Positions 1 through 64,000 of a DNA stretch of 64,000 nucleotides are shown here, in pieces. The translations under genes and the position numbers were made by a program. The DNA comes from an uncultured Anaeroplasmataceae bacterium. GTDB taxonomy: Bacteria; Bacillota_I; Bacilli_A; Acholeplasmatales; Anaeroplasmataceae. Each line of letters begins with the position of its first letter. Position 1 is the stretch's first letter. Under the pieces are notes generated by a model. The model ran no database searches, was not told where the DNA came from, and saw only the letters and a list, made by a program, of their open reading frames with translations. The stretch covers positions 151,875 through 215,874 of the forward strand of contig CANRFF010000002.1 of NCBI GenBank assembly GCA_947629825.1, given 5' to 3'.

Positions 1-1
1 G

Positions 2-472
2 AGATTCAGTACCGATCCCAAAGAAATAGAAGATATGATTCATTATTATCGGGAATTCAATATTTCCGTTCATGATGAAATGGTAAAAGCATTTCCGGGA
101 GCGAAAGATCTATTGAAGACATTATCCAAAAAAGGATATAAAATCGGTGTGGTTTCTTCGAAAAAGAAAGATTTGGTCGAGCACGGCTTGGCTTTGACCG
201 GATTGTTGAAATATGTTTCCTTGGTCATCGGGGAAGAAGATGTCCAACGTCCGAAACCGGATCCGGAAGGATTGTTGAAAGCGGTTCGGATATTCGACAG
301 TAAAAAAGCGGTTTATGTCGGCGACGGCTTGGGAGATATCGAGGCCGGGAAGAATGCGAAAATGGATACGATCGGCGTGTTATATTCCAAACGGGCCGTT
401 CAAATTGCGGAAGCGCAACCGACGTATACGATTAAACAATTGGAAGACCTTTTGAAAGTTTTGGTGGAGTAG
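2..472 (+). CDS. HAD-superfamily phosphatase (PpaX/Gph-like), 5' truncated by window edge
   Basis: The reading frame is open from base 2, so the start lies outside the window; the ATG at 35 is probably internal. The visible 157 residues cover the cap and the second half of a HAD phosphatase. Motif II is the VVSSKK stretch, motif III the Lys in RPKPDPEG, and motif IV is VGDGLGDIEAGKNA with its acidic pair. This pattern fits PpaX/phosphoglycolate phosphatase-type enzymes that hydrolyse small phosphate esters or pyrophosphate in the cytoplasm. PpaX is named from family resemblance only, because the nucleophile motif is missing from the window. It ends 4 bases before whiA, so the two are probably co-transcribed. 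Confidence 0.8.
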   Translation, partial: RFSTDPKEIEDMIHYYREFNISVHDEMVKAFPGAKDLLKTLSKKGYKIGVVSSKKKDLVEHGLALTGLLKYVSLVIGEEDVQRPKPDPEGLLKAVRIFDSKKAVYVGDGLGDIEAGKNAKMDTIGVLYSKRAVQIAEAQPTYTIKQLEDLLKVLVE

Positions 473-476
473 GCGT

Positions 477-1418
477 ATGAGTTTTTCTACGGATGTCAAA
501 GAAGATATTTTAAAATTAAATACGGATGATTCGATGCATTTCGTAGAAGCGGAAGCCTTATTGCGTTTCGGAAGCGAGATTATTTTAGGCAATCCGAAGC
601 GAATTCATTTTTCCACGTCCAATATGGCGGTTCTTCGTTTTTTTGTCAGACGTTTGAAAGAAATTTACAAAGATCTGCATTATGAACTGTTTTCCAGACA
701 GATGCAGAAACTTCAGCGAACCACGATCTTTTCTTGTATGATTGACGCACCGGTAGAGGCAATTTTAAAGGATTTCGATTTACTTTCGGAACATTCTTCG
801 AAAAAACAGGAAATCTTGTCGGAACCGGGACTGATGAAAGCTTACTTGCGAGGGGCTTTTCTTGTCAAAGGCACCGTCAATCCTCCGGAGACGTCCAATT
901 ATCATCTGGAAATGGTAACGGATACGGATTACGAGGCTTTGTTCTTACAGAAGTGTATGAATTATTTCGAACTGAATGCCCGGATTACCAAACGTCGGAA
1001 TCATCTGATCGTCTATCTGAAAGAAAAAGATTCGATCATCGATTTTTTAAGACATATCGGAGCCAATGTGATGATGAACGAATTTGAAAATATCGTTATC
1101 CGAAGAGGTTTGGCAGCCAATGTCAATCGTTTGATGAATATCGACGTTGCCAATCAACAGAAGACCAATCAATCTTCGAAAGAACAACTGAAATATATCC
1201 GATATCTGGAGCGCTATTATCCGTTGGAGAAATTGGATGATAAACTTTTATTGGTGATGACTGTCCGCAAGGAAAATCCGGAGGCCTCTTTGAATGAAAT
1301 GGTTGAAATCATCAATCAGTCTTATCATACGGAAATCACAAAGTCGGGATTGAATCATCGCTTGAGACATTTGAAAGAAATTGCGTTGGATTATGAGCAA
1401 AAAAGGAAGGATGATTAA
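477..1418 (+). CDS. whiA: DNA-binding regulator WhiA
   Basis: The 313-residue protein matches WhiA in length and layout: an N-terminal LAGLIDADG-like domain (motifs around LRFGSEIILG and LRGAFLVKGTVNPP) and a C-terminal helix-turn-helix (about residues 215-305, including the EMVEIINQSYHTEITKSGLNHR region). WhiA is a sporulation regulator in actinobacteria, while in Firmicutes it influences chromosome segregation and cell division. The ATG lies just behind a GGTGGAGTAGG ribosome site that overlaps the end of the phosphatase gene. Its stop abuts the acpS start, which suggests translational coupling. Confidence 0.95.
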   Translation: MSFSTDVKEDILKLNTDDSMHFVEAEALLRFGSEIILGNPKRIHFSTSNMAVLRFFVRRLKEIYKDLHYELFSRQMQKLQRTTIFSCMIDAPVEAILKDFDLLSEHSSKKQEILSEPGLMKAYLRGAFLVKGTVNPPETSNYHLEMVTDTDYEALFLQKCMNYFELNARITKRRNHLIVYLKEKDSIIDFLRHIGANVMMNEFENIVIRRGLAANVNRLMNIDVANQQKTNQSSKEQLKYIRYLERYYPLEKLDDKLLLVMTVRKENPEASLNEMVEIINQSYHTEITKSGLNHRLRHLKEIALDYEQKRKDD

Positions 1419-1745
1419 ATGGAAATCGGTATTGATTTGGTTGAACACCAGGATTTTATCGCCAAGGATCAAAGGTTCATCGAATATGTACTGTCGGAAG
1501 AAGAACGGCAGTATTTCGAAAAGGTGTCTCATCCTCAGAGAAAAATAGAGTATCTGGCTTCCCGATTTGCGTGTAAAGAAGCGATTGTGAAGTGCTTGAA
1601 ACGAAAAATCGATTTTAAAAAAGTGTCGATATTAAACGACAAAAACGGAGTTCCTTATATTCAAAGCGATTTGAATCTGGATCTCCGTCTCAGTTTATCC
1701 CACACCGATCATTACAGCGTGGCTGTTGTCATTAGTCTTCCATAA
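1419..1745 (+). CDS. acpS: holo-[acyl-carrier-protein] synthase
   Basis: AcpS transfers 4'-phosphopantetheine from CoA to the serine of acyl carrier protein; the acpP gene lies at 57433 in this window. The 108-residue length is normal. The N-terminal GIDLVE carries the Mg-binding Asp6, and SRFACKEAIVK supplies the second metal ligand and the CoA-binding lysine. The C-terminal LSLSHTDHYSVAVVI strand is typical. The ATG directly follows the whiA stop, and AAAAGGAAGG upstream acts as ribosome site. The last 14 bases overlap the convergent DUF378 gene. Confidence 0.95.
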   Translation: MEIGIDLVEHQDFIAKDQRFIEYVLSEEERQYFEKVSHPQRKIEYLASRFACKEAIVKCLKRKIDFKKVSILNDKNGVPYIQSDLNLDLRLSLSHTDHYSVAVVISLP

Positions 1746-1944
1746 GCTTGTGACGATTTCTTAAGAAAAGTAAGGCAATATTAAGGATAGCGGCAACGCC
1801 AATAATAATATATATTGTTCTTGAAGCGATGCTTTCCGGTTTCAACAACCATGTCACAAGGTTAAAATCAAATATTCCAATCAGAGCCCAGTTAATACCT
1901 CCGATGATGGTAAGCGCTAGGGCTATTTTTTGTATTACTGACAC
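1732..1944 (-). CDS. DUF378 family small membrane protein (YuzA-like)
   Basis: The GTG start is set by a strong AGGAGGT site six bases upstream on the minus strand; reading further upstream would place that site inside the gene. The 70-residue product has two hydrophobic segments (about residues 5-25 and 40-62) around the GGINWALIGIFDFNLV signature of DUF378. Members are two-helix membrane proteins of unknown function, widespread in Firmicutes. The gene overlaps acpS tail to tail and diverges from the lipoprotein gene at 2049. Confidence 0.85.
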   Translation of the reverse strand: MSVIQKIALALTIIGGINWALIGIFDFNLVTWLLKPESIASRTIYIIIGVAAILNIALLFLRNRHKLMED

Positions 1945-1988
1945 TTTTTTACCTCCTTTATTCATTAGTTTTCTCAAAGTTTCGAATC

Positions 1989-2018
1989 TTATGCATACAC
2001 ACCGAAGAAAGTGCATAA
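1989..2018. promoter_or_regulatory. Symmetric element between divergent genes
   Basis: TTATGCA (1989-1995) and TGCATAA (2012-2018) form a perfect 7-base inverted repeat separated by 16 bases, in the space between the divergent DUF378 gene and the lipoprotein gene. Each arm reads outward as TGCATAA, so the pair could be two extended -10-like elements facing away from each other, or a regulator site. No convincing -35 boxes were found. Confidence 0.3.
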
Positions 2019-2048
2019 CATTAAGTGATTAAGAAGATAGGTGGAAAA

Positions 2049-3017
2049 ATGAAAAAAATATTTAGTATTCTGTTATTGGGTTGTATCTTATTATTTACCG
2101 GTTGTTCCAAATCCGGCTCAACGGATGAAGTATCAAAAGTAACGAAATATCTATCTGATTTGGAATCCTACGTTTTGGATTCTACGATGACAATCAATCG
2201 TTCCGATAAGAAAGTTACGATGAAAGTGGGAGTTCATTATCTGGCTCCGAGTTATTACAAGGTCAGTTTCAAAACCCAAGATAATAATGAGCAACTGATT
2301 ATCAAGAACGACAGCGGTGTGTTTGTTTTGACTCCGTCGTTGAATAAAGAGTTCAAGTTTGACAGCGACTGGCCGCTCAATAGTTCTCATGCGTATCTTT
2401 TGGAAGCCATTTTAAAAGATATTCAGGCAGATGCAAATTCGGCGGGGACAACCGAAAATGATCTCATCAAAGTGGAATGTGCGATCACGCATAAGACGAA
2501 TCAAAATTTAACCAAGATGAATTACTATTGTTCGAAAAGCGATCTGACTCCGAAAAAAACGGTCTTTTTGAATGATAAAAACGAAGAAATCGTCATTGTC
2601 GATTTTCAATCGTTCGATTCGAAGACCACGTTGACCAAAGAAGATTTCAATGAAAAGAAATATCTGGTGGAACAGGAAGAAAAAGATAACAACAAAGAAA
2701 CTTCCGGCGTAGCGGTAACGGTCGGATATGAAATCGAAGGAAACTCATTGAATTCGTCTACGACCAAAGATGATGTGACGATCATGTGTTACAGCGGAGA
2801 AAAACCATATAGTATCGTCGTTCAGGAAGCGGCAACCTATGCGGAAGTTGTTGTGATGGAAGAATATACCGACTTTGAAGTTCTTTCGGAAGGGTTATGT
2901 TTCTTCAATGAAAACTGTATGAAATATTTCCTGAAAGATTATGAAGTTGTCGTATATTCCAAGGCGCTATCCATAGAAGAATATCTGAATATTGCGGGAT
3001 CGATTTCGATTGCATAA
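2049..3017 (+). CDS. LolA-like lipoprotein (YdcC-type)
   Basis: The chosen ATG follows AGGTGG and gives a clean lipoprotein signal, MKKIF..LLFTGC with the lipobox Cys19; the ATG 24 bases upstream would place charged residues before it. After the signal the 322-residue protein has repeated amphipathic strands, with MNYYCSKSDLTPKKTVFLNDKNEE..VDF resembling the half-barrel of LolA/RseB-type outer-layer lipoproteins. In Bacillus the gene next to acpS is ydcC, a LolA-like lipoprotein, so the neighbourhood supports the family call. It is probably tethered to the outer face of the membrane. The function is unknown. Confidence 0.65.
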   Translation: MKKIFSILLLGCILLFTGCSKSGSTDEVSKVTKYLSDLESYVLDSTMTINRSDKKVTMKVGVHYLAPSYYKVSFKTQDNNEQLIIKNDSGVFVLTPSLNKEFKFDSDWPLNSSHAYLLEAILKDIQADANSAGTTENDLIKVECAITHKTNQNLTKMNYYCSKSDLTPKKTVFLNDKNEEIVIVDFQSFDSKTTLTKEDFNEKKYLVEQEEKDNNKETSGVAVTVGYEIEGNSLNSSTTKDDVTIMCYSGEKPYSIVVQEAATYAEVVVMEEYTDFEVLSEGLCFFNENCMKYFLKDYEVVVYSKALSIEEYLNIAGSISIA

Positions 3018-3043
3018 AAAAAGGCATCTGAATGCCTTTTTTG
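3016..3043 (+). terminator. Rho-independent terminator after the LolA-like gene
   Basis: GGCAT-CTGA-ATGCC stem-loop followed by TTTTTT, directly downstream of the stop. The A-run upstream of the stem means it could also work on the minus strand. Confidence 0.85.
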
Positions 3044-3102
3044 TTTGGGGAAAACATCTGAGACGGAACTTTCGGAAGAGTTTTAAAAAATCTTGATTAT
3101 TC

Positions 3103-3131
3103 TTGAATTTTTTTCGGTTTTATTTTATAAT
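3103..3131 (+). promoter_or_regulatory. Sigma-A-type promoter for the gene at 3163
   Basis: TTGAAT at 3103-3108 and a perfect TATAAT at 3126-3131 are separated by 17 bases. The AGGAGG site and TTG start follow within 35 bases. Confidence 0.75.
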
Positions 3132-3162
3132 ATACTAGATGTTTGTTTAGGAGGAATGGATT

Positions 3163-3882
3163 TTGAGCGATAATATCAGTTCTAATGAACGTAATAATAC
3201 AAATAAAAGAGCCATTCGTAAGGTTTCCAGAGCGAATACCAAAGGACAATCCGCAAAAAGACTCAGTCGAAATGCCAAAATCGGAATCATAGTAGCGGTA
3301 TTGTGTCTGGTTGCGATCGGATTGGGGTTGGGGATCGGTATTCCGCTTTCTTCTCAAAAAGAAACGACGGAAGAGAAAGTTTACTTCAACGAACCGTATG
3401 AATTGGAAAACGGAAAGAAAGTCGAATTCGAAAAAGAAAATTATCAAACGCTTCTTCGGTATATCGACAATGACAAAGTTCGGCATATGTTTGTGTTTGC
3501 CTATGACAGCAACGTATTTTATGCCGATGAAGAAGATGAAGATACCTATAATAAAGATTATACCGAATTGATCCGAAGAGTTGCCAATTTTCAAAATGAT
3601 GTCAATGAGGCCAAAGCCAAAGGGATCAATGTGGAACTTTATATTGTCGATGTACGGGTAGACAGTTCGGTCAATGCGGATCTTCTGAAAGATGATTCTC
3701 ATTTCGGCGGTTTTTATACGGACAGCGAAGTCACGGATTATCCACCGGCTTTTATCTACGTTTATGAAGGAGAATTCAAAGATAAAATGGATGGATACGA
3801 TGTGGTATCGACCAGTTCGTTTAATGAATTGTTCAGTGTCATCAACAATGCCGGAAATTATTTGGATCATTTGACGGAATAA
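3163..3882 (+). CDS. Single-pass membrane protein with possible thioredoxin-like outer domain
   Basis: The TTG start is preferred because AGGAGG lies 7 bases upstream; an ATG at 3157 is too close to that site. The 239-residue protein has a basic N-terminal tail (about 1-38), one membrane segment (about 39-62) and an acidic outer domain. That domain alternates strands and helices in a thioredoxin-like order: HMFVFAYDSN, a helix rich in E and D, VELYIVDV, then PPAFIYVYEGEF, which resembles the cis-Pro region of thioredoxins. No CxxC is present, so a redox role is unlikely. The fold guess is inference. It stands alone, between its own promoter and terminator. Confidence 0.7.
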   Translation: MSDNISSNERNNTNKRAIRKVSRANTKGQSAKRLSRNAKIGIIVAVLCLVAIGLGLGIGIPLSSQKETTEEKVYFNEPYELENGKKVEFEKENYQTLLRYIDNDKVRHMFVFAYDSNVFYADEEDEDTYNKDYTELIRRVANFQNDVNEAKAKGINVELYIVDVRVDSSVNADLLKDDSHFGGFYTDSEVTDYPPAFIYVYEGEFKDKMDGYDVVSTSSFNELFSVINNAGNYLDHLTE

Positions 3883-3913
3883 AAAAGAAAGCCTTTTTCA
3901 AGGCTTTCTTTTT
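3883..3913 (+). terminator. Rho-independent terminator before tex
   Basis: GAAAGCCTT-TTTC-AAGGCTTTC stem-loop followed by TTTTT. It ends 15 bases before the tex start, so tex is transcribed either by read-through or from a promoter not recognised here. Confidence 0.85.
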
Positions 3914-3928
3914 ATCGAGGAGGAAACA

Positions 3929-6100
3929 ATGAATGAAAAAATCATAACGGCAGTCGCCGAAAAACTGCAAATTTTACCGGAACAGGTAAAAGCGGTTTTA
4001 AAATTGTTGTCGGAAGATAAAACGGTCGCTTTTATCGCCAGATACCGCAAAGAAGTCACCAAGGGATTGAATGAAGAACAAATCCGGGGGATTGCCGAAG
4101 AATATGAATACGGACTTTCTTTGCAAAAAAGAAAAGAAGACGTTTTACGGTTGATCGAAGAAAAGGGACTGTTGACCGAAGAATTGCAAATGAAGATCAA
4201 TGCCGCATCCAAACTGATTGAAGTAGAGGACTACTATCGTCCGTATAAAGAGAAAAAGAAAACCAAGGCAACGGAAGCCATAGCATTGGGGCTGGAACCG
4301 CTGGCAGACTTGATGTTGAAGTTATGGCAAAAAGGGGATAAAAACCAATTGGTGTCTCCTTTTTTGACCGATCGTGTTCTGACGGTGGAAGACGCATTGC
4401 GGCAGGCACAATATATTGTTGCCGAACGGATTTCGGATGAGGCGGAATATCGACAGCATATCCGGGATGCGGCGCTGAAGTACGGGACGATTAGCGGAAA
4501 AAAGAAAAACAACGATGCCGATCCCGAGAAAAAATATCAGAATTATTATCAAAGTACGGAAAAAATCGCATGGGTGAAACCGCATCGCATTTTGGCTTTG
4601 AACCGTGCCGAAGCGGAAGATGTGATTACGGTGTCCGTTGAATTGCAACCGCAAAGAGATTTGGAATATCTCAAAGCCAGAGTACTGCATCACCGCCTTT
4701 CGATTTTTCAAACGGAGTTGGAACAGGCTATTGAAGATGCTTATCAAAGATTGATTGCCCCGTCTATCGAGCGGGAGATCAGAGCCATTCTGACGGAGCG
4801 GGCTCAAGAACAGGCCATCCGTATTTTTTCATTGAATCTACGGCATTTGTTACTGCAGGCTCCTTTGAAAAACCATACGGTCTTGGGCGTGGATCCCGCT
4901 TTTCGTACCGGTTGTAAATTGGCAGTTGTTTCTCCGCAGTCCAAAGTCTTGGCCATCGGTGTGATTTATCCGAATGAAAAAGCGAAAGGCTGGGAAGTTT
5001 CAGAACAGGTTTTGGAAAAATCTAAAAAAGATCTCTTGAAAATGATTGAAACCTACCATGTGGAAATTATCGCCATCGGCAACGGAACGGCGGGAAGAGA
5101 AACCGAAAAATTCATTGCGGATACCATTCGGGAAGAACAATTATCGGTCAAGTATGTGGTTGTCAGCGAGGCCGGGGCGTCGGTATATTCGGCTTCTTCG
5201 GTAGCGATAGAAGAGTTTCCCGATCTTTCGGTAGAACAGCGTTCGGCCATTTCGATTGCCCGAAGAATACAGGATCCTTTGGCGGAATTGGTCAAGATCG
5301 ATCCCAAGTCGATCGGTGTCGGTCAGTATCAACATGATGTTGCGGCCAATAAATTATCCAAATCATTGGAAAACGTCGTTGTCGATGCGGTCAATCAGGT
5401 GGGAGTCAATCTGAATACGGCTTCCCGGTCGTTATTGAGTTATGTTTCCGGACTTTCCAAAACGGTCGCTCAGAATATCGTAGACTATCGGGAACAGCAT
5501 CAACGGTTTCGCAGTCGGGAAGAATTGAAAAATGTAGCGAAATTAGGACCGAAAACGTATGAACAATGCGTTGGATTTTTAAGAATTTTGGATGGAGATC
5601 ATCCTTTGGATATGACGGGAATTCATCCGGAAAGTTACGAAAAAGCGGAAGAACTTCTGAAACAAATGAATTTGTCCGTTTTTGATTTGGGGACTTCTCA
5701 GATGAAAGAATGTGTCGGTCAACTGGATCGAAAAGAACTTTCTGCCCGATTATCGATCGATCTTTATACCCTTTCGGATATCTTAGATGCGTTTACTTCT
5801 CCGTTACGGGATATTCGGGAAAATTATCCGGGATTAAAATTAAGAGAAGATATTATGCATTTCGAAGATATCAAAGTCGGTGATGAATTGGACGGAATCG
5901 TACGAAATGTGGTTGATTTCGGCGCTTTTGTCGACTGTGGGGTCAAATATGACGGGTTGATTCATATTTCCAAGATGTCTTCCCAAAAAATCGCTCATCC
6001 GTCGGAGGTTGTCAATGTCGGTGATGAAGTTCATGTATATGTCATCGAGATTGACTATGAACGTCATAAACTGGGGCTTTCCATGGTAAAACCATATTGA
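3929..6100 (+). CDS. tex: Tex family RNA-binding protein
   Basis: The 723 residues match Tex throughout. The N-terminal helical domain carries the TVAFIARYRKE signature, the YqgF/RNase H-like domain begins near LGVDPAFRTGCKLAV (about residue 325), the helix-hairpin-helix pair is around LNTASRSLLSYVSGLSK and VAKLGPKTYEQCVGFL (about 490-560), and the C-terminal S1 domain starts at KVGDELDGIVRNVVDFGAFVD (about 648-720). Tex binds structured RNA or DNA and is linked to transcription termination and stress or toxin-gene regulation in several bacteria. The start follows GAGGAGG. It converges on the lipoprotein pair and shares a terminator with it. Confidence 0.95.
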   Translation: MNEKIITAVAEKLQILPEQVKAVLKLLSEDKTVAFIARYRKEVTKGLNEEQIRGIAEEYEYGLSLQKRKEDVLRLIEEKGLLTEELQMKINAASKLIEVEDYYRPYKEKKKTKATEAIALGLEPLADLMLKLWQKGDKNQLVSPFLTDRVLTVEDALRQAQYIVAERISDEAEYRQHIRDAALKYGTISGKKKNNDADPEKKYQNYYQSTEKIAWVKPHRILALNRAEAEDVITVSVELQPQRDLEYLKARVLHHRLSIFQTELEQAIEDAYQRLIAPSIEREIRAILTERAQEQAIRIFSLNLRHLLLQAPLKNHTVLGVDPAFRTGCKLAVVSPQSKVLAIGVIYPNEKAKGWEVSEQVLEKSKKDLLKMIETYHVEIIAIGNGTAGRETEKFIADTIREEQLSVKYVVVSEAGASVYSASSVAIEEFPDLSVEQRSAISIARRIQDPLAELVKIDPKSIGVGQYQHDVAANKLSKSLENVVVDAVNQVGVNLNTASRSLLSYVSGLSKTVAQNIVDYREQHQRFRSREELKNVAKLGPKTYEQCVGFLRILDGDHPLDMTGIHPESYEKAEELLKQMNLSVFDLGTSQMKECVGQLDRKELSARLSIDLYTLSDILDAFTSPLRDIRENYPGLKLREDIMHFEDIKVGDELDGIVRNVVDFGAFVDCGVKYDGLIHISKMSSQKIAHPSEVVNVGDEVHVYVIEIDYERHKLGLSMVKPY

Positions 6101-6114
6101 TTTTTCCAAAGGCA

Positions 6115-6163
6115 ATAAAAAAAGAACCGAAATTCCGGTGTCGGACTTCGGTTCTTTTTTTTT
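6115..6163. terminator. Bidirectional terminator between tex and the lipoprotein pair
   Basis: AAAGAACCGAA and TTCGGTTCTTT form an 11-base stem around a 15-base loop, with A-runs and T-runs on either side, so it can serve both convergent units. Confidence 0.9.
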
Positions 6164-6170
6164 GTAAAGG

Positions 6171-8915
6171 TTACTTTTGATAAGGTCGTTTCCACTGATA
6201 TTGATCGGAATACCAATCATTGAAAGAATCTTCATGATCATAAGATTGGGAAATTTTCTTTAAATATTCATGGTATTGCTCGGTCGACTGCGGAATCGAA
6301 GATTCCAGTTGAATGTTCAATTCTTCAAACAAGAGGTAATTTTGGAAGCTTGCGGAAGTATATCTCGTAATGGCTTCGTCGAACATTGCGGAAAACAAAT
6401 TGGTAATATTGGTATCCAATGTCGGTGTGGCACTGGTTTGTTTTTGAACATAATAGGTGAAGAACTGATTCAATGTGGCTTCCGTGGTTTTGTCGTTATA
6501 GGTATTTTCAATGACCACATACACATTGTCGTTTTCGTCATCTTCCTCTTTTTTGTTTAGTAACACTTCGATATTCTTTTGATATCCATACCGGTCGGAA
6601 TCTTCCGTTTTCTTGGTTTCTGCCGGTTTGGTATAAGAATTGACCACAATCATATGGAAACCGTATTCGGTTGCGCACAAATCGTCTGCCGTTTGCGGTT
6701 GGTTGGTTCCGGAATTCATAAAGTAGAAAATCGGATGATCTTTATCAATGGTCAAATTTTCATTGACGGCCTGCGTATAAAGATTTTTGATATAGTCCGC
6801 AAATTCTTCCACATAATTGGATACGTTACTTTGAGTGGTATCTCCGCTTTCGGAAAGGGATTCCACCCGCAGTAAGAAGTTGTATTTCTTGAATTCCCGC
6901 CAATTTTTGTCAGGATTTGAAATCAACGGTTGATCGGAATTGTAAGCCTTGACGATATAATTGAGAATATCCATAATATTCTTGGATTTCAAAGCGTCGC
7001 AATTGGCTTCCTGATAAATGGCTTGCGATAAACTCAAAAGTGCCTGATAAAATGCATCGCTGTTATCCAGACTCTTCAAAAATTGATTTGGATCGTCCGG
7101 ATTTCCATCGGCGTTGTCGTCGATAAAAATCAGGATATGATCGATATTGATCGAGAATAAGTTGGCATAATTGCGATTTCCGGCATTCAGAAGATTCGAA
7201 AGAATATTGGACTGATTGGTGTTTACGTAAGTGGAATTCAATTGGTGATTTTCCGTTGCCCACTCGTCAAATACGGATTGAGCCAGATAATTATTCAAAA
7301 CAGCCGAAGCGACTTTTCCCAGACGGATTGCTTCTTCTTTGGTCGAATAACCGTAATTTGCAAGTAAGAACGTGTTTTCGCCAATGGCCGCAGGATAAGA
7401 AGAATTCTTATTGTTTTTGAAATCTTTCAATGCGGTTTCCACATCGGTTTCGAATGCTTTCAACTCGTCTTCGTCATAGAACAAATCCTTGTATTGATAA
7501 ACATATTGTAATTTGAAATATTGGAAGATGAGATCGAAACCGGTAGTCTTGACCAATTTCTGATAGAACTCGTCCACCGAATAGTTGATATCTTTATTGT
7601 CGGTATGAACGGTAAAGATATATTCGTTTTTAAAATCTTTCGGCGAGATGACATCATATTGATCGCTATAAGCGGTTTCAAACCGATATTCCAGATACGG
7701 ATCGAAAATTTTGATGTCCGTACTTTCAATCGTATCTTGTAAAAGCGTCGTAGTATAAGAAGTGATTTTTTCTTTCGTCAGAGTTTCTTTCAACTCCGCA
7801 TAAACTTTCTGATAATTCTCGTCGCCGATTTCACTTTTTAAATTTTTCCATTCGATGACTTCATTTTGGTTGGTCGTCTGGTATTTTGCGTTGACGTCAT
7901 AAACCGTCGTTCCCCGATATACCATAATATATTTATTATTTAAATTGAACGGCTCCGTCAGATATTGCCCGTCTTCGAGTGTCGAAACGACGAAATCTCT
8001 GATGTTGCTGGAAATGTCGGCCAAATCGTCGGTATTTTTATTGTATTTGTATTCTACGAGCGGATTGGCACTGTCCAAAGGCTGACGATAATTGTAATAA
8101 GTTTCGTATAATGTTTTGTAAATGTTTAAGGCATTGGAATCGTTGATTTCCTGTTCTTTGGTTACGGAACGAATCGTATTTCTCGCTTCAGTCAAATTGT
8201 TGAACTGAATGATAATCGCATGATAAGTACCGTAATTTTTCATGGCGTTGTCATATTCCGATTCGATATTGTCGTCGGAAATATAATAAGTATTGTTGAC
8301 CATGGCGCCGTCTTCGTCTTCGATTTTTTCTTCTTCGACCAATGTTTTCAATTTCTTGAAACTTGCCCGTTCCAAAGCCAGTCTCGGTAAATACCCTTCC
8401 ATCAAGTCCTGCGGAAGAGAAGAAAAGCAAATCGAATTTTCTTCTCCCTCTTTGATGGATTCGCATTGGGCTTTTGTGATGGTAATTCCTCGGTTGGCAC
8501 AAGTGTCGATATATTTTTCGATATCGGTTTCAATGTCTTTGGCTTTCAATTCGGAATAAGCCTTATAATTGCTGATACCATACAATTCCGAAGCGACGGA
8601 ATCGAAAATCGATTGTTCGGTGTCGGTAATCTCGGTATCATTCAAATTGATTTCGGCGGCAACTTCGCGGTAGTCTTCTTCGAAAAGAACTTTTTCCAAT
8701 TCGTCGATAAAAGAATCGTAACTGTTTGCCCGAAGCGTATCGTAATAATCTCCCAACGATAAAGAAGCATCGTTCGAACGGGCAATCACAGAAGAAGTAT
8801 TCAGATTTCCCAAAGGAACATTGGTATTTCTTTTTTGAGCGCTTTTACAAGCACCTAAGGAAAATACTAAAATGAATGTCAAGACACCAAAAAGAATTTT
8901 TCGATATGTTTTCAT
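6171..8915 (-). CDS. Giant PrsA/SurA-like foldase lipoprotein, copy 2 of tandem pair
   Basis: The start is the ATG behind AAAGGAGAT, giving a lipoprotein signal with lipobox SLGAC (Cys23) in a 914-residue product. This ATG overlaps the stop of the upstream gene by one base. Near the N-terminus, SLSLGDYYDTLR resembles the segment after the lipobox in PrsA/SurA. Two places resemble parvulin cores: YHAIIIQFNNLTEA (about residue 235) and IDHILIFIDDNADGNPDD (about 590), the latter followed about 160 residues on by TEYGFHMIVV, like the closing strand of parvulin domains. DDNADGNPDD also looks like an EF-hand-type calcium loop. The protein is rich in Tyr, Asp and Asn and is probably an extracytoplasmic folding factor. 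It is far longer than PrsA (about 300), so the function is inference. Confidence 0.7.
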   Translation of the reverse strand: MKTYRKILFGVLTFILVFSLGACKSAQKRNTNVPLGNLNTSSVIARSNDASLSLGDYYDTLRANSYDSFIDELEKVLFEEDYREVAAEINLNDTEITDTEQSIFDSVASELYGISNYKAYSELKAKDIETDIEKYIDTCANRGITITKAQCESIKEGEENSICFSSLPQDLMEGYLPRLALERASFKKLKTLVEEEKIEDEDGAMVNNTYYISDDNIESEYDNAMKNYGTYHAIIIQFNNLTEARNTIRSVTKEQEINDSNALNIYKTLYETYYNYRQPLDSANPLVEYKYNKNTDDLADISSNIRDFVVSTLEDGQYLTEPFNLNNKYIMVYRGTTVYDVNAKYQTTNQNEVIEWKNLKSEIGDENYQKVYAELKETLTKEKITSYTTTLLQDTIESTDIKIFDPYLEYRFETAYSDQYDVISPKDFKNEYIFTVHTDNKDINYSVDEFYQKLVKTTGFDLIFQYFKLQYVYQYKDLFYDEDELKAFETDVETALKDFKNNKNSSYPAAIGENTFLLANYGYSTKEEAIRLGKVASAVLNNYLAQSVFDEWATENHQLNSTYVNTNQSNILSNLLNAGNRNYANLFSINIDHILIFIDDNADGNPDDPNQFLKSLDNSDAFYQALLSLSQAIYQEANCDALKSKNIMDILNYIVKAYNSDQPLISNPDKNWREFKKYNFLLRVESLSESGDTTQSNVSNYVEEFADYIKNLYTQAVNENLTIDKDHPIFYFMNSGTNQPQTADDLCATEYGFHMIVVNSYTKPAETKKTEDSDRYGYQKNIEVLLNKKEEDDENDNVYVVIENTYNDKTTEATLNQFFTYYVQKQTSATPTLDTNITNLFSAMFDEAITRYTSASFQNYLLFEELNIQLESSIPQSTEQYHEYLKKISQSYDHEDSFNDWYSDQYQWKRPYQK

Positions 8916-11900
8916 TATTCCGCATCTCCTTTCAATAAGATCTGACCTACAATTTCGGAGATTTTCGTCCACCAGTCATCATAAGTCTGAAGCGTATTGG
9001 TTGTATCGGCGTCAAAATAAACCTTAACGTAGTCATCGGTTACATCGTGATTGATTTCCACCATTCGAACCATTCTTTCCGAAGATTGCGGATCTTTGAA
9101 AGTAAGCGATGTGCCGGTTTTGGTTTCGATAAAATGTAAAATGATATCTCTTTGCGTTTCCGTACCGGTATAACGGGTCAGGATCGGGGATAAGAAATTG
9201 GTGTAAGCATCTGTCAACTCCGACGGGATCAAAGTATTTTCTCCTTTGGTTACATATTCCAACACATAAAGTTGAATCTGCGGAAGAGTAATGGTTTCCG
9301 CATCATTTAAGATACTGCCGATATTGACATAGTTATCATTATAATAAATGGAAACATTCTGGTATAACTCCAGCGGATCGTCTTCGCTTTCAAATTCGAA
9401 AGAAGTCTTGAAATCGGCCGAAGTCACCAACAATAAATTATATCCGTCTTCGCTTATGCAGATATCATCGGCGGATTTCAAATCTTCGATATATTCCGTC
9501 GGTACGGTTTCATTGATGCTGAACGAAGGATTCTCGAAAATATCTAGTAATCTTTTCTTTAAATTGAAATCCAGAGAAGTAGTACTATTGGTTGCGGAAA
9601 CTTCTTCGAACGAAAGGCTCAATCCCAAATCTTTGAATTCGGCCCAATCGTTTTCCGGAGCGATCGGATCATTTTCGTCGATTGCTCTGGCCGAAGTGTT
9701 GTATTCGTCCACCAATTCGGTAATGGCGGTATCGTGAGAATCGTTGTTGGAAGCGACCATTGTCAGAATCTTCAAAATCAATTCCTGAGCTTTGGTTTTT
9801 TGCGCTTCCGACCATTCGGAAATTTCATCTCTTTCTCCGTCGTCATTCGCATCTAAGTAAACGACCAGTCTTTTTCCGGAAACCGAGAAGAAGTTCTGAT
9901 ACAGTTTTTTGGAATAATCCGAGAAGAAGTTCAGTAACGTTTCGGAATTGTAGTTGGTCAACAGTTTGGCCGAAGCGGCATTGACCCGATAAAAATCACG
10001 GATGATTTGATTGACGTTGGCCGTATGATAATAAAGCATCATAAAATTGTATTTTCCCAAAGAGGAAGGGTATCCTTGAGAAGAGAATCCGTCATTGGCA
10101 AACGATGCCAGTACCAATTCCAAAGATTGATTGTACTGGTCTTTTTCTTTGGCGGTTTCTTCATATTCTTTGGTATCTTTGATAACTTTTTTGCTTAAAA
10201 GATCGATCGCAATGGTGGATCCGTTTTGCAGTTCCAACTCATCGAACACTCCACCGGAAACGGCAGAAGTATCCGTCGGATCTTCTACGATATTCAAATG
10301 ATAGGATTTTCCGTCATAAGAAATCGTGGCCAAAACATTTTTATTCGGTGCGGAACCATAAGTCTTGGAATATCCTTCGGTTTGAGAAGCATAAGAAATT
10401 TCGAGTGCTTCATCATAGATTTTCACTTTGACTTTATCCGTTTCCTCTTCGAGTGCCGTGGTCAATATGGAACTGGTCACCGCATCTTTTTTCAGTTGAA
10501 CCGTGATTTTGTCGTAAAGTTCCTGATTCTTTTGAATGTTTTGGAACAAGTCGTCATCGACGATATTTCTTTCGTAAACGTCAGGGTATTCGTCCGGTTC
10601 CTGTTCCAACTTGAATACCAACCAATTTAAATCGTTGTAGGTTTGCAAAGAAGTGGAATAACATTTCGAATTGGTATCCTCATCTTCTTCAAACGGTAAC
10701 GACAAGGTATTGTAAGCATAAGTACTTAAATTTTCGGAAATATTATCCAGATACTTTCTGGTGTAATAAGTATTGAAAGCTTCCGTGTCTTTCAATGTTT
10801 TCAGTTGATCGACGATTTGTTGGAATTGTTCTTTCAACGTCGTATCATCAGAAGTACTGTATTTCGTAATGATCTGATTGGTAATATGTGTCAGATCGAC
10901 ATGGGCGTAATCGCTTCTGTACTGATCGGTATAAAGGAGTTCCCGATAACCGCCATATAAATAATTGTACATCTGGATATATAATTCCAGAACCGCTACG
11001 TCTCCGCCCGGGATGTTTCTCCAACCGCTGGCGGTTTCGCTGATGGTCAGTTCTTCATATCGTTTACAATAATCGACAAACGTTTCGCTCGGATTTTTCG
11101 GAATATATACAAAAGAGTTTTTATACACTTTCAGCCCGAAAGATCTCAACGTCGATTGGAATTCGTCTTCGTCCGCAAAGCGAATCAAAATCAGATTCAG
11201 ATCGCCCTGATTGGCGAATTTTTTTCTGTAGGAATCCAGATAGTCGTCTTTTTCGAAATATCCCAAATCGTCTTCGTCGTTTTTGTCTCTGGTATCATAC
11301 GCTTTTTGAACTTCGTTTTCGATATATTCGGTTGCCAGAAGTTCTTCGGCATAATCATAATAATAGACATCCTTCAATCCGATGGCAATCTTCAGATAAC
11401 TTTCATCGGTAATGTCGTTACAAAGATCCGCCAAAGAGCGATTGTCGATTTTTTCCACTCCGTACGTGGTGTACATTTCATCGCAATATTTTAAAATCAA
11501 TTTTTTCGCATCGTATGGTTCGACGTCATCGATATCTTCGTGGCTGCCCGCAGGGTCGTATTCCAGATTGTAGATATCGTTGATCACATGTTCCGTAATT
11601 CTCTGTTGGTAAGTTTCTTTCAAGGCATTGAAATCACTTTCGGAAAAAGAATCGGAAAATAATTTTTTCTCCTCATCGGTAAAAGAAGAATAAGGCTTTT
11701 CCAGAATCAATGAGATTTTACGATAATATGGATTCAAAACGATTTCCCGTATTTTTTCGTCCAAAACCGTTTTGGAACTCCATTTCAATTCGTTCCACAA
11801 TTCTCCGTAAGTAACGGAGTATTTTCCCGCTTGTGCGTAAACGTCGTCGACATTCAGTTTTCCCGTGGGATTTCCCGCTCCTCCGCAGGCGGATAATGAT

Positions 11901-11968
11901 ATCAGTAACACAGCACCCATCAATAAAATAAACAGGCGTTGTGATTTTATTTTCAATCTTTTGATCAT
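8915..11968 (-). CDS. Giant PrsA/SurA-like foldase lipoprotein, copy 1 of tandem pair
   Basis: This 1017-residue protein has a lipoprotein signal with lipobox SLSAC (Cys28). It shares the plan of its downstream neighbour: a post-lipobox segment (AGKYSVTYGELWNELK, compare PrsA), a parvulin-like strand DLNLILIRFADEDEF (about residue 260), and a second one, GKRLVVYLDANDDGERDE (about 700), again carrying a DxNxDGxxDE loop, followed by ICISEDGYNLLLVTS. The two are probably old duplicates that have diverged. AAAGGAG precedes the ATG by about 11 bases. A well-formed minus-strand promoter lies at 12014-12042, and both genes form one transcript. A role in folding or retaining exported proteins is inferred from the parvulin-like pattern. 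Confidence 0.7.
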   Translation of the reverse strand: MIKRLKIKSQRLFILLMGAVLLISLSACGGAGNPTGKLNVDDVYAQAGKYSVTYGELWNELKWSSKTVLDEKIREIVLNPYYRKISLILEKPYSSFTDEEKKLFSDSFSESDFNALKETYQQRITEHVINDIYNLEYDPAGSHEDIDDVEPYDAKKLILKYCDEMYTTYGVEKIDNRSLADLCNDITDESYLKIAIGLKDVYYYDYAEELLATEYIENEVQKAYDTRDKNDEDDLGYFEKDDYLDSYRKKFANQGDLNLILIRFADEDEFQSTLRSFGLKVYKNSFVYIPKNPSETFVDYCKRYEELTISETASGWRNIPGGDVAVLELYIQMYNYLYGGYRELLYTDQYRSDYAHVDLTHITNQIITKYSTSDDTTLKEQFQQIVDQLKTLKDTEAFNTYYTRKYLDNISENLSTYAYNTLSLPFEEDEDTNSKCYSTSLQTYNDLNWLVFKLEQEPDEYPDVYERNIVDDDLFQNIQKNQELYDKITVQLKKDAVTSSILTTALEEETDKVKVKIYDEALEISYASQTEGYSKTYGSAPNKNVLATISYDGKSYHLNIVEDPTDTSAVSGGVFDELELQNGSTIAIDLLSKKVIKDTKEYEETAKEKDQYNQSLELVLASFANDGFSSQGYPSSLGKYNFMMLYYHTANVNQIIRDFYRVNAASAKLLTNYNSETLLNFFSDYSKKLYQNFFSVSGKRLVVYLDANDDGERDEISEWSEAQKTKAQELILKILTMVASNNDSHDTAITELVDEYNTSARAIDENDPIAPENDWAEFKDLGLSLSFEEVSATNSTTSLDFNLKKRLLDIFENPSFSINETVPTEYIEDLKSADDICISEDGYNLLLVTSADFKTSFEFESEDDPLELYQNVSIYYNDNYVNIGSILNDAETITLPQIQLYVLEYVTKGENTLIPSELTDAYTNFLSPILTRYTGTETQRDIILHFIETKTGTSLTFKDPQSSERMVRMVEINHDVTDDYVKVYFDADTTNTLQTYDDWWTKISEIVGQILLKGDAE

Positions 11969-12013
11969 AACTTTGATAACTCCTTTGCTTGATTTAAACC
12001 ATAGACGTTTAAT

Positions 12014-12042
12014 ATAATACCATTATTGAAGATAAAATGCAA
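12014..12042 (-). promoter_or_regulatory. Promoter of the tandem lipoprotein operon
   Basis: On the minus strand TTGCAT, a 17-base spacer and TATTAT with an adjoining TGG form an extended sigma-A-type promoter, about 45 bases before the first lipoprotein start. Confidence 0.7.
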
Positions 12043-12112
12043 TAAATAAAGCCCATTTTCTCCCGAAAAAAGATACAATTAGGCGTTTGCATCTGAATTT
12101 TTTATATTATTT

Positions 12113-12121
12113 CATAATATA
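12113..12121 (+). promoter_or_regulatory. Possible -10 element of the YjcZ-like gene
   Basis: CATAATATA matches the CATAnnnTA form of -10 boxes read by mother-cell sporulation sigma factors in Bacillus, and lies 32 bases before the miniprotein start. No matching -35 was identified, and such AT-rich strings arise by chance. Confidence 0.25.
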
Positions 12122-12152
12122 GTACTGAGGGAGGAAAGGAGGTGCCACGTCT

Positions 12153-12257
12153 ATGGCAAATAACTCTTGTGGATGCGGATCTAATGAATACGGATATGCG
12201 TTGATTTTGGTATTGTTTATTTTGTTAGTCATCATTGGCGCTGCATGGCTGGTATAA
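12153..12257 (+). CDS. YjcZ-like hydrophobic miniprotein (34 aa)
   Basis: A very strong AAAGGAGGTG site precedes this ATG. The 34-residue product begins MANNSCGCGS and continues as one membrane segment, YALILVLFILLVIIGAAWLV. This Gly/Cys-rich head followed by an ALILVLFILLVIIGA helix is the signature of the YjcZ/YjcM family of tiny Bacillus proteins, some of which are made during sporulation. The function is unknown. It stands alone, with a terminator downstream, between the lipoprotein operon promoter and walJ. Confidence 0.85.
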   Translation: MANNSCGCGSNEYGYALILVLFILLVIIGAAWLV

Positions 12258-12314
12258 TTTGACATTGAAAATACAGACACTGAATTCTAAAGAAACATTG
12301 AATTTATCAACATC

Positions 12315-12352
12315 GGGAAGAGGTTTGAAATCGTTGCCTCTTTTCTTTTTTT
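12315..12352 (+). terminator. Terminator after the YjcZ-like gene
   Basis: GAAGAGG and CCTCTTTTC pair around a 13-base loop and are followed by a T-rich run. Confidence 0.7.
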
Positions 12353-12357
12353 ATGGT

Positions 12358-12385
12358 TTGAAAATCCGGGGAATTATGATATAAT
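12358..12385 (+). promoter_or_regulatory. Promoter of walJ-rlmH
   Basis: TTGAAA (12358-12363), a 16-base spacer and TGATATAAT (extended -10, TATAAT at 12380-12385) lie 25 bases before the walJ start. Confidence 0.7.
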
Positions 12386-12410
12386 TTGTTTGTCGTTTTG
12401 AGGTGAAATT

Positions 12411-13238
12411 ATGAGAATTCAGGTGTTTGCGAGCGGATCTTCGGGAAATTGTACATATATCGAAACGGCCGATCGTAAGATTTTGATCGATGCGGGAATC
12501 AGTAAAAAAAGCATCGATAACGAATTGGCGAAATTGGGACTGTCTTTCAAAGACATCGATCTGTTGTTGATTACCCACGAACATATCGATCATATCTCTT
12601 CGTTGGGAACGATTCTCAAACAGAGCCGTCTGACCTGTTATATGACGGAAGGAACGTATTCGGCCATTCTGGAAGGGAAAAACCGGATATTATCGGAAAT
12701 TGTCCAATCCGAAAAGCAGAAAAACAGAATTTTGTTTTTCACCCGACAAGCGCAAACTTTTTTATATACGCAAATTACTTTTCCGCAAACCGACATCGAG
12801 ATTTTACCGACGTTTCACGATGCCAAAGAATCCGTCGGTTTCAAAATCAGTTCGGAAAACAAAAGTATCGTCTTTCTTACGGATACGGGATATGTTCATC
12901 AGTCGCTTTATCCGATCATTCAGGGGGCGGATTGTTATGTCCTCGAATGCAATCACGACCCGCAGGTTTTGATGTGTTCGGATCGTCCGTATTCTCTCAA
13001 AATGAGAATTTTATCCGATCATGGTCATCTGTCGAACGAAAATGCGATGATAACGCTGGCACAAGTGATGGGAGTGCGGACGAAATTGGTATTTTATGCC
13101 CATATTTCACAAGAATGCAATCTATCCGAAATTGTGGAAATGACTCGAAAAAAAGTAATGGAAGATTACGGAATCGATACGACCAAGGTGGAATTTGTCA
13201 TCACTTCGCCGTTTCCCGGAAAAATCTATGAAATTTAA
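12411..13238 (+). CDS. walJ: MBL-fold metallohydrolase, YycJ/WalJ family
   Basis: The 275-residue protein carries the metallo-beta-lactamase motif THEHIDH (about residues 58-64), an N-terminal VFASGSSGNCTYIE typical of YycJ, and further metal ligands in FLTDTGY and DHGHLSNENA. YycJ/WalJ proteins are cytoplasmic Zn-dependent nucleases connected in Bacillus with the WalRK locus and with 5'-3' DNA end processing in mismatch repair. No walRK genes are visible here. The short distance to rlmH matches the order seen in many Firmicutes. Confidence 0.9.
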   Translation: MRIQVFASGSSGNCTYIETADRKILIDAGISKKSIDNELAKLGLSFKDIDLLLITHEHIDHISSLGTILKQSRLTCYMTEGTYSAILEGKNRILSEIVQSEKQKNRILFFTRQAQTFLYTQITFPQTDIEILPTFHDAKESVGFKISSENKSIVFLTDTGYVHQSLYPIIQGADCYVLECNHDPQVLMCSDRPYSLKMRILSDHGHLSNENAMITLAQVMGVRTKLVFYAHISQECNLSEIVEMTRKKVMEDYGIDTTKVEFVITSPFPGKIYEI

Positions 13239-13253
13239 AAGGAGGAAGTCTTT

Positions 13254-13733
13254 TTGAAAATCACCGTCATTGGCGTCGGAACGCTGAAAGAATCTTTTTT
13301 GAAAGAAGGAATCGCCGAATTCCGAAAAAGAATTTCCAAGTATGCCAAAATAGAAATTTTGGAAGCGGAAGATGAAAAAATTCCGCACAATGCTTCTGCC
13401 AAAGAAGAAGCACAAATCAAAGAAAAAGAAGCGTCCAAAATTCGTGCATTATTGCCGGAAAACAGTTATATCATCGCATTGACGCTCCATCAGCCGATGC
13501 TTTCCAGTGAGGAATTTGCCGAAAAAATGGCTCGGATTTTTACGTTCCGGAATTCTCATATTGTTTTTTTAATCGGGGGTTCTTTGGGGTTGGCGGATTC
13601 TATTGTTTCTGCGGCAGACGAATGCATCAGTTTTTCGAAAATGACGTTTCCGCACCAACTGTTTCGTTTGATTTTGTTGGAACAGATCTATCGGGCTTTC
13701 AAAATCAATTCTTGCGAAACCTACCACAAATAA
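13254..13733 (+). CDS. rlmH: 23S rRNA (pseudouridine1915-N3)-methyltransferase RlmH
   Basis: RlmH methylates pseudouridine 1915 in helix 69 of 23S rRNA using S-adenosylmethionine. The 159-residue length is standard. KITVIGVGTLKE opens the protein, and the SPOUT knot is visible as IVFLIGGSLGLADSI followed by SKMTFPHQLFRLILLEQIYRAFKI and the C-terminal YHK. The start is a TTG behind AAAAGGAGG, 15 bases after walJ, so both are read from the same promoter. Confidence 0.95.
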   Translation: MKITVIGVGTLKESFLKEGIAEFRKRISKYAKIEILEAEDEKIPHNASAKEEAQIKEKEASKIRALLPENSYIIALTLHQPMLSSEEFAEKMARIFTFRNSHIVFLIGGSLGLADSIVSAADECISFSKMTFPHQLFRLILLEQIYRAFKINSCETYHK

Positions 13734-13745
13734 ATCGAAATTTTC

Positions 13746-13790
13746 AAAGTCGAAAGGACGTTTTCGTTTTTCCGGCTTTTTGTTTTTTTT
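13746..13790 (+). terminator. Probable terminator after rlmH
   Basis: AAAGTCG pairs with CGGCTTT (one G-U pair) around a loop of about 20 bases and is followed by TTGTTTTTTTT. The loop is long, so confidence is moderate. Confidence 0.5.
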
Positions 13791-13813
13791 CGGGAGTTCC
13801 ATGTCCGGAATCG

Positions 13814-13843
13814 TTGACTTATTCCCTATTGACGTGATATAAT
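13814..13843 (+). promoter_or_regulatory. Promoter of the uxaBAC operon
   Basis: TTGACT at 13814-13819 and a perfect TATAAT at 13838-13843 with an 18-base spacer, 52 bases before the uxaB start. Confidence 0.8.
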
Positions 13844-13860
13844 AAAATCAAATATGATTA

Positions 13861-13878
13861 CGCTTTCATAAGAAAGCG
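13861..13878 (+). promoter_or_regulatory. Palindromic operator or leader hairpin in front of uxaB
   Basis: CGCTTTC-ATAA-GAAAGCG is a perfect 7-base inverted repeat starting 18 bases after the -10 box and ending before the ribosome site. It lies where a repressor would block elongation, or where a short RNA hairpin would form at the 5' end of the message. No regulator gene is next to the operon. Confidence 0.5.
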
Positions 13879-13895
13879 ATGATGGAGGAAAAAAC

Positions 13896-15353
13896 GTGGA
13901 AAATTTAAGTAGTAAAATTGTAAAAAAAGTAAAACATCCGGTCAAAATCATGCAATTCGGCGAGGGAAACTTTTTAAGAGCGTTCATTGATTGGATTGTG
14001 GACACGATGAACAAAAAAGCCGACTTCAATGCCGGTGTCGTGGTGGTTCAGCCGATGCCGTTCGGACGGGTAAAAGAGTTGTCCGAAGCCGACGGTCTTT
14101 ACACCCTTTATTTACAGGGATTGAATCAAGGAGAAGTGGTAAAGACACATCAGGTCATCGACTGTCTGGAAGATTTCGTCAATCCGTTTGAAGAATATCA
14201 AAAATATCTGGATTATGCGAAAAGCGAAGATTTGGAATATGTTATTTCCAATACGACGGAAGCGGGGATTGCCTTTGATCCGACCGATACGGATTTCAGT
14301 GTGACTCCGAAGAGTTATCCCGGAAAATTATTGGCTTTTTTGAAAGCAAGATACGATTATTTCAAAGGAGACTTGTCCAAAGGTTTGGAAATTATTCCGT
14401 GCGAACTGATTGATCATAACGGAGATACATTGAAAGAAATCTTGGTTCAACTGGCCAATCATAACCATATGGATTCCGGTTTTGTTTCCTGGATCGAACA
14501 GGCCAATCGCTATTATAATACATTGGTAGACCGGATCGTTCCGGGGTATCCGAAAGGAGAAGACCAGACGTTATGGCAACAACTGGGATATGTCGATCAT
14601 AATATGGTGGTCGGAGAAATTTTTCATTTGTGGGTCATTGACGGGGTTCATGTCAAAGAATTGGAAAAGAAACTTCCTACTCAACAAGCGGGATTGAATG
14701 TTCTGTTTGTGGATTCGATCAAGCCGTATAAGGAAAGAAAAGTAAAGATTTTAAACGGATCCCACACTTGTTTGGTGCCGGTGGCTTATTTGTCGGGAAT
14801 CGATACCGTTCGGGAAACCATCGAAGATCCGCAGTTGAACAAATTCGTTTTGGATTTCATTTTCAACGAAGTGGTTCCTACAATCAACATTCCGAGAGAT
14901 CAAATGGATTCGTATGCGAGAAGCGTTTTGGAAAGATACGGAAATCCGTTTGTTCGGCATGAATTGATGTCGATTGCTTTGAATTCGGTAACGAAATATA
15001 AGACGAGAAACTTACCGACGGTATTACAGAATTTACGTGATTTGCATCATTTCCCGGATCATTCTTTGTTCAGTTTGGCAGCGTTGATTGCGTTCTATCG
15101 CGGAAAAAGAGGGGCCGAAGAAATCAAGTTGGCCGATGACGCTTGGGCACTGGAGATGTTCCGAAACCTGTGGAGCGGATATGACGGAACGAGAGCTTCT
15201 TTGGAAAAAATCGTTTCTCATGTACTGAGTCTGAAATCCCATTGGGAAGTGGATTTGACGGAATTCGACGGCGTTTTGGAATTTGTAACGGATAGTTTGG
15301 ATGCGATCATGCATACTTCCATGCGTGAAGCCCTGGCCAAAATGGTTCATTGA
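13896..15353 (+). CDS. uxaB: Tagaturonate reductase / altronate oxidoreductase
   Basis: UxaB reduces D-tagaturonate to D-altronate with NADH. The 485-residue protein shows the mannitol-dehydrogenase-family layout: an N-terminal nucleotide-binding start VKIMQFGEGNFLRAFIDW (about 12-30), NTTEAGI (about 118-124), the catalytic-domain sequence YKERKVKILNGSHTC (about 278-292), and C-terminal helices. FGEGNFLRAF and the NGSHT element separate UxaB from other family members. The start is GTG behind GGAGG. It is the first gene of a three-gene hexuronate operon. Confidence 0.93.
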   Translation: MENLSSKIVKKVKHPVKIMQFGEGNFLRAFIDWIVDTMNKKADFNAGVVVVQPMPFGRVKELSEADGLYTLYLQGLNQGEVVKTHQVIDCLEDFVNPFEEYQKYLDYAKSEDLEYVISNTTEAGIAFDPTDTDFSVTPKSYPGKLLAFLKARYDYFKGDLSKGLEIIPCELIDHNGDTLKEILVQLANHNHMDSGFVSWIEQANRYYNTLVDRIVPGYPKGEDQTLWQQLGYVDHNMVVGEIFHLWVIDGVHVKELEKKLPTQQAGLNVLFVDSIKPYKERKVKILNGSHTCLVPVAYLSGIDTVRETIEDPQLNKFVLDFIFNEVVPTINIPRDQMDSYARSVLERYGNPFVRHELMSIALNSVTKYKTRNLPTVLQNLRDLHHFPDHSLFSLAALIAFYRGKRGAEEIKLADDAWALEMFRNLWSGYDGTRASLEKIVSHVLSLKSHWEVDLTEFDGVLEFVTDSLDAIMHTSMREALAKMVH

Positions 15354-15376
15354 TTACAAACGGAGAAGGAGATTTT

Positions 15377-16855
15377 ATGAAAGATTATATTATCATCAAT
15401 CCGATCGATAACGTGGCGGTGGTTTTACGCCCGTTTTCCAAAGGAGAAGTGGTGGAAAATATCACGTTGTCGGAAGATATTCCGCAAGCGCATAAAGTGG
15501 CGTTGAAGCCGATTAAAAAAGGAGAAAATGTCATTAAATACGGATCTCCGATCGGACATGCCACGACGGATATTCATGTCGGTGAGCACGTTCATACTCA
15601 TAATGTCGCAACAAATTTGGACGATGTCATTTCCTATACCTACGAACCGAATTATCCGAAAGTATCCGGGTATCTTTCAGACCGGACGGTAGAGGTTTAT
15701 GAACGGGCAAATGGGGAATACGGAATTCGCAATGAACTGTGGATCATTCAGACGGTCGGTTGTGTTTCCGGAATGGCCAAAGATATCATTGAAAATTTCA
15801 AATCGAAATACGACACTTCGAAAATCGATGGAGTTTATACCTTCCAACATCCGTTTGGGTGTAGCCAGATGGGAGCGGATCTGAATTTGACTCGAACGCT
15901 TCTTCAGGATATGGTCAAACATCCGAATGCCGGCGGTGTTCTGGTGTTGGGACTCGGCTGTGAAGAGAATCTGGTTTCCACGTTTAAAGATACTTTGGGT
16001 TCTTATGATCCGAAACGGGTTCGGTTTTTGATTGCTCAGGAAGTCGAAGACGAAGTGAAAGAGGGAACGAAGTTATTGAAAGAATTATACGATCAGATGA
16101 AAGACGATCGTCGGGTAACCAAACCTCTTTCGGTTCTGCGAATCGGGTTGAAATGCGGGGGTTCCGACGGAATGTCCGGAATTACGGCCAATCCGCTTCT
16201 GGGACGGTTTTCCGATTTTCTGGCGGTAAACGGAGCAACGACGGTATTAGGAGAAGTACCGGAAATGTTCGGTGCCGAACAGTTGTTGATGGCTCGGGCG
16301 AAAGATAAAGAAACGTTTGACAAGATTGTGAATTTGATTAACGAATTCAAAGGATATTTTAAAAATCATCATCAGGTTATTTACGACAATCCGTCTCCGG
16401 GAAATAAAAAAGGCGGAATTACGACTTTGGAAGACAAGTCGTTGGGATGTACGCAGAAAGCCGGGGCTTCCGTGGTTCAGGATGTTTTGAAAATGGGCGA
16501 ACGGATTCGTACAAACGGGTTGAATCTGCTTTGTACTCCGGGAAACGACTTGGTTGCCACGACGACTTTGGGTTGTTCGGGGTGCCAGATGGTCTTGTTT
16601 ACAACGGGAAGAGGAACTCCGTTCGGCGGGTTTATCCCGACGGTAAAGATTGCGACCAATACGGCCTTGGCAACGCACAAATCCAACTGGATTGATTTCA
16701 ATGCCGGCGATTTGGTGGATAAAAAAGATATGGATCATCTTCTGGAAGATTTCATCGATTTGATTTGCGATATCGCTTCCGGCAAAAAGAAAGCCAAAAA
16801 CGAACAGAATCATTTCCGTGAAATTTCGATTTTCAAAGATGGCGTGGTTTTGTAA
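15377..16855 (+). CDS. uxaA: Altronate dehydratase
   Basis: UxaA dehydrates D-altronate to 2-keto-3-deoxygluconate. The start is the ATG after GAAGGAG; an upstream in-frame ATG at 15350 overlaps uxaB and has no site of its own. The 492 residues contain the N-terminal SAF domain (IGHATTDIHVGEHVHTHNV, about 60-80) and the large catalytic domain with HPFGCSQMG, GLGCEEN, LKCGGSDGMSGITANP and a C-terminal LGCSGCQMVLFTTGRGTPFG, all typical of the UxaA/GarD family. The conserved Cys residues bind the catalytic metal. Confidence 0.95.
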   Translation: MKDYIIINPIDNVAVVLRPFSKGEVVENITLSEDIPQAHKVALKPIKKGENVIKYGSPIGHATTDIHVGEHVHTHNVATNLDDVISYTYEPNYPKVSGYLSDRTVEVYERANGEYGIRNELWIIQTVGCVSGMAKDIIENFKSKYDTSKIDGVYTFQHPFGCSQMGADLNLTRTLLQDMVKHPNAGGVLVLGLGCEENLVSTFKDTLGSYDPKRVRFLIAQEVEDEVKEGTKLLKELYDQMKDDRRVTKPLSVLRIGLKCGGSDGMSGITANPLLGRFSDFLAVNGATTVLGEVPEMFGAEQLLMARAKDKETFDKIVNLINEFKGYFKNHHQVIYDNPSPGNKKGGITTLEDKSLGCTQKAGASVVQDVLKMGERIRTNGLNLLCTPGNDLVATTTLGCSGCQMVLFTTGRGTPFGGFIPTVKIATNTALATHKSNWIDFNAGDLVDKKDMDHLLEDFIDLICDIASGKKKAKNEQNHFREISIFKDGVVL

Positions 16856-16879
16856 AGAAAGAAAAAGGAGAAGAGTAAA

Positions 16880-18292
16880 ATGAAAGAATTTATGGACAAG
16901 GATTTTTTGTTGACGACGGAAACCGCCAAAAAACTGTATCATGAACATGCGGAAAAGATGCCGATCATCGATTATCACTGTCATTTACAGCCGAAAGAAA
17001 TTTATGAAGACAAGAAATTCCGCAATTTGGCGGAAGTTTGGTTGGGAGCGGGCGATCGTTACGGCGATCATTACAAATGGAGATCACTGCGTGCCAGAGG
17101 GTATGAAGAAGATTCCATTTCCGGACCGGATGACGACTATAAGAAATATTTGCAGTTTGTGGAATCCATGCCGTATTTTGTAGGCAATCCGCTTTATCAT
17201 TGGTCCCATTTGGAAATGAGAAGATATTTCGGTATCGAAGACATTATCAACGCCAAAAATGCCAAAAAGATTTGGGATGCCGCCAATCAAAAACTGGAAA
17301 CGCTGACAGCCAGAGAAATGATGTATCGGTTCAAAGTCGATACGGTTTGTACGACGGATGATCCGGTGGATTCTTTGGAATGGCATGAAAAAATGAATCA
17401 TGACTCCACATTGAAAGTACATGTTCGACCGGCGTTCCGTCCGGACAAAGCCATCAATGTCGAACTTTCCTGGTTTGAATCCTGGGTTCAACAATTATCC
17501 AAAGTGGTTGGATATCCGATTGCGGAACTCAGAGATTTGGAAAAAGCATTGGCAGACCGGATTGATTTCTTTCACAAGATGGGTTCCCGGTTGTCCGATC
17601 ATGCGCTGGATGTCCTTCATTATGCTCCGGCAACATACGACCAAGCCAATGCCGTATTCCATAAAGGAATGAATCATCAGGAAATTTCCGAGCAGGAACA
17701 AGATTGGTACAAAGGATATGTTTTGGTGTTCTTGGGAAAACTATATCATAAATACGGTTGGGTTCAACAATATCATATCGGTGCTTTGAGAAACAATTCG
17801 AAATCAATGTTGAAAAAAATCGGTCCGGATACGGGGTTCGATGCAATCGAAGATCAGAATTATATGGAAAAACTTTCGGCTCTGCTCGGCGCACTGGATG
17901 AAACGGATGAACTTCCGAAGACGATTCTGTATTGTTTGAATCCTCGGGATAATTACGCTTTGACGGTTCTTGCGGGCTGTTTCCAAAAAGAAGGAATCAA
18001 AGGAAGAGTTCAGGTGGGAACGGCTTGGTGGTTCTTGGACCAACAAGACGGAATGAGACAAAATCTGGAAACGTTGATGCAAGTCGGTTTGGTTGCTCAA
18101 TCGGTCGGAATGTTAACGGATTCGAGAAGTTTCTTAGCTTATCCGAGACATGAATATTATCGTCGGTTGCTTTGTCAAATGTTGGGAAATCTGGTGGAAT
18201 CCGGCCAGTATCCGAAAGAAGAATTGGATACGCTTGGAAAAATTGTGGAAGATGTTTGCTACAACAACGCCAAAGAGTATTTCGGATTCTGA
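16880..18292 (+). CDS. uxaC: Glucuronate/galacturonate isomerase
   Basis: UxaC converts D-glucuronate to fructuronate and D-galacturonate to tagaturonate, the substrate of UxaB. The 470-residue protein starts MKEFMDKDFLLTTETAKKLYHEHA and has IDYHCHLQPKEIYED, whose His-x-His is the amidohydrolase-type metal site, then RGYEEDSISG, TTDDPVDSLEWH, HVRPAFRPD, and the C-terminal LTDSRSFLAYPRHEYYRRLLC, all hallmarks of the family. With uxaB and uxaA it forms the galacturonate branch leading to ketodeoxygluconate. Genes for the KDG kinase and aldolase are not in this window. Confidence 0.96.
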   Translation: MKEFMDKDFLLTTETAKKLYHEHAEKMPIIDYHCHLQPKEIYEDKKFRNLAEVWLGAGDRYGDHYKWRSLRARGYEEDSISGPDDDYKKYLQFVESMPYFVGNPLYHWSHLEMRRYFGIEDIINAKNAKKIWDAANQKLETLTAREMMYRFKVDTVCTTDDPVDSLEWHEKMNHDSTLKVHVRPAFRPDKAINVELSWFESWVQQLSKVVGYPIAELRDLEKALADRIDFFHKMGSRLSDHALDVLHYAPATYDQANAVFHKGMNHQEISEQEQDWYKGYVLVFLGKLYHKYGWVQQYHIGALRNNSKSMLKKIGPDTGFDAIEDQNYMEKLSALLGALDETDELPKTILYCLNPRDNYALTVLAGCFQKEGIKGRVQVGTAWWFLDQQDGMRQNLETLMQVGLVAQSVGMLTDSRSFLAYPRHEYYRRLLCQMLGNLVESGQYPKEELDTLGKIVEDVCYNNAKEYFGF

Positions 18293-18308
18293 AAAAAAGT
18301 TTGAAAGG

Positions 18309-18336
18309 GGCATCTTATCAGATGCCTTTTTTGTTT
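18309..18336 (+). terminator. Terminator of the uxa operon
   Basis: GGCATCT-TATC-AGATGCC stem-loop followed by TTTTTT directly after uxaC. Confidence 0.9.
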
Positions 18337-18370
18337 TTCATTTCGTTTACTTTTAAAAAGAGGAATGATA

Positions 18371-18379
18371 TGATATAAT
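18371..18379 (+). promoter_or_regulatory. Extended -10 promoter before the small membrane protein and leuS
   Basis: TGATATAAT supplies an extended -10 with a perfect TATAAT (18374-18379), 27 bases before the first start. No -35 at normal distance is evident. Confidence 0.6.
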
Positions 18380-18405
18380 TAAAAGTTGAAAACGGAGTTG
18401 ATATT

Positions 18406-18822
18406 TTGTTGAAAAGATTAAATATCATCTATGGTATTTTAGCGGGGTGTCTGGCAGTAACTTTGCTGGTTCTGGGTTTTGTTTTCGGTTGGAAGACGTC
18501 CGAAGCGTTCGTTTCGACGCTCGGGTTACTTTTGCTTGCCCATCCGTTATTGTATTTGATTATGATGATTGTCAAAGAAGCGAAAATATCGGAATATCAA
18601 ACACCGAAATTCGTCCCGATTTGTATGTTGATTACCATTTTGGGAGGATGTGCCATTTGGTATTTGTTTTTCCATTTGGAATTTGATTTTGATTTTTGGG
18701 TAGGGCTTTGGTATGGTTGTGTTTTATTGGTTTTTTCACTGCCGATGCTCATCGGGTATCTGGTAAACCGATTTCATTCGCCGAAAAATTCCGAAGGCCC
18801 TAAAATCATTCGCAGAAGATAA
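18406..18822 (+). CDS. Small four-helix membrane protein, unknown function
   Basis: A TTG start (two TTG codons in a row, 18406 and 18409) follows GGAG. The 138-residue product has about four membrane segments (roughly residues 6-27, 36-57, 70-90 and 96-120) and a basic C-terminal tail. It resembles no family I can name. It lies 14 bases before leuS behind an extended -10 promoter, so it probably shares a transcript with leuS. Confidence 0.75.
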   Translation: MLKRLNIIYGILAGCLAVTLLVLGFVFGWKTSEAFVSTLGLLLLAHPLLYLIMMIVKEAKISEYQTPKFVPICMLITILGGCAIWYLFFHLEFDFDFWVGLWYGCVLLVFSLPMLIGYLVNRFHSPKNSEGPKIIRRR

Positions 18823-18836
18823 GGAGTTGAAGTGCT

Positions 18837-21236
18837 ATGGGATATAATCATACGAAAATAGAGAGAAAATGGCAGGAATATTGGGAAAAAAATCATACGT
18901 TTGAGACGGACGTTTGGGATTTTTCCAAGCCGAAATTTTATGTTTTGGATATGTTTCCGTATCCGTCCGGACAAGGACTTCATGTGGGACATCCGGAAGG
19001 ATATACGGCAACGGATATTGTCAGCCGGAAAAAGAGAATGGAAGGGTACAATGTATTACATCCGATGGGGTGGGACGCTTTCGGTTTGCCGGCCGAACAG
19101 TTTGCGATTAAAACCGGACATCATCCGGAAGAATTTACGAAACAGAATATCCGGAATTTTACCAGACAATTGAAAATGTTGGGATTTTCTTTTGATTGGT
19201 CGAAAGAAATTTCCACCTGCGATCCGTCTTATTATCATTGGACGCAATGGATATTCAAACAACTTTATCAAGACGGATTGGCCAAAAGAATCGAAATGCC
19301 AGTCAACTGGTGTGAGGAACTGGGAACGGTTTTGGCCAATGACGAAGTGATTGACGGAAAAAGCGAAAGAGGCGGGTATCCCGTTGTTCGTAAAAATATG
19401 AAACAGTGGGTCTTGGATATTCCGAAATATGCGGAAGCCCTCCTAGAAGGATTGGATGATCTGGACTGGCCGGAATCGACCAAAGAAATGCAACGGAATT
19501 GGATCGGAAAATCGGTCGGAGCGCAAATTGTTTTCCAAGTGGCCGATTCCGAAGAAACCTTTGAAGTTTTCACCACTCGTTGCGATACGTTATTCGGGGC
19601 TACATATTGTGTTTTGGCACCGGAACATCCGTTGGTATCGAAAATTACTTCCGCTGAACAAAAAGCCCAAGTGGAAGCCTACTTGCAATTATGCAAGTCC
19701 AAAAGCGATCTGGAACGAACCACCGGCAAAGAAAAAACGGGCGTGTTTGTCGGATCTTATGCGATCAATCCGGTAAATCAAAAACAAATTCCGATCTGGA
19801 TTTCCGATTATGTACTGTCTTCTTACGGGACGGGTGCCATTATGGCAGTTCCGGCTCACGATGAAAGAGATTATGAATTTGCCAAAAAGTTCGGTTTGGA
19901 TATCATTCCCGTTTTGGAAGGCGGAAATATCGAAAAAGAAGCGTATGTTCAGGATGGAATTCATATCAATTCCGGCTTTTTAAACGGATTGGATAAAGAT
20001 TCGGCCATTGAAAAAATGATTGCGTGGTTGGAAGAACACCACATCGGAAAGAAAAAAATTTCTTATCGGTTGCGGGAATGGATTTTCGCTCGGCAAAGAT
20101 ATTGGGGAGAACCGATTCCGATCGTTCATTTTGCCGATCATGATGAAGTATTGAAGGATGAAGAATTACCGCTGATTTTACCGGAGTTGGACGACTATAA
20201 ACCGAAAGTCAACGGCACGGCTCCTTTGGAAAATGCCAAAGACTGGGTCAAAGTCGTCCGTAACGGCGAAGTCGGATATCGGGAAACGTCTACGATGCCC
20301 GGTTCCGCAGCGTCCAGTTGGTATTTTTTGAGATACATCGATCCGCACAACGAAAAAGTTTTTGCCGATCCACAGTTGTTGAAACACTGGCTTCCGGTGG
20401 ATTTATATGTTGGTGGTTCGGAGCATGTTGTGGGTCATTTGTTGTATTCGAGATTCTGGAATCATTATCTGTATGATAAAGGGTTGGTGCCGGTTCGGGA
20501 GCCATTTAAAAAATTATTTCATCAGGGAATGATTTTGGGGGAAAACAACGAAAAAATGTCCAAATCGAGAGGAAATGTCATCAATCCCGACGATGTGGTC
20601 ACCGCTTACGGAGCGGATACGTTACGGCTATATGAGATGTTTATGGGACCGCTGGAAGCGTCGCTTCCTTGGAGCAGTACCGGATTGGAAGGCGCCCGTA
20701 AATTTTTGGATCGGGTCTGGAGATTTTATACCGAAGAAGAATATGTTTTGAAATTAACCGATGAAAACGATCGAAAGTTGGATAAAATTTATCATCAGAC
20801 GGTCAAAAAGGTTTCTACGGATATGGATCATCTGAATATGAATACGGCGATTGCCCAATTGATGACTTTTTTGAATGAAGCCTATAAGGCGCCAACGGTC
20901 TACCGTCCGTATGCGGAGGGATTTATTCAAATGCTTTCCGTCATTTGTCCTCATCTCGGAGAAGAAATCTGGCAAATTTTGGGACATCGGGAAACGATCG
21001 CATACAGTCCGTGGCCGAAATACGATGAACAGATGCTTATGAGCGAGACCAGTTCTTTGGTGGTTCAGGTCAACGGAAAATTGAGAGATCGGATTGAAGT
21101 TTCCGCCGATGCTTCGGAAGAGGAGATCAAAGCGCAGGCGTTGAACAGCGAAAAAGTTCGGATGTTCACAAGCGGTCATGAAATTGTCAAAATCATTGTG
21201 GTTCCGAAAAGGATTGTGAATATCGTCGTCAAATAA
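18837..21236 (+). CDS. leuS: Leucyl-tRNA synthetase
   Basis: LeuRS charges tRNA-Leu and edits mischarged product. All landmarks are present in the 799 residues: HVGH (residues 49-52) for HIGH, the editing-domain threonine motif [21 protein letters not shown] with the editing aspartate, EKMSKSRGN (about 571), the anticodon-binding helical domain, and the C-terminal domain with [11 protein letters not shown]. This is the functional LeuRS of the cell and serves as the reference for the degenerate paralogue at 57711. Start ATG after AAGGAG. Confidence 0.98.
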
Positions 21237-21250
21237 AAGGAGAGGATATT

Positions 21251-22687
21251 TTGGGAAAAATAATAGGCCTTCGTACTTTGAAAACGGCCATTGCAATTTT
21301 TTTCTGCCTTTTGTTTTATATTTTGTTGAAGTGTTTCGAATTGATTCCGGGGGTTCCCGAAGATTTTGCTTATTCGTGGTATAATCCGTTTTTTGCCGGG
21401 ATTGCGACGGCTTATTCGATGCATGCCAGCAAAGAGGCTTCTTTGCAGCAAGCGAAGAATCGTTGTGTCGCATCGGTCATCGGCGGAGTCATCGGAATTC
21501 TTTTGATTACTTTATATGAACTCTGCGGCGGAACATGGCCGACCCTGCAAACCATTTCTTTTCGGGATTGGTCGTTTTTGATTGCATATTTTTTGATTCC
21601 GATGACGTCGATTGTCGTTGTGAAAATTGCGATTGCCATTCATCAACAATCGGCAGTATTCGTTGCGATTTTGACGTTGTTGTCCGTGACGGTAAATCCC
21701 AATGTCCGGGTAGACCACTGGCAATGGTTATTCGGCTTGAACCGGATTCTTTCCACGATCATCGGCGTACTGATTGCGTTGGGAGTCAATTGGATGCGTC
21801 TTCCGAGAAGACATCACAACCGACAACTGTTATTCTGTATGGGAGTAGACGGAATGCTTGCGAACGAAAAAGACCGGTTCAAAGGATTCAGTCGATATAA
21901 ACTGAATCATTTGACATCTTTGGGAATGAATGTTACGCTTTTTACGACGAGAACGCCGGCAACATTTATGGATTTGTTGACCGATGTTTCCGTATCCCAT
22001 CCGATTGTCTGTATGTCCGGAGCGGCGTTATATGATGCCAAAGAAAAAACTTATTTGGAAAGTCTGCCGTTTTCTTTGGATTTGTCCCGTCGGTTGAGAG
22101 CGGAATTTTCGAAAATGAAGATTACGCCGTTTGTCAATATCATTCAAAATGATGTACTTTATATCTATTTGAATCACGTGGATAATGAAGGCGAGCGAAG
22201 ATATATGGAAAGCAAGAAGAATGCGGCGTATTGTTCTTTCGTTTTTGAAGATGCTCCGGAGGCGGAAGTGTTGTATTTTCTTTTGGTCGAACCGAAATCG
22301 GAAACACCGGATATTTTGAAGCATCTGGCTCTGTTTGAAAATGAAATTTTCATTCAGGTGTTCGATTGTTTTGACTTCGGAGAAAATCTGGAAGAACTGC
22401 AATATATCAAGGTTTACCGCAAAGAAGTCGAACAACTGAATATCTTACATCAATATTGTCAAAAACATCAATTGGAAATCGTCGGGATGACGACGGATAA
22501 AAATTCCAATCACCTGTTGAACGAAAGTAAGATTGCGGTGACGGTGGCTTCTGCCGAAGAAGAAGTGAAAAAACGTTGTCAGAAAGTATTGAAGTCGACT
22601 TCTTACGACGAGTTGTTCAAAGAGGTTCAGAGAATTTATTATCAGAAGTTGGACAAAAGTAGTAAAACAACGAAAAATATGATATAA
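21251..22687 (+). CDS. FUSC/aromatic-acid-exporter-like membrane protein fused to degenerate HAD domain
   Basis: Start TTG behind AAAGGAGAGG, 14 bases after leuS. Residues 1-180 form about six membrane segments with the KNRCVASVIGGVIGILL and GLNRILSTIIGVLIALGVN signatures of the FUSC/YqjA (ArAE) family. A cytoplasmic domain follows (about 190-470) with the plan of Cof-type HAD phosphatases. The active site is lost: motif I reads MGVDGML, with Gly198 where the catalytic Asp should be, and motif IV reads GMTTDKNSN (about 412) instead of GDGxND. The HAD part is therefore probably a binding or sensor module. The substrate is unknown. The gene ends in the suf promoter. Confidence 0.8.
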   Translation: MGKIIGLRTLKTAIAIFFCLLFYILLKCFELIPGVPEDFAYSWYNPFFAGIATAYSMHASKEASLQQAKNRCVASVIGGVIGILLITLYELCGGTWPTLQTISFRDWSFLIAYFLIPMTSIVVVKIAIAIHQQSAVFVAILTLLSVTVNPNVRVDHWQWLFGLNRILSTIIGVLIALGVNWMRLPRRHHNRQLLFCMGVDGMLANEKDRFKGFSRYKLNHLTSLGMNVTLFTTRTPATFMDLLTDVSVSHPIVCMSGAALYDAKEKTYLESLPFSLDLSRRLRAEFSKMKITPFVNIIQNDVLYIYLNHVDNEGERRYMESKKNAAYCSFVFEDAPEAEVLYFLLVEPKSETPDILKHLALFENEIFIQVFDCFDFGENLEELQYIKVYRKEVEQLNILHQYCQKHQLEIVGMTTDKNSNHLLNESKIAVTVASAEEEVKKRCQKVLKSTSYDELFKEVQRIYYQKLDKSSKTTKNMI

Positions 22688-22688
22688 T
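22680..22688 (+). promoter_or_regulatory. Extended -10 promoter of the suf operon
   Basis: TGATATAAT overlaps the stop codon of the preceding gene; TATAAT is at 22683-22688, 27-33 bases before sufC. No strong -35 is evident. Promoters of this kind recur throughout the window. Confidence 0.6.
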
Positions 22689-22714
22689 AACAAATGTTGC
22701 AAGAATTGGAGTGA

Positions 22715-23539
22715 ATGAGTTTGAGCGATATTTTAGAGATTCGGAATTTGCATGCGAAAATCGAAGAAAAAGAAATTTTAAAAGGGGTCCATTTGACTGT
22801 CAGAACCGGGGAGGTCCATGCGATTATGGGGCCGAACGGAACAGGAAAATCAACCCTTTCTTCCGTGATTATGGGACAACCGAAATATCAGGTTACGGAA
22901 GGAGATATTCTTTTGAACGGAGAAAGTATTTTGCCATTGCAAGTGGACGAACGTGCAAGAAAAGGCATTTTTCTGGCTTATCAATATCCTGCGGAAGTCA
23001 GTGGGGTTACCAACAGCGATTTTATTCGAAGCGCCATGAAAGCGACCGGGGGAAAGGATGTTCCTCTGTTCGGTTTTATCCGCAGTTACGAAAAAGCCTG
23101 TGAAGAACTGAAAATGCCGGAAGATCTGGCACATCGATATTTGAACGAAGGATTTTCCGGAGGAGAAAAAAAGCGCAACGAGATCTTGCAGATGAAAATG
23201 CTGAAACCGAAATTTGCGATTTTGGACGAAATTGATTCCGGTTTGGACGTGGACGCATTGAGAATTGTCGGTGAAAACGTCTCTTCGATGATTTCCCAAG
23301 ATTTCGGTTGTATTTTGATTACTCATTACCAAAGACTTTTGGACTATATTCATCCGGATTTCGTGCATATAATGATCAATGGAAAGATTGTGATGACCGG
23401 CGGGTTTGAACTGATTCATAAAATTGATCAAATGGGATACGATTGGGTAAAAGAAGAACTAGGTATAGAAATCGAACAAGAATCCGACGAAAAGACCCAT
23501 GTATTACTTGGTTCCTGCGCCCATAACGGAAATCAATAG
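22715..23539 (+). CDS. sufC: Fe-S assembly ATPase SufC
   Basis: SufC is the ABC-type ATPase of the SufBCD scaffold. Walker A GPNGTGKST (about residues 39-47), the SufC-type signature FSGGEKKRNEILQM, Walker B KFAILDEIDSGLD and the H-loop ITHYQRLLDYI are all present in the 274 residues, which run about 15-20 residues past the usual C-terminus with an acidic tail. The GGAG site is only 3 bases from the ATG at 22715 but 9 bases from an in-frame TTG at 22721, so the TTG may be the true start. First gene of sufCDSUB. Confidence 0.95.
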   Translation: MSLSDILEIRNLHAKIEEKEILKGVHLTVRTGEVHAIMGPNGTGKSTLSSVIMGQPKYQVTEGDILLNGESILPLQVDERARKGIFLAYQYPAEVSGVTNSDFIRSAMKATGGKDVPLFGFIRSYEKACEELKMPEDLAHRYLNEGFSGGEKKRNEILQMKMLKPKFAILDEIDSGLDVDALRIVGENVSSMISQDFGCILITHYQRLLDYIHPDFVHIMINGKIVMTGGFELIHKIDQMGYDWVKEELGIEIEQESDEKTHVLLGSCAHNGNQ

Positions 23540-23541
23540 AT

Positions 23542-24342
23542 ATGTTGGAACTGAAACAAAAATCCTCTTTTGAAAATTACGGTCTTTTGTTTCAAAACGG
23601 GGAGTGGACGTTTACGAAATCTCTTGCGGAAGTGGTGGTTTTTCCTTTGGGAGATGTCGTTCGGATCCGAAAAAATGTACGACTGACTCTGTTCGATGAC
23701 GGAAAACTTCCGCAAAGGAAAATCATTGTCGAATCCGAGGCTTCTTTGAATTATCAGATGATTTTCAAAGAAAACTCCCGTCGGCAAATCGATAATTTCG
23801 GCAGTGTTCATATTATGGAGATTTCTTTGACATCCAAAACAGAAGAATTACAGGTGAATTTACTGCAGGCCGATGCGAATGCGGAAGTGGAAGTTTTGGC
23901 GATAGCGTCGGCGACGAGTCAAACGTTTCATCAACAAGTGATTCACAGCGCTTTGCGTACAACGTCGAACATTTCGAATTTTGCCGTGGCCTTTCGGGGA
24001 GCGGAAATTCTTTTCGATACGGTCGGTGCGATTCAAAAAGGAAATGCCAAGTCTGTCTGCAGACAACTGTCCAAAGGAATTGTCATGGACGATACTTCAT
24101 CGGTGATTTCCAAACCGATTTTATATATCGATGAGTATGACGTGGTTGCCAATCACGGCGCATCGATCGGAAAGATGTCGGATGAAAGTCTGTTTTATCT
24201 GATGAGTCGGGGTCTTTCGAAAACCGAAGCGTTTTTGTTGATTTTAGAGGGGATCGTTTCTCCTTTTCTTCGGCAAATTTCCGACGAAACGATCAAAAAT
24301 CAAATCGAAAAAGAAGTCCGGAACATCATTAAGGAGGGATGA
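23542..24342 (+). CDS. sufD: Fe-S assembly scaffold subunit SufD (short form)
   Basis: SufD pairs with SufB in the SufBC2D scaffold. The C-terminal signature is clear: [40 protein letters not shown], ending with the helix that contacts SufC. At 266 residues it is well below the roughly 430 of Bacillus SufD. The N-terminal region before the beta-helix is missing and the protein starts almost directly with the core. Start ATG two bases after sufC with no strong site of its own, which suggests coupled translation. Confidence 0.9.
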   Translation: MLELKQKSSFENYGLLFQNGEWTFTKSLAEVVVFPLGDVVRIRKNVRLTLFDDGKLPQRKIIVESEASLNYQMIFKENSRRQIDNFGSVHIMEISLTSKTEELQVNLLQADANAEVEVLAIASATSQTFHQQVIHSALRTTSNISNFAVAFRGAEILFDTVGAIQKGNAKSVCRQLSKGIVMDDTSSVISKPILYIDEYDVVANHGASIGKMSDESLFYLMSRGLSKTEAFLLILEGIVSPFLRQISDETIKNQIEKEVRNIIKEG

Positions 24343-24345
24343 TGA

Positions 24346-25554
24346 ATGTTAAATATTCAAAATTTGCGTTCACAGTTTTCCGTATTGAGAAACAATCCTC
24401 AGTTGAGTTATTTGGATAATGCCGCAACGGCACTGAAGCCGGATTGCGTTTTGGAAGCGATGGATCATTATTATCAATATTACGGCGTCAATGTTCACCG
24501 AGGGGTATATCGTCTTTCTTACGAAGCGACCGAAGCCTATGAACACGCCAGAGAACAAGTTGCCCGTTTGATTCATGCGAAATTCGAAGAAGTGGTCTTT
24601 ACGAGAGGCGCCTCTGCCGCTTTGAATCTCGTTGCGAGCAGTTATGGACTTTCCCATTTGAAACCGGGAGATGAAATCATCACTTCGGAACTGGAACATC
24701 ACTCTTCGCATATGCCTTGGCTCAATGTGGCACAGAAAACGGGGGCCAGATTGGTTTATGTTCCTTTGAATTCCGAAGGAAGAATCACCGTAGAGGCATT
24801 TCGGAAAGTGTTGAACGAAAAAACCAAAGTCGTGGCATTGACTTATGTCTCGAATGTGATGGGATATGAAACTCCGCTTCGCAAAATCATCGAACTGGCA
24901 CATCAATATCATGCGATCGTTTCCGTTGATGCGGCACAGGCGGTTCCTCATCGAAAGGTTGATGTCAAAGAATTGGATTGTGATTTTTTGTCCTTTTCCG
25001 GGCATAAACTCTGCGGTCCGACGGGAATCGGTGTGCTCTACGGAAAAGAAGAATTGTTAAAAGAGCTTTCTCCGATCGAATTCGGCGGTGATATGGCCGA
25101 TGATGTCAATTTATACACGATGACTTTTAAAGATCCGCCGTATCGGTTCGAAACGGGGACTCCGATGATTGCGGAAGCCATCGGTTTGGGAGCGGCTTGC
25201 GAGTTTGTTTCGTCGATTGGTTTGGAAGAAATTGCGAAATACGAATATATGTTAAAAGAAAAAGCCATTGAGGAATTGAAAAAGATTCCCCATGTGAAGA
25301 TTTATAACGAACATGCGGAAACGGGAATCATCGCCTTTAATATCGAAGGAGTTCACCCTCATGATGCGGCATCGGTGTTCGATAAAAACGATGTTTGTAT
25401 CCGTGCGGGACATCATTGTGCTCAACTGATTACCAAATGGTTGGATACGGTCGGCACCATTCGGGCTTCATTTTATTTTTACAATACGATGGAAGATGTT
25501 TTTAAATTCGTCGAAAGCGTCAAAGAGGCCGATTTATTTTTCACGGGGAGGTAG
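24346..25554 (+). CDS. sufS: Cysteine desulfurase SufS
   Basis: SufS removes sulfur from cysteine using PLP and passes it to SufU. The 402-residue protein has LSYLDNAATALKP, NVHRGVYRLSYEAT, the ELEHHSSHMPW region, the PLP lysine in SFSGHKLCGPTG (about residue 221) and the persulfide cysteine in RAGHHCAQ (about 358), which defines group II desulfurases. Start ATG behind AAGGAGG, 3 bases after sufD. Confidence 0.97.
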   Translation: MLNIQNLRSQFSVLRNNPQLSYLDNAATALKPDCVLEAMDHYYQYYGVNVHRGVYRLSYEATEAYEHAREQVARLIHAKFEEVVFTRGASAALNLVASSYGLSHLKPGDEIITSELEHHSSHMPWLNVAQKTGARLVYVPLNSEGRITVEAFRKVLNEKTKVVALTYVSNVMGYETPLRKIIELAHQYHAIVSVDAAQAVPHRKVDVKELDCDFLSFSGHKLCGPTGIGVLYGKEELLKELSPIEFGGDMADDVNLYTMTFKDPPYRFETGTPMIAEAIGLGAACEFVSSIGLEEIAKYEYMLKEKAIEELKKIPHVKIYNEHAETGIIAFNIEGVHPHDAASVFDKNDVCIRAGHHCAQLITKWLDTVGTIRASFYFYNTMEDVFKFVESVKEADLFFTGR

Positions 25555-25558
25555 TTTT

Positions 25559-25990
25559 ATGGATTTGAATACGTTATACCGTACGGTCATTATGGATCAC
25601 TACAAGAATCCCAAAAACAAAGGGTTGAAAAATTCCGATCCTTATCATATGGTTCATTTGAACAATCCTTCCTGCGGAGATGATCTCAAAGTGGAAATCC
25701 TTGTCAAAGACGGCATTGTTCAGGATGTCCGTCATGACGGAAGAGGTTGTTCCATCTGCTTGTCCAGTGCTTCTGTGATGAGCGAGTTATTGAAAGGTAA
25801 AACCGTGGAAGAAGCCGAGCGGTTGATTCAAAAGTTTTATGGAATGGTCAAAGGAGAAGAACAACCCGACGAAGAACTTTTGCAGGAAGCGGTCGCATAT
25901 CAGGGGGTTCGTGATTTTCCGGCCCGGATCAAGTGTGCGACATTGGCGTGGAAATGTGTGGAAAAAGCCATAGATGAGGTGGAAAAATGA
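25559..25990 (+). CDS. sufU: Zinc-dependent sulfurtransferase SufU
   Basis: SufU accepts persulfide sulfur from SufS. The start is the ATG behind GGGGAGG, giving 143 residues; the longer frame would run back into sufS. Zinc ligands are all kept with the family spacing: Cys39 and Asp41 in NPSCGDD, Cys64 in GRGCSIC, Cys126 in RIKCATL. The KGEEQPD insert is typical of SufU as opposed to IscU. Its stop overlaps the sufB start as ATGA. Confidence 0.96.
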
Positions 25991-27387
25991 GTAAAGATTT
26001 GGATCATCTTGTCGGAGATTACAAATACGGGTTCAAAACGGAAACCGAATCGGTTCTGACTTCCGGCAAAGGCTTGTCCGAAAAAGTCATTCGTTTCATT
26101 TCCAAAGCGAAAAACGAACCGAAATGGATGGAAGAATTTCGTTTGAAATCATATGATTCTTTTCTGAAACAATCCAATCCGACATGGGGACCGGATTTGT
26201 CGGGAATCGATTTCGACGAATATACGTACTATATCAAATCGACGGAAAAAACGGAAAAAAAGTGGGAAGACGTTCCACCGGAGATTAAAGAAACGTTTGA
26301 GAAACTGGGAATTCCCGAAGCGGAAGCGAAATATTTATCCGGTTCTTCCACTCAATTCGAATCCGAAGTGGTTTATCACAACAATTTGAAAGAATTGGAT
26401 GATTTGGGTGTGATTTTCTGCGATACGGATACGGCTCTTCGGGAACATGAAGATTTGTTTCGCAAATATTTCGGCACTTTGGTTCCGCCGACAGACAATA
26501 AATATGCCGGTTTGAATTCGGCGGTATGGAGCGGAGGGTCGTTTATTTACGTTCCCAAAGGAGTGAAATTGAAAAAACCGGTTCAGTCTTATTTCCGAAT
26601 CAATTCCGAACGAATGGGTCAATTTGAAAGAACATTGATTATCGTCGATGACGATGCGGATATTCATTATGTGGAAGGATGTACGGCTCCGCAGTATTCG
26701 AAAGATTCTTTGCATGCGGCCGTCGTTGAAATTTTTGTCGGCAAAAGAGCGAAATGCCGGTATTCGACGGTACAGAATTGGTCGAACAATATTGTCAATC
26801 TGGTAACCAAAAGGGCTCTTGTCGATGACGACGGACAAATGGAGTGGATCGATGGAAATGTCGGTTCCGGATTGAATATGAAATATCCGGCATGCATTTT
26901 AAAAGGCAACCGCAGTAAAGGAACGACGGTATCTATTGCGTTTGCGGCCGAACATCAGATTCAGGATACCGGTGCCAAAATGATTCATTTGGGAGAAAAT
27001 TCTTCTTCAACGATCATTTCGAAATCCATTTGCCGAGGCGGTGGGAAAGTCAACTATCGAGGAACGGCTTCTTGCGGGCCGAAAGCCATCGGAGCCAGAA
27101 GTCATATCGAATGCGACACGTTGATTTTGGATGAATTTTCCACTTCCGATACGATTCCCACGAATATCGGTAAAAACAGCGATATGTATATCGAACATGA
27201 AGCGACGGTTTCGAAAGTCAACGAAGAACAGTTGTTTTATCTGATGAGTCGGGGATTGACGGAATCCGAAGCCACGGAAATGATTGTGATGGGCTTCATC
27301 GAACCGTTTTCGAAAGAACTTCCGATGGAATATGCGGTGGAACTGAACCGTCTGATCAAATTGGAAATGACGGATTCGATCGGATAA
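25987..27387 (+). CDS. sufB: Fe-S assembly scaffold subunit SufB
   Basis: SufB is the cluster-building subunit of the SufBC2D complex. The 466-residue length and motifs are standard: [64 protein letters not shown] with a conserved Cys, the [23 protein letters not shown] region, and the C-terminal [22 protein letters not shown]. It is joined to sufU by an ATGA overlap and is the last gene of the operon. Confidence 0.98.
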
Positions 27388-27428
27388 TATCGATAAAACG
27401 GAGTTTTTAAAGATACGTTTTGAGGTTT

Positions 27429-27444
27429 TTGGAGTTTTCTCCAA
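27429..27444. promoter_or_regulatory. Perfect TTGGAG palindrome upstream of the polysaccharide locus
   Basis: TTGGAGTTTTCTCCAA has two perfect 6-base arms around TTTT. No T-run follows on either strand, so it is unlikely to be a terminator. The same half-site recurs at 27530 and 27571 around the locus promoter, which suggests binding of one regulator, possibly the RpiR protein at 44527. Confidence 0.5.
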
Positions 27445-27471
27445 GAAAAAAAGAAAAACAATAAAAGTGAG

Positions 27472-27521
27472 ATAAAACCCTGAAAATAGGCGTAAATACT
27501 TGTTTTTGGGGTTTTATTTTT
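27472..27521 (+). terminator. Possible terminator of the suf operon
   Basis: ATAAAACCC (27472-27480) and GGGTTTTAT (27509-27517) form a 9-base stem around a 28-base loop and are followed by a short T-rich run. The large loop and AT-rich stem make it weak. Confidence 0.4.
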
Positions 27522-27529
27522 GTGTTTAA

Positions 27530-27577
27530 TTGGAGTAAATTTCAAAAATATTGTCAAAAAATGTTGAAACACTCCAA
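27530..27577. promoter_or_regulatory. Long interrupted inverted repeat overlapping the locus promoter (candidate operator)
   Basis: TTGGAGT (27530-27536) then TTTCAA (27540-27545) mirror TTGAAA (27564-27569) then ACTCCAA (27571-27577). The right inner arm is the -35 box itself, so a protein bound here would block RNA polymerase. With the palindrome at 27429 this makes four TTGGAG/CTCCAA half-sites in 150 bases. Confidence 0.55.
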
Positions 27578-27592
27578 AATTTGTGGTAAACT
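27564..27592 (+). promoter_or_regulatory. Promoter of the polysaccharide utilisation locus
   Basis: TTGAAA (27564-27569), a 17-base spacer and TAAACT (27587-27592). The leader to the GH88 start is about 75 bases. Confidence 0.6.
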
Positions 27593-27675
27593 GAAAATGA
27601 GAAAAAACGATAAGAATATTTTTGATTTTTGATAATAAGATTTTTGAAAAACGAAAGAAAGGAGGTTTGTATTTT

Positions 27676-28899
27676 GTGGGAATAACTTTTGAAAAAGTGA
27701 CTCGGACAGATTTGCGAACCCGACCGAAATTTTCAAAAGAAGACGTCCAAAAAACTCTGGATCAAGTAGTCCGCATTGTCGATCATATGATGCTTCGGTT
27801 CCATGACGATTGTTTTCCGTGCGCCTGCAGTAAAAATTATCGTTACGAGTCCGTCGGTAATTTATCGTGGAACTCCGAAAATTTCGACAGTGTTTGGACA
27901 ACTTCTTTTTGGACGGGAATCCTGTGGCTGATGTATGACTATACCGGACTGGATAAATATCGGTTGGAAGCGCAAAAACACTCGAAGTTATTTCGCCAAA
28001 GAATAGACAATTACTATCACAAGAACGAAGAAGAAGCGGGATTAAATCATCATGACGTCGGATTTCTTTATCTTTTAAGTACGGTTGCGGATTATAAACG
28101 GACCGGTTCCGAAGAAGCACTCGAAACCTCATTGAAAGCCGCGGAGTTGTTGTCGAAAAGATATATCGAACAGGCAAAAATCATACAGGCTTGGGGCGAT
28201 ATGCAAGATGAGAAACAACAGGGACGGATGATTATCGATTGTAATTTGAATATTCCTCTGCTTTATTTCGCATCGAATTTTGTAAAAGATGTTCCGTATT
28301 TCGATATGGCTTACAATCACGTGAAAAATGCATCCCGGTATATTGTAAGAAGCGACGCTTCGACGTATCACACGTATCATTTCGATATTCATACCGGAAA
28401 ACCGAAGTACGGTTCCACTCATCAGGGATTTTCCGATCAGTCCTGCTGGGCCCGTGGGCAAGCGTGGGGATTGATGGGATTTCCGATTTCGTATAAATAT
28501 GTCAAAGACGAAGAATTATTGAATGTGACCAAGTGTCTGGCCAACTATTTTATCAATCGTTTGCCTGAGGATTTCATTTGTAATTGGGATTTGATTTTTA
28601 CGGAAGAAGACGGGCAAAGGGATACCAGTGCTGCGGCGATTGCGGCAATCGGTTTCAGTGAGTTGTTGAAATATCTGCCGGTGGCGGACGAATCGAGGGT
28701 GTTATACGAAAATGCCTGTCTTGCGATTGCGAAGAGTTTGTCGGAAAAATATATGGGAACCAATCAGGAAGGAATCCTGAAAAGCGGAGTATATTTTTAT
28801 AACGATCACTTGGGCGTCGATGAATATTTGATTTTTGGAGACTATTTTTTTGTAGAGTTGTTGATGCGACTATATAAAGATTGGGATTCATTTTGGTAG
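27676..28899 (+). CDS. Unsaturated glucuronyl hydrolase, GH88
   Basis: GH88 enzymes cleave the 4,5-unsaturated uronate from oligosaccharides made by polysaccharide lyases. The GTG start sits 10 bases after AAAGGAGG and gives 407 residues without signal peptide, so it works in the cytoplasm. The two catalytic aspartates are present with exactly the 61-residue spacing of Bacillus UGL: Asp127 in HHDVGFLY and Asp188 in GRMIIDCNLNIPLL. WTTSFWTGILWLMYD and SCWARGQAWGLMGF complete the alpha/alpha barrel signature. First gene of the locus. Confidence 0.93.
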   Translation: MGITFEKVTRTDLRTRPKFSKEDVQKTLDQVVRIVDHMMLRFHDDCFPCACSKNYRYESVGNLSWNSENFDSVWTTSFWTGILWLMYDYTGLDKYRLEAQKHSKLFRQRIDNYYHKNEEEAGLNHHDVGFLYLLSTVADYKRTGSEEALETSLKAAELLSKRYIEQAKIIQAWGDMQDEKQQGRMIIDCNLNIPLLYFASNFVKDVPYFDMAYNHVKNASRYIVRSDASTYHTYHFDIHTGKPKYGSTHQGFSDQSCWARGQAWGLMGFPISYKYVKDEELLNVTKCLANYFINRLPEDFICNWDLIFTEEDGQRDTSAAAIAAIGFSELLKYLPVADESRVLYENACLAIAKSLSEKYMGTNQEGILKSGVYFYNDHLGVDEYLIFGDYFFVELLMRLYKDWDSFW

Positions 28900-28907
28900 G
28901 AGGTCAT

Positions 28908-29828
28908 ATGGCGAGAGTAAAAAAATTTTTTAAATATCATTGGCAAATTTTGATTTTGTTTTTACCGGCGTTTCTTTGGATGATTTTATTTGTCTATACG
29001 CCATTTATAGAAAACATCATTATGTCTTTGCAGGATTACAGTGTCAGCAAAGGAATTCTGGGAAGTAAATTTGTCGGATTGAAAAACTATAAAGATTTCT
29101 TTATGATGAAAGACTTTTTCCGTCTTCTCGGGAACACCCTGCTTCTCAATTTATTGATTTTGGTCATCGGGTTTCCGGCAGCGATTTTACTGGCCATTAT
29201 GATTTACGAATCCCGCAGTAAAGTGGTCAAAGGAATTGCTCAGACGACATCGTTTTTGCCGTTTTTCATTTCGGCCGTTGTCGTTTGTAATATGACGATT
29301 GAATTTTTGAAGCAGGATACGGGAATGATTGTGAATATTCTTTCGTGGTTCGGAGTTCCCAAGCAGAACTTATTGAATAATACGAAAGCATTTCGATGGA
29401 TTTATGCCATTATGGAGTTATGGCAAACCATCGGGTATAATTCTTTGATTTATCTGGCGGCGTTATCGGCGATTGATACGTCTTTATATGAAGCGGCTTC
29501 GATTGACGGTGCCGGAAAAATCAGACAAACCATGCATGTCACATTACCGGGCATTGCTCCGACCATTATTATTACTTTGATTTTGAAAGTCGGAAAGATT
29601 TTATCGATGGGGTATGAAAAGGTGTTGTTGTTACAGACCATCGACAACAAGCCGGTTTCGGAAATTATCAGTACTTATGTATATAACGTCAGTCTGAATC
29701 CTATGGTTGGTCAGCCGAATTACGGGCTTGCCGCAACCATCGGATTATTTGACGCTGTTGTAGCCATTGTCTTGGTAGCGATCGTCAACCGGATTGCCAA
29801 GAAAGTTTCCGATACTCAATTATGGTAG
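28908..29828 (+). CDS. ABC transporter permease, LplB/AlgM1-like
   Basis: The ATG behind TAGGAGG gives 306 residues with six membrane segments. The permease EAA loop is visible as YEAASIDGAGKIRQTMHVTLPGIAPTI (about residues 200-226), and the N-terminal WQILILFLPAFLWMILFVYTPF and SLQDYSVSKGILGSKFVGLKNY are typical of the carbohydrate-importer subfamily with LplB and AlgM1. With the permease at 29837, the binding protein at 38264 and the ATPase at 49030 it would import oligosaccharides released by the surface lyases. Confidence 0.92.
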   Translation: MARVKKFFKYHWQILILFLPAFLWMILFVYTPFIENIIMSLQDYSVSKGILGSKFVGLKNYKDFFMMKDFFRLLGNTLLLNLLILVIGFPAAILLAIMIYESRSKVVKGIAQTTSFLPFFISAVVVCNMTIEFLKQDTGMIVNILSWFGVPKQNLLNNTKAFRWIYAIMELWQTIGYNSLIYLAALSAIDTSLYEAASIDGAGKIRQTMHVTLPGIAPTIIITLILKVGKILSMGYEKVLLLQTIDNKPVSEIISTYVYNVSLNPMVGQPNYGLAATIGLFDAVVAIVLVAIVNRIAKKVSDTQLW

Positions 29829-29836
29829 GTGAGAAT

Positions 29837-30688
29837 ATGAAATTTAAAACAGATAAAATCCTTGGCATTTTAAACAATGCGTTACTGATTGTCTTTTCAT
29901 TGATGATGATTTATCCGATTTATTATATTTTTATATCTGCGGTCAGTGATCCCGTTTTGTTCAGAAAGGCGATCAACAACAATGAATTCTTATTGATTCC
30001 GCAAGGGTTTACCATGGAATATTTGATGGTTCACCTGCAAAATGTCGAAATCTGGCGAGCGTATGGAAATACCATTCTGTATACGGTTTTGGGAACGGCA
30101 GTCAGTTTGTTTATCAGTATTACCTGTGCTTATGTTCTTTCGCGAAAAGGAATGAAAATCATCAAAGTGATGACGATTATGGTGGTTTTGACGATGTGGT
30201 TGAAACCGGGAATGATTGCGACGTATATGAACATCGAACAACTTGGGTTGATCGGAAGTATTTCCGGAGTCATTTTCCCGTTTGCCTTTTCGGCGTTCAA
30301 TGTCATTTTGTTGAGAACATATTTTGCGGGAATTCCCAAAGATATCGACGAATCCGCCCAAATCGATGGAGCATCGGATTTTCGCTTGTTGACAAGTATT
30401 TACATTCCTTCCAGCGGACCTGCGATTACAACCGTCGGTTTGTTTTATGCGATTGATCGTTGGAACGGATACTTTTGGTCGGAATTGGTTTTACACAAAG
30501 ATTCGTTGTATCCGCTGCAAGTTTTGGTGAAGAAAATGTTGCAGCAAACCGGAGAATCCGGAAATTTATTTGAAGGGGTAGTATCGGCATACGCCCTGAT
30601 TATTATTGCGATAGTACCGATTATGATTATTTTCCCATTTATTCAAAAGTATTTCAAAAAGGGAGTCATGGTTGGTTCCGTCAAATAA
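29837..30688 (+). CDS. ABC transporter permease, LplC/AlgM2-like
   Basis: The start at the ATG behind TAGGTGAG gives 283 residues with six membrane segments. The EAA-like loop reads DESAQIDGASDFRLLTSIYIPSSGPAI (about residues 175-200). LLIPQGFTMEYLMVHLQN and the C-terminal YFKKGVMVGSVK are typical of the second permease of this importer class. It starts 8 bases after its partner and forms the transmembrane heterodimer with it. Confidence 0.92.
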   Translation: MKFKTDKILGILNNALLIVFSLMMIYPIYYIFISAVSDPVLFRKAINNNEFLLIPQGFTMEYLMVHLQNVEIWRAYGNTILYTVLGTAVSLFISITCAYVLSRKGMKIIKVMTIMVVLTMWLKPGMIATYMNIEQLGLIGSISGVIFPFAFSAFNVILLRTYFAGIPKDIDESAQIDGASDFRLLTSIYIPSSGPAITTVGLFYAIDRWNGYFWSELVLHKDSLYPLQVLVKKMLQQTGESGNLFEGVVSAYALIIIAIVPIMIIFPFIQKYFKKGVMVGSVK

Positions 30689-30705
30689 AAAAGGAGGAGA
30701 AAAAT

Positions 30706-32778
30706 ATGAAAAAATTACTTTTAAGTGTTTCTTTGTTGGGAATTACTTTATTGAGTTTGACCGGCAAAGTACAAGCGGCCGAAAATTTTACTTTCGAGCA
30801 GAATTTCACTTGGAATGAAGAAGACCATGAAGTCGGTACTCCAAGCGGATCAAATAAGTGGAACGTGTATTCGGTATCTCCGAGCGGAACCGAAAACACA
30901 CCGACGCTTTCCATTTTAAACGAAGAAGACGGCATCTTGCGTTTTTACACGAAAGCAAAAGCCGAAGAAGATGCGGAAACCCAAATTCGTTTTCAGAAAA
31001 ACGGCGGTGCCAAAAATTTATTTGATGACGACGGCAAAAGTATAGTAATCAAATCCCGTTTCCGTTTTGACAAAACATATCGAAAAGGGGTGAAAATTTT
31101 TTTTGCCGGCGGTGAAATCAATACAGCCTCCAAAACATATAAAGTTTTGGAAATGACGGGAACAGAATTTGCTTATAATTGGAGCGGCGGAAGTGATCAG
31201 AAAATCACGAATAAAACGACGCCTGCGACAAATGTATGGCATGATCTGATTGTCGTGTTGAAAGATAACGAAGGAAGTTGCGATCATGTCTATACTTATT
31301 TGGATCAAGAGTTGATTTACGATACCGATTTGAATTCTGATGATGAACTGACGGGTCTTTCGAATTTGATGTTTTATAATTCGAAATCAGGAAATACACC
31401 GGAATTCAATTGGGATTTCGATTATGTGAAAGTCGGAGAATATAACGGTGCAACCGCCACCAATCCCGCCGATCAAACGGTTAAAGAAGGCGAAGATTTC
31501 GAAATGAAACCGCAACTGACCGGAACAAATCCGGATTATGATGCCAGCGTAAGCGATTATCAGGTTTCGATTCCGGTGGACTCTCAGTCCAAATTGTCTT
31601 ATTCCGAAGGGAAATTTCATGCTCTTCAGAAAACCGATACGCCGATTACGGTCACCTTTGATTTTATCGATCCGCTGATTTCCGATGTTACCGCTCAGGT
31701 AACAATCGAACAGGCAACAACGGTTACCAATATTCAGTCCGCTTCGGTGGTTCGGGAAGATCGAATTCAACTAGTCAAGGGAGAAACATTCTCTTTGGAT
31801 TCCGTGTTTAAAGCCATTCCGCAAGAAGCCGACAATACTACGTTGGAATATGAATCGGATCAACCGGCATTTACCGTTGCCGGAAATACTTTAACGGCAG
31901 TCAGTGCGGGAACGGGAACACTTACCGTAAAGTCACAGGCCAATCCATCTGTGAAAAAAGAAATAACCGTAACGGTTTTAGATGGCGTTTTTGGTAATTT
32001 GAATCAGTTTGAAGCCAAATCCGTAGCGGATGATACGTCATCTGATAGCGATAAAAAGACACTTGCTTATGGCGGTAAAACATTTGTTCCGACGTCGGTT
32101 GATACGGATACGATTTACGGAAATGTTTTAAAATTTACGGGTCAGGCAAACGGTGGTTCTCACTATGATTGTTGGCTTTCTTCCGATTTGCATGAGAACA
32201 AAGATTATAAATTGACCGGTTGGGTAAAAATGGCCGGTAGCGGTTCGGGGACTGCCGAAATCAAATTGATGCCTTACTATTTTGGGGACAACTCGGCGAA
32301 AGGTTACGTTTCTCAACAAGCACCTTATTACAGTGCTTTGAAACTGACTGCAAGTCAGGCCGGTAGCGATTGGTATTATTTTGAAACCGCCGCTGTCAAT
32401 TTCGATAAGAGCGGGTTTGCCGATTTAGAATTTGTTTCGGTGGGATTGAAAACCGAAATCGGTGTTTATAATACGTCGGCAACGCAAACGATTTCTTTTG
32501 CCCATTTGGCACTGTCCGAACAGACTTCGGTTCAAAATTCGACCGGATTCCGAGTTCAGATCGATGGAAACACATATTCTTCCGATACGATTACTTTGAC
32601 CGGTCATGCCAAGGGAAGTCAGATTACGGTATCGGCATTACCGATTCCTTCGACTTCCGCTTTGAATTTGTCATTAGAAGAAGAAAATCCTTCCGGTTTG
32701 ATTACCATTGAAGGAACGACGATTACCTTGAATGATTCCGGTGTTGCGACGGTAAAAATCATAGGGGGGGGGTTGTAA
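30706..32778 (+). CDS. Secreted multi-domain carbohydrate-binding surface protein, N-terminal part (interrupted at G9 tract)
   Basis: The 690 residues begin with a signal peptide (cleavage after KVQA, about residue 24) behind GGAGGAG. A LamG/concanavalin-like sandwich follows (about 27-245, with WHDLIVVLKD and FNWDFDYVKVGEY), then Big-type Ig-like repeats (about 250-427), a jelly-roll module like CBM4/9 (about 430-610: NKDYKLTGWVKMAGSGSGTAEI) and the start of another Big domain. The frame ends at TTG TAA right after nine G bases. With one more G (or two fewer) it would continue in frame into the segment at 32772-33644, which has two more Big repeats and a membrane anchor. No catalytic domain was recognised, so it probably binds polysaccharide. 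Confidence 0.85.
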   Translation: MKKLLLSVSLLGITLLSLTGKVQAAENFTFEQNFTWNEEDHEVGTPSGSNKWNVYSVSPSGTENTPTLSILNEEDGILRFYTKAKAEEDAETQIRFQKNGGAKNLFDDDGKSIVIKSRFRFDKTYRKGVKIFFAGGEINTASKTYKVLEMTGTEFAYNWSGGSDQKITNKTTPATNVWHDLIVVLKDNEGSCDHVYTYLDQELIYDTDLNSDDELTGLSNLMFYNSKSGNTPEFNWDFDYVKVGEYNGATATNPADQTVKEGEDFEMKPQLTGTNPDYDASVSDYQVSIPVDSQSKLSYSEGKFHALQKTDTPITVTFDFIDPLISDVTAQVTIEQATTVTNIQSASVVREDRIQLVKGETFSLDSVFKAIPQEADNTTLEYESDQPAFTVAGNTLTAVSAGTGTLTVKSQANPSVKKEITVTVLDGVFGNLNQFEAKSVADDTSSDSDKKTLAYGGKTFVPTSVDTDTIYGNVLKFTGQANGGSHYDCWLSSDLHENKDYKLTGWVKMAGSGSGTAEIKLMPYYFGDNSAKGYVSQQAPYYSALKLTASQAGSDWYYFETAAVNFDKSGFADLEFVSVGLKTEIGVYNTSATQTISFAHLALSEQTSVQNSTGFRVQIDGNTYSSDTITLTGHAKGSQITVSALPIPSTSALNLSLEEENPSGLITIEGTTITLNDSGVATVKIIGGGL
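32764..32772 (+). repeat. Homopolymeric G9 tract within a coding region
   Basis: Nine consecutive G bases encode GGG GGG GGG and are followed four bases later by an in-frame TAA. No other G run of this length was seen in the window; the rest reach about five. Tracts of 8 or more G slip during replication and are typical phase-variation switches in other bacteria. Confidence 0.9.
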
Positions 32779-33644
32779 AGACGCTCTCCATCGAGATTTC
32801 CAATCCGGCAACATCGGTCAGTGCAGAACAAAACGTATCTATTGATTTATCCAGTAAAAACAACTCCTATTCTTTGACTATCGAACCGGCCGGTGCAACG
32901 TCGGTGTTCAATGTTCGGGTAGAAGACGATACGATTTGTACGGCAGAAATTGTCGAGGGAAAACTTTATATCGTACCGAAAGCGGCCGGAACGACCAAAG
33001 TTACGGTTTATTCTCAGGACGATGAAAATGTCAAAGTGGAAATCAATGTTACGGTTACGGAACCGGTAAAAGAACCGACGATTACCGTTAAAGAAGAAAA
33101 TGTCGTTATGGAAAAAGACGGCTCTTATGTGATTGAAGCCTCCACCGATTCCGGTTCGATTGAATATTCGTCATCGGATACATCCATTGCGACGGTGAAT
33201 GCCAATGGGGAAGTTACGGCGGTTGGCGTCGGAACTTGTACCATTACCATCAAAGTCGGGAATGTTACCAAAACCATTCAGATTACCGTAGGTGTGAAAG
33301 CAACGGGATTGACGATTCCGGATTCAACGGTTTCATTGAAGAAGAACCAAGAATATCGGATTCGGGCGACAGCGACTCCGGACAATACGACACAAACGAT
33401 TTCTTATGAATCTTCGGATACCAAAGTGGTTACCGTGGATTCTTCGGGAAAAGTAGTGGCTGTCGGTACCGGAACTGCCAAAGTTACCGTTCGTATCGGT
33501 GATATTACGAAAGTCATCAGCTTTACGGTAACGGAATCTTCCAATCAGATGCTTTACATTATTTTGGGAGTCATCGGCGGCGTTGTTGTCTTGGCGGCTG
33601 CCTCTTTCGGAGTGGTTTGGTTTGTAAAGAAAAGAAAAAAATAA
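32772..33644 (+). CDS. C-terminal part of the surface protein in the -1 frame: Big2 repeats and membrane anchor
   Basis: This frame continues the preceding protein directly after the G9 tract, as VVKTLSIEISNPATSV. It holds an Ig-like stretch, two close Big2 repeats (SSDTSIATVNANGEVTAVGVG and SSDTKVVTVDSSGKVVAVGTG), then a single C-terminal membrane helix (IILGVIGGVVVLAAASFGVVWF) and the tail VKKRKK. There is no start codon near the junction with a ribosome site; a TTG at 32874 has none. The segment is therefore expressed only through slippage, frameshifting or a changed tract length. It may also reflect a sequencing error at the homopolymer. Confidence 0.75.
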   Translation, partial: VVKTLSIEISNPATSVSAEQNVSIDLSSKNNSYSLTIEPAGATSVFNVRVEDDTICTAEIVEGKLYIVPKAAGTTKVTVYSQDDENVKVEINVTVTEPVKEPTITVKEENVVMEKDGSYVIEASTDSGSIEYSSSDTSIATVNANGEVTAVGVGTCTITIKVGNVTKTIQITVGVKATGLTIPDSTVSLKKNQEYRIRATATPDNTTQTISYESSDTKVVTVDSSGKVVAVGTGTAKVTVRIGDITKVISFTVTESSNQMLYIILGVIGGVVVLAAASFGVVWFVKKRKK

Positions 33645-33659
33645 TCAAAGGAGAAAATC

Positions 33660-36600
33660 ATGCGAGATAAACCTAAAAAGATAAGTATTTTCTGTATTCT
33701 TCTTGCATTGATTGCGATGATTGGTATCGGTTGCTTTTTCTCTTTGAAAGGAGAGGCGGAGACACGGGAACGTGCTCTGTCTCTTTCTCAAGAGATGGAA
33801 ATCGAAGTGGCCGAAGAAGTTCCGATTACTTTTATGCCGTATGTTTCGGAATCCGATAAGCAGACGATGGAATGGTCGCTTTCGGAGGAAGGTGTCGTTT
33901 ATCTGACGAAAACCAAATATAAACTGATTGCGCTGAAAGCCGGCGAAACGACGTTGACCGTACAGTCCGAACAATATTATTCAACCGTTCATATCAAGGT
34001 TCGATATCAAAATCTTTTTGAACGGGGAAATTTCGAAAACTTGGATTCGGGAATGATTTGGGAAGTATCCAATCAGGAGTTGGGAGGCTGGAGATTATAT
34101 ACCGGAGGAAGTCCGGTCGCCGAAAATCAATTGGTCGAAGTATTGGATGACAATGGAAACAAAGTCATTCATTTCCGTCATCCGACGACTCCGCATACGT
34201 CGGTGTTGTATCAACAAATCGGCGGGCTTTCCGGCGGACAATATTATGTCACTGCCAAAATGAAAGGAACCGATGTTGAAAAAGATGCTTATGTACGAGT
34301 CAATCAGGGAAACAAATGGGGACTGACGCAAACGACAAAAGTCAAAGGAACGTTCGACTGGGAAACATATACTTCGGATATTGTCCGTTTGGATGAGGGG
34401 GAAAAATTAAAAGTGGAACTCTATTTTTCCGCCAATACCGGAGAAGTCTATTTTGACGATGTTCAGGTCTTTAAAGTCATTACGTCCGAATACAATTCCT
34501 TTACGGTTTCCGCAAGCAAGTCTTATCGGAATTCTTCCGAAAAACCGGCAGCGTTGAAACAGCCGAACCACATCGGCAAAATGGAAGTCGGCGACAAAGT
34601 TCAGTTGATGTGTGAAACGTATCCGCAATCTCAAATCGATTATGATTACAGTTATTCCGTTGAAGACCATGAAATTCTTTCGGTGGTTTCCTATGGGGAA
34701 AATGCGGGAGAATTGACGGCTCTGAAAAACGGCGTTACGAATGTCGACGTTACGGATCGCTATGGGAATCATAAAAAAATTCTGGTGGCTGTCGGGAAAG
34801 AAAACGGAATTTGGGCATCCATAGAGGGAATCGGTGAAGAAAGTTTTGTCGCAGGCAAAGAAGATACGACGAAAAAAATCAAAATTCAATGTGAAAGTTC
34901 GCAGTTTGAACTTTATAAATACAGTAATGCTCAACACGGAAATTATTATATTGAAAATCAAACGGTGATTTATACACCGGCACAGGATTATTACACTCAA
35001 AACGGTTCGGAAGAATTTTTTGAAATCCTCGTTTATTCCGGGGACGGATTTTGTATTTTACCGATTCATATCCGAATCGAAGGAGTCGACGATCCATGTA
35101 CGATTGTGGATTATTGGCACAGTACACCTAAAAATACGCCTCTTCGGTGGAGTGAATCGGCAGAAAGAAAACATACGGCGATCACCTCGGAGGGTTCTTA
35201 TTTCAATGGCGGGTATCTGCAAGTCAGTTCCTATGACGTGGAAGTACTGTATCCTCAAACGAAAAACATTCCGACTGCTCAACTGCAAGCCAAAACCGAG
35301 GCCTATCGGAAAATCTTGGGAAAAAGTACGGACGGAAGTCTTACGATTTCAACGGCCAACGGCGGTACGGTTCAACTTCGTTTTGACGGAGTGGCCCAGC
35401 AGATTCAGGATCGGTATTACGACAGTCAGAAGAAAATCATTTTCGGTATTTGTTATGACTATACTCCGAAAGACGGATTTGTCGGATATGACACTTTCGA
35501 TTTGGTCATTCAAAACGGAGAAGAATCCATTACGGTTACCAATACCGTATATGTGTTACCGGCGGTAGAAGATTTCAAATTCGATTCTTTGAATTTCGAC
35601 GGAATTTATTTGCTGACGAACGATCAATGGCTTTCCGAAGTTCGTGCCGGTTATGCCGATAAGGATCCTTATATTACGACGTGGGTCGATGTCTATGCGA
35701 AAAACTTTGCGAATTTCGTTCCGTCCGGGGTTCCGGCGGATTCCAGAAGTTATTTGGAACAGTTGGCGATTTTATATCAAGTGACGAAAGATCGGAAATA
35801 TTTTGAGTTGTGTTGGCAACAAATGGAAGCCATTGTCAAGGACGAAGAATACAGTAAAAACGGCACCCGCAGATTGTCATGGGGAGAAGATTCCAATGGA
35901 TTTTTGGATGCCGCCATGGTGACTTACAGTGTCGGATTTGCGTATAGCTATATCAAAAACGAATTGACGGCTGAACAAAAACAAATCGTGATGAAAGCAA
36001 TGTACGAAGAAGGCTTTTACTGGTTTGAGAATTTGAACAATGTGAATGTTTTGTTACACGGGAACAACCATAATCTCTTGATTTGTTGTGACTTGGCTTT
36101 GGCGGCGTTTGCGGCGATGAGTTATGATCAAACGATTTCGGGAACCGTTCTTTCCAAAAATGATTCTTATGAAAATCTGAATGTCAGAGAAATGTCCGCC
36201 CAGACGATTATGACGGCGTTTAAATACCTGCAAATCGCTTTGGTTCACTATTCGGATTCCGGTGGTTTTCCGGAAGGTCCGGCCTATTCGATTTACGCTC
36301 ACAAAAATATGGTTTCTTTGCTGGCAACACTATACAATCTGTATGGCGAAACGAACGGAAAAATCAATTCGTTCGGTCTCAGTGATATTCCGGGCATTAT
36401 GAATTATACGAATTACCCGTTATATACTTCCAGCCCGAATTACTATACGTTTTATTATGCAGAAAGCGAATATTCCAACAATCAACCGTCTCTGTTATGG
36501 TATGCCAGATATGATGAATCGCAAATCAATGCGGCGGTTTTAAGCAAAATGGCCAATGCGAACGAACAATACAATATTTTAAACCTTTTGTGGTATACTC

Positions 36601-38267
36601 CGGGTCTTTATGAACGGGTGGATCTTCACAATATGAAAGAATTGGATCAAATGCTTGAAGATCATGAATTGGCTACTTTCCGAGAAGATTTCGATAACGA
36701 AATGGCCGTGTTTACGGGATTAAAGGGAGTCGACAGTTCCAGCGGTGCTTTTTCTCATAAAAATTTGGATAGCGGGACTTTTGAATTATATGCTCTCGGA
36801 GAACGGTTTATCGGAAATTATTGTGACGAAACTTACAATATCGTCGTTCCGGACGGGTATTGGGATTATGATTATCAACGTTGGACTTATTACAAGAAAA
36901 GCGCTCAAGGACAAAATACGCTTGTCATCAATCCGGAAAAAAATCCGGTTATAGCTCAAGATCCGCAGGAGTCTGCGCCATTGATTCGTTTTGAAAGCAA
37001 TCAATCCGGAGGGTTTTCGGTGGTTGACTTATCCCGAGTTTACAAATCGGATGCGATTTCCGTTCTTCGCGGATTGAAATTGTTCGATCATCGTCAACGG
37101 GTGTTACTGCAAGACGAATTTGTACTGAGAGAACCGTCCACGATCTATTGGAGCGCCCATACCGAAGCCAGAATCGATTTGATCAGCGATAAATTGGCAA
37201 GGCTGATTTTGAACGGAAAATGTATTTATGCTCAGATTATCAGTGAATTGGGAAGTTTTTCCTATATGCCGGCAACCGCTTTACCGGGAACTACCGGGAA
37301 ATTCTGTAATTTGGACAATACGGGTGTCAATAAATTATTGATCCGTTTGGACGATGTCGTTTCCGGAAATTTGTGTGTGGTCTTTACCAAGGCATTGGAA
37401 GAAATCACGGAATTTGAGCCGATGCAAGTCGTTCCGCTTGCCGATTGGCAATTGGAAGAAGATTCGGCGTTACCGAAAATTACCGCAAAAAATATTGAAA
37501 TCGATGCGGAATTGGGAAATCGGTTCAAATATGTCTTCAACCCGTATCAATACGATTACGTCATTCATTTGGATCGTTCCGTTTTCAATGTTCCGAATTT
37601 AAAGGTGGATTACGATAAAGAAAAATATTCTTTGAAAATCGAAAAGACCTCTTTGTTCCAACATTTGACGAAAGTCATTTTACAGGACAAAAAAACCAAA
37701 GAGACACGGACGTATTCCTTTAAATTCATTGTGGATACGATCATCGACGGGTACGAACAATATCGCAAACTGGAAGTTTTGCGGGTAACGGGTTATCCGG
37801 ATGCGGATTGTCTGCAAGACGGAAACAATACGACAAAACTCTCTTTTAATTCCAAACAGGAAATCATTTACGAACTGGCCAAACCATCGACTTTTACCAA
37901 CGTTTTGATGCGTTTTTCCGGAGGAGTTTTGAATACGTATTATTTTGACATCTATACTTCGATGGATCAGGAAAACTGGGAATGTTGTTATTTCGGCGGT
38001 TCCAATACGAATCAAATGGGAGACGAGGTTTATTCTTTGGGACAGGCAGAGGCGAAATACGTGAAATTCGTCTTTACCGGAGAAGTTCTGGAAGATTTGA
38101 CTTCGATTTCCAAAATCGAATTGTACCATAACGGAACCAAACCGCAAACTTCTCAAGGAATGTCATGGTGGATGATTCTATGTATCGGACTCGGATCCGG
38201 AATCGTGGTGGCCTTGGGAATTTGGGGAATTGTGATTTTATTAAAAAGGAGGAAAAAGATAAAATGA
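33660..38267 (+). CDS. Membrane-anchored polysaccharide lyase, heparinase II/III-like fold
   Basis: The 1535 residues comprise an N-terminal membrane segment or signal (9-28), a Big-like domain (about 38-120), a CenC-like carbohydrate-binding module (about 122-278), a second Big-like domain (about 285-380), and an alpha/alpha-toroid lyase core (about 640-970) with LHGNNHNLLICCDLALAAFA (about 800) and SDSGGFPEGPAYSIY (about 867). A heparinase-type beta-sandwich follows with SHKNLDSGTFELYALGERF (about 1028) and QGQNTLVI, then an F5/8C discoidin domain (about 1366-1495), a membrane helix (about 1503-1525) and KRRKKIK. It should cut uronate-containing polymers at the cell surface by beta-elimination. 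The PL family and the substrate cannot be fixed by eye. Its stop overlaps the next start as ATGA. Confidence 0.85.
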   Translation: MRDKPKKISIFCILLALIAMIGIGCFFSLKGEAETRERALSLSQEMEIEVAEEVPITFMPYVSESDKQTMEWSLSEEGVVYLTKTKYKLIALKAGETTLTVQSEQYYSTVHIKVRYQNLFERGNFENLDSGMIWEVSNQELGGWRLYTGGSPVAENQLVEVLDDNGNKVIHFRHPTTPHTSVLYQQIGGLSGGQYYVTAKMKGTDVEKDAYVRVNQGNKWGLTQTTKVKGTFDWETYTSDIVRLDEGEKLKVELYFSANTGEVYFDDVQVFKVITSEYNSFTVSASKSYRNSSEKPAALKQPNHIGKMEVGDKVQLMCETYPQSQIDYDYSYSVEDHEILSVVSYGENAGELTALKNGVTNVDVTDRYGNHKKILVAVGKENGIWASIEGIGEESFVAGKEDTTKKIKIQCESSQFELYKYSNAQHGNYYIENQTVIYTPAQDYYTQNGSEEFFEILVYSGDGFCILPIHIRIEGVDDPCTIVDYWHSTPKNTPLRWSESAERKHTAITSEGSYFNGGYLQVSSYDVEVLYPQTKNIPTAQLQAKTEAYRKILGKSTDGSLTISTANGGTVQLRFDGVAQQIQDRYYDSQKKIIFGICYDYTPKDGFVGYDTFDLVIQNGEESITVTNTVYVLPAVEDFKFDSLNFDGIYLLTNDQWLSEVRAGYADKDPYITTWVDVYAKNFANFVPSGVPADSRSYLEQLAILYQVTKDRKYFELCWQQMEAIVKDEEYSKNGTRRLSWGEDSNGFLDAAMVTYSVGFAYSYIKNELTAEQKQIVMKAMYEEGFYWFENLNNVNVLLHGNNHNLLICCDLALAAFAAMSYDQTISGTVLSKNDSYENLNVREMSAQTIMTAFKYLQIALVHYSDSGGFPEGPAYSIYAHKNMVSLLATLYNLYGETNGKINSFGLSDIPGIMNYTNYPLYTSSPNYYTFYYAESEYSNNQPSLLWYARYDESQINAAVLSKMANANEQYNILNLLWYTPGLYERVDLHNMKELDQMLEDHELATFREDFDNEMAVFTGLKGVDSSSGAFSHKNLDSGTFELYALGERFIGNYCDETYNIVVPDGYWDYDYQRWTYYKKSAQGQNTLVINPEKNPVIAQDPQESAPLIRFESNQSGGFSVVDLSRVYKSDAISVLRGLKLFDHRQRVLLQDEFVLREPSTIYWSAHTEARIDLISDKLARLILNGKCIYAQIISELGSFSYMPATALPGTTGKFCNLDNTGVNKLLIRLDDVVSGNLCVVFTKALEEITEFEPMQVVPLADWQLEEDSALPKITAKNIEIDAELGNRFKYVFNPYQYDYVIHLDRSVFNVPNLKVDYDKEKYSLKIEKTSLFQHLTKVILQDKKTKETRTYSFKFIVDTIIDGYEQYRKLEVLRVTGYPDADCLQDGNNTTKLSFNSKQEIIYELAKPSTFTNVLMRFSGGVLNTYYFDIYTSMDQENWECCYFGGSNTNQMGDEVYSLGQAEAKYVKFVFTGEVLEDLTSISKIELYHNGTKPQTSQGMSWWMILCIGLGSGIVVALGIWGIVILLKRRKKIK

Positions 38268-39796
38268 AAAAATTTTGGTTATTGGGAATGATTACGAGTC
38301 TGTTGATATTGGCAGGCTGCGGTTCTTCCTCGGCGAAATTGTCTATTTTCTTGTATCAGGAAAATTATATTTATTCGGATGATATGGAAGTTTACCAAAA
38401 AGCCAATGAATATGCGGGCGTCGAATTGGAAGGCGTCTTACAGAAATATGATACGAATTATGACAATATCTATAATTTAAGAGGCAAAGATGCGAATTTG
38501 GTGGTCAATGATCAGGATACCATTGAAGCAACGGCTTTGAAAGATGGTATTTTTGTGGATCTGACTCCTTTGATTGCCGAACATGCTCCGCATCTGTCGG
38601 AATTTTTCGAAAAAAATCCGGATCAAAAAAAGTGGGCGGTAGCCAGTGACGGAAAAATTTACGGAATTCCGTTCTATACGGACGGTTTGACCGCCAAAGC
38701 TTTCTTTGTCCGGTTGGACTGGATCAATACGTTGAAATCCCAAGGGAAGTTACCGGCAGGAATCGATTCGACCGATTTGAATAAAATGACTGTCCCTCAA
38801 TTCGAATCGCTTTTGTTGGCATTCAAGAACAATAAAAATTTATTGACCAAAGCCGATCAGATTTATCCTTATTTCGATCGGGACAGCGACTATGCGATCA
38901 GCGAGTTGGCTTCTTTGTGGGGTGCGACTGCCGATTATTATCTGACTTCCGAGAAAAAGGTATTATACGGTGCCATTCAACCGGAATTCAAAACGGCAAT
39001 GGAAAATATGGCGAGATGGTATCAAAACGGCTTGATTGAACCGGATATTTTAAATCCGTCCACCGAAGATAAAAGAGTGACTTACTTTGCTCAAAATAGC
39101 GGAGGCGCCACTCATGACTGGATTGGTACGACGTATTCGTTTAACGACGACGTTTATGCCGAAAACCTGGCCGACGGATTTGAACTTGTCTGTGTGGCAC
39201 CACCGACTCGGGCGGATGGATCCAAATTCGAACCGACGATCCGGAAACAAATCGGAAAAGTGACGGCCATCAATGCCTCGACCAGTGCCGAAGATCAAGT
39301 CAAATTGATGAAATGGATTGATTATTTCTTTACCGAAGAAGGTCATGATGCGTTGAATTTCGGAATCGAGGGTGTGGATTTCCGTAAAGAAAACGGAAAA
39401 TACACGTATACGGACAAGATCATCAACGATCAGAATACGGCTTTGGCCAATCTGTATCGTCGCGGTGCGCAAATGCAGACGGCGGGATGTCAGACTTTCG
39501 ACTATGAAGAGGCATGGTTATCGTCCGATGCCAAAACGGCAATGGATTTGTATGAACCGTATCTGAATATGTCCTATAATGATTTGATTTTCCCGAATAT
39601 CAAACTGACGAATGAGGACTATCAATCGGTAAACACCGCAAGAAGCTCTACAAATAACCGTTTTATCGAACAAGTCAACAAGTGGTTGCGCGGAACGGAA
39701 GCCATCAATGATACTACTTGGAAAAAATTTGTTTCCGATATGAAAGCGGCAGGAGCAGACGTGATTACAAGCACGTTAGAAAAATATGTAAAATAA
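38264..39796 (+). CDS. Oligosaccharide-binding lipoprotein of the ABC importer
   Basis: The ATG behind AAAAGGAGG overlaps the lyase stop by four bases. The 510-residue product has a lipobox, LILAGC with Cys19, and the LplA/AlgQ-type solute-binding fold: DLTPLIAEHAPHLSEFFEKNPD, SDGKIYGIPFYTDGLTAKAFFVRLDW, TVPQFESLLLAF, GIEGVDFRKENGKYTYTD and WYQNGLIEPD. Proteins of this type bring uronate oligosaccharides to permeases like those at 28908 and 29837. It sits apart from the permeases, with two surface-protein genes between. Confidence 0.92.
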   Translation: MKKFWLLGMITSLLILAGCGSSSAKLSIFLYQENYIYSDDMEVYQKANEYAGVELEGVLQKYDTNYDNIYNLRGKDANLVVNDQDTIEATALKDGIFVDLTPLIAEHAPHLSEFFEKNPDQKKWAVASDGKIYGIPFYTDGLTAKAFFVRLDWINTLKSQGKLPAGIDSTDLNKMTVPQFESLLLAFKNNKNLLTKADQIYPYFDRDSDYAISELASLWGATADYYLTSEKKVLYGAIQPEFKTAMENMARWYQNGLIEPDILNPSTEDKRVTYFAQNSGGATHDWIGTTYSFNDDVYAENLADGFELVCVAPPTRADGSKFEPTIRKQIGKVTAINASTSAEDQVKLMKWIDYFFTEEGHDALNFGIEGVDFRKENGKYTYTDKIINDQNTALANLYRRGAQMQTAGCQTFDYEEAWLSSDAKTAMDLYEPYLNMSYNDLIFPNIKLTNEDYQSVNTARSSTNNRFIEQVNKWLRGTEAINDTTWKKFVSDMKAAGADVITSTLEKYVK

Positions 39797-39809
39797 AGGA
39801 GGGGGTTCT

Positions 39810-41837
39810 GTGAAAAAGATCAATAACACCAAAAAAGAATGGCTGTTGCAGATACATCTTTTACAAGATATAGAACCCCTGATGTTCCAATGTGATGTAG
39901 ATGGGGAACGTCGGCAGATTTTTCTTTCAAACCAAGGAAAATACTTTATGGATTTGAAAGTATTTTCCGTTTTGGATTATCCTTTCCTTTCAAATTGTAA
40001 ATATTCTTTTATCGAGAAAAAACAAAAATACTCGCAAATAATGAAAGATTATGCCGATTCCCTTCTATCTACCGATGTTGTTATTTCAAATTTTTCCGAG
40101 GATGTTTACGGAAGATTTCAAACGTTGTTATATCGCTCGAAAGAAGCGATTCGTTCGGGCGATACTTTGCAAATTTCTTCTTTGATGTCGGAATTGGAAA
40201 CGGCAATTGTTGAAACATATCCTTTGAAAAACTATCAAGGGAACTGGTGGATTTATGAAATCGGAATACCCAAATGTATCAATGAAATGATTTTCCTTTT
40301 CCATAACGAACTTTCCTCTTATGAAAAAGACCGATATCTGTCGATCGAAATGTTTTATTTGCCTTCTTGCGAATACTTGTTTTATCGCAGGAATTTTCCG
40401 GAAACTTTTCGGGAAAAAAGCAATTATGCGAATTTGTCGGATATGATTTACATTTGTCTTTTGCGAGCAATTTGTTGGTCTGACGAACCAACCATTTCCG
40501 AATTATCGCAAAAAATCGGGGAAATCTGGAAAATGACTTCCGAAGGAGACGGGTTTTATTCGGACGGTGGATTTTTATATCATCGGTATTTTCCTTACAC
40601 GGCATCTTACGGAGAAGTTCTTTTGGAATCCTATGCTAAAAATGTGGAATTATTGACGCTTGCGGGATACGATTGTACCTCGCATATCCAAATCGCTTAT
40701 GAAAGAATTTTAAAAAGTTATGTGCCGTTTCTTTATCGGAACCGTGCTTTGAACTGTGTTCGTGGACGAGCGATCAGTCGGCCGAGAAACGAAAAGTACA
40801 GTTATACAAAGATTTTATCGTCGATTGAAAGATTGGTAAAGTTATATCCTTCTTCCGATATCGAACGATTTTTGAAAAAGGAACGAAGCGGAGAATATGA
40901 TTCAAAAGCGTATGCGTTTAATTCGATGAACCGATATCTTCAAAGAACACCGCAATATCTGATCGCCATCAGTTCGCATTCCGATCGTATTGCCACTTAT
41001 GAACAGATGAACGGAGAAAATTTGTCGGGAAGTTACAGTTCCAATTTCATTTATGAAATCTATCAAAATGATGACAAGGTTTGTTCGTCTGTACTGATGC
41101 GAAATCCTTTTTACCGTCCGGGTTCTACAAATCAGATTCATTATCAGGCACCCAACCAGCCGACAAATTCCTTATCGGATGGGGTGGCGGTGAAAAATCT
41201 GTTGAGCGTATTCTATTTGTCCGACGAAGAAGTAAAGGGACATTTCAGTAAATTTGTTTTGGATCATTCCTTGGTTTGTGTCGGAAGTCATATTCGTTCG
41301 GTCAACCGCTATGTTTCAACGATTTGCGAATATGAAGGAAATTTCGAAAAAGAAAACAATTCTTTCTCTTTCGGTTCAAGTAAAGTTATTTTACATCAGG
41401 AAGCGCTCATCGAGCAAGGAGTGGAATGTCGCTCCTGGCAAGACATCAATCTTTCGGAACCTGCGGACAAACATCGGTTTTTCGTTTCGAGATTGGTTTT
41501 GCATCAACCGGAAGAATATCATTATCAGGTATATCCGGTTTCATCGGACGAAGAAGACTTTTATGATTTGCGGATTTCGGATGATGTTCATTTTATGAAA
41601 TATCAAAATTATGTTCTGATATCTTCGTTTTCCATGAAAGAACAACGGATCGAAAATTATTGTTTTTCCGGTATTTTTTCGGCGATTGCGGAAAAAGTAT
41701 CCGAAACGGAAATTCATTTGACTTTCTGTTGTGCCCATCCGTCCGTCTGCTTTCAAATTACAGGTTTTTCATCACTTGCTGACGATAAAGAGTGGACTCC
41801 CCATGAAATCTATCGAAAGGAGTTCCGTAAAAAATGA
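39810..41837 (+). CDS. Polysaccharide lyase family 8 (hyaluronate/chondroitin lyase-like) without signal peptide
   Basis: The GTG start follows GGAGGGGG and gives 675 residues. The PL8 landmarks are NWWIYEIGIPK (145-155), SNYANLSD, GDGFYSDGGFLYHRYFPYTASYGEVLLES, VRGRAISR and MNRYLQRTPQYLIAISSHSDRIATYEQMNGENLSG. Asn208, His258, Tyr267, Arg320/Arg324 and Glu403 reproduce the spacing of the catalytic residues in chondroitin AC lyase (Asn175, His225, Tyr234, Arg288/Arg292, Glu371). PL8 enzymes are normally exported. This one has no signal peptide or anchor, so it probably degrades imported oligosaccharides in the cytoplasm. Its stop overlaps the next start as ATGA. Confidence 0.9.
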   Translation: MKKINNTKKEWLLQIHLLQDIEPLMFQCDVDGERRQIFLSNQGKYFMDLKVFSVLDYPFLSNCKYSFIEKKQKYSQIMKDYADSLLSTDVVISNFSEDVYGRFQTLLYRSKEAIRSGDTLQISSLMSELETAIVETYPLKNYQGNWWIYEIGIPKCINEMIFLFHNELSSYEKDRYLSIEMFYLPSCEYLFYRRNFPETFREKSNYANLSDMIYICLLRAICWSDEPTISELSQKIGEIWKMTSEGDGFYSDGGFLYHRYFPYTASYGEVLLESYAKNVELLTLAGYDCTSHIQIAYERILKSYVPFLYRNRALNCVRGRAISRPRNEKYSYTKILSSIERLVKLYPSSDIERFLKKERSGEYDSKAYAFNSMNRYLQRTPQYLIAISSHSDRIATYEQMNGENLSGSYSSNFIYEIYQNDDKVCSSVLMRNPFYRPGSTNQIHYQAPNQPTNSLSDGVAVKNLLSVFYLSDEEVKGHFSKFVLDHSLVCVGSHIRSVNRYVSTICEYEGNFEKENNSFSFGSSKVILHQEALIEQGVECRSWQDINLSEPADKHRFFVSRLVLHQPEEYHYQVYPVSSDEEDFYDLRISDDVHFMKYQNYVLISSFSMKEQRIENYCFSGIFSAIAEKVSETEIHLTFCCAHPSVCFQITGFSSLADDKEWTPHEIYRKEFRKK

Positions 41838-44530
41838 AAAAAATCAGAATTATTTTATTCTTTTTGATGAGCGTTCTGCTGATAAGTATCGTACCGGTTT
41901 TTTCGGCGGAAAAAGACGTTTTGGAAGCCAAGGACTATATCGACTGTACGAAAAGTGATGTTACTTCGGAAATGATTTCTTTTTTGACGGAATGTGAAAG
42001 AGCGGGGAAAAATGCTTTTTTCAATGATGGAGTCTATGCGATTCATGGGAAGATTCCTTTAAAAACAGGGGTTTCCATTCTCGGCGATCGCAACACCGTT
42101 TTTTACGGAAACGATCCGGATTATCAGGCACATCTTTTAGATGGTACGGCCGGTGCCGACATTCTGATACAAGATATTGTTTTCGATAATGTCAGTATTT
42201 ATTTTCAACAGCCGGCTTCTACACGGTGGACGATTCAAAGAAATGTGTTTATGAATGCCAAAAAATTGGATATTTCACAGGGCTATATCGATCCCGGGTT
42301 AGAACCGGATTCTTCGAACATGAACGGAGGTCCTTCCACGGGATACTACATTTTAAGTAAGAATAATACCGTTACCATTCAATCGAATTTGTTTTTAAGG
42401 GACAAAAACAGTTTGGGAAGAGGAATCGGCTTATACCGGACTCAAAACAGTGTGATTCAAGACAATTATTTCGGTATGTTGGAAGACGTGGATCAAAGTA
42501 TGGTGTCTTTGACGACGAAAAATTTAAAAGCCAAAGCCCTTCCTCGTTGTGATACTTCATCGAATCAAGGCTATTTTATGACAGGGATCAATGTGATTAA
42601 CGGAGATCAGAATACTTTGATTTACAAGAATTTCTTTTCGTTCAACAAAGATCTCTGCGAAGGCGGGTATGAAGACCAAAGCCAGAAGACGTTGGGATAT
42701 CACCGGGATCATTTGATTTACGCCAAAGAATTTTCCGGGTTGCAGATCATCGCAAATTATTTCAAAGGTCAAAACAAAAATGCAGACGGCGGAGTCAAAT
42801 GCCGGAACGGCAATGATCTGGTGGTTTATAAAAATATTTTCGAAGATTCGTTGTTGTTGTTGTATGTTCAGGATTCCGGTACGAAAAATGATTTGAAAAA
42901 TGTATTTGTGTGTCAAAATATCTTTTTGAATCAGGACTATACCAACGAGTCGATTTCGGTCAATGACAAAACGAAATTTCTGACTTGCGAGTATCTGATC
43001 TTGTTGATGAATTATGTGGAAAATGCCGAATTGGAAAATATCACGATTTCTCAAAATACCTTTTATTCTTTCGGACTCTCCAACGAAAAAATCGTACTGG
43101 ATTACACGAATAAAACAACGAAAGATACGAATTTGACCATTGAGGAAAACTTCAATTTGTCGGGACAAAAAGGATTTTTGAAAATATTGAATATGCCGGG
43201 CAGGACGCCTTCGGAACAACGGGAAGATTTTAAAAAAGGAACGAAATATGAAAAATCTTTATCACAGGAATTTTTGGATTTATCGGTGGATTCGTTTCTT
43301 CCGAATGCAGAAATTCCGTTTAAAATCGTTGATCAAAGAATCGTTGTCGATCATACCGATATTTATTTGAACGGGATCCGCTATAACGCTTCACCACTGT
43401 CGAAGAATCAGCGGTATCATCTGTTCTTTTCACAAGAAACCGAAATTGATATTTTTGCGGAAACGCAATCGAAAAGAATTCCTTCGTATCGGTATGGAGA
43501 AAAAGAATTCAGTGTCGAGGTTCCGTCGGAAAAAGAAATCCGGATTTCTTCTCAAGAACAGTGGTTGGATTTGGCGGAATGGATTGAAAATATCGGATAT
43601 TACGAATTGTCTTGTGCCAATCACCTCGTAGAAGGGACAAAACTGCACTTGAGCGGAACCAATGAGACCGTAGATGTTTCCGTCGGCGGATTTCCGTTGA
43701 AACTGAAGATTGTCTGTGAAACTCTTTTAAATGATTTTACGGCATCCTCTTCATCGGTGGTATTATCGGAAGGGGGAAGACTTTCCCTCGATTATGAGGA
43801 AGGATCGAAAGCCGATTTCACTTTCGAATATGATCCTTCGGCACTCAAAATCGATTCGGACACTTTGGAAATCAAGGCGTTCAAAGTCGGAACGTTTTTC
43901 GTTCGTGTCACAGAACGATTCAGTCAGATTTCCAAAACGATTCCGATTACGGTTTTACCCAACGACATAGATTATGAACTATCGGTCGAACAACCGAAAG
44001 TTTTCGAACGATTTGCCATTACGGTCAAAATCAACGGAAAGGTTTCCACAAACTATAAGGTACTGGGCTTACAAAAAGAAGGAGATTTGTTTTATGCTAC
44101 GCAGATTTCGACCCAAGCCTATATCGTCGATTTGATGGATGAGACCAATCAAATTCCCATTTCGTTGAATCTTCGTCATTATTATGATTTTTCCTGTGAT
44201 TCGAACATCGAAATGCATGTGGGTGATGCCCAAATGATTACTTATACCCTTCAGACTTCGGATCCGGAACCGAAATTGCAATTTCAATATGACGGTGAAC
44301 TTATCGAAGTAGATGAAACGGGACGGATTGTGGCACTCAAAGAAGGAGAAACAACATTGAAAATTGTCTTAAAGAACGGACAAAATTATACGATAAATGT
44401 TAAAATTGTTCCTAAAACGACAAATTTTCTCTATATTTTTCTACCAATTTCCATTGTTTTTGTTATAATATTAAGTATAGTAAGTGTCATTTTAGTGAAA
44501 AAGTTTGGAAAAGGGAAGAAGAAAATATGA
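41834..44530 (+). CDS. Membrane-anchored right-handed beta-helix protein, possible lyase (PL6-like)
   Basis: An N-terminal signal peptide (about 1-24, ending VFSA) is followed by a parallel beta-helix (about 35-430): AGKNAFFNDGVYAIHGKIPLKTGVSILGDRNT is the typical helix cap, and repeats such as NTVTIQSNLFLRDKNS, NSVIQDNYF and NGNDLVVYKNIFED form the coils. GGVKCRNGNDLVVYKN resembles the catalytic lysine strand of PL6 lyases (alginate lyase, chondroitinase B). Big-like domains follow (about 640-830), then one membrane helix (about 865-888) and a KKFGKGKKKI tail. Enzyme activity is inference; it may be a lyase or an epimerase. Confidence 0.75.
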   Translation: MKKIRIILFFLMSVLLISIVPVFSAEKDVLEAKDYIDCTKSDVTSEMISFLTECERAGKNAFFNDGVYAIHGKIPLKTGVSILGDRNTVFYGNDPDYQAHLLDGTAGADILIQDIVFDNVSIYFQQPASTRWTIQRNVFMNAKKLDISQGYIDPGLEPDSSNMNGGPSTGYYILSKNNTVTIQSNLFLRDKNSLGRGIGLYRTQNSVIQDNYFGMLEDVDQSMVSLTTKNLKAKALPRCDTSSNQGYFMTGINVINGDQNTLIYKNFFSFNKDLCEGGYEDQSQKTLGYHRDHLIYAKEFSGLQIIANYFKGQNKNADGGVKCRNGNDLVVYKNIFEDSLLLLYVQDSGTKNDLKNVFVCQNIFLNQDYTNESISVNDKTKFLTCEYLILLMNYVENAELENITISQNTFYSFGLSNEKIVLDYTNKTTKDTNLTIEENFNLSGQKGFLKILNMPGRTPSEQREDFKKGTKYEKSLSQEFLDLSVDSFLPNAEIPFKIVDQRIVVDHTDIYLNGIRYNASPLSKNQRYHLFFSQETEIDIFAETQSKRIPSYRYGEKEFSVEVPSEKEIRISSQEQWLDLAEWIENIGYYELSCANHLVEGTKLHLSGTNETVDVSVGGFPLKLKIVCETLLNDFTASSSSVVLSEGGRLSLDYEEGSKADFTFEYDPSALKIDSDTLEIKAFKVGTFFVRVTERFSQISKTIPITVLPNDIDYELSVEQPKVFERFAITVKINGKVSTNYKVLGLQKEGDLFYATQISTQAYIVDLMDETNQIPISLNLRHYYDFSCDSNIEMHVGDAQMITYTLQTSDPEPKLQFQYDGELIEVDETGRIVALKEGETTLKIVLKNGQNYTINVKIVPKTTNFLYIFLPISIVFVIILSIVSVILVKKFGKGKKKI

Positions 44531-45345
44531 AGGTCAATCAAAAAAATTTAGATGATTTAATCAACAGAAACCATGTTTTATTATCTAAAACGGAAAGAAT
44601 CATTCATCAATATGTCATTGAACATCCGGAACAAATCGTGTACGAATCCGTACGCAGTCTATCCGATAAGTTGCATATTGGAGAGGCTACGGTTGTCCGG
44701 TATTTCAAAAAATTGGGATATTCCAATTTCATCCTTTTCAAAATGGGCGTTTACAACGCTTTTGAAGATTTACGAATCCAAACGGACACGCCGTTTATTG
44801 ACAACATTACCAAAAATATGAAAGATGTGCTGGATAAAACGAAATCTTTGATCAACCGGGAACAGTTGGAACTGGCAACCAAATACATTTTGGAGGCCAG
44901 ACAAGTCTTGATTGCCGGAATGGGAATCAGTCATACCACGGCACTGGATATGTTCAGTAAATTGTTACGGGTGGGCGTCAATTCGGTCGTAGTGAATGAC
45001 AGTCATTTTTCTTATATGTATACGGCCGTTTTGGATAAAAACACGTGTATTATCATTTATTCTTTCAGCGGAGAAACGGAAGAAATGATCAAATTGGCGG
45101 AAAACTGCAAAGAACGCGGAATTAAGACCATTGTCGTTTCCAATTATACCAATTCCACACTTTGTCATTTGTCGGATGTTTTTCTGCAAACCAGCGGTTT
45201 CGATAACGAAACCAATGGTGGTTTTTTCAGTTCCAAAATCAGCCAGATCTATGTCAGTGACTGTTTGGTGACCAATTGTGCTCTGAAAAATAAAACCAAG
45301 ACCAAAAAATTCAATCAATTGATTACAAATTCAGTTTTAAAATAA
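44527..45345 (+). CDS. RpiR/MurR-family transcriptional regulator
   Basis: The 272-residue protein has an N-terminal RpiR helix-turn-helix (about 15-85: SVRSLSDKLHIGEATVVRYFKKLGYSNFILFKMGVY) and a C-terminal SIS sugar-phosphate-binding domain (about 115-245: VLIAGMGISHTTALDMFSKLLRVG and IIIYSFSGETEEMIKLAENCKERGIKTIVVSNY). Such regulators sense phosphosugars such as GlcNAc-6-P. It overlaps the beta-helix gene by ATGA, so it is made with the locus and probably controls it through the TTGGAG elements at 27429-27577. The target sites are inference. Confidence 0.93.
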   Translation: MKVNQKNLDDLINRNHVLLSKTERIIHQYVIEHPEQIVYESVRSLSDKLHIGEATVVRYFKKLGYSNFILFKMGVYNAFEDLRIQTDTPFIDNITKNMKDVLDKTKSLINREQLELATKYILEARQVLIAGMGISHTTALDMFSKLLRVGVNSVVVNDSHFSYMYTAVLDKNTCIIIYSFSGETEEMIKLAENCKERGIKTIVVSNYTNSTLCHLSDVFLQTSGFDNETNGGFFSSKISQIYVSDCLVTNCALKNKTKTKKFNQLITNSVLK

Positions 45346-45353
45346 GGAGATTT

Positions 45354-46214
45354 ATGTACCACATACAAAACGAAATGTTTTGTTTGGATATTTCGGAAAT
45401 CGGTGCGGAAATCGTTAATTTAAGAATCAATCAGATCAATATTTTATGGCATAAAAACGAACTTTGGGATCATCAAAGTCCCATTTTGTTTCCGATTATC
45501 GGCTCTTTGAAAGACGATCATTATATTTATGAAGGAAAAAAATATACGATTCCGATGCATGGATTTATGATGACTTGTTGTTTTACGACCGACCGGATCA
45601 CCGATCATTCGATTCGCTTGTCAACACGCTATACGAACGATACTTTGAAAATGTATCCATTTAAATATGAATTTCATATTACCTATCGCTTGGAAAAAAA
45701 CACGTTGAAAATTTTTTTCGAAGTGATCAATCTGGATCAGAAAGAAATGTATTTTTCTTTGGGGATTCATCCCGGATTCGACTATCAGGGGTTGAAAACG
45801 TTGTTGGGAGAAAACTTTGAACTTTCTTTTTCTCCGAAAAACGTTCAATCCGTTGATTTCGATCCTTCCTATGTCAAGGACGTCCGGGAAGAAGATATTT
45901 CGAGAAAAACATTAAAAGATTTGTCTTTGGAATTGTCTCGGAAAAAAACGCTTTGTTATCGCGGATTGCAGAATATCGAATTGAAATTTCAAACAAAAAC
46001 TTTAAAAATTCAAAATGGTATGCCGTATATGGCATTTTGGCAAAAAAATCCGGATCAACCTGAATTTTTATGTATTGAATCCTGGTGGGGACTTCCGGAT
46101 GAACATACCACCAATCATCAGCTTTGCGAAAAACCGTATCTGCAAAAATTGGAAAGCCAAAAAAAATTTCAAACAAAAATCGAAATCAGTTTTAATGAAG
46201 AGGCAAAATCATGA
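45354..46214 (+). CDS. Aldose 1-epimerase-like protein (LacX family)
   Basis: The 286 residues fit the galactose-mutarotase-like fold: EIGAEIVNLRINQINILWHKNE at the N-terminus, SPILFPIIGSLKDDHYIYEGKKYTIPMHGFM in the middle, LGIHPGFDY as the active-site region, and ESWWGLPDEHTT near the C-terminus. It would interconvert anomers of a sugar or sugar phosphate freed by GH88 or PL8. It starts 8 bases after rpiR and its stop overlaps nagB as ATGA. Confidence 0.85.
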   Translation: MYHIQNEMFCLDISEIGAEIVNLRINQINILWHKNELWDHQSPILFPIIGSLKDDHYIYEGKKYTIPMHGFMMTCCFTTDRITDHSIRLSTRYTNDTLKMYPFKYEFHITYRLEKNTLKIFFEVINLDQKEMYFSLGIHPGFDYQGLKTLLGENFELSFSPKNVQSVDFDPSYVKDVREEDISRKTLKDLSLELSRKKTLCYRGLQNIELKFQTKTLKIQNGMPYMAFWQKNPDQPEFLCIESWWGLPDEHTTNHQLCEKPYLQKLESQKKFQTKIEISFNEEAKS

Positions 46215-46936
46215 AAATAATAAAATGTAAAGATGCTTTGGAAGTTGCGAAAGAAGCGGCGGAGTTGTTTGAACGGGAAATCCGGAAAAATCCGCACTTG
46301 GTTTTGGGACTTGCCACCGGCTCATCGCCGATCGGAATCTATGATCAATGGATTGCCGATGTGCGAAATAAAAAAATATCTTTTCAAAATGTCACGACAT
46401 TCAATTTGGACGAATATGTCGGATTAGATCAGAATCACCCGCAGAGTTACTATTATTTCATGCAAGAACATCTGTTTCGGCATATTGATCTGCCCCAAGA
46501 CCATATTCATATTCCGTATGCCCAAAAAAATCATTTGAAAAAATCGTGTAAATCCTATTCCGAGGCTTTGGAACAGACCCCCATCGATCTTCAGTTGTTG
46601 GGAATCGGCGCCAACGGGCATATCGGATTTAACGAACCGGGGACTTCTTTTAAACAAAAAACGTTTATCGTCAATCTGACGGAACAGACCCGTAAAGACA
46701 ATCAGCGGTTTTTTACCGATTTGTCGGAAGTTCCTCATCAGGCAATTACGATGGGAATTGCCGAAATATTGAAAGCCAAGAAGATTGTCTTGGTCGCAAC
46801 CGGAAAAAATAAAGCCGACGCCGTACGCAAATTATTATCGGAAGAAGTAACGACCGACTTTCCGGCCAGTGCTTTGCATCAGCACCCCGATGTGACTGTT
46901 TTTGTGGATGAAGATGCAATGGTGCTTTCTTCATAG
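46211..46936 (+). CDS. nagB: Glucosamine-6-phosphate deaminase
   Basis: NagB converts glucosamine-6-P to fructose-6-P and ammonia. The 241-residue sequence has LGLATGSSPIGIYDQWI, FNLDEYVGLDQNHPQSYYYFM with the catalytic Asp, LLGIGANGHIGFNEPGTSF with the catalytic His, and the C-terminal SALHQHPDVTVFVDEDA. It is the short form, without the allosteric tail of the E. coli enzyme. It directly follows the mutarotase-like gene and precedes nagA. Confidence 0.97.
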   Translation: MKIIKCKDALEVAKEAAELFEREIRKNPHLVLGLATGSSPIGIYDQWIADVRNKKISFQNVTTFNLDEYVGLDQNHPQSYYYFMQEHLFRHIDLPQDHIHIPYAQKNHLKKSCKSYSEALEQTPIDLQLLGIGANGHIGFNEPGTSFKQKTFIVNLTEQTRKDNQRFFTDLSEVPHQAITMGIAEILKAKKIVLVATGKNKADAVRKLLSEEVTTDFPASALHQHPDVTVFVDEDAMVLSS

Positions 46937-46947
46937 AGAGGGATTTT

Positions 46948-48105
46948 ATGAACTTGAAAGGATTTCGACAAACCAGAATTTATGTGGAAGGACAAGGGAT
47001 TATTGAAACCGGTCTTGCCATATCGGATGGGAAAATATCAAAGATTGAAAATGCGATTGCCGAAGAAGAATATTTATGTTTGCCACCGAATTTGATGGTG
47101 GTTCCGGGTTTTATTGACAAGCATTTTCACGGTGCCGTCGGAGTGGACGTGATGACCGGAAACGTCGACCAAATTCAACGGATGCTTACGGCACTGGCCA
47201 AAGAAGGTATTACCGGTTGTCTTGCGACGACGATGACAGTTCCGCTTTCTCAACTGCAAAAAGCCATCGGGATTTTATCCGACATCATCGAACATCCGCA
47301 AAACGGCGTTCGGATTTTGGGAATTCATCTGGAAGGGCCTTTTATCAGCGCAAAAGAGGCCGGCGCTCAATTAAAAACGGCAATTTTACCTTGCGATGTC
47401 GACATATTTGAAAAATTGAACGAAAGACATCATATATTACAAGTTACTTTGGCTTGTGAAGAACAAGCGGACGGATTGATTCGCCATTTGCACCGTCAAG
47501 GAATTGTGGTTTCTTTGGGGCATAGCGATTGTACTTACGAACAAGGCCGTATTGCCGTGAAACTCGGAGCGTCTTCGGTTACTCACACTTTCAATGCGAT
47601 GAGACCTTTTCATCATCGGGAAGTCGGGCTTGCGGGACTGGCACTGGTTGAACCTGCGCTGAACTGCGAACTGATTTGCGATCGGATTCATGTTTCCGAT
47701 CCGGCCATTCGGTTGTTGTATCGAATGAAAACCGCCAAGGGGATTTGCTTGATTACAGATTCGATGGAAGCCAAACAGTTGACCGACGGCGAATATCGGT
47801 TGGGCGGTCAGAACGTATCGGTTTCCGGATCAAAAGCCTGTCTGGCGGATGGAACGCTCGCCGGGTCGGTACTAAAAATGAATGAAGCGATTCGCAATTT
47901 CAAAGAAGTCACTCATTGTCCTTTGACCGAAGCGATCGATTGTGCAACGATTCAACCGGCCGAAGTTTTGAAACTCGATGCCGTAAAAGGAAGTATTGCG
48001 GTCGGAAAAGATGCGGATTTTACGGTGATTGATGAAAATTTGAATGTGTATATGACCATCGTCGGCGGCAAGATTGTTTATGACGGGAGATTAAAGATCA
48101 AATGA
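46948..48105 (+). CDS. nagA: N-acetylglucosamine-6-phosphate deacetylase
   Basis: NagA removes acetate from GlcNAc-6-P to feed NagB. The 385 residues contain the family landmarks: VVPGFIDKHFHGAVGVDVM with the metal-binding His-x-His, GIHLEGPFISAKEAGAQ with the metal Glu, SLGHSDCTYEQ, THTFNAMRPFHHREVGLAG, ICLITDSMEAKQL with the catalytic Asp, and the closing AVKGSIAVGKDADFTVID. Start ATG behind GAGAGGG. Its stop overlaps the ROK kinase start as ATGA. Confidence 0.97.
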   Translation: MNLKGFRQTRIYVEGQGIIETGLAISDGKISKIENAIAEEEYLCLPPNLMVVPGFIDKHFHGAVGVDVMTGNVDQIQRMLTALAKEGITGCLATTMTVPLSQLQKAIGILSDIIEHPQNGVRILGIHLEGPFISAKEAGAQLKTAILPCDVDIFEKLNERHHILQVTLACEEQADGLIRHLHRQGIVVSLGHSDCTYEQGRIAVKLGASSVTHTFNAMRPFHHREVGLAGLALVEPALNCELICDRIHVSDPAIRLLYRMKTAKGICLITDSMEAKQLTDGEYRLGGQNVSVSGSKACLADGTLAGSVLKMNEAIRNFKEVTHCPLTEAIDCATIQPAEVLKLDAVKGSIAVGKDADFTVIDENLNVYMTIVGGKIVYDGRLKIK

Positions 48106-49028
48106 GATATCTATTCGGAATTGATATCGGTGGGACTTCCGTCAAGATCGGTTTTTTCTCGGAAAACACGGAATTATTGGAAGAATGGAGTATGCCTACC
48201 GTTCTGTCACATTTGATTGCGGAGATTTGTGGAAACATCCGTACCTTTCTAAAAGAAAGAAAGGTGGAATTTTGTGATATTCTGGGAATCGGTATCGGTG
48301 TTTGCGGTATCGTGAAAGATGGTATCGTCTTGCGTTCGGTAAATTTGGGTTGGGAAAATGTCGATGTCATTTCCGAATTTCAATCCGAACTCGGAAGCGC
48401 AATCGATATGGTGTTATTAAATGATGCGAATGCAGCGACAATCGCCGAATTTTCGGTTTTGCGGAATCAGTATTCCAATATGGTATTTTTGACCCTCGGA
48501 ACCGGCGTCGGCGGAGGAATGGTTCTCAATGGTCAACTGCTTGAAGGAGCCAACGGCAAATGCGGGGAATTCGGTCATTTGAAAGTAGATGACAAATATC
48601 GCGAAGTTTGTTCTTGCGGAAAGATCGGTTGTTTGGAAACCATTGTATCGATTCGCGGACTGAAACGCTTGGCTCTTCATTATCAGAAGATCTTGCCGAC
48701 AAAATTATCTTTTGATCGGTTGACTCCGAAAAGTATTTTCGATGCCGCTCGCAAAAAAGATGTTCTGGCGGCAAGAGTGGTGACGGAAGCGGCAGATGCT
48801 TTGGCCACCGCCATGGTGATGATTTCCGATATCGTCGATCCGGAAGTATTCGTTTTGGGCGGAGGAATCAGTCAAGCGGGGTCGGTTTTATTAAAGGCAG
48901 TTAAAGATGCCTATTTCCGAAAAACTTCAAAAAATTCAAACACCGAAATTTTATTGTCGGTTTTTAAAAACAAAGCGGGAATTTACGGGGCCGCACAACA
49001 ATTACAGAAAAAAACAGGAGGTAAGTAA
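48102..49028 (+). CDS. ROK-family sugar kinase (probable N-acetylglucosamine kinase)
   Basis: The 308-residue protein begins [17 protein letters not shown], the ROK phosphate-binding loop. It has [24 protein letters not shown] with the catalytic Asp, [30 protein letters not shown] with the sugar-binding residues, and the zinc motif [10 protein letters not shown]. Its place after nagA suggests it phosphorylates GlcNAc released inside the cell. Specificity for GlcNAc over glucose is inferred from context. Confidence 0.9.
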
Positions 49029-49029
49029 A

Positions 49030-50130
49030 ATGGCAAATGTCAGTTTGAAAAATATCAATAAAGTTTACGCCAACGGAGTACAGGCGGTTTACGATTTTAA
49101 TTTGGAAATCCGGGATAAAGAATTTATTGTTTTGGTAGGACCTTCCGGTTGCGGAAAATCCACGACCTTGAGAATGATTGCCGGTTTGGAAGAAATCACA
49201 TCGGGAGATTTATATATCGACGGAGAAAGAATGAATGAAGTACCGGCCAAAGATCGGGGAATCGCCATGGTATTTCAATCGTATGCCCTTTATCCGCAAA
49301 TGACGGTTTATGACAATATGGCTTTCGGATTGAAGTTGAGAAAATTATCCAAAATGGAAATCCGTCAGCGAATCGAAAATGTGGCAAAAATTCTTGGGTT
49401 GGAAAGTTTGTTGAACCGAAAACCGAAAGCTTTATCCGGCGGACAACGTCAAAGAGTGGCGTTGGGTCGGGCAATTGTTCGGGACGCAAAAGTATTTTTA
49501 TTCGATGAACCTCTGTCCAATCTGGATGCGAAGTTGAGAGTACAGATGCGGACGGAAATTGCGAGAATTCATAAGAATATCGGAGCCACATCGGTCTATG
49601 TGACCCACGATCAGATCGAAGCGATGACTATGGCTTCCCGAATTGTCGTGATGAAAGACGGGTATATTCAGCAGATCGGAACTCCCGAAGAAATTTATGA
49701 TCATCCGGCCAATGTTTTCGTCGGAAGTTTTATCGGGACGCCGTCAATGGGCTTTTTAAAAGGAACGGTGCTTGATGACGGAACTTTCGAAACGGAACAT
49801 CACGAATATCGTTTCAAAATCGCAGAGGATCATTTTGAAATTTTAAAAGAAAAGGATGCTTTAAATCGTCCGCTTCTTATGGGAATCCGTCCGGAAAATA
49901 TTCATTATTGCCCGTCATCGGAAGATTATACTTTGGAATCGTCGATTTCGTTTTGCGAAATGTTGGGACATCAAACGAACGTATATTTCAAAGTAGAAGA
50001 AACTCAGTTGGCTTGTGTTCTGGATACCCGGATCGCTTTTGCGGAAAATCAACAAGTCCAATGGCTGTTCGATTTGAAACGGCTCCATTATTTCGATCTG
50101 GAAACCGAAAAAAATCTCATCGAGTCGTAA
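49030..50130 (+). CDS. Dedicated MsmX/UgpC-type ABC transporter ATPase
   Basis: The 366-residue ATPase starts at the ATG behind CAGGAGG (the GGAGGTAAG site overlaps the kinase stop). Walker [10 protein letters not shown] (about 37-45), Q-loop [23 protein letters not shown], signature [18 protein letters not shown], Walker [17 protein letters not shown] and the H-loop [12 protein letters not shown] are complete. The C-terminal TOBE-type domain (about 240-366) is typical of MsmX, which energises several sugar importers. As last gene of the locus it should power the permeases at 28908 and 29837. A second copy lies at 56211. Confidence 0.95.
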
Positions 50131-50157
50131 ATCTCCTTATCCGTAAGGAGATTTTTT
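50130..50157 (+). terminator. Terminator of the polysaccharide utilisation locus
   Basis: AATCTCCTTA-TCCG-TAAGGAGATT, a 10-base perfect stem starting at the last base of the ATPase stop codon, followed by TTTTT. Confidence 0.92.
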
Positions 50158-50215
50158 ATTTCCTTAGAATAATTTCTTTGTCGAATTTCATATATTATTG
50201 TAGGCTGGTGATAAT

Positions 50216-50938
50216 ATTTTTACCGAGATCAATGGACTTCACCTGCATTATGAGGCAGAAGGAGAAGGCAAAAAGATCATTTTACTTCATGGATGGGGAG
50301 CCTCTTTAAAGACGTTTGACAAATTGACGATTCCATTGGAAGAACACTTTCGGATCTATCGGCTGGATCTTCCGGGATTTGGGGAAAGCAATATCGAAAT
50401 TCCATTGACGGTGGAAGAAGTAAGCGAAATTTTACATGGATTCGTTTTGAAAATGGAAATCGACAAACCGATTTTGCTGGGACATTCTTACGGAGGACGG
50501 GTGGCAATCTGTTATGCCGCCAAATATCCTGTCGAAAAATTGATTCTGGTTTCTTCGGCCGGAGTAAAAAAACGATTGAAATTTTCGAAGCGGTTCAAAG
50601 TAAAACTCTATAAGATTTTGAAAAAATGTCATATCACTTTGAAAATGGGGTCTTCCGATTATCAACAAGCGGATGATGTCAAAAAGAAAATGCTCGTTCA
50701 GGCGGTCAATACGGATTTGCAGGAACAGATGAAGAAAATTACGGCGCCGACATTACTGTTGTATGGATCGGAAGATCGGGTTACCGATTTGACCATTGCC
50801 CAAACGATCCGAAAAAGAATCGCTCATTCGACACTGATTATTTTGGAAGGATGCGGACACTTTCCGTATCTGGAACGTCCGAGTTATTTTTCTTTGATCT
50901 TAATGAGTTTTTTGATTGGTGATTCCCATGGTGTATAG
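50216..50938 (+). CDS. Alpha/beta hydrolase with apparent ATT start
   Basis: Homology to alpha/beta hydrolases begins at FTEINGLHLHYEAEGEGKKIILLHGWG, coded from 50219, but the frame closes at a TAG at 50201 and no ATG, GTG or TTG lies between. An ATT at 50216, 3 bases behind GGTGAT, is the best start; the TTG at 50324 would delete the oxyanion-hole motif HGWG. The 240-residue protein then has the nucleophile elbow GHSYGG, the acid in LLYGSEDRV and the catalytic His in GCGHFPYLERP. No signal peptide is present. Substrate unknown. It overlaps the Mur ligase gene by 11 bases. Confidence 0.75.
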   Translation: MFTEINGLHLHYEAEGEGKKIILLHGWGASLKTFDKLTIPLEEHFRIYRLDLPGFGESNIEIPLTVEEVSEILHGFVLKMEIDKPILLGHSYGGRVAICYAAKYPVEKLILVSSAGVKKRLKFSKRFKVKLYKILKKCHITLKMGSSDYQQADDVKKKMLVQAVNTDLQEQMKKITAPTLLLYGSEDRVTDLTIAQTIRKRIAHSTLIILEGCGHFPYLERPSYFSLILMSFLIGDSHGV

Positions 50939-52421
50939 CCTCTTTATCTATGCGATGATGAAACTGTATCTGATTTTGAATATTTTCCAACAGGCTCACT
51001 ATCAATTTCGCTTTTACCGCAAACATTTTTTTTTGAATTTTTGTTATTACGATTTATTCCCGATCAGTATCCTCATCATCGAACAATGTATCTTGTCACC
51101 GGTGGTATTCTGGATTTGCAGCGCTTATCTGATTGCCTTTTCGTTTCTTTACTTATTCCGAAGAAAAGCATTGGCATTCACCAAAAGAATGATTCGCCTG
51201 TTTTTTTTGAGTACGCTCTATCTAATCGGAGTTTCTTTGATTCCGTATGTCAATCTTTATTTGTTGTTGTTTTCGGAGTGGACGATTTTACCGCTCTTTT
51301 GGTTGGAACAAAGAATTTCTTCCGTATGCAATCGCCCGTATCTGAAAAAAGCGCAGGAAAAACTGAAACGATATCCGGGACATATCATTGCGATTACGGG
51401 ATCGTTCGGAAAGACTTCGACCAAACTGTTAATGCGACAGGCTCTGGAATGTTTTACTCCGACGACCGCCACCACCAGAAGTTACAATACCCCACTGGGA
51501 ATTTCCAAATTCATTAACGAAATTCATTTGGAAGCCTATTCGGAATTGGTTTTGGAATTCGGAGCCTCGAAAGTCGGAGATATCGACCAGTTACTTCGAT
51601 TGGTTCAACCGGATGTGGCAATGGTTTGCGAAATCGGATATATGCATGTGGAAACCTTCGGCAGTCTGGAAAACATCATTCGGGAAAAAATGAGTTTGGT
51701 TGACCGCTTGAAAAAAGGGGGAATCGCTGTTTTGAATTATGACTGTAAGTATATCAGAGAGTACCCCGTTTCTTCCGAAATCCGTCTCATTACTTATGGT
51801 TTGGAATACGGCACCTACCAAGCGAAAAATATACAAATCGGTAAAATTTCTTCTTTTGACTTGATTCGAAACGGAAAAAATTTGGGAAAAGTTCAGGTGC
51901 GATTGGTCGGAAAACATCAGATTCTGAATCTGGTGGGCGTGTTGGGATACTGTTATGAAATGGGATATTCGTTGGAAGTATTGAAAAGAGCGGCTCTTTC
52001 GTTTCATAGCGAAGCAAATCGTCTGGAAATGAAAAAGTTCGAAAAAAGAATTGTCTTAGATGATTCTTTCAACAGTAATTACAAAGGTTTTATCGAAGCA
52101 TTGAATGTTCTGTCGACAACGGAGGGAACCAAAATCTTATTGACGCCCGGTATGGTAGAATTGGGAAAATACCAAAAAGAATTGATGGAAGGATTGATTT
52201 CTTCGATGGTACGGAACTGCGATGTGGTGATTTTAATCGGGTATCAACCGACGAAAAATCTTTATCAAAAATTGAAAGAATATGCGTTAGAGGTGTATTT
52301 GGTCAGAAATTTTATGGAGGGATATCGTTTGTATCTTTCGATTGCAAAGAGTAAAAAACAGAGTTCTTTGTTGATAGAAAATGATTTACCGGATTTATAT
52401 AGGGTGGGATTTTATTGTTAA
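50928..52421 (+). CDS. Membrane-attached MurF-like Mur ligase
   Basis: The ATG at 50928 follows GGTGATT; TTG and GTG at 50916 and 50919 are alternatives. The 497 residues start with about four membrane segments (roughly 1-135), then a Mur ligase core: the ATP loop ITGSFGKTST (about 155-164), TRSYNTPLGISKFINEI, LVLEFGASKVGDI, VCEIGYMHVETFGSLENI and LDDSFNSNYKGFIEALNVL. The last motif matches MurF, which adds D-Ala-D-Ala to the peptidoglycan precursor, and the next gene encodes a D-Ala-D-Ala ligase homologue. MurF itself is normally soluble, so the membrane domain is unusual. Confidence 0.85.
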   Translation: MVYSLFIYAMMKLYLILNIFQQAHYQFRFYRKHFFLNFCYYDLFPISILIIEQCILSPVVFWICSAYLIAFSFLYLFRRKALAFTKRMIRLFFLSTLYLIGVSLIPYVNLYLLLFSEWTILPLFWLEQRISSVCNRPYLKKAQEKLKRYPGHIIAITGSFGKTSTKLLMRQALECFTPTTATTRSYNTPLGISKFINEIHLEAYSELVLEFGASKVGDIDQLLRLVQPDVAMVCEIGYMHVETFGSLENIIREKMSLVDRLKKGGIAVLNYDCKYIREYPVSSEIRLITYGLEYGTYQAKNIQIGKISSFDLIRNGKNLGKVQVRLVGKHQILNLVGVLGYCYEMGYSLEVLKRAALSFHSEANRLEMKKFEKRIVLDDSFNSNYKGFIEALNVLSTTEGTKILLTPGMVELGKYQKELMEGLISSMVRNCDVVILIGYQPTKNLYQKLKEYALEVYLVRNFMEGYRLYLSIAKSKKQSSLLIENDLPDLYRVGFYC

Positions 52422-53404
52422 AACTGGGAATTTTATTCGGAGGGGCTTCTTTCGAACATGATATTTCGATTATCAGCGCCTTCCAACTGAAAAAAAGAAT
52501 CGAAAACCAATATGAAATTCATATGTATTATTTGACTTTGGAACAAAAACTGTATTCGGCGGATAAGATGAAATTACAGGATTTCAAAAAAGAAAAGCTC
52601 CGCAAAATGAAGAAAATTTCTTTTGAAAAAGTCAAAGTGGATGCGATGATCGGATGTATGCACGGAGAAAACGGCGAAGACGGTTTGGCGAAAGCCGTTT
52701 GCGATTTTTATCATATCCGTTATTTCGGTTGCGGTCTTTTTGCGGCCAGTACGGCAATGGATAAGGGGTTTGCGTATGCGTATCTTTCGAAACACCGGAT
52801 TCCGATGTTGAAAAGTATCGTTTATACGTTCGACGATTATTTGAATCACAAAAAAATTCCTTTTTATCCGTGTATTTTAAAACCGACCGCTTTGGGATCT
52901 TCGTTGGGAATTGCCGTCTGTCAAAATGAAGAAGAATTCGATGCCAAAATCGTGGAAGCTTTTCGTTTCGGAAACAGAATTTTGGTACAGAAATATTTAC
53001 AAAACGTAACGGAGTATAATTTGGCATTGACGGAAACGGCGTATTCGAATTTGGAACGGATTCATAAAAAAGACGAAATCTTTTCCTTTTCGAATAAATA
53101 TACAGACTCTTTCAAACAAATTCATCAATCTTTAATTGAGGATCAAAGGTATGAAGACTTTTGCAAAATCGGCAGAAAAGTTTATCAACTGTTGAACTGC
53201 GAAGGAATTATCCGAATTGATTTTTTCCTCGTCGAAGATCAGATTATCGTCAACGAAATCAATCCGACGCCGGGGGCTTTGGCGATGTATCTGTTCCCCG
53301 ATTTCGAGACCGTTTTTCAAGATTCGTTGAATCGGTGCCTGAGAAAAGAGAAAAAGAATTATCCCCAAGGGCAGTTTTTAAAACAAAGCAATATTCAAAA
53401 ATAA
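52415..53404 (+). CDS. ddl: D-alanine--D-alanine ligase homologue
   Basis: The TTG start overlaps the Mur ligase end by 7 bases. The 329-residue ATP-grasp protein opens LKLGILFGGASFEHDISIISA, the Ddl signature, with MIGCMHGENGEDGLAKAV, PCILKPTALGSSLGIAVCQ for ATP binding, and IVNEINPTPGALAMYLFPD for metal binding. The last motif differs from the usual VNEVNTLPGFT of Ddl, so a related dipeptide or depsipeptide product is possible. With the Mur ligase it forms a two-gene cell-wall module. Confidence 0.87.
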   Translation: MLKLGILFGGASFEHDISIISAFQLKKRIENQYEIHMYYLTLEQKLYSADKMKLQDFKKEKLRKMKKISFEKVKVDAMIGCMHGENGEDGLAKAVCDFYHIRYFGCGLFAASTAMDKGFAYAYLSKHRIPMLKSIVYTFDDYLNHKKIPFYPCILKPTALGSSLGIAVCQNEEEFDAKIVEAFRFGNRILVQKYLQNVTEYNLALTETAYSNLERIHKKDEIFSFSNKYTDSFKQIHQSLIEDQRYEDFCKIGRKVYQLLNCEGIIRIDFFLVEDQIIVNEINPTPGALAMYLFPDFETVFQDSLNRCLRKEKKNYPQGQFLKQSNIQK

Positions 53405-53427
53405 TCGATTTCACAATCGATTTTTTG
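53403..53427 (+). terminator. Terminator after ddl
   Basis: AATCGATT-TCAC-AATCGATT stem followed by TTTT, starting in the stop codon. Confidence 0.85.
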
Positions 53428-53432
53428 TTTGG

Positions 53433-53461
53433 TTGAAAATAAGGCTTTTTTTTGGTAAAAT
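53433..53461 (+). promoter_or_regulatory. Promoter of the MATE exporter gene
   Basis: TTGAAA (53433-53438), a 17-base spacer and TAAAAT (53456-53461), 35 bases before the start. Confidence 0.7.
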
Positions 53462-53495
53462 AGTAAAGAACTTATTTGTAAAGAAGGTGTCTTTG

Positions 53496-54860
53496 ATGAC
53501 TGTTGCGGAACAACATTATCAAAAAATGACGAAAACACCCGTATCCAAATTGATTATTCTGTTGGGAATTCCGACGACGATTTCGATGTTGATTACCAAT
53601 ATTTATAATTTGGCAGATACTTATTTTGTCGGAAGTCTCGGAGAATCTCCGCAGGGGGCCACGGGAATTTTGTTTACGCTTCAATGTATCATTCAGGCGA
53701 TTGCGTTTATGTTGGGACATGGATCCGGGACGTTCGTATCGAAATCATTGGCGGAAAAAAATACGAAAGAAGCGACGAAGTATGTTTCCACGGCCTTTTT
53801 TCTGGGAGGTGCGATCGGAATTCTTTTAATGGCGTTCGGCTTGATTTTTTTAACGCCGTTTATGAAACTTTTGGGAAGTACGGATACGATTTTACCTTAT
53901 GCGGAAGATTTCGGGTTTTGGATTTTGATTGCCGCACCATTTATGATTTGTTCATTGATTCTGAATAATAATCTGCGATATGAAGGAAAAGCCTTTTTTT
54001 CGATGATTGGCTTGACTACCGGCGGACTGCTCAATATTTTCGGAGACTATCTGTTTATCACGCAGTTTCATATGGGCGTTTACGGCGCCGGGATGGCAAC
54101 GGCGATTTCGCAAATGGTCAGTTTCACGATTTTGCTGATACTTTATCTGAAAATGGCGCAAAGTACGATTTCGTTCAAAAGCATCAGTAAAGATATTATG
54201 GTTTATTTATCGATTATGAGAGTCGGACTTCCTTCTTTGATCCGTCAGGGATTGACTTCGATTTCTCAGGGTTTGTTGAATAATCTTGCCAAACCATTCG
54301 GTGATTCGGCAATTACGGCGATGAGCGTCGTCAATCGGTTTTCCTCGTTTGTTATGTGTGTCGGTTTGGGAATCGGACAAGGATTTCAACCGGTATCTTC
54401 CTTCAATTATCAGGCGAAAGAATATACCCGTGTGAAAAAAGGTTTGGTTTTCACTCTGATATTCGGATCGGCGTTTGTCGGGACTTTGGCGATTCTCGGC
54501 TATTCGTTTGCGGATAAAATCATCTGGTTGTTTCAAAAGGAACCGCGAGTCATCGAAATCGGCTCTTTGGCATTGAAATATGCGTCGATCGGGGTGATGT
54601 TTTTGCCGATATCGGTTTCCGTGAATATGCTTTATCAGAGTATTCGCAAATCGGCGATTGCCTCTTTTATCGCATTGTTGCGTTCCGGACTGGTATTTAT
54701 TCCCGTTTTGACGTTGACGGTTCATTATTTCGGGTTGACGGGGATTCAGATATCTCAACCGCTTGCGGACATCATTTCGAGCCTGATCAGTTTGCCGTTT
54801 GTTTTCTACTTTTTGATTCATACGCCGAATACGGAAGTACAAAAAGAAGCGGAAGTATGA
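53496..54860 (+). CDS. MATE-family efflux transporter
   Basis: The ATG behind AAGAAGGTG gives 454 residues and avoids the longer frame, which overlaps the promoter. Twelve membrane segments are arranged in two similar halves, with PTTISMLITNIYNLADTYFVGSLG and LPSLIRQGLTSISQGLLNNLAKPFGDSAITAMSVVNRF as matching first helices. GIGQGFQPVSSFNYQAKEYTRVKKGL is a MATE signature. It exports a cationic or amphipathic compound driven by H+ or Na+. The substrate is unknown. It is monocistronic. Confidence 0.93.
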   Translation: MTVAEQHYQKMTKTPVSKLIILLGIPTTISMLITNIYNLADTYFVGSLGESPQGATGILFTLQCIIQAIAFMLGHGSGTFVSKSLAEKNTKEATKYVSTAFFLGGAIGILLMAFGLIFLTPFMKLLGSTDTILPYAEDFGFWILIAAPFMICSLILNNNLRYEGKAFFSMIGLTTGGLLNIFGDYLFITQFHMGVYGAGMATAISQMVSFTILLILYLKMAQSTISFKSISKDIMVYLSIMRVGLPSLIRQGLTSISQGLLNNLAKPFGDSAITAMSVVNRFSSFVMCVGLGIGQGFQPVSSFNYQAKEYTRVKKGLVFTLIFGSAFVGTLAILGYSFADKIIWLFQKEPRVIEIGSLALKYASIGVMFLPISVSVNMLYQSIRKSAIASFIALLRSGLVFIPVLTLTVHYFGLTGIQISQPLADIISSLISLPFVFYFLIHTPNTEVQKEAEV

Positions 54861-54866
54861 AGTTTG

Positions 54867-54875
54867 TGGTATAAT
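54867..54875 (+). promoter_or_regulatory. Extended -10 promoter of the RDD gene
   Basis: TGGTATAAT just after the MATE stop, with TATAAT at 54870-54875, about 20 bases before the start. No good -35. Confidence 0.6.
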
Positions 54876-54895
54876 AAAAATAAGGGAGTGATTGT

Positions 54896-55579
54896 ATGAA
54901 ACATTTGGATGCCTCGATCGGTTCAAGATTCGGTGCGTATCTCATTGATTTTATTCTCATCGGGATTGTCAATTTGATTTTGCTCAACTTTGTCGCATAT
55001 CCTCTTTTGGGATATGATCCGACGGAAGTGATTATGAATAAACTGGAAATCTTTCAAACGATGGAATTGACCGAAACGGAAGTATTGGATCTCTTGAGGG
55101 AAATCATCATCTTATACGGAATCGAGCTGGGAATCAGTTATGCGATTCTGTTGCCGTTGGTGTTTTTATATATGTGCCTGTTGCCTTATTTTTGGGAAAA
55201 TCAAACGGTCGGAAGAATGTTGTTTCATGTCCGTGTGGTTTCAATGAAAGACGAAGAAAAAGTTTCTCTGCCGAAACTGTTGATTCGGGAGCTGCTCGGA
55301 TATATCGTTATGTCGTTTTTTTCGGGAAGCATCTTGATTTTTGTTTTGTTGGTTGTGGTGCTGAACAAAAAAAGATCGATTTGCGACTATATGGCCTCTA
55401 CCCGTCTGATCAATGTAAGACAACCGATCGTCGAAGAACCGCAGGAAAATCCGTTTGCGTTTTTCGATCGTCAAGCCAATAAAGATTATATGGATGCCGA
55501 AGTTCATGAGGTGCATTCGCAGGAAGAGACGAATTCTTCCTCCGAAGAATCTTCCGAAGACGACTATAAGGTAATTTAA
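54896..55579 (+). CDS. RDD-family membrane protein
   Basis: The start follows AAGGGAGTG. The 227 residues hold an RDD domain: ASIGSRFGAYLIDFILIGIVNLIL for the first helix with the conserved Arg and Asp, then a central helix pair and ENQTVGRMLFHVRVVSMKDEEKVSL, the usual loop before the last helix. A Ser/Glu-rich cytoplasmic tail of about 60 residues follows (EETNSSSEESSEDD). RDD proteins are poorly understood; some exchange ions. The next gene starts 2 bases after its stop. Confidence 0.9.
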   Translation: MKHLDASIGSRFGAYLIDFILIGIVNLILLNFVAYPLLGYDPTEVIMNKLEIFQTMELTETEVLDLLREIIILYGIELGISYAILLPLVFLYMCLLPYFWENQTVGRMLFHVRVVSMKDEEKVSLPKLLIRELLGYIVMSFFSGSILIFVLLVVVLNKKRSICDYMASTRLINVRQPIVEEPQENPFAFFDRQANKDYMDAEVHEVHSQEETNSSSEESSEDDYKVI

Positions 55580-55580
55580 A

Positions 55581-56117
55581 ATGAAGCAATTTATTTTATT
55601 TCGCAAAAACGAGTATGCCGAAGAAATTCAAGAAGTTTTTACGATGCTTTTGGGAAAAACGATTGAATGGAAAGACTATGGTACTTATTTTATTCTGGTT
55701 CACCGGAAACATCTGTTTCAGGAAATCGAACAAACCGTTCATTCTTTGGAAAACGATCTGAATACGACGATTTGCGCCTATCAGTCTTACGAAGCGAATG
55801 ATTTGTTTTTGGAAAAAGAATTGCAGTTTGTTTTACCGGTTTGGTTGATGCGCTCTTACGGGTGTTTTTGCTTAAAAACATTACTGCCGTACTTCAATGA
55901 AAATCGGGAACTGTTGGACTTTATTTTGGAAAAGACATTGGTAACACCTGCCATTATCGAAACGATGGCCGAGTGCAATTTGAATGTTTCTTCAACGGCG
56001 GCCAAACTATATATGCACCGGAATTCGTTGTTGTATAAACTGGATCGTCTGAAAGAACTGAAAAATTTCGATTTGCGTACTTTTCGGGATTGTTATTTGT
56101 TATATCGTTTATTGTAA
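55581..56117 (+). CDS. PucR/CdaR-type helix-turn-helix protein
   Basis: The 178-residue protein ends with the PucR-type helix-turn-helix (about 125-178): MAECNLNVSSTAAKLYMHRNSLLYKLDRLKEL followed by DLRTFRDCYLLYRLL. The N-terminal 120 residues lack the usual sensor domains and resemble no family I can name. It follows the RDD gene by 2 bases and precedes the general ATPase gene at 56211. It may regulate carbohydrate transport, but only position supports that. Confidence 0.88.
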   Translation: MKQFILFRKNEYAEEIQEVFTMLLGKTIEWKDYGTYFILVHRKHLFQEIEQTVHSLENDLNTTICAYQSYEANDLFLEKELQFVLPVWLMRSYGCFCLKTLLPYFNENRELLDFILEKTLVTPAIIETMAECNLNVSSTAAKLYMHRNSLLYKLDRLKELKNFDLRTFRDCYLLYRLL

Positions 56118-56140
56118 AGGGAAAAATTTCCCTTTTTTTT
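56116..56140 (+). terminator. Terminator after the PucR-type gene
   Basis: AAAGGGAAA and TTTCCCTTT form the stem and are followed by TTTTTTTT. Confidence 0.85.
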
Positions 56141-56177
56141 GTGCAAATTGTCCATAGGTTTTTGTTGAAAAAACGGG

Positions 56178-56183
56178 TATAAT
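56178..56183 (+). promoter_or_regulatory. -10 box of the second MsmX-type gene
   Basis: Perfect TATAAT 28 bases before the start. TAGGTT at 56155-56160, 17 bases upstream, is a poor -35 match. Confidence 0.5.
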
Positions 56184-56210
56184 GAAATCAATAAAATTAG
56201 GAGGATTTTT

Positions 56211-57317
56211 ATGGCAACTTTAAAATTGGTAAATGTGAATAAGATTTATCCGAATGGTGTTCAAGCCGTTTTCGATTTCAACTTGGACATTAAAGACAAA
56301 GAATTTATTGTCTTCGTAGGACCTTCCGGATGTGGAAAGTCGACGACGCTACGGATGATTGCCGGATTGGAAGACATTTCCAGCGGAGAATTCTATATTG
56401 ACGACGTATTTATGAACAACGTCAATCCGAAAGATCGTGGAATTGCGATGGTATTCCAGTCTTATGCACTATATCCGCATATGACCATCTACAACAATAT
56501 GGCATTCGGCTTGCAATTACGTCATATGCCGAGAGAAGAAATCGACAAGAGAGTCGCAGAGGCAGCGAAAATTCTGGGATTGGAAAATTTATTAGATCGG
56601 TATCCTCGTCAGTTGTCCGGTGGACAGAATCAACGTGTGGCTCTGGGTCGGGCGATTGTTCGGGACGCCAAAGTATTCCTGATGGACGAACCTCTGTCCA
56701 ATCTGGATGCGAAATTACGTGTAACGATGCGTGGAGAATTGACCAAACTTCATAGAAGATTGGGTTCGACGACGATTTATGTAACTCACGATCAGATTGA
56801 AGCGATGACCATGGCTTCGAGAATCGTTGTTATGAGAGACGGAAGAATTCAACAAGTGGGAACTCCTCAGGAGATTTACGAACATCCGTCGAACGTGTTT
56901 GTCGGTGGATTCATCGGTACTCCGCCAATGAATTTCATTACGGGAACCGTAGATAAAACGGGACAATTCGTTTCGGAAGACGGGTCTCAGAAAGTTCAGA
57001 TTCCTGCCGGGAAACTGAAAGTTCTTTCCGATAAAAAATATGTCGGGAAACCGGTCATTTTGGGAATCCGTCCGGAAGATATTCACGATGATCCGGTAGT
57101 GCTTGAAACTTATGCCGATTCCACGGTTACCGTGAAAGTGGATTTGGCGGAATTGTTGGGTTCCGACACGAACATTTACGCAACCATCGGAAATGATTCC
57201 ATTATCGCATCCGTACCTGCCAGAGATGACTTACAAAAAGGTCATGAAATCAAGTTGGCTTTCGATATGAATCATTGTCACGTATTCGACAAAGATACGG
57301 AAGAAGCCGTTCTTTAA
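56211..57317 (+). CDS. msmX: MsmX/UgpC-type multipurpose sugar-import ATPase
   Basis: The 368-residue ATPase closely resembles the copy at 49030. Walker [11 protein letters not shown]-loop [23 protein letters not shown], signature [18 protein letters not shown], Walker [18 protein letters not shown]-loop [14 protein letters not shown] and the C-terminal OB/TOBE domain are complete. It stands alone with its own promoter and terminator and no permease genes, which fits a shared housekeeping ATPase serving several ABC importers, as known for MsmX in Bacillus and MsmK in streptococci. Confidence 0.95.
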
Positions 57318-57323
57318 AAACAA

Positions 57324-57368
57324 AAAGTCAATCTGTCTCGCTTTTGACGAGCAGATTGGCTTTTTTTT
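57324..57368 (+). terminator. Terminator after msmX
   Basis: AGTCAATCTG and CAGATTGGCT pair (one G-U), with an inner CTCG/CGAG stem, followed by TTTTTTTT. Confidence 0.9.
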
Positions 57369-57377
57369 CGTTTTTAG

Positions 57378-57406
57378 TTTACAATATGACAAAGTTTTGA
57401 TATAAT
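57378..57406 (+). promoter_or_regulatory. Promoter of acpP
   Basis: TTTACA (57378-57383), a 17-base spacer and TGATATAAT with TATAAT at 57401-57406. Confidence 0.8.
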
Positions 57407-57432
57407 AAAAAAGATTTAAGGAGGAAAAAATA

Positions 57433-57666
57433 ATGGCAGTATTTGATAAGGTGAAAGAAATTATTGTAAAAGAATTGAAAGTAGAGCCTGAAAAAGTAGT
57501 CGAAACTGCTTCTTTAAAGGATGATTTAGGCGCAGATAGTTTAGATGCAGTGGAAATTATTATGGATATTGAAGATGAATTCGGCGTACAGATTGAAGAC
57601 GATCAGGCCGAATCGATTAAAACGGTAAAAGATTTGGTAGAATACATCGAATCATTCAAAAAATAA
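57433..57666 (+). CDS. acpP: Acyl carrier protein
   Basis: ACP carries growing fatty acids on a phosphopantetheine arm. The 77-residue acidic protein has the attachment site [19 protein letters not shown], with Ser36 modified by AcpS (gene at 1419). Start ATG behind AAGGAGG. No fatty-acid synthesis genes lie beside it. It is followed by a small hairpin and the LeuRS-like gene. Confidence 0.98.
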
Positions 57667-57668
57667 TG

Positions 57669-57692
57669 AGCTGCATTGCAGCTTTTTATTTT
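57669..57692 (+). terminator. Attenuating terminator between acpP and the LeuRS-like gene
   Basis: AGCTGC-ATT-GCAGCT stem-loop followed by TTTTATTTT. The downstream gene has a strong ribosome site but no visible promoter, so partial read-through is likely. Confidence 0.7.
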
Positions 57693-57710
57693 GCGGAAGG
57701 AGGTGAAAAA

Positions 57711-59720
57711 GTGAAACAAAATGACGAATACTGGATCGAACGTTGGCAGAAAAGCAAAAGTTTTCAAGTGGAAAAAGATCAAATCAAACCCAAATCGTAT
57801 TTGTTTGCCAGTTTTCCCAAAACGAACATTTACGGTTTTCAAGACGGGCAAATTCGTTCTCTGTTGATGGCCGATGCGATTTCCCGATATGAACGAATGG
57901 CCGGGTATAATGTCTTGTTCCCGGTAGGCTATGATTCACTGGGATTGACTTCTTTTATGGAAAGCAAAAAACACAGCAATTCCATCAATGACGACATTCC
58001 CCATCTTTTTCGCGACCAGATGTTGCGACTCGGAATCAGTATCGACGAACAAAAAGAAATCGACTTGCGTCACGAAGCGTATTTGGCTTCGTTACAGTTG
58101 GCATTTATCGAACTTTACGAAAAAGGATATATCAAGTACGGACAGATGGTGGTTTGTCAGGAACCCAAAACGAAAAAGATTTTCGACCCGTATTTCGATC
58201 GGGACTCTTTCGTCAAAACGGAAATGAATGTTTTTTATCTGGATATCGAATCCGTTGTTCCTCAGGTTTTGGAAAAAATCGAACATTTGCCGGTATCCAA
58301 AACAATGAAAGACGATTTGAAAAAAATTTTGGAACCGCAGTACAGTCTGTGGATTGATTTTTATGTAACCAACGGAAGTAAAATGAAAATCGAGTTGAAA
58401 GAACCGGAATTTATGGGAGGCATTTCTTTTATTTGCATTCATCCCGATTTCGTGGACTTTTCTCTTTATACGGAATATGACGAATACGAAGCGATTGAAA
58501 GATATTTATCGGAAGAAAATTCCGTTGAATTCGGAGTTTTCAGCGGAAATTATGCGATCAATCCGTTGACCGGCAAAAAAATACCGATTTTTATCAGCGT
58601 TCAATTCGCAGAAGGTATTTATGTGGGAAATCCGGCGATTTCCAAAAAAGATGCAACCCTCGCAAAACAGGAAGGGTTGCCGATGATTTCCGTTGTGAAA
58701 AACGGAATCTTTGTCGAAAGCGACTTTTTAAACGGACATCCGTTGGAAGAAGGCAAAGATTTGCTCACCGCCTCTTTTTTAGACGCCGAAATTGCCGTAA
58801 AACATTCTTATTATCTGAAAAATCGAATTTTGGTTTCCTCTTTGGATACTTTCGGAGCCATTTTGCCTTTTTTACAGGAATCGGAAGATCAGTTATTTCC
58901 GTTAAAAAATTATTTGCCCATCACTTTTTCCTCGAAATTCCGACCGGTGTTAGACGATATTGATATCCCGGGAACGTTGATCGGCGGAAGTATCAATCAT
59001 ATTTTTTCTTCGGGGATGTCCTCGATTTTATCACTGCTTTATGATGAACTCGGAGCCGGAGTTTCTCTTTTTTCCGAAGAAGCGATGCAGGCTTTTTCCG
59101 ATTGGAACGGAATGGATTTGATTGCGCTTTATCCCAACGAGACGTTCGAACATCTGTTTTTCCCGCTTTGTGTTCTGGCCATCATCGAAAAAGAAAGTCA
59201 AACGGTATGTCCGTCTTTGTTTCACAAAATCGAATTGATTCAGCCGACATTGGATATTCATATGCTTCCGATGAATCGCAAAAACAACAATATCTTTGAA
59301 CTGGATTCGTATTTGAAAGAATATTCGGGAGATGTTTTGCGCCTCTGTTTTTTGAATTCGGATCCGAATCAGGCATTGATTTTCGAAGAAAGTTCATTGG
59401 AACGATCCTCGCAGTTCATCAAAGGAATCGAAGAATATTTTCAAAAGCCGTTTGCGTCGGAAAATCTGATCTTGGAAGAACGACTTTCCGATTTTTTCAA
59501 AAAAGAAACGCTGTTGTTGGAAGATAAAAATCTCAAAGAATATCTTTGGCAGTTGTTGAAGTTCTATAAAAATATCTTATGGAAAGAATCCTGTACGAAA
59601 AAACAGGCGCTTTTGATATTGAAACTTTGGTATCCGATCCTTCCTTTTACGACGGAAGACATATATGCCGACATTTTCAAAGGAAAAACGTTACTTTGCG
59701 ATGACGGTTGGGGACGGTAA
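57711..59720 (+). CDS. Degenerate leucyl-tRNA synthetase paralogue (class I tRNA ligase-like)
   Basis: The GTG start follows AAGGAGGTG. The 669 residues align with LeuRS (18837) along the synthetase core, without gaps from FASFP through SRYERMAGYNVLFPVGYDSLGL. Both histidines of HIGH are replaced (QDGQ, residues 44-47), and KMSKS is replaced by PMNRK while the following EYSGDVLRL still aligns. The editing-domain frame is kept (YAINPLTGKKIPIFI) but the threonine motif TTRxDT is lost; one Asp (ISKKD) matches the editing aspartate. The protein stops where the C-terminal tRNA-binding domain would start. It cannot be an ordinary LeuRS. The frame is intact, so it is probably a maintained protein with another role. 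The last 30 bases overlap the convergent radical SAM gene. Confidence 0.85.
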   Translation: MKQNDEYWIERWQKSKSFQVEKDQIKPKSYLFASFPKTNIYGFQDGQIRSLLMADAISRYERMAGYNVLFPVGYDSLGLTSFMESKKHSNSINDDIPHLFRDQMLRLGISIDEQKEIDLRHEAYLASLQLAFIELYEKGYIKYGQMVVCQEPKTKKIFDPYFDRDSFVKTEMNVFYLDIESVVPQVLEKIEHLPVSKTMKDDLKKILEPQYSLWIDFYVTNGSKMKIELKEPEFMGGISFICIHPDFVDFSLYTEYDEYEAIERYLSEENSVEFGVFSGNYAINPLTGKKIPIFISVQFAEGIYVGNPAISKKDATLAKQEGLPMISVVKNGIFVESDFLNGHPLEEGKDLLTASFLDAEIAVKHSYYLKNRILVSSLDTFGAILPFLQESEDQLFPLKNYLPITFSSKFRPVLDDIDIPGTLIGGSINHIFSSGMSSILSLLYDELGAGVSLFSEEAMQAFSDWNGMDLIALYPNETFEHLFFPLCVLAIIEKESQTVCPSLFHKIELIQPTLDIHMLPMNRKNNNIFELDSYLKEYSGDVLRLCFLNSDPNQALIFEESSLERSSQFIKGIEEYFQKPFASENLILEERLSDFFKKETLLLEDKNLKEYLWQLLKFYKNILWKESCTKKQALLILKLWYPILPFTTEDIYADIFKGKTLLCDDGWGR

Positions 59721-60647
59721 ATAATGGTCTCCCTGATGTAAATCGTTTTTTCTCAGATATTTGTCGATTTCGTTTCTGACCACCAATTTTTTTCTTGTCC
59801 ACAACGGAGCGACCAGCATTTTTTGCGTGGCGTCCGCAGAGAAACGATGAATAATGACGGAAGGCTTTAATCTTGCGATTTGCAGAGCCGTGATTTCCGC
59901 ATATTCTTCCAAAGACAAAAGCGGAAAAGGGTGTTGTCGGTATTCTTCGTATAAACGGGTATTTTTTAAAAGTAACAAAGAATGAATCTTGATGCCGTCG
60001 ACGTCCAATTGATTGACAAAGTCGATGGTTTCAAGCATTTCTTTTTTTGTTTCCCCCGGAAGTCCGTTGATGATATGAACGACGACTTCGATATTTCTTT
60101 TTTTCAGGTTCCGTACCGCATCGATCATTTCCCGATTGGTTGACGCCCGATGAATTCTTTTGGCCGTTTCGGGATTGGAACTCTGTAAACCGAGTTCGAC
60201 AATGATGGGACGGATTTGATTGAGTTGTCCCAAATAATCGTAAATTTCTTCGGTAAAACAATCGGGACGAGTGGCAATCGCAAAGGCCACACAGTTTTGC
60301 GGATCGATTCTGAGAATCCGCTCATAGATTTCTTTGAGTTTTTCTAGGGGAGCGTAAGTGTTGGAATTGGCTTGTAAATAAGGAATGAACCGACAATTCG
60401 GCCATTTGTTCCAAAGAATGGTTTTGATTTTTTCAAATTGCAGTTCCAACGAATCCTGCGGATTTCCGGCAGTATCCCCGCTTCCCGATGGGGAACAGTA
60501 CGTACATCCGCCGAAGCCTTTCGTTCCGTCTTTATTGGGACAGGAAAAACCGGCATTTAAAGAAATTTTCGCTACTTTATGGTGATATTTTTCCTGATAA
60601 TAGGTTGTTAAGTCGTTGTATCTTTTTTGATTTGTATTCGCTATCAT
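59691..60647 (-). CDS. Radical SAM protein, YhcC/TIGR01212 family
   Basis: The 318-residue protein has the YhcC-type cluster motif CPNKDGTKGFGGCTYC (Cys36, Cys48 and Cys51), spaced CX11CX2C rather than CX3CX2C. YLQANSNTYAP, AIATRPDCF, VELGLQSSNPETAKRIHR, HIINGLPGETKKEML and GIKIHSLLLLKNTRLYEEY follow, all features of this Elp3-like family. Its substrate is not known to me; the group is close to tRNA-modifying enzymes. Start ATG behind AAGGTGAC. It converges on the LeuRS-like gene with a 30-base overlap. Confidence 0.92.
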   Translation of the reverse strand: MIANTNQKRYNDLTTYYQEKYHHKVAKISLNAGFSCPNKDGTKGFGGCTYCSPSGSGDTAGNPQDSLELQFEKIKTILWNKWPNCRFIPYLQANSNTYAPLEKLKEIYERILRIDPQNCVAFAIATRPDCFTEEIYDYLGQLNQIRPIIVELGLQSSNPETAKRIHRASTNREMIDAVRNLKKRNIEVVVHIINGLPGETKKEMLETIDFVNQLDVDGIKIHSLLLLKNTRLYEEYRQHPFPLLSLEEYAEITALQIARLKPSVIIHRFSADATQKMLVAPLWTRKKLVVRNEIDKYLRKNDLHQGDHYLPSPTVIAK

Positions 60648-60664
60648 GATGTCACCTTGGAATA

Positions 60665-60693
60665 ATTATAACAAATTTTATTCTAAAGTGGTA
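60665..60693 (-). promoter_or_regulatory. Promoter of the radical SAM gene
   Basis: On the minus strand, TTGTTATAAT gives an extended -10 (TG-T-TATAAT), with TTACCA about 18 bases upstream. It lies back to back with the plus-strand promoter at 60709. Confidence 0.55.
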
Positions 60694-60708
60694 ATTATTG
60701 TTGGTTTT

Positions 60709-60717
60709 TGATATAAT
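60709..60717 (+). promoter_or_regulatory. Extended -10 promoter of the membrane protein-polC unit
   Basis: TGATATAAT with TATAAT at 60712-60717, 23 bases before the membrane protein start. Confidence 0.6.
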
Positions 60718-60739
60718 AAAAATAATGTGAGGTAAATTT

Positions 60740-61522
60740 ATGGGGAATAGAATCAAAGATTGTCTCTGTCATCCAAAGTGGATCGGTAAATACTTCAAAG
60801 ACCGGATATGGTCGGTATTTTTGATGCTGGTTTTATTTTTCGGCTGTTATGCCGCCGTTTCGGCCGCAAGAGCCTATACGACCGCCCCTTTTACGTCCGA
60901 ATCTGCCTCTTCCTTGGTTTCGACAATTTATCGGAATGCCGAAAACGATATTTATTATCAAGCAGAAGACCATGAGCTTTACGGAACATCGACGGTTTAT
61001 CAAGGTCAGTCTTTCAGTATGTATTTTTTATCCGAAGAAGTGAATTATCAGTCTGAAATCACGATTGTGTTTGATCGGGACAGTGCGGCTGTTTATGAAT
61101 ATAATTTGAAAATCGGTCAAGTTTTTTATCGGGATTTGCGAATATCGTCTTTTTCGCTTGCGAATGTGAAAAAATATCAGTCGGCCGATGTTTACGAATT
61201 CGGCAAATTGGCCATGGCAGTGTTGGAAAGTTCTTTTTTGTATTACCAGTCGTCGGCCTTTTTATACGATTTGGGAGTTACATTGGCGTATTATTTCATG
61301 ATCGTTTTGGTTTTATGTTTTTTCAGCGTTTATATCAATCCGGGAATCGAATTGAAGATTCGCATTAAATTATGTTTTTACGATGCATTGGTGTATTTTG
61401 CGGTTTGTATGTTTTCGGTATTGTTTGGAATTTCCTGGCTTTCGTATGTGGCATTTATCGTGCCGGTCATTTACAATTTGATTACATTCAAACATATCAT
61501 TAAAGTAGTTATTCGGAAATAG
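60740..61522 (+). CDS. DUF1189-like membrane protein
   Basis: The 260 residues start with a short cytoplasmic part (HPKWIGKYFKDRIW), one membrane segment (about 26-45), an outer region of about 125 residues, and three or four membrane segments at the C-terminal end (about 172-250). This layout (an N-terminal helix near a KYFKDR-type start, an outer domain, then grouped helices) resembles DUF1189 proteins, but the assignment is weak. It lies 12 bases before polC and probably shares its transcript. Confidence 0.6.
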   Translation: MGNRIKDCLCHPKWIGKYFKDRIWSVFLMLVLFFGCYAAVSAARAYTTAPFTSESASSLVSTIYRNAENDIYYQAEDHELYGTSTVYQGQSFSMYFLSEEVNYQSEITIVFDRDSAAVYEYNLKIGQVFYRDLRISSFSLANVKKYQSADVYEFGKLAMAVLESSFLYYQSSAFLYDLGVTLAYYFMIVLVLCFFSVYINPGIELKIRIKLCFYDALVYFAVCMFSVLFGISWLSYVAFIVPVIYNLITFKHIIKVVIRK

Positions 61523-61534
61523 GGAGGGAATCTG

Positions 61535-64000
61535 ATGAAATACGACGATTTTTTTAAAACGTTATCTTTTTTACCTGCGGACGCTATGGTAAAAATTTTT
61601 CCCAAAATCACCGAACAGAAAAAACTATATGTTCATTTGGAGACGGATCGGATTTTAAAATATGACCAGTTTTGTCAACTATCCGAAGAAACGGTACGGT
61701 TTTTTAAACAGGCACTTCCGGCTTTTCAAGTGAAGATTTGTCCGCACTATCTTTGTAAGGACATCTCTTCCGATATTTACCAAGAGTATCTTTTGCATAT
61801 TTTGGAAAAGTTGAGTCAGACGGACGGGCGATTTCAGGCTTTGGACGCCGAACATTGCCAATATGACGGAAACCATATTCTTTTTTCCGTGGCCTGCGAT
61901 GCGATGGGAATGGACGACTTCGTTCGACCGATTTGCGATCGTTTTTCGGAATACGGATTCGAAGTTTCCATCGGCTTTTTGAAAGACGAACGGAAAAGTA
62001 TTCAAAAAGAATTGGAAGATTTACAACATGAAATGGATTTGACGTTGGAAAAACAGCGAAAAGAAGCGGCTGCCGTTCAGCGAATCAATCAGAATATGCA
62101 AAAAGAGCGGAAAAAAAGTTATAATTCGACACCGGAAATCAAAAGTATCATCAAGTCGATTCCGAGTTCGCTTAACGAATTATCCACTTACACCAATACT
62201 CAGGGAATTCCGAATTTTTGGATTGAGGCATCTGTCTTTGGAATTGAAATCAAAAGTTTCACCAAAACCAAATCGTTTTTGGCAACGATGAAAGTTACGG
62301 ATGATACCGATTCCATTTTGGTGAAAAAATGGCTTCGTACCGAAAACGAAAAGGCATTATTCGAAAACGACATTACCGAGGGAAGTCTTTTGAAAATCGT
62401 CGGGAAAGCCGAATTCGACTCGTATGCCAAACAAGTCGTTTTAATGGCAACGACCGTGGAATATTTGGGAAAGAAAAAAGAAGAAGTCGTCGAAGATACG
62501 GCTTCGGAAAAAAGAGTGGAATTGCACTGCCATACGAAAATGAGTAATTTGGACGGAATTACCGCTGCGGAAGATTATATTCGTACGGCGTCCGAATGGG
62601 GATGGAAAGCACTGGCGGTGACCGATCACAACGGAGTCTATGCGATTCCGGATATTGCCCATGAAGTGAGTCATCATCCGGGATTCAAACCGATTTACGG
62701 TGTGGAATTGAATTATGTCAATGACGAACGATATTTTATCACTTTCGATCAAAGAGACATTCCTTTGAAAGATGCCACTTACGTGGTTTTTGATATTGAA
62801 ACGACCGGTCTTTCGCAAAGTTATGACGAAATTATCGAAATTGCCGCTTGTAAAGTATATCAGGGAGGAATTGTCGATACTTTCGAAGTGTTTGTTCATC
62901 CGAAAATGGAAATTCCGAAGAAGATTTCGGAGTTGACTACCATTACCAACGAAATGGTGGAAGATGCCCTTCCGATCGAGCAGATTCTTCCGCAATTCAT
63001 GGAATTTTGTGCGGGAAGTATTTTGGTGGCGCACAACGCAACATTCGATGTGGGCATGATTTATCGGGATGTGGAAAGATATCATTTGAATTATGCACCC
63101 CTTCCGGTCATTGATACGCTGAATTTGTTTCGGGTCGGCTATCATGACGAAGTCAAACAGTTCAATTTGAAAGTGATGAGCAAATACTTCAAAGTGAAAC
63201 AAGAACAACATCACCGTGCCATTGACGATACTCGGGTGACGGCACTTTGTTTCTTGTCGATGTTGAATGATTTGTTTCAAAAAGGAATCTATAATTACCG
63301 GGATATCAATACTTTGATTGATCCGAAGGTTCATTGGAAATATGTCATTCCGAACCATTTGAATCTTCTTGCGAAAAATCCGATCGGATATAAAAATATG
63401 TATAAAATTTTATCGGACGCCTTGACCGAACATTTTTACGGAAGCGCCAGAGCGTTGAAATCCGTTATCGATGCTCATCGTGAGGGAATTCTTATCGGAA
63501 GCGGGTGTGTCAACGGAAATGTATTCGAGTTGGCACTCAACCGAAGTCTTTCGGAACTGGAAGAAGAAATCCGATATTACGATTATATCGAAGTCCAACC
63601 GCCGTCTGCTTATCGTCAGTTGTTTTTGGATATGCCGAACGGAGAAAATCGGGTACGGGAAATCATTCAAAAGATTATTTCCACCGCCCGAAAACAAAAC
63701 AAAATCGTCGTGGCTACGTCCGATTGTCATTATTTACGACCGCAACTGAAACCATACAGAGATATTATGATTTCATCTCCGCAGATCGGTGGAGGAACTC
63801 ATCCTTTGGAAAGATATGAAGAAGCCCCGGATATGCATCTTCGTACCACCGATGAGATGTTGAGCGAATTTTCGTTTTTGGATAAAGATCTGGCTTATGA
63901 AATTGTCGTTACCAATACCAATAAAATTGCCGATCAGATTGAAACTTTCGACGCATTCAAAAAAGAAATGTTCGCTCCGAGAGACGACGAATTTAAAGAT
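61535..64000 (+). CDS. polC: DNA polymerase III subunit alpha, PolC type, 3' truncated by window edge
   Basis: PolC is the replicative polymerase of Firmicutes. The ATG follows AGGGAGGG, and 822 residues are visible of about 1430 expected. Visible are the N-terminal domain (about 1-200), the OB domain (about 215-320), the first part of the PHP domain (VELHCHTKMSNLDG from about 327; AVTDHNGVYAIP), and the 3'-5' exonuclease inserted into it with DEDD motifs VFDIETTGL (about 417), VAHNATFDVG and HRAIDDTRVT. Then PHP resumes (VVATSDCHYL). The exonuclease inside the PHP domain is what separates PolC from DnaE. The polymerase palm lies outside the window. Confidence 0.97.
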   Translation, partial: MKYDDFFKTLSFLPADAMVKIFPKITEQKKLYVHLETDRILKYDQFCQLSEETVRFFKQALPAFQVKICPHYLCKDISSDIYQEYLLHILEKLSQTDGRFQALDAEHCQYDGNHILFSVACDAMGMDDFVRPICDRFSEYGFEVSIGFLKDERKSIQKELEDLQHEMDLTLEKQRKEAAAVQRINQNMQKERKKSYNSTPEIKSIIKSIPSSLNELSTYTNTQGIPNFWIEASVFGIEIKSFTKTKSFLATMKVTDDTDSILVKKWLRTENEKALFENDITEGSLLKIVGKAEFDSYAKQVVLMATTVEYLGKKKEEVVEDTASEKRVELHCHTKMSNLDGITAAEDYIRTASEWGWKALAVTDHNGVYAIPDIAHEVSHHPGFKPIYGVELNYVNDERYFITFDQRDIPLKDATYVVFDIETTGLSQSYDEIIEIAACKVYQGGIVDTFEVFVHPKMEIPKKISELTTITNEMVEDALPIEQILPQFMEFCAGSILVAHNATFDVGMIYRDVERYHLNYAPLPVIDTLNLFRVGYHDEVKQFNLKVMSKYFKVKQEQHHRAIDDTRVTALCFLSMLNDLFQKGIYNYRDINTLIDPKVHWKYVIPNHLNLLAKNPIGYKNMYKILSDALTEHFYGSARALKSVIDAHREGILIGSGCVNGNVFELALNRSLSELEEEIRYYDYIEVQPPSAYRQLFLDMPNGENRVREIIQKIISTARKQNKIVVATSDCHYLRPQLKPYRDIMISSPQIGGGTHPLERYEEAPDMHLRTTDEMLSEFSFLDKDLAYEIVVTNTNKIADQIETFDAFKKEMFAPRDDEFKD

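Follow-up and report, generated by a model that had tools for sequence, protein, structure and literature searches.

A protein resembling leucyl-tRNA synthetase (LeuRS), hereafter PLRS, is encoded directly downstream of acpP in a gut bacterium of the family Anaeroplasmataceae whose genome carries a functional LeuRS at another position. The locus raises the question of what this protein is, where it comes from and what keeps it in the genome. In the following, the window is the whole stretch of DNA analysed (64,000 nucleotides).

The PLRS frame, its lost motifs and its conservation

The features of the gene, and the functional LeuRS with which it was compared, are the following.

57711-59720, plus strand: PLRS, a predicted catalytically dead LeuRS-like protein of 669 residues in the ancestral leuS slot (open frame, LeuRS matches, orthologues)
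57697-57705, plus strand: Shine-Dalgarno site of PLRS, AAGGAGGTG (similar sites precede most orthologues)
57840-57851, plus strand: HIGH position of PLRS, QDGQ (HVGH in the window's LeuRS; alignment)
58395-58412, plus strand: position of the editing motif TTRxDT in PLRS, LKEPEF (TTRCDT in the window's LeuRS; alignment)
59268-59282, plus strand: KMSKS position of PLRS, PMNRK (alignment)
18837-21236, plus strand: functional LeuRS of the genome, 799 residues, with HVGH and KMSKS, assigned a foreign origin (TIGR00396, tree, AU test)

The PLRS frame is uninterrupted from the GTG start at 57711 to the stop codon ending at 59720, and the GTG lies six bases past AAGGAGGTG, the Shine-Dalgarno site claimed in the preliminary description of the locus. 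There is an in-frame ATG upstream, at 57666; the comparison of orthologues nevertheless places the conserved start at 57711. PLRS matches the LeuRS Pfam models PF00133 and PF13603, and a PDB sequence search matched LeuRS at 1.7e-20. Its score against TIGR00396 (125 bits) is far under the model cut-off (548), and thus too low for a working LeuRS; the window's own LeuRS reaches 1073 bits. The alignment to the window's LeuRS (18837-21236), used as the reference for the motif positions, confirmed what had been noticed from the letters: a LeuRS relative with an intact frame, substituted motifs (QDGQ, PMNRK, LKEPEF) and a gap-free Rossmann stretch. It also confirmed that the C-terminal tRNA-binding domain is absent, the frame ending at the domain border, as it does in all the aligned orthologues shown. 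Judged by HIGH, KMSKS, TTRxDT and the C-terminal domain, PLRS is predicted not to be a functional leucyl-tRNA synthetase.

Orthologues, searched in 60 relatives first and then in 55 genomes of the Anaeroplasmataceae (order Acholeplasmatales), were found in 51 of the 55, the four genomes without PLRS being drafts. The frame is intact in all but one of the 51 (50/51), the exception being G143, with a single internal stop (TAA). PLRS was not found in the G016 genome, whose acpP contig stops about 100 bases past acpP; mobile-element-like sequence follows acpP there (L221:8036-8141) and has no resemblance to PLRS. None of the 30 PLRS orthologues aligned has an intact HIGH (HxGH), KMSKS, TTRxDT or HxxxH motif, the loss of HIGH and KMSKS being common to all of them, and the residues at the editing-motif position vary. 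For PLRS, dN/dS was 0.04-0.09 between the closest genomes (two pairs) and about 0.06-0.14 between genomes farther apart; Ddl, MurF, PolC and the other neighbouring genes gave values in the same range when compared between the same genomes. This bears out the earlier proposal that selection keeps the gene. Taken together, the family-wide orthologues, the low dN/dS of the closest pairs, the absence of intact motifs and the confidently predicted fold (see below) identify PLRS as a conserved synthetase pseudoenzyme under purifying selection, and not as a decaying gene. The preliminary description had regarded relatives with intact HIGH and KMSKS motifs in the same gene as a sign of decay: such motifs do exist in the same slot of sister families, but decay does not follow from them, because the dead state is uniform within the family and purifying selection is strong.

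The ancestral leuS slot and the active LeuRS

The neighbours of PLRS in the window are as follows.

57433-57666, plus strand: acpP, acyl carrier protein, directly upstream of PLRS (PF00550, 9.9e-17)
59691-60647, minus strand: radical SAM protein, convergent with PLRS, ancestral order (PF04055, PF16199)
60740-61522, plus strand: putative membrane protein of 260 residues, ancestral order (open frame, gene order)
61535-64000, plus strand: start of polC, which runs past the window end, ancestral order (tblastn)

The gene order in the Anaeroplasmataceae is acpP, PLRS, the radical SAM gene (opposite strand), the gene for the 260-residue protein, polC and a gene for a TM protein; a few loci show local losses or insertions, and the genes farther upstream vary between genera. 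The polC gene was located with the 1487-residue protein of relatives (tblastn, 64% identity across 821 residues). The 260-residue protein (60740-61522) gave no Pfam match; its gene has stayed in this position, with the radical SAM gene on one side and polC on the other, in the family and in several genomes of the sister families. The same window contains two MsmK/MalK-type ABC ATPase genes (49030-50121 and 56211-57317), 58% identical to each other.

Two sister families of the order, f3 and f5, have a full-length leuS behind acpP, immediately adjacent to it in most genomes; this leuS carries HVGH and, in nearly all cases, KMSKS, and is the sole LeuRS found in those families. Downstream of it come the radical SAM gene (opposite strand), the gene for the 260-residue protein, polC and the TM protein gene. 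This gene order, common to the window, the family and the sister families, therefore places PLRS in the native leuS slot. The tree separates PLRS and the leuS of f3 and f5 from all other LeuRS (support 99.6); the PLRS branches are long, which makes their exact position uncertain, and gene order is the independent and stronger evidence. By both, PLRS is assigned as the orthologue of the Acholeplasmatales leuS.

The active LeuRS of the family sits away from the acpP slot and groups in the tree with the LeuRS of other Bacilli families, to which it is 64-71% identical; its identity to the native leuS within its order is 57%. A tree constrained to join it with the native leuS is worse by 219 log-likelihood units (AU p = 1.4e-11). 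By these comparisons, the dead PLRS is the native leuS, handed down vertically, and the active LeuRS of the window is a foreign copy. A second LeuRS replacement, in G018 and G033, was seen in one tree, was absent from smaller trees and was rejected.

PLRS outlasted the replacement across the family, and a similar gene occupies this slot in two other families (incomplete draft genomes: two of f2, one of f4). In f2, a protein of 703 or 615 residues without the motifs is encoded behind acpP; in f4 (G038; L177:5313-6866), the gene behind acpP encodes a LeuRS relative of 517 residues in which the HIGH region is deleted, and which matches the editing-domain and anticodon-domain models and not the catalytic model. 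According to the tree, the donor of the active LeuRS of f4 differs from that of f1 and f2, so that PLRS has been retained alongside LeuRS enzymes of different descent. The rpoB tree joins f1 with f2 (93) and f3 with f5 (99), the position of f4 being unresolved. Catalysis may have been lost once, before these families split, or more than once.

Predicted fold and candidate roles

The AlphaFold model of PLRS (pLDDT 83.2, pTM 0.81), a prediction that the preliminary description had recommended, is confidently LeuRS-like: the best Foldseek matches are all LeuRS (E about 1e-36, TM 0.6-0.66), and the model indicates that the overall LeuRS fold and domain order are kept. Most of the conserved positions of PLRS are structural residues that LeuRS has as well; those specific to PLRS are for the most part hydrophobic. 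The two top conserved windows, FVESDFLNG and NPLTGKKIP, lie within or at the border of CP1, the former editing domain. Relative to the active LeuRS, the drop in conservation is smaller in CP1 than elsewhere (p = 0.006); the excess of CP1 (0.42) over the N-terminal Rossmann half (0.40) is slight, with domain limits set by eye. CP1 is acidic, K and R making up 6% of it versus 11% in the active LeuRS, a composition that argues against nucleic acid binding there. An invariant aspartate of PLRS, D314, aligns with the conserved aspartate of the editing site, and residual ligand binding in CP1 is possible. Amino acid sensing through the canonical pockets was considered and set aside as unlikely: MFPYPSG, HxxxH and the editing threonines are lost, though D314 is invariant. 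Scanning the window for Rfam families and tRNA genes gave no matches.

Being dead and yet selected in nearly every relative, PLRS must serve something besides tRNA loading. The reading that we favour, and hold to be reasonably probable, is that PLRS, a native synthetase since displaced, has been retained as a binding or regulatory protein with no catalytic activity, most likely acting through protein contacts of CP1. Charging of tRNA would have passed to a LeuRS gene acquired from a different lineage of Bacilli, the native leuS staying in its ancestral slot behind acpP; the native protein would then have lost its C-terminal tRNA domain together with editing and the binding of ATP and leucine, while keeping the overall fold; and it would now work by binding or regulation, protein contacts centred on CP1 being the most likely means. 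Of this account, the gene and its conservation, the lost motifs, the selection, the common gene order and the separate origin of the active LeuRS come directly from the data, whereas it is inferred that PLRS binds rather than catalyses something new, that CP1 is its working part and that its partner is a protein; a protein is favoured over an RNA partner by the acidic character of CP1, poor in K and R, and by the loss of the C-terminal tRNA domain. A bolder proposal, conceivable but doubtful, is that the ancestral LeuRS of the Acholeplasmatales already had an important non-catalytic second job that the foreign LeuRS could not inherit, the function then being split between two proteins. If so, the family would be a case in which nature itself separated the two functions, and the LeuRS at work today in Acholeplasma and its relatives would be expected to retain the second job. 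Hidden non-catalytic roles of housekeeping synthetases become directly testable here, and a second role, if ancestral, would be separable from charging.

Other roles agree less well with these data. PLRS could be a tRNA-Leu-binding regulator, or a partner subunit of the active LeuRS, which would fit the retained helical domain, ending at a conserved W, and the tRNA-Leu binding of known LeuRS paralogues (PMC9437257). This is rather unlikely, since all lack the C-terminal tRNA domain, PLRS is the more acidic of the two proteins (mean pI 4.99 versus 5.70 for LeuRS), and the different donors of the active LeuRS in f1/f2 and f4 make a co-evolved LeuRS partner unnecessary. The conserved PLRS-specific positions R49, D379 and N526/N527 could point to new catalysis on a remodelled pocket, but the positions conserved family-wide are mostly LeuRS-type structural residues or hydrophobic swaps, and the sequence shows no new grouping of polar residues; this reading is improbable.

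The preliminary description had taken the linkage to acpP as a pointer to the acyl carrier protein or to lipid metabolism, and the gap between the two genes bears on this suggestion.

57669-57692, plus strand: terminator-like hairpin and T-run in the acpP/PLRS gap (AGCTGC-ATT-GCAGCT, then the T-run)

A comparable hairpin is present between acpP and PLRS in nearly every orthologous locus, with stem sequences that differ between genera, and comparable hairpins precede the functional leuS in most sister-family loci. Because only about ten bases remain between the hairpin and the Shine-Dalgarno site and start of PLRS, the position of the hairpin makes read-through from acpP the probable route to PLRS expression. 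The linkage is conserved in part: acpP lies directly before PLRS in about 30 loci, despite the genus-variable genes farther upstream, but in G018 and G022 PLRS is preceded by a HAD-like gene, with no adjoining acpP. This adjacency is the argument for an action of PLRS on lipids or on the acyl carrier protein encoded next to it, a role that is very unlikely. The same gene pair exists with a functional leuS in the sister families, the terminator-like hairpin splits acpP from PLRS, and the catalytic motifs are lost; furthermore, ketoacyl synthase (PF00109) was not detected in the window's genome (96% complete, acpP present), nor in five of the ten relatives searched (G008, G028, G036, G038, G040), being present in the other five (G012, G015, G018, G046, G049). 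Given the ancestral acpP-leuS pair, the hairpin, the loci of G018 and G022 and the missing ketoacyl synthase, the acpP linkage is inherited from acpP-leuS and is no evidence for a lipid role. A caution follows: conserved linkage misleads on function here, the acpP neighbourhood being older than the pseudoenzyme.

The term paralogue, used at first for PLRS and taken to mean a copy that arose by duplication from the LeuRS of the window, had to be abandoned in view of the AU test, the gene order and the grouping of PLRS with the native leuS. Duplication inside the lineage, with PLRS and the active LeuRS as sister copies and no foreign gene, would account for two bacterial-type LeuRS co-present in the family, but it is highly improbable given the AU test and the greater identity of the active LeuRS to other Bacilli than to its own order's native leuS. 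Slow decay of a pseudogene, suggested by the loss of every catalytic motif and by rapid divergence between genera (24-38% identity), is ruled out by the dN/dS values and the intact frames, the retained ribosome-binding sites and the confidently predicted fold also standing against it.

Comparison with known systems

With canonical bacterial LeuRS (TIGR00396), PLRS shares the fold, the domain order and the gene slot of the sister families; it differs in the missing HIGH, KMSKS, TTRxDT and C-terminal domain and in a score below the model cut-off. Amino acid:[carrier protein] ligases have a class II-like core, an intact active site and a carrier protein as substrate, whereas PLRS is of class I and has lost its active site. 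HisZ, the regulatory subunit of HisG in histidine synthesis, has a class II HisRS fold; it is a synthetase fold with no adenylation activity, as is predicted for PLRS, the regulatory use being that of HisZ, but it is of class II with a known partner. SLIMP, an insect mitochondrial SerRS-like protein and proposed partner of mitochondrial SerRS, is likewise a dead synthetase relative under selection, and works by binding; in contrast to PLRS, it is of class II, eukaryotic and born by duplication. HisZ and SLIMP provide precedent for dead synthetases as regulators. The usual view of synthetase pseudoenzymes is that a duplicate was recruited into a new role; gene order and tree show the reverse here, the native enzyme being the dead one and the newcomer the active one. 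No earlier description of PLRS was found in the open-access literature.

The closest parallels are archaeal. LeuRS-I of the Sulfolobaceae binds tRNA-Leu and makes leucyl-adenylate (Weitzel et al. 2020; review PMC9437257), and its C-terminal domain is kept, divergent and acidic (PMC9437257). It resembles PLRS as a second LeuRS-like protein beside a working LeuRS, with a disrupted editing domain, no aminoacylation (predicted for PLRS) and retention by selection; it differs in that PLRS lacks HIGH, KMSKS, the leucine-pocket motifs and the C-terminal domain, so that adenylate formation would not be expected of PLRS. LeuRS2 of the Halobacteria, which retains low charging activity (Fang et al. 2014; review PMC9437257), is, like PLRS, an extra LeuRS across a whole lineage, but unlike it PLRS has no catalytic motif. 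Both archaeal proteins have been proposed as tRNA-Leu-binding regulators or LeuRS partners. Divergent LeuRS forms of Halobacteria are tied to gene transfer (PMC3436685); in the Anaeroplasmataceae, by contrast, it is the dead copy that is native and the active copy that is foreign.
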